Shown here: piece by piece, positions 1-26,712 of the stretch | How positions within the stretch are numbered: position 1 is the first letter of the stretch | How the letters are laid out: each line of letters opens with the position of its first letter | IMG/VR virus record: IMGVR_UViG_3300036399_001884 | Location: 1 to 26,712 of that record | Length of the DNA stretch: 26,712 bases | Source of the DNA: a virus | Direction: 5' to 3' (one strand) | Notes under the pieces: model-generated | Seen by the model: only the letters and a program-made list of their open reading frames with translations | What the model was told of the DNA's origin: nothing | Database searches by the model: none | Program-made: the position numbers and the translations under genes

Positions 1-1
1 A

Positions 2-943
2 ACAGGGGTTGTTGGTGCAACCGGGGCTGGAGTAGCTGGGGCCACTGGAGCAACAGGGGCTGTTGGTGCAACAGGGGCTGGAGTAGCTGGGGCCACTGGA
101 GCAACAGGGGCTGTTGGTGCAACAGGGGCTGGAGTAGCAGGGGTCACTGGGGCAACAGGCGTTGGAGTAGCTGGGGCCACTGGAGCAACAGGGGCTGTTG
201 GTGCAACAGGGGCTGAAGTAGCAGGGGCCACTGGAGCAACAGGCGTTGGAGTAGCTGGGGCCACTGGAGCAACAGGGGTTGTTGGAGCAACTGGAGCCGG
301 AGTAACCGGGGCGACGGGAGTAGCAGGAACGATTGGAGCAACTGGGGCTGTTGGTGCAACCGGGGTGGGAATAGGCGGGGTCACGGGGGCCACGGGGGCG
401 ACAGGCATTGGAGTAGCTGGGGCTACTGGGGCAACAGGGGCGGGGACAAATGGAGCCACGGGGGCAACTGGCCCCATCGCCGGTTCCACGGGTCAAGTAA
501 TTTACAACAACGCTGGTTCACCTGCTGGAGCCGCGTTGGGAGGCAGCCTCTCAATCAACGCTGGTTCCCTGCAGTTCACCGACACCCTTAAGTTTGTTAT
601 CAGCAACAAAGGCGAAACCGCCACCCCTGCTACCAACTATGTTGAGACGACAGTGCAACGTTCTTGTACTGTGGCGGGTGCTTTTTGGGAGCTTAATCCC
701 ACCGCGCCATCAACCAGTGGCAGCAGTCAGGCGATGTTCTACGCCCGTCGCAGTGGTACTCGAACCAACCTACTCACAGCTAACGCATCTTTACCTGCAA
801 CCACGGGCATATACGTAGACGTTAGTGGCACCCTTGCACCGCCTTTAACTCTCGTCGCCGGGGACACTTTAGGCGTCGACCTAGTTCAGATTGGCACCGG
901 GTCGTCCGGTCACATTTTCACCGCAACCATTCGTTACACCTGA
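2..943 (+). CDS. Collagen-like (Gly-X-Y rich) phage tail-fibre protein, 3' part
   Basis: The reading frame is open from the left edge, so the N-terminus lies outside the window; 313 residues are visible. Residues 1 to about 160 are a low-complexity Gly-Ala-Thr/Gly-Val-Ala repeat encoded by near-identical DNA, with a 51-nt unit repeated at 28-78 and 79-129. The Gly-every-third register is broken once per unit by an extra Gly-Ala, so this is collagen-like rather than perfect collagen. The segment [17 protein letters not shown] resembles the linker common in cyanophage and other phage fibres. The last ~110 residues are a beta-rich globular domain of possible jelly-roll type. Likely role: adsorption fibre on the particle. 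The next gene starts 5 nt downstream, so the two are probably co-transcribed. The fibre role is inferred from repeat type and neighbours. Confidence 0.8.
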
Positions 944-947
944 TCTC

Positions 948-1613
948 ATGAACACTACTATCAATCCTACGACTGGCGTCGAGTACTTCTCCGACGGCCC
1001 AGATGAAGGCCAGAGCGTTGCCTTATTTGTGAACGTTAGCAATGGGCAAATCAACAACCCTAGCGGGAATCGTTGGCCCACCCTCAGAGGCGAGGTTCAT
1101 GACTTTAATGAGGAGTTTTTTAGGGTAGTTCCATTTTTTGCAGCGCCATTTGACACTGAGTTGCGTTTTGTTGACAGTGAAAATAGCGGTCGAGCTTTAA
1201 ATCCTATTTCCCCGAAACCGCCAGTCGGCCACCCTCAAGGGACGTACGAAGAGACCCGAACGCTTAAGCGACGCAGCAAAGCTGAGCTGAGGGCACTGGC
1301 CAAGGGGTACGCTGATCAAAACAACGCTCAATTGTGGCCTCAGGAGAACGGTTACACCGAAAAGCTAAACTACGCAAAAGAGCAGGTGGCCGCCAATAAT
1401 CTTTTGGATCACTACGTATCCTTAATTGAACGTCATGAAAGGTTGCTTCAAGCGTCTTTTCATAACGACGCACGTCTTGCACAATTATACGCTACAATTG
1501 AAGAAGCAGGAGAGTCCGGTAACATAGACGACTGGCCTTTCAGCAAAATGGCCGGAGTTAACCCTGAAACAGGGGAGACCATTTCGGGTTGGGTTAATGC
1601 AATCGAGCAGTGA
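948..1613 (+). CDS. Unknown protein in tail-fibre cluster
   Basis: This 221-residue protein starts at ATG 948, five nt after the stop of the collagen-like fibre gene. An upstream extension of the frame to 891 would run inside that gene and was not chosen. The first ~60 residues look beta-rich (TTGVEYFSDGPDEGQSVALF). The middle and C-terminus (residues ~105-200) are charged and helical (RRSKAELRALAKGYADQNNA). No enzyme motif is visible. Its place between two fibre genes suggests a particle component, fibre-associated protein or chaperone, but this is inference only. Confidence 0.75.
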   Translation: MNTTINPTTGVEYFSDGPDEGQSVALFVNVSNGQINNPSGNRWPTLRGEVHDFNEEFFRVVPFFAAPFDTELRFVDSENSGRALNPISPKPPVGHPQGTYEETRTLKRRSKAELRALAKGYADQNNAQLWPQENGYTEKLNYAKEQVAANNLLDHYVSLIERHERLLQASFHNDARLAQLYATIEEAGESGNIDDWPFSKMAGVNPETGETISGWVNAIEQ

Positions 1614-2409
1614 TGGAATACGTCTTCCACCCCCTTGGATCACCCCTGCCGATGGAAAACCTAACCGCGAGGTGCGACCAGTGATTACTGTGCAACGGAG
1701 AAGGCCCCCCAGCGGGGGCGGTACCCGCTGGACCCCTACGGTGTTTGGCACGTCTGTGGTTTGGCTCACCGCCGCCGACCCGTCCACTTACACAACGGTG
1801 ACCGCCAGCGCAGTCACCGACTGGCGAGACAAGAGCGGCGGTGGGCGACATGTCACTGCAACTTCTACGCAGCGACCAACCTATGTTGCAAACGGGCTCA
1901 ATAATCGACCCACGATGAATTGGGGAGCCGCGATCAATAACAATAGGATGACCTGGACGGGCGCAGCATTTAACCCGGTCAGAAGCTTTGGTGTTGCTCA
2001 GTGGGAAGGCCCAAATCCGTTTACAGGTTACAGCGGAATACTGTCATTTCCGTTCTCTGGGAATAATGATCTTTTTCTTACGGAGGTCTCAAACCAGTGG
2101 TTTGGGGCGCGTCAGGTCTCCCTAAATGGCAACGATCCCATTACAACCCCGCTGCCCACGATTTCGTCCCCATTTTTGTGGGCGGACAAGGTTACAATGA
2201 ATGCCAACAAAAGCACAATGTGGATAGGGAATGACAGAGCCGAAACCAACCGGGGCTGGCGGGGGAAACTTTCAGAGGTGATAATTACGCTTTTTCTGCC
2301 CACTCTCCAAGATGTTTTGAATATTGAAGGATACCTCGCGCACGAGTGGGGGCTTCAAGCCAATTTGCCCTCCAGTCATCCCTACCGCAATAGCCCGCCT
2401 CTGATCTGA
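1597..2409 (+). CDS. LamG/concanavalin-like phage tail-fibre protein
   Basis: This 270-residue protein overlaps the previous gene by 17 nt if ATG 1597 is used; in-frame GTG codons between about 1672 and 1690 are alternatives. Residues ~38-48 (PSGGGTRWTPT) and ~55-85 (VVWLTAADPSTYT, then WRDKSGGGRHVT) match the usual opening of LamG-like domains at the tips of phage fibres. The end (EGYLAHEWGLQANLPSSHP) matches their typical closing helix and tail. The family is a jelly-roll carbohydrate-binding fold, so host surface binding is the likely role. It is the last gene of the structural block and is followed by a 125 bp promoter-bearing gap. Confidence 0.8.
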   Translation: MQSSSDGIRLPPPWITPADGKPNREVRPVITVQRRRPPSGGGTRWTPTVFGTSVVWLTAADPSTYTTVTASAVTDWRDKSGGGRHVTATSTQRPTYVANGLNNRPTMNWGAAINNNRMTWTGAAFNPVRSFGVAQWEGPNPFTGYSGILSFPFSGNNDLFLTEVSNQWFGARQVSLNGNDPITTPLPTISSPFLWADKVTMNANKSTMWIGNDRAETNRGWRGKLSEVIITLFLPTLQDVLNIEGYLAHEWGLQANLPSSHPYRNSPPLI

Positions 2410-2534
2410 CCCGAGCCCAGATTGCGGCGATCGTCCAGGGGTCGACAAGCGCATAAAACCCTACCCGCCCGTAAATTCTTTACGTCCGCAGGTTTACGCT
2501 ATATTAGTTCTATAGGGGTAACACCATAAATAAA
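2410..2534 (+). promoter_or_regulatory. Intergenic region with probable promoter for the glycosyltransferase
   Basis: The gap holds a candidate -10 TATATT at 2500-2505. A -35 is weaker: TTCTTT at 2476-2481 (18 bp spacing) or TTTACG at 2479-2484 (15 bp). GTAAA at 2471-2475 and TTTAC at 2493-2497 form an inverted repeat flanking the spacer. The right half (TTTACGCTATATTAGTTC) resembles the downstream repeated cassettes, so this may be a diverged member. No SD lies before ATG 2535. Confidence 0.45.
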
Positions 2535-3611
2535 ATGAAACCAACTCTCCACCTCATCGGAATTTTTCACACCCTGCCCACCCAACAATATAGCCACTGC
2601 GCGTTCACCGGAAAGGCTATGCGCTTTCCGAAAATGATGATGGCACAGGGTTACAATGTTATTGAGTATTCCAACTACGGTTCTGAGGCGAACGCCTCTG
2701 AGCATGTGACAATGCTAACGGCAGACGAGTTTGACAGACTATACGGTAACCGTGACAACCGGAGCTTCCACGGAGACAACGCCACAATTGGAACAGAGGG
2801 TCACCGACTATTCGAGTCTCGTTTAATTCCCTCGCTTCATGACCGTGTAAAACCCCGCGACATTATCTGCCACCCCTTCGGCCACGCCCATTCGACCCTA
2901 CTGAGTGAGTTCCCGTCCAACACACACGTTGAAACCGGTATTGGCTACCCTACAACCCTGGTTGGAACGAAAAAAATCTTTGAATCATACGCCTGGATGC
3001 ACTATCACCAAGGGAAAGAGGGACGAAACGGTGAGAACTACGAGTGGGTTATTCCCAATTATTTTGACACAAGCGAGTGGGAACCCTCATTCGAAAGCGG
3101 CGACTATCTCGCGTTCCTGGGAAGAATAACCCCCTTGAAAGGTCTTGACACAATCAAGGCACTCGCAGACTACAGCCCGTGGAAAATCCGCCTAGCTGGC
3201 CAAGGAGACCCAACACCCTGGGAACACCCTAATATTGAGTACGTAGGACCACTTAAGGGCAAAGAACGTAGTACTTTCCTGAGAAACGCACGTGCCTGCT
3301 TAATGCCAACTATTTTTACAGAGCCGTTTGGCGGTTCCGGAGTCGAAGGAATGTTATGCGGTACTCCGTTAGTCTCCGTCGACTACGGTGCTTTCACAGA
3401 GACCGTTATCGAGGGTGTTACCGGGTTTCGGTGCCACACTCTTCAAGATTGGGTGAATGCTTTGCAAAGCGCAGGGAGCCTGGACCGCAAGAGGATATAC
3501 GAGATTTCGGCAGCAAAGTACAGCCTTGACGCGTGCGGAAAGAAGTATGCTCGGATATTCTCCGACTTGGATAGTCTGTGGGATAAAGGTTGGTACACTT
3601 TGAGTGTCTAA
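2535..3611 (+). CDS. Family-4-like (GT-B) glycosyltransferase
   Basis: This 358-residue protein has the length and layout of a GT-B enzyme. Residues 1-180 form the acceptor half. A linker (WVIPNYFDTSEW) leads to the donor half, with YLAFLGRITPLKG (191-203), IRLAGQGDP (218-226) and the EX7E signature EPFGGSGVE (263-271). This continues into MLCGTPLVSVDYGAFTE, the nucleotide-sugar region of the GT4 family. It probably transfers a sugar from a nucleotide donor. Candidate acceptors are phage DNA bases, virion proteins such as the adjacent fibres, or host surface glycans; the sequence does not decide between them. It has its own promoter-like upstream region and lies directly after the fibre genes. 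Confidence 0.85.
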   Translation: MKPTLHLIGIFHTLPTQQYSHCAFTGKAMRFPKMMMAQGYNVIEYSNYGSEANASEHVTMLTADEFDRLYGNRDNRSFHGDNATIGTEGHRLFESRLIPSLHDRVKPRDIICHPFGHAHSTLLSEFPSNTHVETGIGYPTTLVGTKKIFESYAWMHYHQGKEGRNGENYEWVIPNYFDTSEWEPSFESGDYLAFLGRITPLKGLDTIKALADYSPWKIRLAGQGDPTPWEHPNIEYVGPLKGKERSTFLRNARACLMPTIFTEPFGGSGVEGMLCGTPLVSVDYGAFTETVIEGVTGFRCHTLQDWVNALQSAGSLDRKRIYEISAAKYSLDACGKKYARIFSDLDSLWDKGWYTLSV

Positions 3612-3659
3612 AAAGGGGGGCAGAGGGTAAAATAGTCTGTAAGAATCACTCAACCGATA
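3612..3659 (+). promoter_or_regulatory. Putative promoter with GGGTAAAA motif
   Basis: This short gap carries GGGTAAAATAGTC at 3625-3637, with TAAAAT at 3628-3633 as a possible -10. No clear -35 lies upstream. A near copy sits before the next gene (GGGTAAAACTTAGTC, 4321-4335). It may be a second promoter class distinct from the TTGTTT/TATAGT cassette. Confidence 0.35.
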
Positions 3660-4280
3660 ATGGCCATGGACCGAAATCCCTCGTTCGCAAGGGACGAAAA
3701 CTTTGAGAATAACGCAAGAAAAGTAGCAGATATGCTGTGGGAAGCTTCGAGGGGGGACCTTGCTTCTATTCCGAACAGCTACGTTGAGGGCCTCTCCCAC
3801 GACTACTCCGACGGTTCTGTGTCACTCTTGAATCTACTCAACCGTGTCACACTCTCTGAGAAAACCTACGAGGAATTTTCCGAGGTTGTTGAGCGTCTAA
3901 TTTACACTCAGGATTCGGATTGGCCCGCGAAAGACAGCATCCTTGAAGTCCAGGCAGAAAAGCTTCTCCACGACTCTTGCGGCGAGGGTCTCAGCTTCAG
4001 CGAACTCGACTTTGATCTCAGCTTTGCCGAAACGGGCAACATGTCAAACAAGATAGAGCTTTTCCTTAAAAAGGTAATTTCCTCTGTCTACCTCGACGGT
4101 GTGTCAAATGTTACGGACAAAGACGGAAATCCCCCGAACGCAAGTAACAGCTACCTACAGTCCCCCGACGGAAAGTCCTTCTCCGGTAAATTCTTTGACA
4201 ACACGGACTCTGAAAAGCCCAAAAAGTTTGACTTTGAAATAATGAAGGGGTCGAAGGGAGACTGGACAATTAAGTACTGA
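3660..4280 (+). CDS. Hypothetical protein
   Basis: This 206-residue protein is not recognised. It is acidic and looks helical in residues 1-150 (DENFENNARKVADMLWEASR, SEKTYEEFSEVVERLIY). The C-terminal ~50 residues look beta-rich (GKSFSGKFFDNTD, KFDFEIMKGSKGDWTIKY). No transmembrane segment or signal peptide is visible. ATG 3660 is the first start after the GGGTAAAA motif; ATG 3666 is an alternative. It has its own short upstream region and a 71 bp gap to the Dps-like gene. Confidence 0.75.
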   Translation: MAMDRNPSFARDENFENNARKVADMLWEASRGDLASIPNSYVEGLSHDYSDGSVSLLNLLNRVTLSEKTYEEFSEVVERLIYTQDSDWPAKDSILEVQAEKLLHDSCGEGLSFSELDFDLSFAETGNMSNKIELFLKKVISSVYLDGVSNVTDKDGNPPNASNSYLQSPDGKSFSGKFFDNTDSEKPKKFDFEIMKGSKGDWTIKY

Positions 4281-4351
4281 TTTCCTGGGGGTGTGAACCG
4301 TTCCCACCACACAGAAAAGGGGGTAAAACTTAGTCGAGTCACTGGAACACA
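4281..4351 (+). promoter_or_regulatory. Putative promoter with GGGTAAAA motif
   Basis: The gap holds GGGGGTAAAACTTAGTC ending about 20 nt before ATG 4352. It is closely similar to the motif upstream of the 3660 gene. CCACCACACAG precedes it, and no standard -35 is evident. Confidence 0.35.
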
Positions 4352-4789
4352 ATGGAAGAAAATTTCACGGTATATGCAAATAAGACCTTTAAGGCACTTA
4401 ATGACGCGATAATTGTAAGTCGCATGTCGCACTGGAACGTAAGGGGGCCAAACTTCTACGAGTGCCACCTTCTTTTCGAGAGAATTTACACAGACCTTTC
4501 AAAACAAACTGATGGCCTTGTAGAGAGCCTAAGAGCCTTTCAGCACAATCCTGACTTCGCACTCTTCAGCGGCCCTGGAATCTCAATGCAGAACTACGAC
4601 TGCCGCTTCCTGGCCGAACTTTCCCTTGACTTTTTAATGTCCTTGAGCGCCACCCTGGCCCTTTTCTTCGAGTTTGTTGAGGGAATCGATGGAGACCCCC
4701 GCCTAGTCGCACTGTCCAATCGCATTCAGGGCATCTCTGACGCGGTTCTTACGGACCAATACCTCCTTCAAGCTTACCTTGGAATGTGA
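4352..4789 (+). CDS. Dps/ferritin-like protein
   Basis: This 145-residue protein has a Dps-type ferroxidase signature near its N-terminus: SHWNVRGPNFYECHLLFER. Taking His27 as first ligand, the other canonical Dps ligands fall at the expected offsets: His39 (+12), Asp54 (+27) and Glu58 (+31). All four are present, so an active iron-oxidising centre is plausible. Residues 88-110 and 115-145 would supply the third and fourth helices of the bundle, but their sequence is poorly conserved. Dps proteins oxidise Fe(II) with H2O2, store iron and often coat DNA. In a phage it could protect DNA or manage iron during infection, or be a ferritin-like structural protein. Identification is good; the role is inferred. 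Confidence 0.75.
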   Translation: MEENFTVYANKTFKALNDAIIVSRMSHWNVRGPNFYECHLLFERIYTDLSKQTDGLVESLRAFQHNPDFALFSGPGISMQNYDCRFLAELSLDFLMSLSATLALFFEFVEGIDGDPRLVALSNRIQGISDAVLTDQYLLQAYLGM

Positions 4790-4843
4790 GCCTTTACCGG
4801 CGTGTCGCAACGCTAAGCTAGTCCCAGCTACTCGAGAACTATT

Positions 4844-5116
4844 ATGTATCTGGTTGTTCGTGTTGATGGCCGAGTGTGGGATGGCTTCGGATGGAACGTG
4901 AAAGGCAAGAAGTTCTTCACAGTGGCCAGTGCAACCCGCTCTCTGCATGAGAATGGCGAAGGTGTCGAAAAGGCTGAGATTCGGCCTGCAGAGGGAATTC
5001 TGCACGAGTGGGCATCGCCTGCAGTACCATCCAATGAGCGCTGGCTGCACGAACCCTCGGCTTCAGTAGACCTGCAAGCCGCGATGGCCTGGTCCGTCAG
5101 CCATGGCATAAAATGA
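4844..5116 (+). CDS. Hypothetical protein, first of an overlapping small-gene set
   Basis: This 90-residue protein is not recognised. The N-terminus (MYLVVRVDGRVWDGFGWNVK) looks like a beta hairpin. The rest has several Trp and His residues (HEWASPAVPSNERWLHE). Its stop overlaps the next start as ATGA at 5113-5116, implying translational coupling. The gap upstream (4790-4843) contains a weak echo of the repeated promoter (TTTACCGGCGTGTCG) with no convincing -10. Confidence 0.65.
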   Translation: MYLVVRVDGRVWDGFGWNVKGKKFFTVASATRSLHENGEGVEKAEIRPAEGILHEWASPAVPSNERWLHEPSASVDLQAAMAWSVSHGIK

Positions 5117-5301
5117 TTCCACCAAGAAACTTCCCACCAGGTGTCCTAAAGCTGGTTGAAATCGAGGGAAACCAGATAGTGAAGACACATGCAGAGTGGC
5201 CGTCAACTTCTCGGTACAGAAGCAAACTACAAAATATGAGAAATGACCTCCTCATGATTAACCCTAAGTTGGACCTTCAAATTATCGAAAACAATGCTTG
5301 A
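5113..5301 (+). CDS. Hypothetical small protein
   Basis: This 62-residue basic protein starts in the ATGA overlap with the upstream gene and itself overlaps the next gene by 8 nt. It begins MIPPRNFPPGVLKLVEIEGN and has a likely helix in residues 32-50. No family is recognised. The overlaps on both sides place it in a tight operon with the AbrB-like gene. Confidence 0.6.
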   Translation: MIPPRNFPPGVLKLVEIEGNQIVKTHAEWPSTSRYRSKLQNMRNDLLMINPKLDLQIIENNA

Positions 5302-5479
5302 GCACAATAATGATAACCTTACCACGAAACTTTCCTCCGATGACAATGGTGACCTCGTTCTTGACTTCCCTGAAGAGATCCTTCAAGCAGTTGGCTGGTC
5401 AGAAGGAGACACGCTCGGAATCGAGGTGTTCGCCGGACGAATCATTTTCCGAAAGATTGAGCCCGACAGCGATAGCTAA
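5294..5479 (+). CDS. AbrB/SpoVT-like swapped-hairpin protein
   Basis: This 61-residue protein's central part (residues ~18-55) reads as an AbrB-type beta-hairpin swap: LVLDFPEEILQAVGWSEGD, then TLGIEVFAGRIIFRKIE. The pattern 'L.lP.E.L...GW.EGD.L......g.I.l.k' is common in small bacterial and phage proteins. Family members bind DNA as dimers, as antitoxins or transition regulators. No toxin-like partner is obvious beside it; the next ORF has only 27 codons. It could be a phage regulator of the repeated promoters nearby, but that is speculation. Confidence 0.7.
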   Translation: MLEHNNDNLTTKLSSDDNGDLVLDFPEEILQAVGWSEGDTLGIEVFAGRIIFRKIEPDSDS

Positions 5480-5486
5480 GTTGAAC

Positions 5487-5570
5487 ATGGACGTTTTGTT
5501 AAGGCTTTACGAGTGTGAGACTGAGATTTCTCTGCGTGAAGCATCGAGAAACCGCTGCGACGATCTCTGA
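5487..5570 (+). CDS. Very small ORF (27 residues), possible gene
   Basis: ATG 5487 opens a 27-residue ORF (MDVLLRLYECETEISLREAS...) 7 nt after the AbrB-like gene. It could form one amphipathic helix with two Cys. Evidence that it is real is limited to operon position and the absence of any other use for the DNA before the terminator-like hairpin at 5603. Confidence 0.35.
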   Translation: MDVLLRLYECETEISLREASRNRCDDL

Positions 5571-5602
5571 TCACTAGCCCTTGGCTCCTGCGACCTGGAG
5601 GC

Positions 5603-5624
5603 AAGGGGTGGATTCCCCTTTTCT
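5603..5624 (+). terminator. Probable intrinsic terminator ending the 4844-5570 operon
   Basis: AAGGGG (5603-5608) and CCCCTT (5615-5620) form a 6 bp stem with a 6-nt loop, followed by TTCTCT. The left arm coincides with the position of the upstream box of promoter P1, so terminator and promoter elements are fused here. Confidence 0.55.
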
Positions 5625-5627
5625 CTG

Positions 5628-5671
5628 GGGCGGTTTCCCGGCTTGTTTCTGCGGCGCATAACCGCTATAGT
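5628..5671 (+). promoter_or_regulatory. Repeated promoter cassette P1
   Basis: Box GGGCGGTTTCCCGG starts at 5628. The -35 TTGTTT is at 5643-5648 and the -10 TATAGT at 5666-5671, with a 17 bp spacer. An upstream GGGTGG box lies 22 bp to the left at 5606. Spacer symmetry is partial (TGC/GCA). The first start codon, GTG 5695, is 24 nt after the -10. Confidence 0.85.
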
Positions 5672-5694
5672 TACTTCAGTCTACGCAACCGACT

Positions 5695-5877
5695 GTGAAA
5701 AAGTCCACCCTTGACCTCTTTGAGGATAAAGCTCAGAAGGAAGACGAGCTTAAATTTGCACTCTGCGAAGAGTTTGCATCTGAGATGGAATTGCCTGTAG
5801 ACTACGTCTACGCTGAGTTTGTGGACCCCAACACCACCTCTTTACAAGAGGTTAAGTTCGTTCTTGATCGTTTCTAG
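5695..5877 (+). CDS. Small acidic protein, first gene behind P1
   Basis: This 60-residue protein starts at GTG 5695, at the standard distance from the P1 -10. It is acidic and helical (DLFEDKAQKEDELKFALCEE, then FASEMELPVDYVYAEFVD). Family not recognised. It heads an operon of six small genes running to 7142. Confidence 0.6.
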   Translation: MKKSTLDLFEDKAQKEDELKFALCEEFASEMELPVDYVYAEFVDPNTTSLQEVKFVLDRF

Positions 5878-5914
5878 GCTGCTTCGCAACGCTACCCCAA
5901 CCAACTTCCCTGCA

Positions 5915-6040
5915 ATGCCTGACACTTTAGACTTTAGTGGAAACCTTGTGACCTTTTTAGGTCTCATCGGTGTTACATCCACGCTCGTTATCTACGTGGT
6001 GGTATCAAGAGCTTTCTGGTCTTCACCTTTTCGGCGTTAG
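5915..6040 (+). CDS. Small single-pass membrane protein (41 aa)
   Basis: ATG 5915 gives 41 residues with one hydrophobic stretch at ~10-30 (NLVTFLGLIGVTSTLVIYVV) and a basic tail ending PFRR, favouring an in-out topology. A longer frame to 5819 would overlap the previous gene heavily. It is the first of several consecutive tiny membrane proteins. Function unknown. Confidence 0.55.
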   Translation: MPDTLDFSGNLVTFLGLIGVTSTLVIYVVVSRAFWSSPFRR

Positions 6041-6081
6041 CTCTCCGCAGTAACTTCGCAAAGACACACAACCACTCGGCC

Positions 6082-6231
6082 ATGAGACTCAATTATTTCA
6101 ACCTTCTAGCCACTCCCTGCATTGGGGCACTCGGCAGCTTAATGTTCCCACACGCCATTTTCCTGTTTGCCTTTGTTAATGGGTTTTGCGGTGGCACTTT
6201 GTACCCCATTGTTGAGTTTGAGGGGCACTGA
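6082..6231 (+). CDS. Small hydrophobic membrane protein (49 aa)
   Basis: ATG 6082 to TGA 6231 encodes 49 residues that are hydrophobic almost throughout: ATPCIGALGSLMFPHAIFLF and onward, with two Cys. One long or two short membrane segments are likely. It sits in line with neighbouring membrane mini-genes, which supports it as real. Function unknown. Confidence 0.5.
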   Translation: MRLNYFNLLATPCIGALGSLMFPHAIFLFAFVNGFCGGTLYPIVEFEGH

Positions 6232-6272
6232 TACGGCTCCTGTCCCACCTAAACAATCCGCACCCTAAACAA

Positions 6273-6476
6273 ATGTCTTCATCTTCATCTTCCACTTCTG
6301 GCGGTATTTCATTCACCGGAATGCTCCAGATTCTGTTTATCGGTCTAAAGCTAACCGGCTACATTAGCTGGCATTGGTGGCAAGTATTCCTGCCAACTAT
6401 TATCCCCCTAGGTTTAGTTACAATTATCCTTGTCGGTTGGCTAATTGTTGTTCTTGTTAACCAAGTGAACCGTTGA
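6273..6476 (+). CDS. Small two-pass membrane protein (67 aa)
   Basis: After a Ser-rich start (MSSSSSSTSGG) there are two hydrophobic segments, about residues 12-30 and 39-62 (LGLVTIILVGWLIVVLV). ATG 6273 is preceded by CCCTAAACAA, a CA-rich leader without SD. Such small two-helix proteins can be holin- or T-spanin-like, but the number of them here makes a single lysis role unlikely. Function unknown. Confidence 0.6.
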   Translation: MSSSSSSTSGGISFTGMLQILFIGLKLTGYISWHWWQVFLPTIIPLGLVTIILVGWLIVVLVNQVNR

Positions 6477-6546
6477 GGCCCCCTGTAAGACCCGTTTGTA
6501 GCTCATCCACTGGTAACACCCCAACCTTTGTTGCACCCTAAGCAAA

Positions 6547-6714
6547 ATGGCAAGCTTCACCGACGAACGTTACATGGACCTGGCTACGGAAATTTACCTC
6601 CACCTTATCCGGGAGAGTGGACCTCATGCACTTCTTGACTTCGAACTGAGGGAACTAGCGAAAAGGGCAGACGATGCTGCAGCTGCTCTGGCGGATCGAT
6701 TCCTGGAGGAATGA
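6547..6714 (+). CDS. Small helical acidic protein (55 aa)
   Basis: ATG 6547 encodes 55 residues that look like one or two amphipathic helices (DERYMDLATEIYLHLIRE; ELAKRADDAAAALADRFLEE). Leader CCCTAAGCAAA is similar to that of 6273. Its TGA overlaps the next ATG as ATGA at 6711-6714. Function unknown. Confidence 0.6.
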   Translation: MASFTDERYMDLATEIYLHLIRESGPHALLDFELRELAKRADDAAAALADRFLEE

Positions 6715-7142
6715 GCCAACCTTGCATGAAAACATACCAATTTTGGTACGGATCCCCGCACGGTGATGGGTCAGAAGTTTACTACCGGTCCAATCCTCAA
6801 CCGGTGTTCGAGTGCTACTGCGAAGGAATCGACAAAGCAGTGAAACTATTTGAAGCACAAACACAAAAGTCCTTCATGAGGGGGTACAGCATAAGTGTGG
6901 ATTCGGACTTAAGCTTCCCGGAAGTGAACTACTACGATCGCCCGAACTTTGCACCTGTAAAGGGTTTCAGGGGTGTGAGTAGACTACGTTGGAGGTTAAG
7001 CTTTAAGCTATGGTGCGCCTACCGTGAAATTGTACATAGTTGGAGAGCTGGGGCCGGTTTCCCGCCCTTGCTTTATTGGGCAGAAAGCGGTATAGTAGAG
7101 TCAGTTAACCCACCTTTGGCCAACAGCCATGAACACCTCTAA
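6711..7142 (+). CDS. Hypothetical protein whose 3' end contains promoter P2
   Basis: This 143-residue protein is coupled to the upstream gene by ATGA. The start region (KTYQFWYGSPHGDGSEVYY) and FECYCEGIDKAVKLFEAQTQ suggest a small alpha/beta domain in residues ~6-65. Residues ~114-128 are encoded by the P2 cassette, so the last 30 residues may be passenger sequence. It overlaps the next gene by 14 nt. Not recognised. Confidence 0.6.
   Translation: MSQPCMKTYQFWYGSPHGDGSEVYYRSNPQPVFECYCEGIDKAVKLFEAQTQKSFMRGYSISVDSDLSFPEVNYYDRPNFAPVKGFRGVSRLRWRLSFKLWCAYREIVHSWRAGAGFPPLLYWAESGIVESVNPPLANSHEHL
7052..7096 (+). promoter_or_regulatory. Repeated promoter cassette P2 (inside a coding region)
   Basis: Box GGCCGGTTTCCCG is followed by -35 TTGCTT at 7068-7073 and -10 TATAGT at 7091-7096, with a 17 bp spacer. 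It lies wholly inside the 3' end of the 6711-7142 frame. The next start, ATG 7129, is 33 nt past the -10. No upstream second box is visible. Confidence 0.75.
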
Positions 7143-7380
7143 ACTGTGTCCCAACGCTCAAGAGCTGTACGACGCCGCAGAATCCACACTTAAGCAGTTT
7201 GAGATCCCCGAGGATACCCTTCGCACAGCGTTGGCCGCTGCCCTACACCGTCTTTCAGACAAGTGGGAGAGGGAAATTGGAATTTTCAATAACAAACCAA
7301 AAACCGAGTTTATACGCGGGATCACAAACTGTACGACCTCTTTGACAGAGATTGCTGACGACTTAGAGGGAAAGTCCTGA
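7129..7380 (+). CDS. Hypothetical helical protein (83 aa)
   Basis: This is the first gene behind P2, with ATG 7129 preceded by AACAGCC. Predicted helices are AQELYDAAESTLKQFEI and TLRTALAAALHRLSDKWERE, followed by a C-terminal helix. It is soluble, with no motif. It heads a five-gene operon to 8634. Function unknown. Confidence 0.65.
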   Translation: MNTSKLCPNAQELYDAAESTLKQFEIPEDTLRTALAAALHRLSDKWEREIGIFNNKPKTEFIRGITNCTTSLTEIADDLEGKS

Positions 7381-7393
7381 CAACTTTTCACTT

Positions 7394-7594
7394 ATGACCA
7401 AATCTACGATAAAGTATGAGATCACCCCCGAAGTCGCACTCAGAGTTGCACAAGCTCTTCGTAACGAAGCGCACCGACTCGAAAATGAGAGCGAACGTGC
7501 CTGTGAAAAGGGCTTCGACGACTACGGCACCTTGCTCTGGGAAGAGTGTTCCCTTCATAATAAGCTGGCTGATTACTTCTACCCCTTAGGTTAA
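7394..7594 (+). CDS. Hypothetical helical protein (66 aa)
   Basis: ATG 7394 lies 14 nt after the previous stop. The protein is charged: TPEVALRVAQALRNEAHRLE, then ENESERACEKGFDDYG and a C-terminal aromatic patch (ADYFYPLG). It looks like a helix-turn-helix hairpin without a DNA-binding signature. Function unknown. Confidence 0.6.
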   Translation: MTKSTIKYEITPEVALRVAQALRNEAHRLENESERACEKGFDDYGTLLWEECSLHNKLADYFYPLG

Positions 7595-7626
7595 ACAACT
7601 AAAGCCCCTTAACCCTCGAGATTACT

Positions 7627-7737
7627 ATGGAAGTTCCAATTTTGTTAGTGATTATCGTGTCCGCCGTTGCCGTTGCAGGTGTGGTGTCAACTCTAGTCAT
7701 GTACAATGTTCTTCAAGGTTTGACAAGGAGAAAATGA
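7627..7737 (+). CDS. Small single-pass membrane protein (36 aa)
   Basis: ATG 7627 encodes 36 residues. Residues ~4-26 form one membrane helix (PILLVIIVSAVAVAGVV), followed by a basic end (GLTRRK). Its TGA overlaps the next ATG (ATGA at 7734-7737), which supports a real, translated mini-gene. Function unknown. Confidence 0.55.
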   Translation: MEVPILLVIIVSAVAVAGVVSTLVMYNVLQGLTRRK

Positions 7738-8030
7738 CGATTGACCCCTACGGTAACCTTCGTTCTTTGCAAGAGGTTAGAGCCGCAACACAAAAGGTAG
7801 TGAGTGCGTTTAGCCATCGTCACAACCCTGAAGCTGACTCCGGCTTTAGCGCCCTTGCTGAGGCCATCCGTGTTGCAGCCCAGGAGGCTTCACCGGTGGA
7901 ATACGGCTCACTATACGGTTTTCCTATGGAATACAAGTGCCATGTACGTAATGCCCTGAACCTAATCGCGTCTGAGCTAGACGCTCTGGCCATGGAACGC
8001 GAATCTTTTCTAAGGCAAGGCTCTGACTGA
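7734..8030 (+). CDS. Hypothetical protein (98 aa)
   Basis: Coupled by ATGA to the membrane mini-gene upstream. It is mostly helical: LRSLQEVRAATQKVVSAFSH, FSALAEAIRVAAQEA and ALNLIASELDALAMERES. There are no Cys/His clusters apart from isolated residues. Not recognised. Confidence 0.65.
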   Translation: MTIDPYGNLRSLQEVRAATQKVVSAFSHRHNPEADSGFSALAEAIRVAAQEASPVEYGSLYGFPMEYKCHVRNALNLIASELDALAMERESFLRQGSD

Positions 8031-8106
8031 TTACTGTCGGGTAGCCCCATGCAGCTCTTAAGCGAAATCAGCACACACTTCTCAGGTTAAACACCCCCGT
8101 AGCCAA

Positions 8107-8634
8107 ATGTCTGGAAAGTTTTCGTTCAGCAAACTAGTTTTAGGTTTGACACGCCCCAAGGCGGTAACGTCAGGAGTCGTTGCGTACTACCTTCAACCAC
8201 TCATACACGGCAACAACACCGCACTGAATATGCTATTTACAGCATTTTCCGTTCTAGCCTACTTAATTGCCATCCTGATTGTGGTGGTCGGAGATCCTTT
8301 TCTGATCCCACCGGGAAGCTGGAGGGTCGCCGAAGTGTACCGGGAACGTCTCAATAGACGATGGGCTCGCCACCAGGTACTCTTCCTGTCTTACCTTGTT
8401 ACGCTCGGGCTTATTTTTGTATCCGTGCTGGTGTCAAAAGCTGCTCCCACCCTAAGTATCTGGTTGGAACGAATATACCTGTTCCTTGGCATTCTCGCAT
8501 TCTCGCATTCGCTGAGCATTCCAAGTGTTTTAATTGCTACCCAAAGAGAGCGAATTGACTCTGTTATCGAGTCAAGAAGAAGGCAAGAAGGTATTGCCCC
8601 TCGAACCGATCTGGGAGAGGGGGGACTTGGTTAG
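8107..8634 (+). CDS. Multi-pass membrane protein (175 aa)
   Basis: Three or four hydrophobic segments are visible: about residues 36-62 (LFTAFSVLAYLIAILIVVVG), 92-112 (LFLSYLVTLGLIFVSVLV) and 120-145 (IYLFLGILAFSHSLSIPSVL). A basic loop lies between the first two (RERLNRRWARHQ). The soluble tail is charged (RERIDSVIESRRRQEG). It is the last gene of the P2 operon, and its TAG stop at 8632-8634 touches the P3 box. It could be a superinfection-exclusion or membrane-remodelling protein, but no motif shows this. Confidence 0.65.
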   Translation: MSGKFSFSKLVLGLTRPKAVTSGVVAYYLQPLIHGNNTALNMLFTAFSVLAYLIAILIVVVGDPFLIPPGSWRVAEVYRERLNRRWARHQVLFLSYLVTLGLIFVSVLVSKAAPTLSIWLERIYLFLGILAFSHSLSIPSVLIATQRERIDSVIESRRRQEGIAPRTDLGEGGLG

Positions 8635-8677
8635 GGCGGTTTTCCACCCTTGTTTCTGCTCGGCAGTAACGTATACT
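8634..8677 (+). promoter_or_regulatory. Repeated promoter cassette P3
   Basis: Box GGGCGGTTTTCC, then -35 TTGTTT (8650-8655) and -10 TATACT (8672-8677), with a 16 bp spacer. The spacer inverted repeat GTTTCTGC-TCG-GCAGTAAC has one mismatch. ATG 8703 follows 26 nt after the -10. Confidence 0.85.
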
Positions 8678-8702
8678 TAATTCAGTTGAGACACTCGAAC
8701 CA

Positions 8703-9209
8703 ATGACCCTCGCCCAGCCCCAAACCCCTACTACAAAGGAACTTGTAAAGGGCCTAATCTTCCATAACTACGCAGAGCGCAAGCCCGAGGAAGGGTTGTG
8801 CATCTGGAGGATGGCTCATAAGAGCAAAAAGTTTACAATAGTGTTCACAGCAGAGATGCGTATTCGAGGTGCAGGGTTCAAGAATGTGCTGTCGCCTGAG
8901 TTTGACTACTGGGATGGCTACAGAGTGATTCTTCCCAAGGGGCTGATTGAGTGGGCGGAAATCCCGGCTGGTATGCCCTTGCCCCGAGGACTTGGCAACC
9001 ACGTGCTTGATATTCCCGGCGTAGAGCACGAGAATTGCCCCTTTTGCAGGAGCCAACCTAAATGGCGAAGTGGGGGCTTCGGCGGCTATACTCCACTAAA
9101 CCACACAGACTTTCACCTTGTATGCTGCAAGTGGTTTAACGGAGAGCGCAACAGTTCCTCCGACCCTGTAGCGTTAGCCGCAGCCAGAAACGCAGCTATA
9201 ATCGGATAA
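8703..9209 (+). CDS. Hypothetical protein with CPFC zinc-ribbon-like motif
   Basis: This 168-residue protein has a central beta-rich region (residues ~35-90). A C-terminal Cys pattern CPFCRSQPKW (~116-125) and VCCKWF (~143-148) looks like one Cys4 zinc site. The CPFC.S.P motif recalls Lar-type restriction-alleviation and related small phage zinc ribbons, but the protein is longer and the rest does not match anything I know. Its TAA shares one base with the next ATG (TAATG at 9207-9211). Confidence 0.65.
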   Translation: MTLAQPQTPTTKELVKGLIFHNYAERKPEEGLCIWRMAHKSKKFTIVFTAEMRIRGAGFKNVLSPEFDYWDGYRVILPKGLIEWAEIPAGMPLPRGLGNHVLDIPGVEHENCPFCRSQPKWRSGGFGGYTPLNHTDFHLVCCKWFNGERNSSSDPVALAAARNAAIIG

Positions 9210-9553
9210 TGGGCCCGTACAACTTATACCGGGCAGTTCTAGACCAGTTTCCCCTTCAAAGGGCACTTAGAAACTTTTTCGTCACCGGGGTCGCATGGGG
9301 TCTTTTCTCTCGAAACTCTCACATTTCGCTCAAGAGTGGGAAGCCCAAAGTCGTGTACAATAGCAAAAGCTCAGCATTGAACGCAGCCGACTCGATGCAA
9401 AAGAGACTCGGTGGCACCTTCAGTGCGTACAAATGTGCATTTTGCGACGGATACCACGTTGGCCGTAGTCGCACTCGACAAGAGGCGCGAGAGCGTTGCT
9501 CTCCCTTTCAGTTTACCATCCAAACTACAAACAATGATCAACGTAATCCTTGA
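9209..9553 (+). CDS. Small protein with CxxC/H zinc-finger-like motif
   Basis: This 114-residue protein begins at ATG 9209 in a TAATG junction with the gene before. Residues ~55-92 contain KSSALNAADSMQKRLGG followed by YKCAFCDGYHVGRSR. This is the 'Y.C..C.GYH.GR' knuckle found in many phage and bacterial small proteins that also carry an upstream 'A...A..m...l' helix. The family's biochemical role is not known to me; nucleic-acid binding is plausible. It overlaps the next gene by 20 nt. Confidence 0.7.
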   Translation: MGPYNLYRAVLDQFPLQRALRNFFVTGVAWGLFSRNSHISLKSGKPKVVYNSKSSALNAADSMQKRLGGTFSAYKCAFCDGYHVGRSRTRQEARERCSPFQFTIQTTNNDQRNP

Positions 9554-10202
9554 TAAAAAGCACTGGTTCATGTGCATGCTGGACACGAGAAAGCACATTG
9601 AGAGCTCGCTCGGGAAGCCAATGTCTCTTCCCCCTTCGATTCAAGAATGCGTGGAAGAAAGCGACTCTTCAACTGAGGTTGAAGCTGACCTTAAGGCACT
9701 GTTCAGCTTGACGAAAGGTTGCGAATACGAACAAGTCGCACGAGAAAACACTTGCAACTTCGAAAACGACCTGTCTGACTTTTTCGTGTACACTATATAC
9801 GCGCCAGTTGGAAGTTCGGACTGGCTCTGGCAGCGCGATTGTTTCGTCACCGTGCAGATTGGTGATTCGGGTGATCCTCGCTACGTTAGCTACGAGACCG
9901 CTCAAGTTTACGACATGTGCGACAACCAACTTGCTGAGACGGGGTTCCTGAATGACCGGTTAAGTTGGTACGCTCGCTACTTCCCGCACAGAGAATTTGA
10001 GGAAAACAGCGACGAAGCCAAGCTCCTTGAGAGAACCAACGAAGAACTCGATGCTACTTCTTCAGGCAACCCGACAAGTCGGCTCGGAGAGCTTTGCTAC
10101 GCTGATCCGGTATGGGTTGAAAAGTACCAGGGGTTCGTCGCAAGAGTAAAAGGGTCAAGGTTCCCAATGGTGTTTGTACCTACGGAGCCGTACTACGGCT
10201 AG
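9534..10202 (+). CDS. Hypothetical protein (222 aa)
   Basis: ATG 9534 was chosen because the leader ACTACAAACA fits local starts and a longer frame to 9411 would run inside the zinc-finger gene. The protein is acidic. Residues ~85-140 look beta-rich (FFVYTIYAPVGSSDWLWQRD; CFVTVQIGDSGDPRYVSYE). No motif is recognised. Its TAG (10200-10202) overlaps the stop of the convergent minus-strand gene, so no terminator separates them. Confidence 0.7.
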   Translation: MINVILDKKHWFMCMLDTRKHIESSLGKPMSLPPSIQECVEESDSSTEVEADLKALFSLTKGCEYEQVARENTCNFENDLSDFFVYTIYAPVGSSDWLWQRDCFVTVQIGDSGDPRYVSYETAQVYDMCDNQLAETGFLNDRLSWYARYFPHREFEENSDEAKLLERTNEELDATSSGNPTSRLGELCYADPVWVEKYQGFVARVKGSRFPMVFVPTEPYYG

Positions 10203-10405
10203 TCCCCCACGGGTCTCGGTTTCTTTCGCTTAGGCGGGTCAACGAGTCGAGGAATCGGCCCGTAGTACTCTAATGGGCTGCCTTGTGTCGAGTGTCCGCA
10301 GCGGAATGTGCGGTCGAGTAGAACACAAATGTCTTCACGGTCTATGATTTTCCCGTCAAAAGTGGTTTGTTTCCAATCCTTATTGTCGTCATCAGCTAGG
10401 TTCAT
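10199..10405 (-). CDS. Small basic-tailed protein, minus strand
   Basis: 68 residues on the minus strand, starting at the complement of 10403-10405. This is one of few genes here with a clear Shine-Dalgarno: AAGGGG about 7 nt before the ATG (minus-strand reading TAAGGGGCGATTATG). The protein has one Cys (RTFRCGHS) and a Pro/Lys/Arg tail (PPKRKKPRPVGD). It lies 35 nt downstream of the 360-residue minus-strand gene and is probably co-transcribed with it. Unknown function. Confidence 0.6.
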   Translation of the reverse strand: MNLADDDNKDWKQTTFDGKIIDREDICVLLDRTFRCGHSTQGSPLEYYGPIPRLVDPPKRKKPRPVGD

Positions 10406-10440
10406 AATCGCCCCTTACAGGATTAAAGGAAGGTTGTACT

Positions 10441-11523
10441 TTAGTTTACGGTGGACACACTCTTCGTAAACGGGTTCATTTGGATTTTACCCCCAGTGCG
10501 GCTTTGGATGGCTTCTATAGCCGCATCCACAAAGTCTGTGTTCCACTTTGCAGTGTCTTTCACTGAGTCTGTTGCCCTTAAAGCGGCGGCTAACTGGCCG
10601 AGCGTAATTTCCTCCGACCAAACCCCGCTTGAAGACAAGTATCCAAGAGCCTTTGCAGCTTCACAAACACTGGAGTGCATGGGACAACCCGCGTACTTCT
10701 TCACCAACTTGTGTACGATACTGTTGCTGGTCAAGGTCTCCCAGTCTTTTTCAAGCTCCATGCGAGACACACAAACATTCCCCTCGTTCACCCAGGCCAA
10801 CAAGTCTCTACGGACTTGAGTGTTGTATGCTCCTGACGTACCAACACTATCGGAAATCAGCTCACTAAGTGGAACAAGGTCCTGAGGTGTTTGCTCTCGC
10901 ACACCCGCCGTGCGTTCGAGACACCAATTTTTAACGGTGTCCATGTCTCTTTCGCTGCTAATTTCGCTCCACAATAGGGTTAGACGTTCAACGTCAGCTG
11001 CAGCAGACCCCAGATACTGCTCAAATACAGGGTACACTCCTTCAATTAAAAGTTTTTCGATGTATCGCGAGTCTGAGACCGAGCTAGCCAGTTGAACACC
11101 GAGAGGCAATCTTGTAAGCTCCCTTGGAAGTATATCTTCGTAGTATGCGCGAGTCTTTCTGCCCCTTGTGTCACTCGTGGTCATTTTGACTGCCTTAACC
11201 ATGCTTTTAAGGGACGCGTACCCCAGGGCTTCCGCATCTTCCTTAAGGGAAGATAGCTCCCTTGCGCATTTTCCAAGGAACAAGGTTGCGTTGTGGAGAC
11301 TAGAGTCATTGACTGACATTCCAGCTTCGTGGGCGAAACTTACAATTACCTCTTTTGTCTCTTTAAGTTTATCTTCACAACAGTATAAAGCCTTTTCTGC
11401 CTTAGCCAGTTTGCCCTTGGTGTCTTTAACTTCAGCTTCCAGTTCACTAATTCTGGACTCAAATTGTGAAAAAGCGTTCGTTAGTGCTTGAGACGCCGTG
11501 TGTCTAGCCGCTATTAAGTTCAT
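10441..11523 (-). CDS. Coiled-coil hypothetical protein, minus strand (360 aa)
   Basis: This is the largest accessory-region protein apart from the left block. Residues ~15-60 form a strong heptad coiled coil (AFSQFESRISELEAEVKDTK, then KGKLAKAEKALYCCEDKLKE). The remaining ~300 residues are helical and not recognised (SAAADVERLTLLWSEISSER; KKYAGCPMHSSVCEAAKAL). The ATG is at the complement of 11521-11523, with no SD upstream. It is transcribed away from the hairpin-rich 11524-11963 region, opposite to all its + strand neighbours. It could be a replication-associated or scaffolding protein, but nothing in the sequence decides. Confidence 0.7.
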   Translation of the reverse strand: MNLIAARHTASQALTNAFSQFESRISELEAEVKDTKGKLAKAEKALYCCEDKLKETKEVIVSFAHEAGMSVNDSSLHNATLFLGKCARELSSLKEDAEALGYASLKSMVKAVKMTTSDTRGRKTRAYYEDILPRELTRLPLGVQLASSVSDSRYIEKLLIEGVYPVFEQYLGSAAADVERLTLLWSEISSERDMDTVKNWCLERTAGVREQTPQDLVPLSELISDSVGTSGAYNTQVRRDLLAWVNEGNVCVSRMELEKDWETLTSNSIVHKLVKKYAGCPMHSSVCEAAKALGYLSSSGVWSEEITLGQLAAALRATDSVKDTAKWNTDFVDAAIEAIQSRTGGKIQMNPFTKSVSTVN

Positions 11524-11549
11524 AGTTGAGTGAAAAAGTTTTGGGAGGA

Positions 11550-11592
11550 AGAGTGTTGCCCCAAGGTCATTTCACATAACCCACAACACTCT
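11550..11592. repeat. Inverted repeat, 9 bp arms
   Basis: AGAGTGTTG (11550-11558) is the exact reverse complement of CAACACTCT (11584-11592), with a 25-nt loop. It lies in the leader of the minus-strand gene. Confidence 0.6.
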
Positions 11593-11643
11593 CCCTGTAC
11601 ATGACTTTACCCTGCCCTCTCCACGAAATTTTTATGTAAACTA

Positions 11644-11701
11644 GGGGGACCCACCCCCCTTGAGAACTTGCGGGCACTGAGTGGGGTGGGGTGGGTCCCC
11701 C
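11644..11701. repeat. Large GC-rich inverted repeat, 14 bp perfect arms
   Basis: GGGGGACCCACCCC (11644-11657) pairs perfectly with GGGGTGGGTCCCCC (11688-11701) across a 30-nt loop. The right side contains GTGGGGTGGGGTGGG, three G-tracts separated by single T, with a further GGG at 11671-11673. A G-quadruplex could therefore compete with the hairpin. No T-run follows in either direction, so this is not a typical terminator. Confidence 0.7.
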
Positions 11702-11807
11702 AACTTTGAAAATTTTCCAGCTAAAACTCCCAGTAGTTTCACGCTTATTCGGCAGCTTCCAAATGGCCGACTAGTTTAGACAGGTACGCCGGGGTAACCT
11801 GTAAAGT

Positions 11808-11846
11808 CAATGTTAGGGGGGGTACCCCCCCCACCCCTCAACATTG
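11808..11846. repeat. Nested inverted repeat with G7-TA-C7 core
   Basis: CAATGTT (11808-11814) and AACATTG (11840-11846) enclose AGGGG/CCCCT pairing. Inside this, G7TAC7 (11816-11831) is itself a perfect palindrome. GAAAAAAATTTTT follows, so it could terminate transcription in the + direction; rightward read-through would otherwise enter P4. Confidence 0.65.
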
Positions 11847-11894
11847 AAAAAAATTTTTCGAAGAATGCGAAGCATTATCTTCACCCTCGCAAAC

Positions 11895-11939
11895 GGACGG
11901 TTTCCACCCTTTGTTTCTGCGACGCATAAACGGTATAGT
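11895..11939 (+). promoter_or_regulatory. Repeated promoter cassette P4
   Basis: Box GGACGGTTTCCACC, -35 TTGTTT (11911-11916), -10 TATAGT (11934-11939), 17 bp spacer. The spacer symmetry is imperfect (GTTTCTGC-GAC-GCATAAAC). ATG 11964 is 25 nt past the -10. Confidence 0.85.
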
Positions 11940-11963
11940 AATAGCATACAAACGCCACTCCCA

Positions 11964-12248
11964 ATGTCGGACTACAATACAGTCGAAACCAGCCCCGAAG
12001 TCTGGGAGGTCATTCGTGCTCGCCACCCTGAGCTTGTGCCGTTCAGCACATATAGTGCGCCAGACGGGGACTACTTGGGCGGAAACACGAGCAAAGGGGA
12101 AATGTTCACAAGTTACGGGTTCCCTGGGAGTGACTATCCGATAATGGAAGCTCGAACCACTTGGGACATCAACCCCGAGGAGAGGTGGAAGCGCAACAAC
12201 GAGCAGCATCGCTACTGGCTGTGCTTGCCCATTGAGAACCAAGATTGA
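11964..12248 (+). CDS. Hypothetical protein (94 aa)
   Basis: The start at ATG 11964 follows P4 at the standard distance; the longer frame to 11844 would include the promoter. Aromatic-rich protein: VWEVIRARHPELVPFSTYSA, TSYGFPGSDYPIMEART, WDINPEERWKRNNEQHRYW. Soluble and unrecognised. First gene of a two-gene unit. Confidence 0.65.
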   Translation: MSDYNTVETSPEVWEVIRARHPELVPFSTYSAPDGDYLGGNTSKGEMFTSYGFPGSDYPIMEARTTWDINPEERWKRNNEQHRYWLCLPIENQD

Positions 12249-12288
12249 GAACCCATCCGCATGGAGGCTATACTGCAACTTGAGACCA

Positions 12289-12426
12289 ATGACTGAGGAA
12301 CAATTCTACCTGCTGTGGGAGAAATTCGCCTATTCGACCCTGGTGGATTCCCTGCCCGACGATGTCCCACAAGAGTGCGAAAGACTCGGCATTTCCGTTG
12401 ATTACTTCCTCTTCGAGTTTATCTAG
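12289..12426 (+). CDS. Small acidic protein (45 aa)
   Basis: ATG 12289 (leader TTGAGACCA) encodes 45 residues: MTEEQFYLLWEKFAYSTLVD and a Cys-containing acidic second half. A TTG start at 12232 overlapping the previous gene is possible but less likely. It ends 47 nt before the P5 box. Function unknown. Confidence 0.5.
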   Translation: MTEEQFYLLWEKFAYSTLVDSLPDDVPQECERLGISVDYFLFEFI

Positions 12427-12473
12427 TAGAAACTTTGTCAAAAGGTTGGATGGGCGGTTAACCGCTCGCTCTG

Positions 12474-12517
12474 GGGCGGTTTACCGGCTTGTTTCTGCAG
12501 GGCAGAAACGGTATAGT
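12474..12517 (+). promoter_or_regulatory. Repeated promoter cassette P5 (double box)
   Basis: Close to the consensus: upstream box GGGCGGTTAACCGC at 12452, main box GGGCGGTTTACCGG at 12474 (22 bp apart), -35 TTGTTT (12489-12494), a perfect spacer hairpin GTTTCTGC-AGG-GCAGAAAC, and -10 TATAGT (12512-12517). ATG 12541 is 24 nt away. Confidence 0.9.
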
Positions 12518-12540
12518 AGTTACAGCGAACTTCACCAACC

Positions 12541-12777
12541 ATGGCCGTCACCCCTTACGCCCTGCTTCCCACCTTTGAGCGGGACTACATTATGACTGAG
12601 ATTCTTCGCTACAACGACGGCAAGGAGGTCGTCAGCAAAACCGCTGTGTGCCGCCTGACTGTAAACCGCGCCGCAAGCGTTACCCACCTCCCCGGCCACA
12701 AGCACGGCAGGGTTAGCTTCTGGCTCGATCACGACCCACGCATTGTTGCCGTCTCTTACACCTACGCGCTGGCCTGA
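12541..12777 (+). CDS. Hypothetical protein (78 aa)
   Basis: First gene behind P5. It looks beta-rich: DYIMTEILRYNDGKEVVSK, CRLTVNRAASVTHLPGHKHG, RVSFWLDHDPRIVAVSYTY. Small barrel or sheet protein of unknown function. It is followed by a GC-rich perfect hairpin at 12788-12803. Confidence 0.6.
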   Translation: MAVTPYALLPTFERDYIMTEILRYNDGKEVVSKTAVCRLTVNRAASVTHLPGHKHGRVSFWLDHDPRIVAVSYTYALA

Positions 12778-12787
12778 CCCACGGCTC

Positions 12788-12803
12788 GCCGGGGCTCCCC
12801 GGC
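12788..12803 (+). terminator. GC hairpin, weak terminator candidate
   Basis: GCCGGGG (12788-12794) and CCCCGGC (12797-12803) form a 7 bp stem with only two bases between arms. No T-run follows, so termination is doubtful. Confidence 0.3.
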
Positions 12804-12818
12804 AGCAATCCACCACCA

Positions 12819-13352
12819 ATGACACCCTCAGATTTAATCGCCATGCCTGCCACTATTCCCGCCATCACTGGCCAGCCGACCCATGAGTTTAACTTTGATC
12901 ACTGCGTCTACCGGGAGTTCTGGGCTGGAGAGTACCCTTACTCTAGTCATTGCCGCGCTCAGTTATTGGGACTAGACGGAACAGTTGTAAGAGAGTTTCA
13001 TTTCTCAACGACCTTCAATCGGCTCCCGACCGATGCCGATTGGTGCAAATGGTGGGCCAGGGATTACATACCAGCCGATGCCACCATTGAAACTGTAGTG
13101 GACATGTGGACGCGCCGAGGCAAGACCGCAGAAGAGCTGATGGTGTCGTTAGGCAAAGCAATAGAAGCAAAAAGAGCAGCAATATCCAGAGACAAAAGAC
13201 CGCTGTTTTTGTACAAAGGCAATGCTTTACGAAATGAATGGCGTAAGATTTACGAAGAAAAGAAAGAGTGCAGAAGGTTTTTGGCACATCAGGGCCATTT
13301 GCTACAACAGTTTTTGACAGGTGGCAAGAATTATTTGCCTGGGAGCTTTTGA
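12819..13352 (+). CDS. Hypothetical protein (177 aa)
   Basis: ATG 12819 (leader CCACCACCA); ATG 12843 is an alternative. The N-terminal ~95 residues include FDHCVYREFWAGEYPY and WCKWWARDYIPADATIET. The C-terminal ~70 residues are Lys/Arg-rich (AIEAKRAAISRDKRP; WRKIYEEKKECRRFL), and their DNA is visibly more A-rich than that around it. This could mark a fusion of two segments. Not recognised. Confidence 0.6.
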   Translation: MTPSDLIAMPATIPAITGQPTHEFNFDHCVYREFWAGEYPYSSHCRAQLLGLDGTVVREFHFSTTFNRLPTDADWCKWWARDYIPADATIETVVDMWTRRGKTAEELMVSLGKAIEAKRAAISRDKRPLFLYKGNALRNEWRKIYEEKKECRRFLAHQGHLLQQFLTGGKNYLPGSF

Positions 13353-13423
13353 CCCCAACCCTCGGCTAACCCCAACCCGCCAGGCGCCGTGAGCTTGGCA
13401 TCCAATCCCATTGCATCTCAACC

Positions 13424-13612
13424 ATGGCCCAGCCCATCCCCACCGTTGCCGACATCCTGGCCAGCACGTGGCTTGGCGGCGATCTCCATGAATGGAACAC
13501 CGACGCTGCCGTGATCCGCATCACCCGATCCGAACTCCGCTCGGCCCTTGAGAATGCCTACGACTCACTGATGCCCAACTGGCCCGCCATGGTGGAGATT
13601 GACGATGCCTGA
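13424..13612 (+). CDS. Small protein, paralogue of the C-terminal part of the 16004 gene product
   Basis: 62 residues encoded in GC-rich DNA. Residues ~30-62 (IRITRSELRSALENAYDSLM then PNWPAMVEIDDA) align with VTVTREELRRAFDNAYDPNE and PDWAMRVKIDDS in the 16004 product. The N-terminal part also aligns (PTVADILASTWLGG against SAVTDLLDYTDIGN). The shared pattern is TR.ELR.A..NAYD...P.W...V.IDD. Its TGA overlaps the next ATG in ATGCCTGA. The function of the family is unknown. Confidence 0.65.
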   Translation: MAQPIPTVADILASTWLGGDLHEWNTDAAVIRITRSELRSALENAYDSLMPNWPAMVEIDDA

Positions 13613-13949
13613 CCCCACCATGACCACACCATCCGAACTGTTTACGCACCCAAGCCCGCGCTGTGTCGTCACAACTGTCTACAGCGATCCCGCTGTCAGC
13701 TTGACCGTTCAGGCATGGCGCCGCGAGCTATGCTCTTACTACCTGCTATTTCGGATAGCAAATCAGTATTCATTGACCCTTAACGAAACTGCGGTTTTTT
13801 ATTTTTTCCGCAGATTTCCAGACTGGTATATTCAGCCTCCAGGAGGCTGGGCCAAGCACACTTGGAACCCCGCCACCGATAAGCGGGTGTCGGCACAAGC
13901 GCTCGCTGTCGTAGAGGCTTGGCTGGCCGAGCAAGAGGCCAATGCCTGA
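13605..13949 (+). CDS. Hypothetical protein (114 aa) in GC-rich segment
   Basis: ATG 13605 overlaps the previous stop in ATGCCTGACCCCACC. The same 15-mer recurs at 13942 at this gene's own stop, so the two junctions were probably duplicated or share ancestry. Residues ~40-90 hold an aromatic-rich helical region (RELCSYYLLFRIANQYSL; VFYFFRRFPDWY). Residues 95-112 are a helix (AQALAVVEAWLAEQEA). Not recognised. Confidence 0.55.
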   Translation: MPDPTMTTPSELFTHPSPRCVVTTVYSDPAVSLTVQAWRRELCSYYLLFRIANQYSLTLNETAVFYFFRRFPDWYIQPPGGWAKHTWNPATDKRVSAQALAVVEAWLAEQEANA

Positions 13950-14159
13950 CCCCACCTGGCCGACCACTGCCGCCCAATCATTACCGCCGTGATCCAGCGG
14001 GTCGGCACCGAGGACCGCAAAACACTGCAGCTGGCTCTGGACGCTGCCTACCCCCGCGACCGTGGCCGCGTTTGCTGCGTGACAGGCAGGGACGACGCCT
14101 ACGATGTCTGGTGCGATGAGGTCAGGCGCCAGCAGCTCTCGCTTCTGGAGGCCGAATGA
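13942..14159 (+). pseudogene. Decayed or frameshifted GC-rich gene
   Basis: ATG 13942 starts a frame that stops after 16 codons. The adjacent frame from about 13956 to TGA 14157-14159 reads as clear protein: LADHCRPIITAVIQRVG, DRKTLQLALDAAYPRD, then VWCDEVRRQQLSLLEAE. Joining the frames by an indel near 13955-13990 restores a ~70-residue protein starting MPDPTWPT. The second frame could start alone at GTG 13989 (56 residues). High GC and host-like codons suggest a recently acquired cellular gene now breaking down. Confidence 0.55.
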
Positions 14160-14249
14160 CACCTGGCCCCCCCGGTGCCGATCGCCAGTGTCGGTGACAC
14201 GCCAGGGATTAGTGGGTCGTGGTCTAAGGGCGGTTTCCCGTTTGCCCTG

Positions 14250-14292
14250 GGGCGGTTTACCCCTTGTTTCTGCCCCGCAGAAACGGTATAGT
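14250..14292 (+). promoter_or_regulatory. Repeated promoter cassette P6 (double box)
   Basis: Upstream box GGGCGGTTTCCCG at 14228, main box GGGCGGTTTACCC at 14250 (22 bp), -35 TTGTTT (14264-14269), perfect spacer hairpin GTTTCTGC-CCC-GCAGAAAC, -10 TATAGT (14287-14292). The leader to ATG 14358 is unusually long at 66 nt. Confidence 0.9.
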
Positions 14293-14357
14293 AGTTACAG
14301 CGAGTCAGTTCAGCACTGGCTCAATCGCGATTTCTAACCCGACCCTTTACTCTGAAA

Positions 14358-14576
14358 ATGGCAACCACCTACATCAACAAAGCTCAACGCCAGACCTTGA
14401 TTGATCAGTTCATGGAGTGTTGGTTTGACACTGAGAGTTATTCCACCGAAGACGCCGCAGAGGAAGAGGGTCGAGAAATGCGTGCTGAACTAGAATCCCT
14501 GAACAACAGCCAACTTATGGCTGAAATTAAGAAAAGTGAATGGTCGATCTTCACGTTAAACGGTTGTTCCATCTAA
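14358..14576 (+). CDS. Small acidic helical protein (72 aa)
   Basis: First gene behind P6, ATG 14358 with leader CTGAAA. Sequence is helical and acidic: AQRQTLIDQFMECWFDTES, EDAAEEEGREMRAELESL, LMAEIKKSEWSIFTLNG. Unrecognised. It is followed by a 95 bp gap with no visible element before the amber-interrupted gene. Confidence 0.65.
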   Translation: MATTYINKAQRQTLIDQFMECWFDTESYSTEDAAEEEGREMRAELESLNNSQLMAEIKKSEWSIFTLNGCSI

Positions 14577-14671
14577 GGCGGATCCCCCGTCTCACCTTTC
14601 CCCGTGAAACACCCTAAAGTAAGTAATGTGAACTTGACCATCCACCCCTCCACCCATCCCCATTAAACACC

Positions 14672-14833
14672 ATGCCAGCCAACGACACTTAGGTAACACC
14701 AGTTTCACACCTTTGGGAAGTCAATCACCCCTACTACTGTGACTTAAGTAACTACTATTCCCCTGCTGGCGCCGAGGGAAGCCGAGAGTACAAGTCCTTA
14801 GCTGACTTCCTGGTTGAAGAAGGCGATAGCGAC
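14672..14833 (+). other. 5' coding part of the next gene, interrupted by in-frame amber codon
   Basis: ATG 14672 reads MPANDT, then TAG at 14690-14692, then stays open in the same frame into the 14834 ORF. The stretch after TAG reads as protein: VTPVSHLWEVNHPYYCDLSN, then YYSPAGAEGSREYKSLADF, then LVEEGDSD. No usable ATG/GTG start lies between the amber codon and 14834. The gene is therefore either nonsense-mutated, read through, or expressed only from 14834. Confidence 0.6.
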
Positions 14834-15115
14834 ATGGACTACAACCTTGTGTTCCGCTGGGATTGGGTAGAGGATCACGACGAGGACTCCGACGGAGCAC
14901 CATTCCCGCACATGGGCGACGACAACTACCGCAACGGTAAACTGTTCCTCTTCATTATGCAGCAACGCAGAGGCTTATACGAGTGGATTGAGATTGAAGT
15001 TTGTAGGGCTGACGAGCCCGCTGTTATCGCCTACCTAACTCCCAGGTGGGAACACATGAAAGCACTGTGGGAGCCACTTGGCGCGGGGCCTGCTCGAACC
15101 TCACCCCGAAATTGA
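14834..15115 (+). CDS. Conserved-looking hypothetical protein (93 aa from ATG 14834; 147 codons with upstream part)
   Basis: Residues from 14834 read MDYNLVFRWDWVEDHDED, GDDNYRNGKLFLFIMQQRRG, then YEWIEIEVCRADEPAVIAY and PRWEHMKALWEPL. Together with the upstream HLWEVNHPYYC part, this resembles a small protein I associate with actinobacteriophages and some bacteria, whose natural N-terminus includes the HLWEV.HPYYC segment. That recall needs a database check. If it is right, the annotated ATG is internal. The function of that family is unknown to me. Confidence 0.65.
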   Translation: MDYNLVFRWDWVEDHDEDSDGAPFPHMGDDNYRNGKLFLFIMQQRRGLYEWIEIEVCRADEPAVIAYLTPRWEHMKALWEPLGAGPARTSPRN

Positions 15116-15147
15116 GTTTTGTGTGGGGCGGTTTACCGTTCTCCCTG

Positions 15148-15191
15148 GGGCGGTTTACCGGCTTGTTTCTGCTGATCAGAAACGGTATAAT
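15148..15191 (+). promoter_or_regulatory. Repeated promoter cassette P7 (double box)
   Basis: Upstream box GGGCGGTTTACCG at 15126, main box GGGCGGTTTACCGG at 15148 (22 bp), -35 TTGTTT (15163-15168), spacer hairpin GTTTCTG-N5-CAGAAAC, and consensus -10 TATAAT (15186-15191). GTG 15216 lies 25 nt downstream. Confidence 0.9.
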
Positions 15192-15215
15192 AAATACAGC
15201 GAACCGACCCCGGCA

Positions 15216-15512
15216 GTGACCACCCTCCACAAACTGAGCCACGACGACACTCACAACCGTCCGACCCAGTACGAAATCGTGGTGGTTATCGACGGGAAGA
15301 GGGTTCTCGGTGGCTACTCGGCAAAGAAAACAAAGAAGGCTCTGCTCACCGTCGCACTCGACAACGACGATGTCCGCCTCCAAATGCTCGCAGCTCTTCC
15401 CGCCGACGACGCCTCAACCCCAACCTACACCGCTCGCAACGGGTGGGTGCTGGGTAATTCAGTCATTCGTTGGTCCGGTGGCACACTCCGTCACCCTGCC
15501 CTTAGTTCTTGA
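15216..15512 (+). CDS. Hypothetical protein (98 aa)
   Basis: GTG 15216 is at the standard leader distance from P7; upstream frame extension would cover the promoter. A beta-rich opening (TQYEIVVVIDGKRVLGGYS) leads to a helix (KKTKKALLTVALDNDDVRLQ) and a beta-like end (ARNGWVLGNSVIRWSG). Unrecognised. Confidence 0.6.
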   Translation: MTTLHKLSHDDTHNRPTQYEIVVVIDGKRVLGGYSAKKTKKALLTVALDNDDVRLQMLAALPADDASTPTYTARNGWVLGNSVIRWSGGTLRHPALSS

Positions 15513-15531
15513 CACAACCGCTTTAACTCGC

Positions 15532-16011
15532 ATGTTCTCAACAAGCCACAGCCCTGTCGAGTTTCCTGAGGGCATATCTCCCTGGGTGAAGTTTGCTCTG
15601 AATCCAGACTTTAACACCCTTCTGGATGCAATTGAGGACTCTCCAGAAGAGGGACGGAGTAGCAAACCACCTAAGCAAACTTCTGTCTCCGGTATCCGTA
15701 CTGGCCAGCTCCTGCTCGTCGGGTACAAGTATCGCGGTGAACTACTTTCAATACAAAAGGCCAAATTTAAAGGATTTAATGCCGGTGGGCTCAACTTTGA
15801 CACCCTAACCCAACTCAAAGCTTTCAAAGGTTGTCGCACTCTGAAACAACTTGAGGGTTTCTACAGTATGGGATCAGGGGTTAAAGCTGAGTTTTCTCGA
15901 GTCGGCCCTGGTGAGCCCCTTAGAGAGGCCTACCTTTACAATGGAATCTTTCGTGTAGGTTCCGACGAGTACACACTCTACTTGGAACCCATTTCCAACT
16001 ACCATGATTGA
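15532..16011 (+). CDS. Hypothetical protein (159 aa), paralogue of the 18060 product
   Basis: ATG 15532 lies 19 nt after the previous stop. Residues ~60-155 align end to end with the 18060 protein: TGQLLLVGYKYRGE against AGQIVRAGYSYHGD, KAKFKGFN against KYRFIGFR, and EAYLYNGIFRVGSDEYTLYL against EAYLWNGAFQVGTSADRLLL. The ~60 N-terminal residues (FSTSHSPVEFPEGISPWVKF) are extra. The family is unknown; the fold is probably mixed alpha/beta. It overlaps the next gene by 8 nt. Confidence 0.7.
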   Translation: MFSTSHSPVEFPEGISPWVKFALNPDFNTLLDAIEDSPEEGRSSKPPKQTSVSGIRTGQLLLVGYKYRGELLSIQKAKFKGFNAGGLNFDTLTQLKAFKGCRTLKQLEGFYSMGSGVKAEFSRVGPGEPLREAYLYNGIFRVGSDEYTLYLEPISNYHD

Positions 16012-16438
16012 AGAAGCACTAGCTAGTTTAGACTGGGCACCATCCGGTTCCAAGTACATACTGGTCTCAGACAACTCTGACGGTAGACGACTGCCGTACA
16101 TTGGCCCTTTCTCTTCGCTCGCAGCCGCGTCCGACTGGCGCAGCGATGCGGAGAGGCAAGGGGTTATTTACGCAAATCGCTACCACTTGAGAGCTCTACA
16201 GGAGCCCCAACCCCTGGAAGAATCACCGGCACTGACCAACTCTGCCGTCACTGACCTGCTCGACTATACCGACATCGGGAACGGTTACCACACTTGGCTC
16301 ACCGAGGATGGCCCCGTCACTGTCACTCGGGAAGAACTGCGCCGAGCTTTCGACAACGCCTACGACCCGAACGAGCCGGACTGGGCGATGAGAGTGAAAA
16401 TTGACGATTCCACTGTCCCCCTACGTTCGCTGTCTTGA
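16004..16438 (+). CDS. Two-part hypothetical protein (144 aa)
   Basis: Residues 1-70 read SLDWAPSGSKYILVSDNSDG, then IGPFSSLAAASDWRSDAERQ. Residues ~77-140 are homologous to the 13424 protein (VTREELRRAFDNAYDPNEPD; RVKIDDS). It is therefore a fusion of a separate N-terminal module with a family seen alone elsewhere in the window. It starts inside the preceding stop (8-nt overlap). Function unknown. Confidence 0.65.
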   Translation: MIEEALASLDWAPSGSKYILVSDNSDGRRLPYIGPFSSLAAASDWRSDAERQGVIYANRYHLRALQEPQPLEESPALTNSAVTDLLDYTDIGNGYHTWLTEDGPVTVTREELRRAFDNAYDPNEPDWAMRVKIDDSTVPLRSLS

Positions 16439-16444
16439 ACTAAT

Positions 16445-16648
16445 ATGGAAATCAACCTGCCCTACGTTCCCTTTCTGTCCTCCGTCGTCCCGTTTAAGGG
16501 GAGGGTCTATCGCCCCAGGGGGCGCTTTATTCAATTGCAAGTTATCGGCCCCATCTGGTGGGCTAGCGGGTACTGCTCGTCTCCCGAAATTGCTCGTGTA
16601 ATTAGTGACCGTTTAAACGCCGCTTCCATATCGACCCGTACGACATGA
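16445..16648 (+). CDS. Small basic protein (67 aa)
   Basis: ATG 16445 lies 6 nt after the 16004 gene. Residues 1-40 are beta-like (YVPFLSSVVPFKGRVYRPRG; FIQLQVIGPIWWASGYCSS) with a helix at PEIARVISDRLNAAS. The layout (IGP... then a short helix) resembles the N-terminal half of its neighbour (IGPFSSLAAASDW). Last gene of the P7 operon. Confidence 0.6.
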   Translation: MEINLPYVPFLSSVVPFKGRVYRPRGRFIQLQVIGPIWWASGYCSSPEIARVISDRLNAASISTRTT

Positions 16649-16670
16649 TTCAAGCGTACGAAGACCTTTG

Positions 16671-16717
16671 GGGCGGTTTCCACCCCCCCTGTTTCTGCTC
16701 GGCAGAAACGGTATAAT
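16671..16717 (+). promoter_or_regulatory. Repeated promoter cassette P8
   Basis: Box GGGCGGTTTCCACC, -35 CTGTTT (16689-16694), perfect spacer hairpin GTTTCTGC-TCG-GCAGAAAC, consensus -10 TATAAT (16712-16717). A C7 run sits between box and -35. The leader (GAGTTAAAAGGCATCCCACA) is nearly the same as that of P10. ATG 16742 is 25 nt past the -10. Confidence 0.9.
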
Positions 16718-16741
16718 AAGTGAGTTAAAAGGCATCCCACA

Positions 16742-16852
16742 ATGACAGTCTCTGCTTCCGTGCTACTTTCAATACTGTGTAAAGCCAAAGAGCTGGATGT
16801 TCGATTTGAGCTTAGTTCCTGTGAGGTGTTCGAATCCCCCGCTACGACGTAA
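16742..16852 (+). CDS. 5' part of a frameshifted gene (36 codons)
   Basis: ATG 16742 follows P8 at standard distance and reads MTVSASVLLSILCKAKELDV, RFELSSCEVFESP, then ends at TAA 16850. A C5 run (16836-16840) precedes the stop. The -1 frame from there reads RYDVNFYFPDRYTVDRCSL without a stop and continues into the 16879 ORF. The natural product is probably one ~115-residue protein. Confidence 0.5.
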   Translation: MTVSASVLLSILCKAKELDVRFELSSCEVFESPATT

Positions 16853-16878
16853 ACTTTTACTTCCCTGATCGCTACACT

Positions 16879-17088
16879 GTGGACAGGTGTTCCCTGACCA
16901 TCTCAAATATGGACATCGGGGAGGTAACCTTCGGGCAGGTGAATGAAAGCCTACTCCTAAGAGAGGCTTCGCTTAGGCAGCAGGAACTCGACCGGCAAGA
17001 CAGCGAGAGGAAAGAGCTTCTGGAGCGGTTAAACCTATCCGATAAAGACCTGGAGTTACTCGGGTTGCACCCTTCGCCTAGCCATTAG
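16879..17088 (+). CDS. 3' part of the frameshifted gene
   Basis: The frame is open from 16825. GTG 16879 or ATG 16909 could start it alone, but the coding-like sequence RYDVNFYFPDRYTV immediately upstream argues that it continues the 16742 gene. The visible protein has a beta start (CSLTISNMDIGEVTFGQVNE) and a long charged helix (LREASLRQQELDRQDSERKE, then LLERLNLSDKDLELLG). Unrecognised. It ends just before the hairpin at 17077-17097. Confidence 0.55.
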   Translation: MDRCSLTISNMDIGEVTFGQVNESLLLREASLRQQELDRQDSERKELLERLNLSDKDLELLGLHPSPSH

Positions 17089-17097
17089 ACGGCTAGG
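17077..17097 (+). terminator. Hairpin at gene end, overlapping P9 box
   Basis: CCTAGCC (17077-17083) pairs with GGCTAGG (17091-17097) across a 7-nt loop that contains the TAG stop (17086-17088). No clean T-run follows; the right arm runs into the P9 box GGGCGG. Confidence 0.35.
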
Positions 17098-17139
17098 GCG
17101 GTTTCCCGTCTTTCCTTTGCCGCTAAACCACGCTATAGT
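17096..17139 (+). promoter_or_regulatory. Repeated promoter cassette P9 (most divergent)
   Basis: Box GGGCGGTTTCCCG, weak -35 TTTCCT (17111-17116), -10 TATAGT (17134-17139) at 17 bp. The spacer hairpin is not conserved. It drives the FGE-like DGR-target gene alone, with ATG 17172 33 nt past the -10. Confidence 0.75.
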
Positions 17140-17171
17140 AGTTACGGTGAATCGACCCCATCCTGAATCTT

Positions 17172-17912
17172 ATGGAAAACCTTTTCGTTGAAGAAATCAG
17201 CCTCACCATGGTGAAGATCCCGGCGGGTAGCTTTTTGATGGGTTCTCCTGAGAACGAGCCTGGCCGATCAGAAGCTGAAGGCCCCCAGCATGGGGTAACA
17301 CTGACCGCCTTCTGGATGGCCAAGACACCGATCACCCAGGCACAGTGGCGGGCGGTGGCGGGTTGGCAAAAGGTGGAGCGCGATCTGAAGCCCGATCCTT
17401 CGCAGTTCAATGGAGCGAACCGTCCGGTGGAGCAGGTGAGCTGGCACGAGGCGATGGAGTTCTGCCGCCGCCTGAGCCAGCGCACGGGCCAGCGCTACGG
17501 CCTGCCGAGCGAGGCCCAGTGGGAATACGCCTGCCGTGCCGGCAGCACCACACCGTTCCAGTTCGGGGCCACGCTGACGCCGGATCTGGCCAATTGCGGC
17601 ACTGCGCAAACCACCGATGTAGCAAGTTTTCCGGCTAACAACTGGGGCCTGCAGGATATGCACGGCAATGTGTGGGAGTGGTGCCTGGATGAATGGCACG
17701 AGAGTTACGAAGGTGCTCCCAGCGATGGCCGAGCCTGGGTGGATGCTGTGGAAGGGCAAAAGAGTAAAGAATTAGTAAAGACCAGGCTGCTGCGCGGCGG
17801 CTCGTGGCTCTTCTTCCCCGGGGACTGCCGCTCGGCTTGCCGCGACAACGTCCACCCGGACAGCTGCAACGACGACGTCGGTTTCCGCGTCTGTTGCCTC
17901 CCCCAGGACTAA
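17172..17912 (+). CDS. FGE-sulfatase/C-type-lectin-fold protein, probable DGR target (variable protein)
   Basis: This 246-residue protein spans the whole formylglycine-generating-enzyme-like domain: IPAGSFLMGSPENEPGRSE (16-34), HGVTLTAFWMAKTPITQAQW (40-59), RPVEQVSWHEAMEFCRRL (84-101), LPSEAQWEYACRAGSTTPF (111-129), WGLQDMHGNVWEWCLDEW (158-175) and RLLRGGSW (205-212). The C-terminal stretch 213-240 is where DGR variable proteins of this fold carry Asn-rich template-derived codons; here the codons show the mutated pattern. The Cys pair of active FGEs is not at the expected place, so a binding role is likelier than formylglycine synthesis. DNA of ~17330-17600 is much more GC-rich than its neighbours, suggesting transfer from a cellular genome. 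It sits alone between P9 and P10. Confidence 0.85.
   Translation: MENLFVEEISLTMVKIPAGSFLMGSPENEPGRSEAEGPQHGVTLTAFWMAKTPITQAQWRAVAGWQKVERDLKPDPSQFNGANRPVEQVSWHEAMEFCRRLSQRTGQRYGLPSEAQWEYACRAGSTTPFQFGATLTPDLANCGTAQTTDVASFPANNWGLQDMHGNVWEWCLDEWHESYEGAPSDGRAWVDAVEGQKSKELVKTRLLRGGSWLFFPGDCRSACRDNVHPDSCNDDVGFRVCCLPQD
17787..17895 (+). other. Putative DGR variable region (VR)
   Basis: After RGGSW the codons are CTC TTC TTC, then GAC TGC, TGC, GAC AAC GTC CAC, GAC AGC TGC AAC GAC GAC GTC. Nearly every position that is Asn (AAC) in typical templates is NNC here, while the intervening framework (CGC TCG GCT, CCG, GGT TTC CGC) is intact. This is the outcome expected from adenine-specific mutagenesis of AAC codons. 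Confidence 0.7.
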
Positions 17913-17991
17913 TTCTTTACCCTTAAACTCTTTATTTCTTTACATTTTAGCTGTTGGCTGTGTGACGTTGGGCGGCTTTCCGCCCCCTGTG

Positions 17992-18035
17992 AACCGGTTT
18001 ACCGGCTTGTTTCTGCTCGGCAGAAACGCTATACT
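17992..18035 (+). promoter_or_regulatory. Repeated promoter cassette P10 (double box)
   Basis: The upstream element at 17970 is a 6 bp hairpin GGGCGG-CTTT-CCGCCC. The main box (CCGGTTTACCGG) aligns 22 bp later. -35 TTGTTT (18007-18012), perfect spacer hairpin GTTTCTGC-TCG-GCAGAAAC, -10 TATACT (18030-18035). ATG 18060 is 25 nt away. Confidence 0.9.
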
Positions 18036-18059
18036 AAATGAGTTGAAAGGCACTCCCCA

Positions 18060-18407
18060 ATGACATCACCCACAAAGTCTCTCCGCCCAACCATCGCCAA
18101 CTTGGCCGCAGGTCAAATTGTACGCGCTGGATACAGTTACCATGGCGACACATCCGGGGTCGTCAAATACCGTTTTATTGGTTTCAGGTACAACGATACG
18201 TGGTTCAGCAACTTAAGGGATCTTAAGAATTTCATGGGTGCCACGACTCTTGCGAGCCTAGAACAAGCAGCCGAACGCAGGGGCACGGAGTCAATACATG
18301 CTGGGTTCAAAAGTGTGCAGGGTGAGTACCAGTGGGAAGCCTACCTCTGGAACGGTGCCTTTCAAGTCGGAACAAGTGCCGATCGCCTTTTGCTGAAGGC
18401 TGTGTGA
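18060..18407 (+). CDS. Hypothetical protein (115 aa), paralogue of the 15532 product
   Basis: First gene behind P10. Most of it aligns with the C-terminal 100 residues of the 15532 protein: AGQIVRAGYSYHGD, YRFIGFRYNDTWFSNLRDLK, EAYLWNGAFQVGTS. It is the minimal form of that family without the N-terminal extension. The P8 and P10 leaders are near-identical, which suggests whole promoter-gene cassettes are duplicated and diverge. Function unknown. Confidence 0.7.
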   Translation: MTSPTKSLRPTIANLAAGQIVRAGYSYHGDTSGVVKYRFIGFRYNDTWFSNLRDLKNFMGATTLASLEQAAERRGTESIHAGFKSVQGEYQWEAYLWNGAFQVGTSADRLLLKAV

Positions 18408-18433
18408 CTCCTTTATCTTTAACCTCGGGTACC

Positions 18434-18631
18434 ATGGAATCAACCAATTTCCCCCACCGTGTGTGCAGCAGCGACGACGCCGGGTACGTTGTTCTTGCAC
18501 TGTTTTTGAACCGACGACTGGCCTACCGGTTTCGTGACACTCTTTGCTCAGACCATCCCGTTTGGGTAGCTAGTCCGCCCGTCTGGGTCGAGACCCTTAC
18601 ACCTGAGGGGTGGCTGCGCGACCCTGACTGA
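18434..18631 (+). CDS. Hypothetical protein (65 aa)
   Basis: ATG 18434, leader CTCGGGTACC. It reads VCSSDDAGYVVLALFLNRRL, AYRFRDTLCSDHPVWVAS, VETLTPEGWLRDPD: one beta strand, a helix and two Cys. A longer frame starting at 18332 overlaps the previous gene and was not used. Unrecognised. Confidence 0.55.
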   Translation: MESTNFPHRVCSSDDAGYVVLALFLNRRLAYRFRDTLCSDHPVWVASPPVWVETLTPEGWLRDPD

Positions 18632-18638
18632 TAAGTTC

Positions 18639-18693
18639 CCTCAGCAAACCCTCAGCAAACCCTCAGCAAACCCTCAGCAAACCCTCAGCAATC
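18639..18693 (+). repeat. Tandem repeat, 5 x 11 bp, in a gene leader
   Basis: Unit CCTCAGCAAAC is repeated four times exactly, with a fifth ending ATC instead of AAC, directly upstream of ATG 18707. It occupies the 5' leader of the 18707 gene, has no spacers (so not CRISPR), and contains the CAGCAAA motif seen in other leaders here. Confidence 0.85.
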
Positions 18694-18706
18694 TCACAGC
18701 AAACCC

Positions 18707-18973
18707 ATGGGCAATTCAGGTAGGTCCGTCTACGGCGATCCCTTTGTACCAAGCACCTATAACTGGGTCAGGGAAGGAGAATTAGCTGTTGTAACTTACG
18801 AAGACACTAATGGCACTCGGTTTAGCATTCGCTTCACAAAAGGAGCACTCCGACAGGCTCTCGTAGAGATCGATAGCAACTGGACTCGGAGCAGATCGTG
18901 GTTCTCCTGTGAACAGTCCTACGAATCCCTCAGAGCTTACTACCTGGCTGGTGGGGCACTGTTTTCTTGGTAG
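18707..18973 (+). CDS. Hypothetical protein (88 aa)
   Basis: ATG 18707 follows the 11 bp repeats. The region ELAVVTYEDTNGTRFSIRF then TKGALRQALVEIDSNW loosely recalls the 'TR.ELR.A' motif of the 13424/16004 family and may be a distant member. A C-terminal helix follows (CEQSYESLRAYYLAGG). Last gene of the P10 operon. Confidence 0.6.
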   Translation: MGNSGRSVYGDPFVPSTYNWVREGELAVVTYEDTNGTRFSIRFTKGALRQALVEIDSNWTRSRSWFSCEQSYESLRAYYLAGGALFSW

Positions 18974-18980
18974 TGCCCTA

Positions 18981-19024
18981 GGGCGGTTTCCCGGCTTGGT
19001 TTCTCGAAGGAAAACCGGTATAGT
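18981..19024 (+). promoter_or_regulatory. Repeated promoter cassette P11
   Basis: Box GGGCGGTTTCCCGG, -35 TTGGTT (18996-19001), spacer palindrome GGTTTCTC-N-GGAAAACC type, -10 TATAGT (19019-19024), 17 bp. The spacer arms differ from consensus yet still pair. ATG 19050 is 26 nt past the -10. Confidence 0.85.
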
Positions 19025-19049
19025 GATTACAGTTCACTTCAACTCTCCT

Positions 19050-19358
19050 ATGCAAAACCCTTTCTTACCTGCAGCGGAAATCCTCGGACTCGACATTAAC
19101 CCACTAGACACGATCCACCACGAAGGCCTAGTTTACACCGAGGTACGAGGGTGCGACATATGGCTCGTACAGGGTTCCGAACCGAACCAGTTCTACGTTT
19201 CTAATGCGTTGGGGGTCCGTCGTTCGCAGATACGAGAGGACCCTACTGACGCGGTTCTTGACTTACTGAAGCTAGACCCAACGTTGTTAGGCCGCCAGGT
19301 AAGGTCCCCCCGGTTGTTCAAAACTGCGCTAGTGCAACACTTTCTTCCCCCGTACTAG
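19050..19358 (+). CDS. Hypothetical protein (102 aa)
   Basis: ATG 19050 fits the cassette leader length. Residues: FLPAAEILGLDINPLDTIHH, EGLVYTEVRGCDIWLVQGSE, a short beta segment, then DAVLDLLKLDPTLLG and a basic tail. Soluble and unrecognised. First of five genes behind P11. Confidence 0.6.
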   Translation: MQNPFLPAAEILGLDINPLDTIHHEGLVYTEVRGCDIWLVQGSEPNQFYVSNALGVRRSQIREDPTDAVLDLLKLDPTLLGRQVRSPRLFKTALVQHFLPPY

Positions 19359-19396
19359 TCCTGGCCCTGAAAACTTTCAACTTATCCCATCCGACT

Positions 19397-19630
19397 ATGA
19401 CTTTCGACTCAAAGACACCCTTTGATATTACGGTAGAGCTCTCAAAGGAGCAGGTTGAGCATATTGTCCAGGAAGCAATGCTCGAAAAGTTCCGAGACTA
19501 CAACGTTGCAAAAGTTTCATTTGTGATCGGAACTGAGGAGGATCGAATGGGGTACACCACCGGTCACTACCTTCGAACTGCGAAAGTTTCTCTGAGTAAT
19601 AATCTGGGATCTGCTTCAAATGGACGTTGA
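19397..19630 (+). CDS. Small protein (77 aa), family also at 23431 and 23655
   Basis: The start FDITVELSKEQVEHIVQEAM and the middle (VAKVSFVIGTEEDRMG, then a beta strand) match the 23431 and 23655 products: a beta strand ending in L.k.qve, an amphipathic helix, a strand with S.F, a charged turn containing D, and a final strand. Probably a small alpha/beta fold. No known function. Confidence 0.65.
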   Translation: MTFDSKTPFDITVELSKEQVEHIVQEAMLEKFRDYNVAKVSFVIGTEEDRMGYTTGHYLRTAKVSLSNNLGSASNGR

Positions 19631-19689
19631 ACGTCAAACCTTGATGAGGAGCGAAATTAGCAGCGAATTGGTACAATGACAATCCTTGC

Positions 19690-19725
19690 AAATTTCTCTT
19701 CGAGAAAACAAGCCGGTAAACCGTC
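19690..19725 (-). promoter_or_regulatory. Inverted cassette remnant lacking a -10
   Basis: Read on the minus strand this gives GACGGTTTACCGGC, TTGTTT, then the hairpin TTTCTC-GAA-GAGAAA, followed by TTTGCAAGGATTG where TATAGT should be. The box, -35 and spacer symmetry are retained while the -10 is absent, and no minus-strand gene follows. Confidence 0.6.
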
Positions 19726-19746
19726 ACAGAGCAAGGGGTTGGGCCA

Positions 19747-19947
19747 GTGAAAGACGTAACATACGTGAAGCTAAATGAGATTTGTAACCGCTACGAGATT
19801 GCCCCATCCGCACGAGCAGAACTCCGAGAACTTTTCCGAGGGGTAACGAGCAAAGCAAACTCAGACGAAGCCTTCCTTCGAGATTTCCTTGAAGACCGAG
19901 CAGAGCGTCAGCGACACCAAGACACTTCCTACCAGGGAAGTTGGTGA
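19747..19947 (+). CDS. Small helical protein (66 aa), paralogue of the 24949 product
   Basis: GTG 19747 starts KDVTYVKLNEICNRYEIAPS then ARAELRELFRGV. The block YEIAPSARAELRELFRG parallels HSIPEQAQKELRELFKK in the 24949 product. The remainder is charged and helical (AFLRDFLEDRAERQRHQDT). It lacks a forward cassette and lies 21 nt after the inverted remnant. Function unknown. Confidence 0.55.
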   Translation: MKDVTYVKLNEICNRYEIAPSARAELRELFRGVTSKANSDEAFLRDFLEDRAERQRHQDTSYQGSW

Positions 19948-19980
19948 GTTACTCCGAAAGCCCACTCAACAAACAGTAAG

Positions 19981-20217
19981 ATGGAAACCAAACGAGAAGG
20001 ACCCCACCTCCACTTAACAGCAGATTGCTACGGGTGCCGATACGTGACTAGCGAGCAATACCGCTGCCAAAGCGACAGCGGGTCCGATGTTTATTGTACG
20101 CATCCCTCGTTTGAAACACGGCGCAGCATAGGCGACACTCGCTGGGTTACACCGGACTGGTGCCCCTTTGCAGCCCCAATGCTTTCCATACGAAAGCAAC
20201 TTGAATCCCCCAAGTAA
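19981..20217 (+). CDS. Small Cys-rich putative zinc protein (78 aa)
   Basis: Cysteines are spaced CYGCRY...YRCQS...VYCTHPSFETR...TPDWCPF, giving five Cys and one His, enough for one zinc site. The closing W.TPDWCP pattern recurs in small phage and bacterial zinc proteins I recall but cannot name. Start ATG 19981 with leader CAACAAACAGTAAG. No enzyme motif. Confidence 0.65.
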   Translation: METKREGPHLHLTADCYGCRYVTSEQYRCQSDSGSDVYCTHPSFETRRSIGDTRWVTPDWCPFAAPMLSIRKQLESPK

Positions 20218-20221
20218 CTTG

Positions 20222-20254
20222 AGTCACTCGTTAAGTCACTCGTTAAGTCACTCG
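20222..20254 (+). repeat. Tandem repeat, 12 bp unit, in a gene leader
   Basis: AGTCACTCGTTA at 20222-20233 and 20234-20245, then a partial third copy AGTCACTCG to 20254. It is followed by ACTCACAACTCAGCAAA before ATG 20275, ending in the same CAGCAAA motif as the 18639 repeat. Confidence 0.8.
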
Positions 20255-20274
20255 CAAACTCACAACTCAGCAAA

Positions 20275-20688
20275 ATGACAACTCCCGCCGCAGCTGCCCT
20301 CTACCTTGCGCAGCACAACCTTGAAATGGAAGGTCGCAAAGTCGCAGTCTTTAACCCGGACTTCAGAGATCTTGACCAGCTACCGGTAATCTTTGGTTTC
20401 AACAACGGTGGCTCTAGCGGATTCCTCGAAGGTGTTCTAGTGTCTGAAGATGGCACTTTTCTGGGCTCTCACGCTTGCAGCAATGAAGCCTACATGTACC
20501 ACGACCTTGGGATCTTGGAGGGTACTCGACCCGACCGCCACGAAAGGTTCCAAGAGCATTATCCGGTCGGGTACCGCATGGAGTTTGTCCCTTATGCGGA
20601 CCTAAAGGAGCATACCGGACTCAATAAAGCCTTAGCTTTGCTCGACGCCAAAGGGGGACTGAATGCGTTGTCCTCCTATGATCCCTAA
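20275..20688 (+). CDS. Hypothetical protein (137 aa)
   Basis: ATG 20275 follows the 12 bp leader repeats. It begins with a helix (AAALYLAQHNLEMEGRKVAV), continues with a Gly/Asn-rich loop (FGFNNGGSSGFLEGVLVSED) and GSHACSNEAYMYHDLGI, and ends with a helix (GLNKALALLDAKGGL). Possible alpha/beta domain, not recognised. Last of the P11 operon. Confidence 0.65.
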   Translation: MTTPAAAALYLAQHNLEMEGRKVAVFNPDFRDLDQLPVIFGFNNGGSSGFLEGVLVSEDGTFLGSHACSNEAYMYHDLGILEGTRPDRHERFQEHYPVGYRMEFVPYADLKEHTGLNKALALLDAKGGLNALSSYDP

Positions 20689-20712
20689 GAGGCTGGCTAA
20701 CCGTTTGTTCTA

Positions 20713-20755
20713 GGGCGGTTACCCGGCGTGTTTTTCGAAGAGAAAACGGTATACT
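20713..20755 (+). promoter_or_regulatory. Repeated promoter cassette P12 (double box)
   Basis: Diverged upstream box GGCTGGCTAACCG at 20691, 22 bp before main box GGGCGGTTACCCGG. -35 GTGTTT (20728-20733), spacer hairpin GTTTTTC-GAA-GAGAAAAC, -10 TATACT (20750-20755) with 16 bp spacing. ATG 20781 is 26 nt downstream and has an unusual GGAGGA at 20764. Confidence 0.85.
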
Positions 20756-20780
20756 TAGTTTTTGGAGGAACTCCTTCACA

Positions 20781-20858
20781 ATGGCCAAGCTCCCCAGCAC
20801 CGAGTTCCCTTACCACACGCAAAGCCGCTGGAACAATGCCCAGATACTTGCCCCTTAA
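20781..20858 (+). CDS. Very small ORF (25 residues) behind P12
   Basis: ATG 20781 encodes MAKLPSTEFPYHTQSRWNNA + 5 residues and stops at TAA 20856. It has both the canonical leader length and an SD-like GGAGGA 12 nt upstream. It is either a real micro-protein or a leader peptide for the ASCH gene, which starts 23 nt later. Confidence 0.45.
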   Translation: MAKLPSTEFPYHTQSRWNNAQILAP

Positions 20859-20881
20859 CAACCACCCTTACACACATTCCG

Positions 20882-21652
20882 ATGGTAACCCCCAAAGAAA
20901 CACCCGTCCAGTTCACTCTCGACATGGTCAGAGCCACACAGGCTGGCCTAAAGACACAGATGCGGATTGTGGTAGACCCGCAACCTGACTGTGGGAGTGG
21001 GTGGGAGATGCACGAAACGGACGCCACAGGAATGTGGTTTAAACCCCGGTCAGGCCCAGTCTACCCTCTTAGACCCTGTCCACTCGGAAAGCCGGGGGAC
21101 CGACTTTGGGTGCAAGAGATATGGGCTGCGCGACATGAGTACGATCACTGCAGCCCTACTGAGATACACCCCGGCACCCCGATTTGGTACAAGAGCGACA
21201 AGCAAGGTGACACCTTAGGAGGAGTCGGTTGCTGGCGACCCGCATCTTCCATGCCCCGATGGGCCAGCCGTTTAACCCTAGAAGTTTCCTCTGTACGAGT
21301 GGGAGTTCTACAAGGCTTCACCGAGGTTGATGCTGCTGCCGAAGGCGTGATTGAAGACTTTAGACCTGTGGCGGATAAGTGGGATCTGTGTTCCCTATAT
21401 CGCAACGCTTATCGTGAGCGTTGGGTGTCCCTCCACGGCAAGGAATCGTGGGACGCTAACCCGTTTGTGTGGGTGGTTGAGTTTTCACCAATCGCGACAA
21501 GCAACGAACAACCTGACTTTCGGTCCTTGTGCGCCGAGCTTCTAACTGAGCTTCAGTTTATGAGAAGGACGATAGCGGACGAAGTCGGCTACCCTAGCCC
21601 CCCTTCTCCCCTTGAAGAAAGAGTCAGTGAGCTCCTCCACAACGAGAACTAA
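20882..21652 (+). CDS. ASCH-domain phage protein
   Basis: 256 residues. It shows the phage ASCH pattern: FTLDMVRATQAGLKTQMRIV near the start, then PYPLRPCPLGKPGDRLWVQE-type PCPLGKPGDRLWVQEIW. This is followed by ASSMPRWASRLTLEVSSVRV, a helix with EVDAAAEGVIEDF, and DANPFVWVVEFSPI closing the fold at ~residue 205. The family is PUA-like and thought to bind RNA or modified bases; the usual TQTRR is TQMRI here, a missing Arg pair. Residues ~207-256 are a separate tail (QPDFRSLCAELLTELQFM) shared with the next gene's start. ATG 20882 is chosen because the longer frame overlaps the 25-codon ORF. Confidence 0.8.
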   Translation: MVTPKETPVQFTLDMVRATQAGLKTQMRIVVDPQPDCGSGWEMHETDATGMWFKPRSGPVYPLRPCPLGKPGDRLWVQEIWAARHEYDHCSPTEIHPGTPIWYKSDKQGDTLGGVGCWRPASSMPRWASRLTLEVSSVRVGVLQGFTEVDAAAEGVIEDFRPVADKWDLCSLYRNAYRERWVSLHGKESWDANPFVWVVEFSPIATSNEQPDFRSLCAELLTELQFMRRTIADEVGYPSPPSPLEERVSELLHNEN

Positions 21653-21690
21653 GCGTGTTGTCCCCTATGGGCGGATAACCGCTTGCTCTG

Positions 21691-21734
21691 GGACGGTTTA
21701 CCGGCTAGTTTCTGCGTCGAAGAAACGTTATAGT
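21691..21734 (+). promoter_or_regulatory. Repeated promoter cassette P13 (double box)
   Basis: Upstream box GGGCGGATAACCGC at 21669, main box GGACGGTTTACCGG at 21691 (22 bp). -35 TAGTTT (21706-21711), spacer symmetry GTTTCT...AGAAAC, -10 TATAGT (21729-21734). The leader begins AGGGGTGGAAAAG and is 39 nt to ATG 21773. Confidence 0.85.
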
Positions 21735-21772
21735 AGGGGTGGAAAAGTCCCTAAGAAACTCGTCTTAACACA

Positions 21773-22048
21773 ATGAAAAACGTCCAACAACCTAATTTCC
21801 GCGATCTGTGCTCCAGACTCGCTGACGAGCTGCATAAAGAGACGTGTCTCTACCCCGGTTACGCTAGAGAGTCGGTGAGAGAGGCTGATAAGGCCCTCAA
21901 ACAACCTGCTCTTCATGTGAGCCGTGGGGAAGTATCTTCTCTATACTATGAACACGGTGGTAATGACCGGTATGAGGGGTTTTCCTGTGAAGACTTCGAG
22001 CGTGCTGTAGGCACTCTTCTGGCTCGTCTCGGTTATGTTGTAGTTTAA
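21773..22048 (+). CDS. Hypothetical protein (91 aa) with QPNFRDLC motif
   Basis: The N-terminus QQPNFRDLCSRLADELHKET aligns with the ASCH-protein tail EQPDFRSLCAELLTELQFM, suggesting a shared helical module. The rest includes READKALKQPALHVSRGEV and FERAVGTLLARLGYVVV. It is the only gene between P13 and P14. Function unknown. Confidence 0.65.
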   Translation: MKNVQQPNFRDLCSRLADELHKETCLYPGYARESVREADKALKQPALHVSRGEVSSLYYEHGGNDRYEGFSCEDFERAVGTLLARLGYVVV

Positions 22049-22073
22049 GAAGACGGATAACCGCCCCCGAAGT

Positions 22074-22116
22074 GGACGGTTTACACCCTTGTTTCACTCA
22101 GGCAAAACGGTATAGT
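22074..22116 (+). promoter_or_regulatory. Repeated promoter cassette P14 (double box)
   Basis: Upstream CGGATAACCGCCC lies 23 bp before main box GGACGGTTTACACC. -35 TTGTTT (22089-22094), -10 TATAGT (22111-22116), 16 bp spacing. The spacer inverted repeat is weak (GTTT...AAAC). A GTGGAAAAC block begins 7 nt after the -10. Confidence 0.85.
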
Positions 22117-22146
22117 AAAGGGGTGGAAAACACCGCTCCCAACCCG

Positions 22147-22401
22147 ATGCAAACTCCTGAAGCCGTTGCCCTGGCCGCCACCATTCAACTTCATGGCGAA
22201 ATGCTCAACGACGAGTGCTTCGCCGGCTACGATGGTGACAAGGATGCTTTCGACATTCTCTACCAAGAAGTCTTCGTGATTGCACGCGACGATGTCACTC
22301 TTGAAGTTGACCCGGTTAACCAAGTTGTTGACATGTTTTACGAGTACCATTCGGAAATCTGCGACGGCACACGCGAGGTCGACTGGTACCTTTATCGCTG
22401 A
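22147..22401 (+). CDS. Small acidic protein (84 aa)
   Basis: ATG 22147 reads MQTPEAVALAATIQLHGEML. An in-frame GTG at 22123 sits at the predicted transcription start and would add VENTAPNP if translation were leaderless. The protein is acidic with helices and a C-terminal strand (DMFYEYHSEICDGTREVDWY). Unrecognised. Confidence 0.65.
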   Translation: MQTPEAVALAATIQLHGEMLNDECFAGYDGDKDAFDILYQEVFVIARDDVTLEVDPVNQVVDMFYEYHSEICDGTREVDWYLYR

Positions 22402-22451
22402 GTTCTCACCGATTTCACTCTCTAGTTAACAATCAACCAACTCTTGAGAAA

Positions 22452-22568
22452 ATGGAAAACCTTTCACCTGCCCCCGACAACACTCTCAACGACTCCTTCA
22501 CATCTTACCTTGAAAACGAGCTGCTAAGCTCTGAGGACGAAGGCGACCGAGACAACGAAGATTGCTGA
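22452..22568 (+). CDS. Very small acidic protein (38 aa)
   Basis: ATG 22452 reads MENLSPAPDNTLNDSFTSYL then ENELLSSEDEGDRDNEDC. It is strongly acidic, with codon use like its neighbours. It starts ATGGAAAACCTTT, the same opening as the FGE-like gene. It might be a DNA-mimic-like or anti-repressor peptide, but only the charge suggests this. Confidence 0.5.
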   Translation: MENLSPAPDNTLNDSFTSYLENELLSSEDEGDRDNEDC

Positions 22569-22606
22569 GCTTTCCCACTCAAACCCACTCTAGGACCGTT
22601 ACCATC

Positions 22607-23050
22607 ATGAAACCTTCCGAAACCTACTACATTGGAGACCTTGGATACGTTATTCATGGCAGCGCATGGGACGAGGTTTGTAACCTCACCTTCCCCTGTA
22701 TCGGTGAAGAACGCGAAGGAAGAATCGTGCTTAAGGATGGCCGAGAGCTTTTCATCTTCAGTACAGCTCACGGAGACGGCGAGTTCAAGGACCAGTTTGG
22801 TAACACCTACGGTGTAGACTCTGGCACACTCGGGGCAATCCGCGTTGAGGATATTCGGGATGACACTCTGATCGAGCTAGGGTGTTTTCACACGTTCGAC
22901 CAGCCTCTCACGGACGACCACTGCTGCAGCGTTGACGACGTAATCACCTTTGGCCACATACACATTGATACCGATCCTCTGCAAGATGACGAGGAGGAGT
23001 ACTTTGACGAAGACTGGTACGGCGACGAAGACGACGAAGACGAAGACTGA
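22607..23050 (+). CDS. Hypothetical protein with Asp/Glu-rich tail (147 aa)
   Basis: ATG 22607 (leader GACCGTTACCATC) begins MKPSETYYIGDLGYVIHGSA. Residues 1-95 look like a beta-rich domain (EEREGRIVLKDGRELFIFST; FKDQFGNTYGVDSGTLGAI). Residues ~118-147 are almost entirely Asp, Glu and Tyr. The YYIGDLGYVI.....W.E opening recalls a small phage and bacterial family without known function. The acidic tail could mimic DNA or bind basic proteins (inference). Confidence 0.65.
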   Translation: MKPSETYYIGDLGYVIHGSAWDEVCNLTFPCIGEEREGRIVLKDGRELFIFSTAHGDGEFKDQFGNTYGVDSGTLGAIRVEDIRDDTLIELGCFHTFDQPLTDDHCCSVDDVITFGHIHIDTDPLQDDEEEYFDEDWYGDEDDEDED

Positions 23051-23067
23051 GCAATACGACGCGGTAA

Positions 23068-23110
23068 GGGCGGTTTCCCGCTTGTCTTTCCCTGAGAAAG
23101 GCGCTATACT
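23068..23110 (+). promoter_or_regulatory. Repeated promoter cassette P15
   Basis: Box GGGCGGTTTCCCGC, -35 TTGTCT (23082-23087), spacer CTTTC-CCTGA-GAAAG (arms changed but paired), -10 TATACT (23105-23110), 17 bp. ATG 23133 is 23 nt away. It drives the operon ending in nadA. Confidence 0.85.
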
Positions 23111-23132
23111 TAGTTCACTCACCTTTTCAGCC

Positions 23133-23381
23133 ATGCTCTACGAAGAAAAGTACCCTAACGGACTGCAAATGACGCAGTTTGAGCATAACCGGATTGAGCA
23201 AATTAGTATGTACAACCACAATTACTATGTAGGGTTTGGAAAGGACCTACTACTGGCCAAGAGCGACGACGACGACACAACTGAGTGGTTCCTTGCCCAC
23301 GACGAAACTTTTCGGTATTTGGGTGAGAGCAAGTGCTCCCGTGGAGAACTTCTCACCCGCTACGAACAACCATGCACCTGA
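23133..23381 (+). CDS. Hypothetical protein (82 aa)
   Basis: ATG 23133 is at the cassette leader distance. It reads MLYEEKYPNGLQMTQFEHNR, then a beta part (HNYYVGFGKDLLLAKSDDDD) and EWFLAHDETFRYLGESKCS. Acidic and soluble; the latter part looks like a small beta meander. Unrecognised. First gene of the nadA operon. Confidence 0.6.
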   Translation: MLYEEKYPNGLQMTQFEHNRIEQISMYNHNYYVGFGKDLLLAKSDDDDTTEWFLAHDETFRYLGESKCSRGELLTRYEQPCT

Positions 23382-23402
23382 ACTGCCAACTTAAGTCATT
23401 TC

Positions 23403-23424
23403 AACCCCGAAGCAACCCCGAAGC
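23403..23424 (+). repeat. Direct repeat, 2 x 11 bp, in a gene leader
   Basis: AACCCCGAAGC at 23403-23413 and 23414-23424, just before ATG 23431 (leader AACACA). It parallels the leader repeats at 18639 and 20222. Confidence 0.7.
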
Positions 23425-23430
23425 AACACA

Positions 23431-23658
23431 ATGAGCACCATTTTCAGCAACTCCCCTGTAAGAGTGAATCTTACGAAAGCTCAGATAGAAGCACTGATTA
23501 ATCAAGAGGTTTTGCGGTCCTTCCCAAACTTCGTAGCAGATTCCATCTCATTCAAAGTATCCACTCAAACTGACATGAGACGTGAGATTTCTGGAACCAC
23601 TTTCGAAGGTGTGGACCTTGTCCTGAAGCCTTCAAATCTTACGCCCTGGGACCGATGA
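23431..23658 (+). CDS. Small protein (75 aa), family also at 19397 and 23655
   Basis: SPVRVNLTKAQIEALINQEV, then LRSFPNFVADSISFKVSTQT and a last strand FEGVDLVLKPS. It aligns with the 19397 product (FDITVELSKEQVEHIVQEAM) and the next gene ([20 protein letters not shown]). Its TGA overlaps the next ATG (ATGA at 23655-23658), so it is adjacent to and coupled with its paralogue. Confidence 0.65.
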   Translation: MSTIFSNSPVRVNLTKAQIEALINQEVLRSFPNFVADSISFKVSTQTDMRREISGTTFEGVDLVLKPSNLTPWDR

Positions 23659-23864
23659 CAAAAATCAAGCACTTTGCAAAAGTTGAACTCGACCTTGCCT
23701 CTGTCAAAGAGGCCGTGACTTCTTCTCTGGAGATTCAGTTTCCGGGGCAGAAAGTTACGAGTATTCTCCCTTTGTACTCAAGCCCTGTAGGATACTACGA
23801 GGACCGTTTCCCTTCGCAGAGGGACTTTTCTGGGTTTGAGGTTACTCTGGAGCCTAAGGGTTGA
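23655..23864 (+). CDS. Small protein (69 aa), family also at 19397 and 23431
   Basis: [35 protein letters not shown], a DRFPSQRD turn and [10 protein letters not shown] follow the same strand-helix-strand-strand order as its upstream neighbour. A tandem duplication followed by divergence is likely. Function unknown. It lies 70 nt before nadA. Confidence 0.65.
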
Positions 23865-23934
23865 CCTGAAAGATTTCCTCAGGATACCCACTAAAGGATC
23901 CTCAGACAAGCAAACAAAGCACTGGAGAAGCTCA

Positions 23935-24852
23935 ATGAGCATAGTTGAAGAAATTCTCAAGCTGAAAGAGCAGCGCAACGCTGTAATCCTGGCCCACTAC
24001 TACCAGGTTTCTGAAATTCAGCAAATTGCCGACTTTGTTGGGGACTCCCTTGAGCTGGCTCGCCAAGCTGCGGGAACAAACGCAGACGCGATTGTTTTCT
24101 GCGGAGTTCACTTCATGGCCGAGACCGCCAAAATTCTCAATCCGTTAAAAACCGTTTTACTTCCGGACATCAACGCAGGGTGCAGCCTGGCTGATGCCTG
24201 TTTACCGGATGACTTCGCAAAGTTTCGTGCGGAACACCCGGACCACTACGTAATTAGCTACATAAACTGCTCAGCAGCAATCAAGGCTCAGAGCGACCTG
24301 ATCTGCACCAGCAGCAATGCCGTGCGCCTTGTTGAACAGGTCCCGAAAAATCGACCTATTTTGTTTGCACCAGACAAAAACCTGGGGCGGTGGGTCGCCG
24401 AGCAGACTGATCGCGAGCTCACTCTTTGGGATGGAAGCTGCCAGGTTCACGAGGCTTTCAGCGAAGAAGCCTTAATGAACCTTTGGGTTGAACACCCCGA
24501 GAGCGAGGTCATTGCCCACCCTGAATGCGAAGAGGCACTGTTGAATTTGTCGGATTTTGCGGGTTCTACGAGTGCTTTGCTCCGCAGAGTGCAGGAAAGT
24601 ACGGCGGAGTCCTTCATTGTCCTGACGGAACCAGGTATCATTCACAAAATGAAGCAGGTTGCGCCGAACAAGGTGTTTCTGCAGGTTCCTGGACGAGACG
24701 GCTGTAGCTGCAACGACTGCCCATGGATGAAATTAAATACCCTGGAAAAAGTGCGGAATTGTCTGCGGGACTTGACGCCAGAGATCAACCTTGAAGAGGG
24801 ACTGAGACTGAAAGCTTTGCAACCCCTTGAGCGAATGCTTTCTCTTTCTTAG
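23935..24852 (+). CDS. nadA: Quinolinate synthase NadA
   Basis: 305 residues, the usual length for the short NadA form. NadA condenses iminoaspartate with dihydroxyacetone phosphate to quinolinate, the precursor of NAD, using an oxygen-sensitive [4Fe-4S] cluster. Compared with the Thermotoga enzyme as I recall it, all three cluster cysteines are present: Cys83 (AGCSLAD), Cys169 (GSCQVHE) and Cys262 ([13 protein letters not shown]). Active-site residues also match in order: His21 and Tyr23 (AHYYQ), Tyr109 and Asn111 (SYINCS), Glu197 (HPEC). Three repeats typical of the fold are present ([30 protein letters not shown]). ATG 23935 fits the family N-terminus; a longer frame overlaps the previous gene. 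No nadB or nadC is in the window, so it must draw on host iminoaspartate. Last gene of the P15 operon. Confidence 0.93.
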
Positions 24853-24882
24853 TACCTCGGCCTGAAGCCAATGCGGCGAGCG

Positions 24883-24926
24883 GGGCGGTTACCCGCCTTG
24901 CTCCCTTCGCTAAAACACGCTATACT
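24883..24926 (+). promoter_or_regulatory. Repeated promoter cassette P16
   Basis: The box forms hairpin GGCGG-TTAC-CCGCC, followed by -35 TTGCTC (24898-24903) and -10 TATACT (24921-24926), 17 bp. The spacer palindrome is not conserved. ATG 24949 lies 23 nt after the -10. Confidence 0.8.
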
Positions 24927-24948
24927 ATATTCAGTGAACCGAACGGCC

Positions 24949-25113
24949 ATGTCTCACGATCAAGAGCTCCGTGCAATCTTCCAGATCCACTCCATTCCAG
25001 AACAGGCGCAAAAAGAGCTGCGAGAGCTGTTCAAAAAGAGCAACAGAGACGGTTTTCAGGAAGGATGGCGTGAGGGCCACGAAGACGGGTTTTACGAAGC
25101 TACCGACGAGTGA
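24949..25113 (+). CDS. Small helical protein (54 aa), paralogue of the 19747 product
   Basis: MSHDQELRAIFQIHSIPEQA, QKELRELFKKSNRDGFQEGW, REGHEDGFYEATDE. The ELRELF block is shared with the 19747 product. The end is a repeated G[FW].EG[WH] pattern. A longer frame to 24871 would contain P16 and was rejected. Function unknown. Confidence 0.6.
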   Translation: MSHDQELRAIFQIHSIPEQAQKELRELFKKSNRDGFQEGWREGHEDGFYEATDE

Positions 25114-25176
25114 GTCCCTGAACTTTTCTCTTTCAAGGAAAAGTCTCGCCCGTTCAGCACCACCGAGAAACCAACC

Positions 25177-25431
25177 ATGGAAACAATTGACAAGCTGATA
25201 AACCTTGTGCGAAGGACGGAGAATTACGTCCCACGACTCTCCTCTGCCGACTTCTACGAAAAAGAAGGTGTTTCGGTTCTTGTGGAGGACGCAGGGTACT
25301 CCATCACCCTTCGAAGCCAGACTGGGGACTTACATGTTATTGACGGGTACGGTCCAGGTGGAAGATTCATCGAGTGGCTGGAGGGTGATGAAACTGTTGC
25401 TCAAAAGTGGCTGGAGAAGCTAGGAGGTTAA
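25177..25431 (+). CDS. Hypothetical protein (84 aa)
   Basis: ATG 25177, leader GAGAAACCAACC. It reads METIDKLINLVRRTENYVPR, YEKEGVSVLVEDAGYSITLR, SQTGDLHVIDGYGPGGRFIE, then a helix VAQKWLEKLGG. The beta-hairpin core suggests a compact alpha/beta fold. Its TAA stop (25429-25431) lies inside the GGTTAACCGC upstream box of P17. Function unknown. Confidence 0.65.
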   Translation: METIDKLINLVRRTENYVPRLSSADFYEKEGVSVLVEDAGYSITLRSQTGDLHVIDGYGPGGRFIEWLEGDETVAQKWLEKLGG

Positions 25432-25443
25432 CCGCCCCGACTA

Positions 25444-25487
25444 GGACGGTCTCCCGCCTTGCCTTTTCGGCAGGAAAACGGTATAGT
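25444..25487 (+). promoter_or_regulatory. Repeated promoter cassette P17 (double box)
   Basis: Upstream box GGTTAACCGCC aligned at 25422, main box GGACGGTCTCCCGCC at 25444 (22 bp). -35 TTGCCT (25459-25464), spacer TTTTC...GAAAA, -10 TATAGT (25482-25487). ATG 25494 is only 7 nt after the -10, where transcription should begin. Confidence 0.85.
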
Positions 25488-25493
25488 AAATGT

Positions 25494-25679
25494 ATGGAAA
25501 ACGACCAAAGCTTCTTTGAAATAATGGCCCGCGTGGACGAGTGGGCCGCAGTCTCGGCAATGTATGATCGTCGTGGTGCTGCAGAGGACCGCGTTGCTTA
25601 CTTGTTAGAAGACCCGATCGGAATGTCTGACGATGAACTCTTTGAGTCAGCCTGCGATGCTTGGATGGAAGCAGAATGA
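25494..25679 (+). CDS. Small acidic protein (61 aa), possibly from leaderless mRNA
   Basis: ATG 25494 (MENDQSFFEIMARVDEWAAV) coincides with the predicted transcription start of P17. The alternative ATG 25524 (MARVDEWAAV) would restore a 36-nt leader. The rest is acidic: DRRGAAEDRVAYLLEDPIGM, SDDELFESACDAWMEAE. Its TGA overlaps the next ATG (ATGA at 25676). Unknown function. Confidence 0.6.
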   Translation: MENDQSFFEIMARVDEWAAVSAMYDRRGAAEDRVAYLLEDPIGMSDDELFESACDAWMEAE

Positions 25680-25903
25680 AAGGGACTCCAGTGAATGCCC
25701 CGAAGAGAGACACCCTAAAAGCAGCGAGTTACAACGCTCTCTGGTTCCTCGGCCCGTTGAACAAACGTGTGAAGCTCTCTCAAGCACTCGCAACTGGCAC
25801 GGCGGATGACGTTCGCTTTGCCGCTCAGGCATCCCTGCCTGGCGTAACATGCCCTAAAGCACGCAAACGCCTTGAACTTGCCCTGCGATCGTCCAGTGTA
25901 TGA
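25676..25903 (+). CDS. Small basic protein (75 aa)
   Basis: ATG 25676 sits in the ATGA overlap with the upstream gene; an ATG at 25661 would give five more residues. Basic and helical: RDTLKAASYNALWFLGPLNK, RVKLSQALATGTADDVRF, ARKRLELALRSSSV. DNA or RNA binding is possible from charge alone. Last gene of the P17 operon. Confidence 0.6.
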   Translation: MKGTPVNAPKRDTLKAASYNALWFLGPLNKRVKLSQALATGTADDVRFAAQASLPGVTCPKARKRLELALRSSSV

Positions 25904-25917
25904 CGTGCAGACCTGAT

Positions 25918-25934
25918 CCCCGTACCTTCCGGGG
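25918..25934 (+). terminator. Weak terminator-like hairpin
   Basis: CCCCG (25918-25922) pairs with CGGGG (25930-25934) over a 7-nt loop after the 25676 gene. There is no T-run, so activity is uncertain. The ~100 bp from here to P18 holds no gene I can support. Confidence 0.3.
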
Positions 25935-26036
25935 CACCAGCCAAGTATTCCTCCCCCTGTATCGCATAATTCCTTTATATGACCGAGTGCCCTCAGAGAA
26001 GCAAGTTGAGGGAAAGGCGGTTAACCGAACTGCCAC

Positions 26037-26712: not shown

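Follow-up and report, generated by a model that had tools for sequence, protein, structure and literature searches.

A variable repeat of host DGR type in a jumbo cyanophage gene and its probable rewriting in trans

Introduction

The closest described counterparts of the gene reported here come from cyanobacterial diversity-generating retroelements (DGRs), from the Bordetella phage BPP-1 and from Treponema denticola. The remote variable proteins of cyanobacterial DGRs, which are mostly cytosolic (Vallota-Eastman et al. 2020, PMC7517822), are C-lectin targets with a variable repeat (VR) at the 3' terminus of the gene, far from the reverse transcriptase (RT) and with the template elsewhere, and they share a genome with the RT. 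In BPP-1, the target, Mtd, is encoded by a phage C-lectin-type gene with an A-specific VR at its 3' end, a short region 3' of the VR matters, and RT, Avd and template are all carried by the phage itself, beside the tail-fibre gene. TvpA of T. denticola (PDB 2y3c) and other FGE-type DGR targets are cellular proteins with an FGE-like C-lectin scaffold. FGE-type DGR targets are ligand-binding C-lectin proteins. By its own statement, the main global DGR survey cannot see remote targets (PMC8144416).

Here we analyze a 26,712-nucleotide stretch of viral DNA (positions 1 to 26,712 of the IMG/VR record IMGVR_UViG_3300036399_001884; hereafter, the window) that carries a gene combining features of all these systems. 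With the cyanobacterial remote targets it shares the C-lectin fold, the 3'-terminal VR and the distance from RT and template; here, however, the target belongs to a jumbo phage, with the machinery found in Cyanobium-like cells. As in BPP-1, an A-specific VR terminates a phage C-lectin-type gene, but this phage is without RT or template, and the gene is located among small genes with repeated promoter-like elements. The FGE-like scaffold is that of TvpA, in a phage-borne rather than a cellular protein. We propose, with a probability of about 0.62, that a jumbo cyanophage carries, in the window gene, a remote target for a DGR of the host type and that the VR of this gene is rewritten in trans by the host. 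What is new is the split of target and machinery between phage and host across many cyanophages, along with a possible frameshift switch in related phage genes.

An A-specific variable repeat at the 3' end of an FGE-type gene

The gene at 17172..17912 (plus strand) encodes an FGE/C-lectin-type variable protein of 246 aa that matches the Pfam FGE-sulfatase family (PF03781) over residues 12-240 (E 2e-51) as well as PHROG 18508 (E 1.1e-71), and its PDB relatives include PvdO (5hha) and the T. denticola variable protein (2y3c). AlphaFold models, with a pLDDT of about 55, were set aside. A domain of this kind did not turn up in a survey of 224 jumbo phages (PMC7824862). The gene stands alone, its neighbours being small genes, and a tail-fibre context was not seen; directly 5' of it is a copy of a promoter-like intergenic repeat (17096..17155, plus strand, repeat family D5), in an upstream context common to the sister phage.

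The protein ends in RGGSWLFFPGDCRSACRDNVHPDSCNDDVGFRVCCLPQD, followed by the stop. The corresponding VR (17787..17906, plus strand) extends from CTGCTGCGCGG to CCCCCAG and is homologous to the host template repeat described below; the last ~110 bp of the gene read CGC GGC GGC TCG TGG CTC TTC TTC CCC GGG GAC TGC CGC TCG GCT TGC CGC GAC AAC GTC CAC CCG GAC AGC TGC AAC GAC GAC GTC GGT TTC CGC GTC TGT TGC CTC. All variable codons are NNC with the single exception of GGG, codon 10 of the repeat, compared with 31% NNC in the gene body. Comparison of the window VR with the closest host template (locus L051) shows differences at 14 of 25 A sites and at 3 of 83 other sites (Fisher p=1.5e-8). Among 39 gapless homologous repeats (29 phage and 10 host) gathered from viral contigs and cyanobacterial genomes, template-A sites have a mean entropy of 1.73 bits, compared with 0.22 at the remaining sites, an 8-fold contrast. 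The 3' end of the window gene is an A-specific DGR variable repeat; the preliminary description of this locus, which had assigned a VR of the DGR type to a phage FGE-like protein and had noted that nearly all variable codons have the NNC form, was correct on both counts, as well as in coordinates and sequence.

The contrary view, that this is ordinary FGE-family variation combined with an NNC codon bias, could appeal to RGGSW...GFRV being a normal FGE/C-lectin motif, of which AAC-rich NNNP versions exist. Yet, NNC codons account for 31% of the gene body, the A-site and entropy contrasts are those given above, and templates adjoin RTs in host genomes; the A-site test with host templates refutes this view, and we assign it next to no probability. 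The window gene bears two marks of a DGR target, namely, an A-specific VR and the placement of this VR at the 3' terminus of a gene of the C-lectin/FGE kind. The RT and template that would make up a complete element are absent from both the window and the sister phage, and the RT also from the other viral records searched.

The carrier phage

Two viral contigs, of 277 kb (G021) and 56 kb (G022), are collinear with the window and 91-96% identical to it. The larger one encodes a terminase, portal, baseplate, DNA polymerase, ribonucleotide reductase, psbA, NadA, ~50 tRNAs and a tmRNA, a gene content that identifies the carrier as a jumbo cyanophage, and it holds the FGE gene at the equivalent position. 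Because this contig breaks inside the same collagen-like repeat gene with which the window starts, it is probably near-complete, with a small gap possible. A megablast search of the window against phage records gave no match.

As the preliminary description had stated, the window contains neither an RT nor a template: the VR is present in a single copy, at 17787..17906, with no second or template copy in the window. In the 277-kb relative, an RT was found neither by the PF00078 profile nor by a DGR-RT protein query (the positive controls from hosts, G032 and G310, matched), and no template repeat was found either. The PF00078 profile detected an RT in none of 31 viral records, including a 189-kb contig, the 277-kb contig and two complete Microcystis phages; the latter two carry similar VRs, and cultured Microcystis phages carry an FGE/VR gene of like kind. 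These results bear on one of the two alternatives offered in the preliminary description, namely, that the DGR core is located elsewhere on the phage. The window is a fragment, and the break in the collagen-like gene leaves room for a small unsequenced part where such a core could sit, but the collinear relative without RT or template, as well as the 189-kb phage contig and the complete Microcystis phages with similar VRs and no RT, render a phage-encoded core improbable.

DGR cassettes and templates in Cyanobium-like genomes

Complete Avd-RT-template cassettes with near-matching templates were located in Cyanobium-like MAGs. On the host contig CAIZQU010000157.1 (L051/L056), the FGE target VR is followed by bAvd (E 1.7e-14), the RT and an AAC-rich template, and pairs of RT and template belonging to two subtypes (VCCL and VVCL) are present in several Cyanobium-like MAGs. 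Given the absence of the RT from the viral records and the presence of these cassettes in Cyanobium-like MAGs, the phage carries the target of a host-type DGR. The other alternative in the preliminary description, that a host DGR diversified the target or was the source from which the phage took it, gains support from these cassettes and from the close templates and targets in the same genomes.

Near-matching templates lie beside RTs in host genomes; template-like repeats with <=3 mismatches occur in 7 of 400 genomes of the family. The exact counterpart did not turn up: the predicted exact template occurs in 0 of 61 family genomes, the strict template pattern had no match in genome contigs, and no template identical to the window VR at all non-A sites was found, the best one (L051) retaining 3 non-A mismatches. 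In viral contigs, the template-like pattern matched only L013, a stand-alone repeat pair without an FGE body or RT.

Several further observations concern these elements. In L013 (a 26.8-kb record), a nearly unmutated AAC-rich template-like repeat lies at 393-527 in a phage ORF, beside a VR of a different type. In L053, L054 and L055, which are host DGR cassettes with an open RT frame, the adjoining template looks decayed or truncated. DGRs are present in the genomes of Cyanobium-like picocyanobacteria (L051, L058-L062 and L065), although a 2020 survey recorded none for Synechococcus or Prochlorococcus, both of them unicellular genera (PMC7517822).

Probable retrohoming in trans, and recombination

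The pattern of similarity among the repeats points to how they might have changed. In phage-phage comparisons, synonymous third-position identity is 0.62 in gene bodies and 0.88 in VR framework codons, with the VR higher in 62 of 66 pairs; between the window and the 189-kb phage L019, the respective values are 0.41 and 0.94, and the island of identity stops at the VR borders. In an anchored, ungapped comparison, in which flank identities are lower bounds, the high-identity island that L019 and L012 share with the window is confined to the VR, and neither flank is similar. Between the window and G021, with 93% identity in the flanks, the VR differs at A-type codons and the framework is almost intact. 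Directly 3' of the VR, a ~48-nt tract that holds the stop codon (17907..17955, plus strand) stands out by phage-host conservation, with identity of 0.69-0.85 inside and 0.22-0.27 beyond; being common to host DGR targets and absent from host templates, it is a candidate target-recognition element. In BPP-1, the IMH together with a short downstream region suffices to redirect the DGR to a heterologous gene (PMC3240598). The VR-bounded similarity islands, the homogenised framework codons, the shared ~48-nt tract and the A-type differences between the window and G021 favor rewriting in trans.

Under the scenario that we propose, the phage would provide the FGE/C-lectin scaffold, the VR and the downstream tract, and the Cyanobium-like host would provide Avd, the RT and the template RNA. 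During infection, the host DGR would rewrite the phage VR by A-mutagenic retrohoming, so that the phage protein would present a ligand-binding face that varies, and homologous recombination with host targets would serve as a second source of new gene segments. Retrohoming on phage DNA inside the cell, the Cyanobium-like host of the phage and ligand binding by the protein are parts of this scenario that we infer.

Other findings count against rewriting in trans, namely, the 3 non-A mismatches to the best template, the absence of the tract from some phage VRs, including that of L019, which is refreshed nevertheless, and three signs of recombination or stasis. First, the gene body is mosaic: the segment at 17330..17590 (plus strand) is closest to the FGE gene of a host MAG, L043 (91%, with the sister phage at 88%), and the segment at 17590..17792 (plus strand), as indicated by identity bins and best matches, has been replaced relative to the sister phage, to which it is 52-80% identical in 60-nt bins compared with ~93% in the flanks, its closest match being the host DGR target L062 (84%). 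Second, in L038 compared with L010, the linker and the second repeat of a two-repeat gene were swapped together. Third, phages that are nearly identical to each other have the same VR, and a comparison of MaMV-DC with MaMV-CH01 shows 34 differences in 1376 flanking sites (2.5%) but 0 in 114 VR sites, whereas LMM01 differs from both at 22 of 114 VR sites. The preliminary description had held that residues fixed in the closest homologues would speak against diversification; for the nearest relative, in which the VR differs at A-type codons, this objection fails, and in other lineages, as these phages show, it partly stands. The frozen VRs of close relatives, together with the mosaic gene body, imply that any rewriting is episodic rather than continuous and that recombination contributes.

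Taken further, these signs lead to a rival scenario in which VRs are diversified in host chromosomes and reach phages by homologous recombination only, never being rewritten on phage DNA. The linker-inclusive VR swap and the mosaic body with its host-derived segments could be explained by recombination alone; the frozen VRs fit as well, and the ~48-nt tract could act as recombination homology. This scenario accounts poorly for the islands in L019 and L012, which in the ungapped comparison with the window are limited to the VR between dissimilar flanks, and for the homogenisation of the VR framework, which is general across phages. We consider exchange by recombination alone the less likely of the two scenarios and favor retrohoming in trans supplemented by recombination.

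Relatives with two variable repeats

The window gene has a single in-frame VR, without an in-phase slippery heptamer. By contrast, scans of viral contigs revealed 13 phage FGE genes that carry two VRs (L004, L005 with two genes, L006, L008, L009, L010, L023, L025, L028, L040, L083, and one that spans the adjacent loci L090 and L038). In the 12 fully analysed two-VR genes, the VR1-VR2 spacing is 124-130 bp and always 1 modulo 3. The reading frame of the FGE body is that of VR2, and VR1 is in the -1 frame, in which a stop codon, TGA or TAA, is located <=2 codons past the VR1 end in at least 5 different linker sequences. Across VR1, the diversified NNC codons appear as NCN in the zero frame, which therefore cannot stop in them; this register yields a linker rich in Thr, Ser, Ala and Pro. 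L010 and L038/L090 have VR1s identical to the base, their linkers and VR2s differ, and both retain the VR1 stop. Some VR1 copies (L005b, L008, L028) show framework decay. The tandem pattern was found in 0 of 9 host genomes, which had been selected by their VR or TR matches, and a VVCL-type tandem pattern recovered from viral contigs only one decayed, unrelated arrangement.

In 7 of the 13 two-VR genes, an in-phase heptamer is located exactly 12 nt 5' of VR1 (G_GGA_AAG in six, A_AAA_AAG in one), whereas all 28 single-VR genes lack it (Fisher p=7.6e-5, with no correction for relatedness). Both heptamers are highly shift-prone in E. coli, according to a review (PMC5009743). Heptamers of these two kinds, in the correct phase, underlie -1 frameshifting in lambda G-GT and E. 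coli dnaX, and the GGAGG found 10 nt upstream of the heptamer in most of the loci resembles the dnaX stimulator; the VR framework could fold into a stem located a few nt 3' of the heptamer, with mostly modest z-scores (-0.3 to -3.7). The other 6 genes have GGGGGAG, and we left them out as frameshift evidence because this string is non-canonical and a similar one precedes a single VR in a host (L050). In L002, which has one in-frame VR, the surrounding sequence is kept, with GAGAAAG and one extra base in place of the heptamer, a pattern that would be expected if the slippery site had been lost along with the second VR.

These features raise the tentative idea that, in cyanophages, host DGR targets have turned two-ended, so that a -1 frameshift would pick between two independently hypervariable C-termini, one encoded by VR1 and the other by VR2. 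The frequency of the shift would determine their ratio, and the mutagenesis would come from the host. The zero frame would run through VR1 as a linker and end in VR2, and after a -1 shift at the slippery heptamer VR1 would be read in its own frame, with a stop just after it. Unlike in lambda G-GT and dnaX, such a shift would choose between two DGR-diversified C-termini. The layout could also have a neutral origin, with the heptamer a relic of an ancestral in-frame join that was followed by a 1-nt deletion; GGG-AAA-GTG-CTG indeed encodes the natural join GKVLRGGSW, and because of this explanation we keep the probability of the frameshift switch below one half. An arrangement in which VR1 is the expressed repeat and VR2 a silent downstream cassette was ruled out by translation, which shows the opposite.

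Two additional features were noted among these phage loci. In L004, L008, L009, L023, L025 and L028, the CCTGGGGGAG that just precedes VR1 corresponds exactly to the reverse complement of CTCCCCCAGG, which lies at the VR 3' end. L016, L021 and L026, on viral contigs without RT, contain in-frame tandem RGGSW...GFRV cassettes with a period of ~141-153 bp.

Possible function and implications

For some multicellular bacteria, it has been proposed that DGR targets act as anti-phage or antigen sensors (PMC10907252). By analogy, the phage copy might possibly serve as a decoy or counter-sensor. If host DGRs do rewrite phage genes in trans, hypermutation would be a resource common to phage and host, and surveys that look only beside RTs would miss such targets. 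Should the frameshift switch be real, the two-VR layout would be, to our knowledge, the first case in which programmed frameshifting is tied to DGR diversity; among the papers found, only a phage-annotation review contains both terms. With a like gene in cultured Microcystis phages, parts of these scenarios can be tested in the laboratory.

Additional features of the window and its relative

Within 5605-26116, the window contains many copies of a repeated intergenic module (GGGCGGTTTACCGGCTTGTTTCTGC...GCAGAAACGGTATAGTA) that precedes numerous small genes, for example, at 12451-12553, 15125-15227, 17969-18071 and 18975-19041, and copies are also found across the 277-kb relative; the module resembles a hairpin-containing promoter element of phage-wide distribution. 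The window also encodes a phage-borne NadA (quinolinate synthase; 23836-24852) that is present in the 277-kb relative as well, and the latter additionally has matches to nicotinamide phosphoribosyltransferase, so that genes for NAD synthesis are carried by a jumbo cyanophage.
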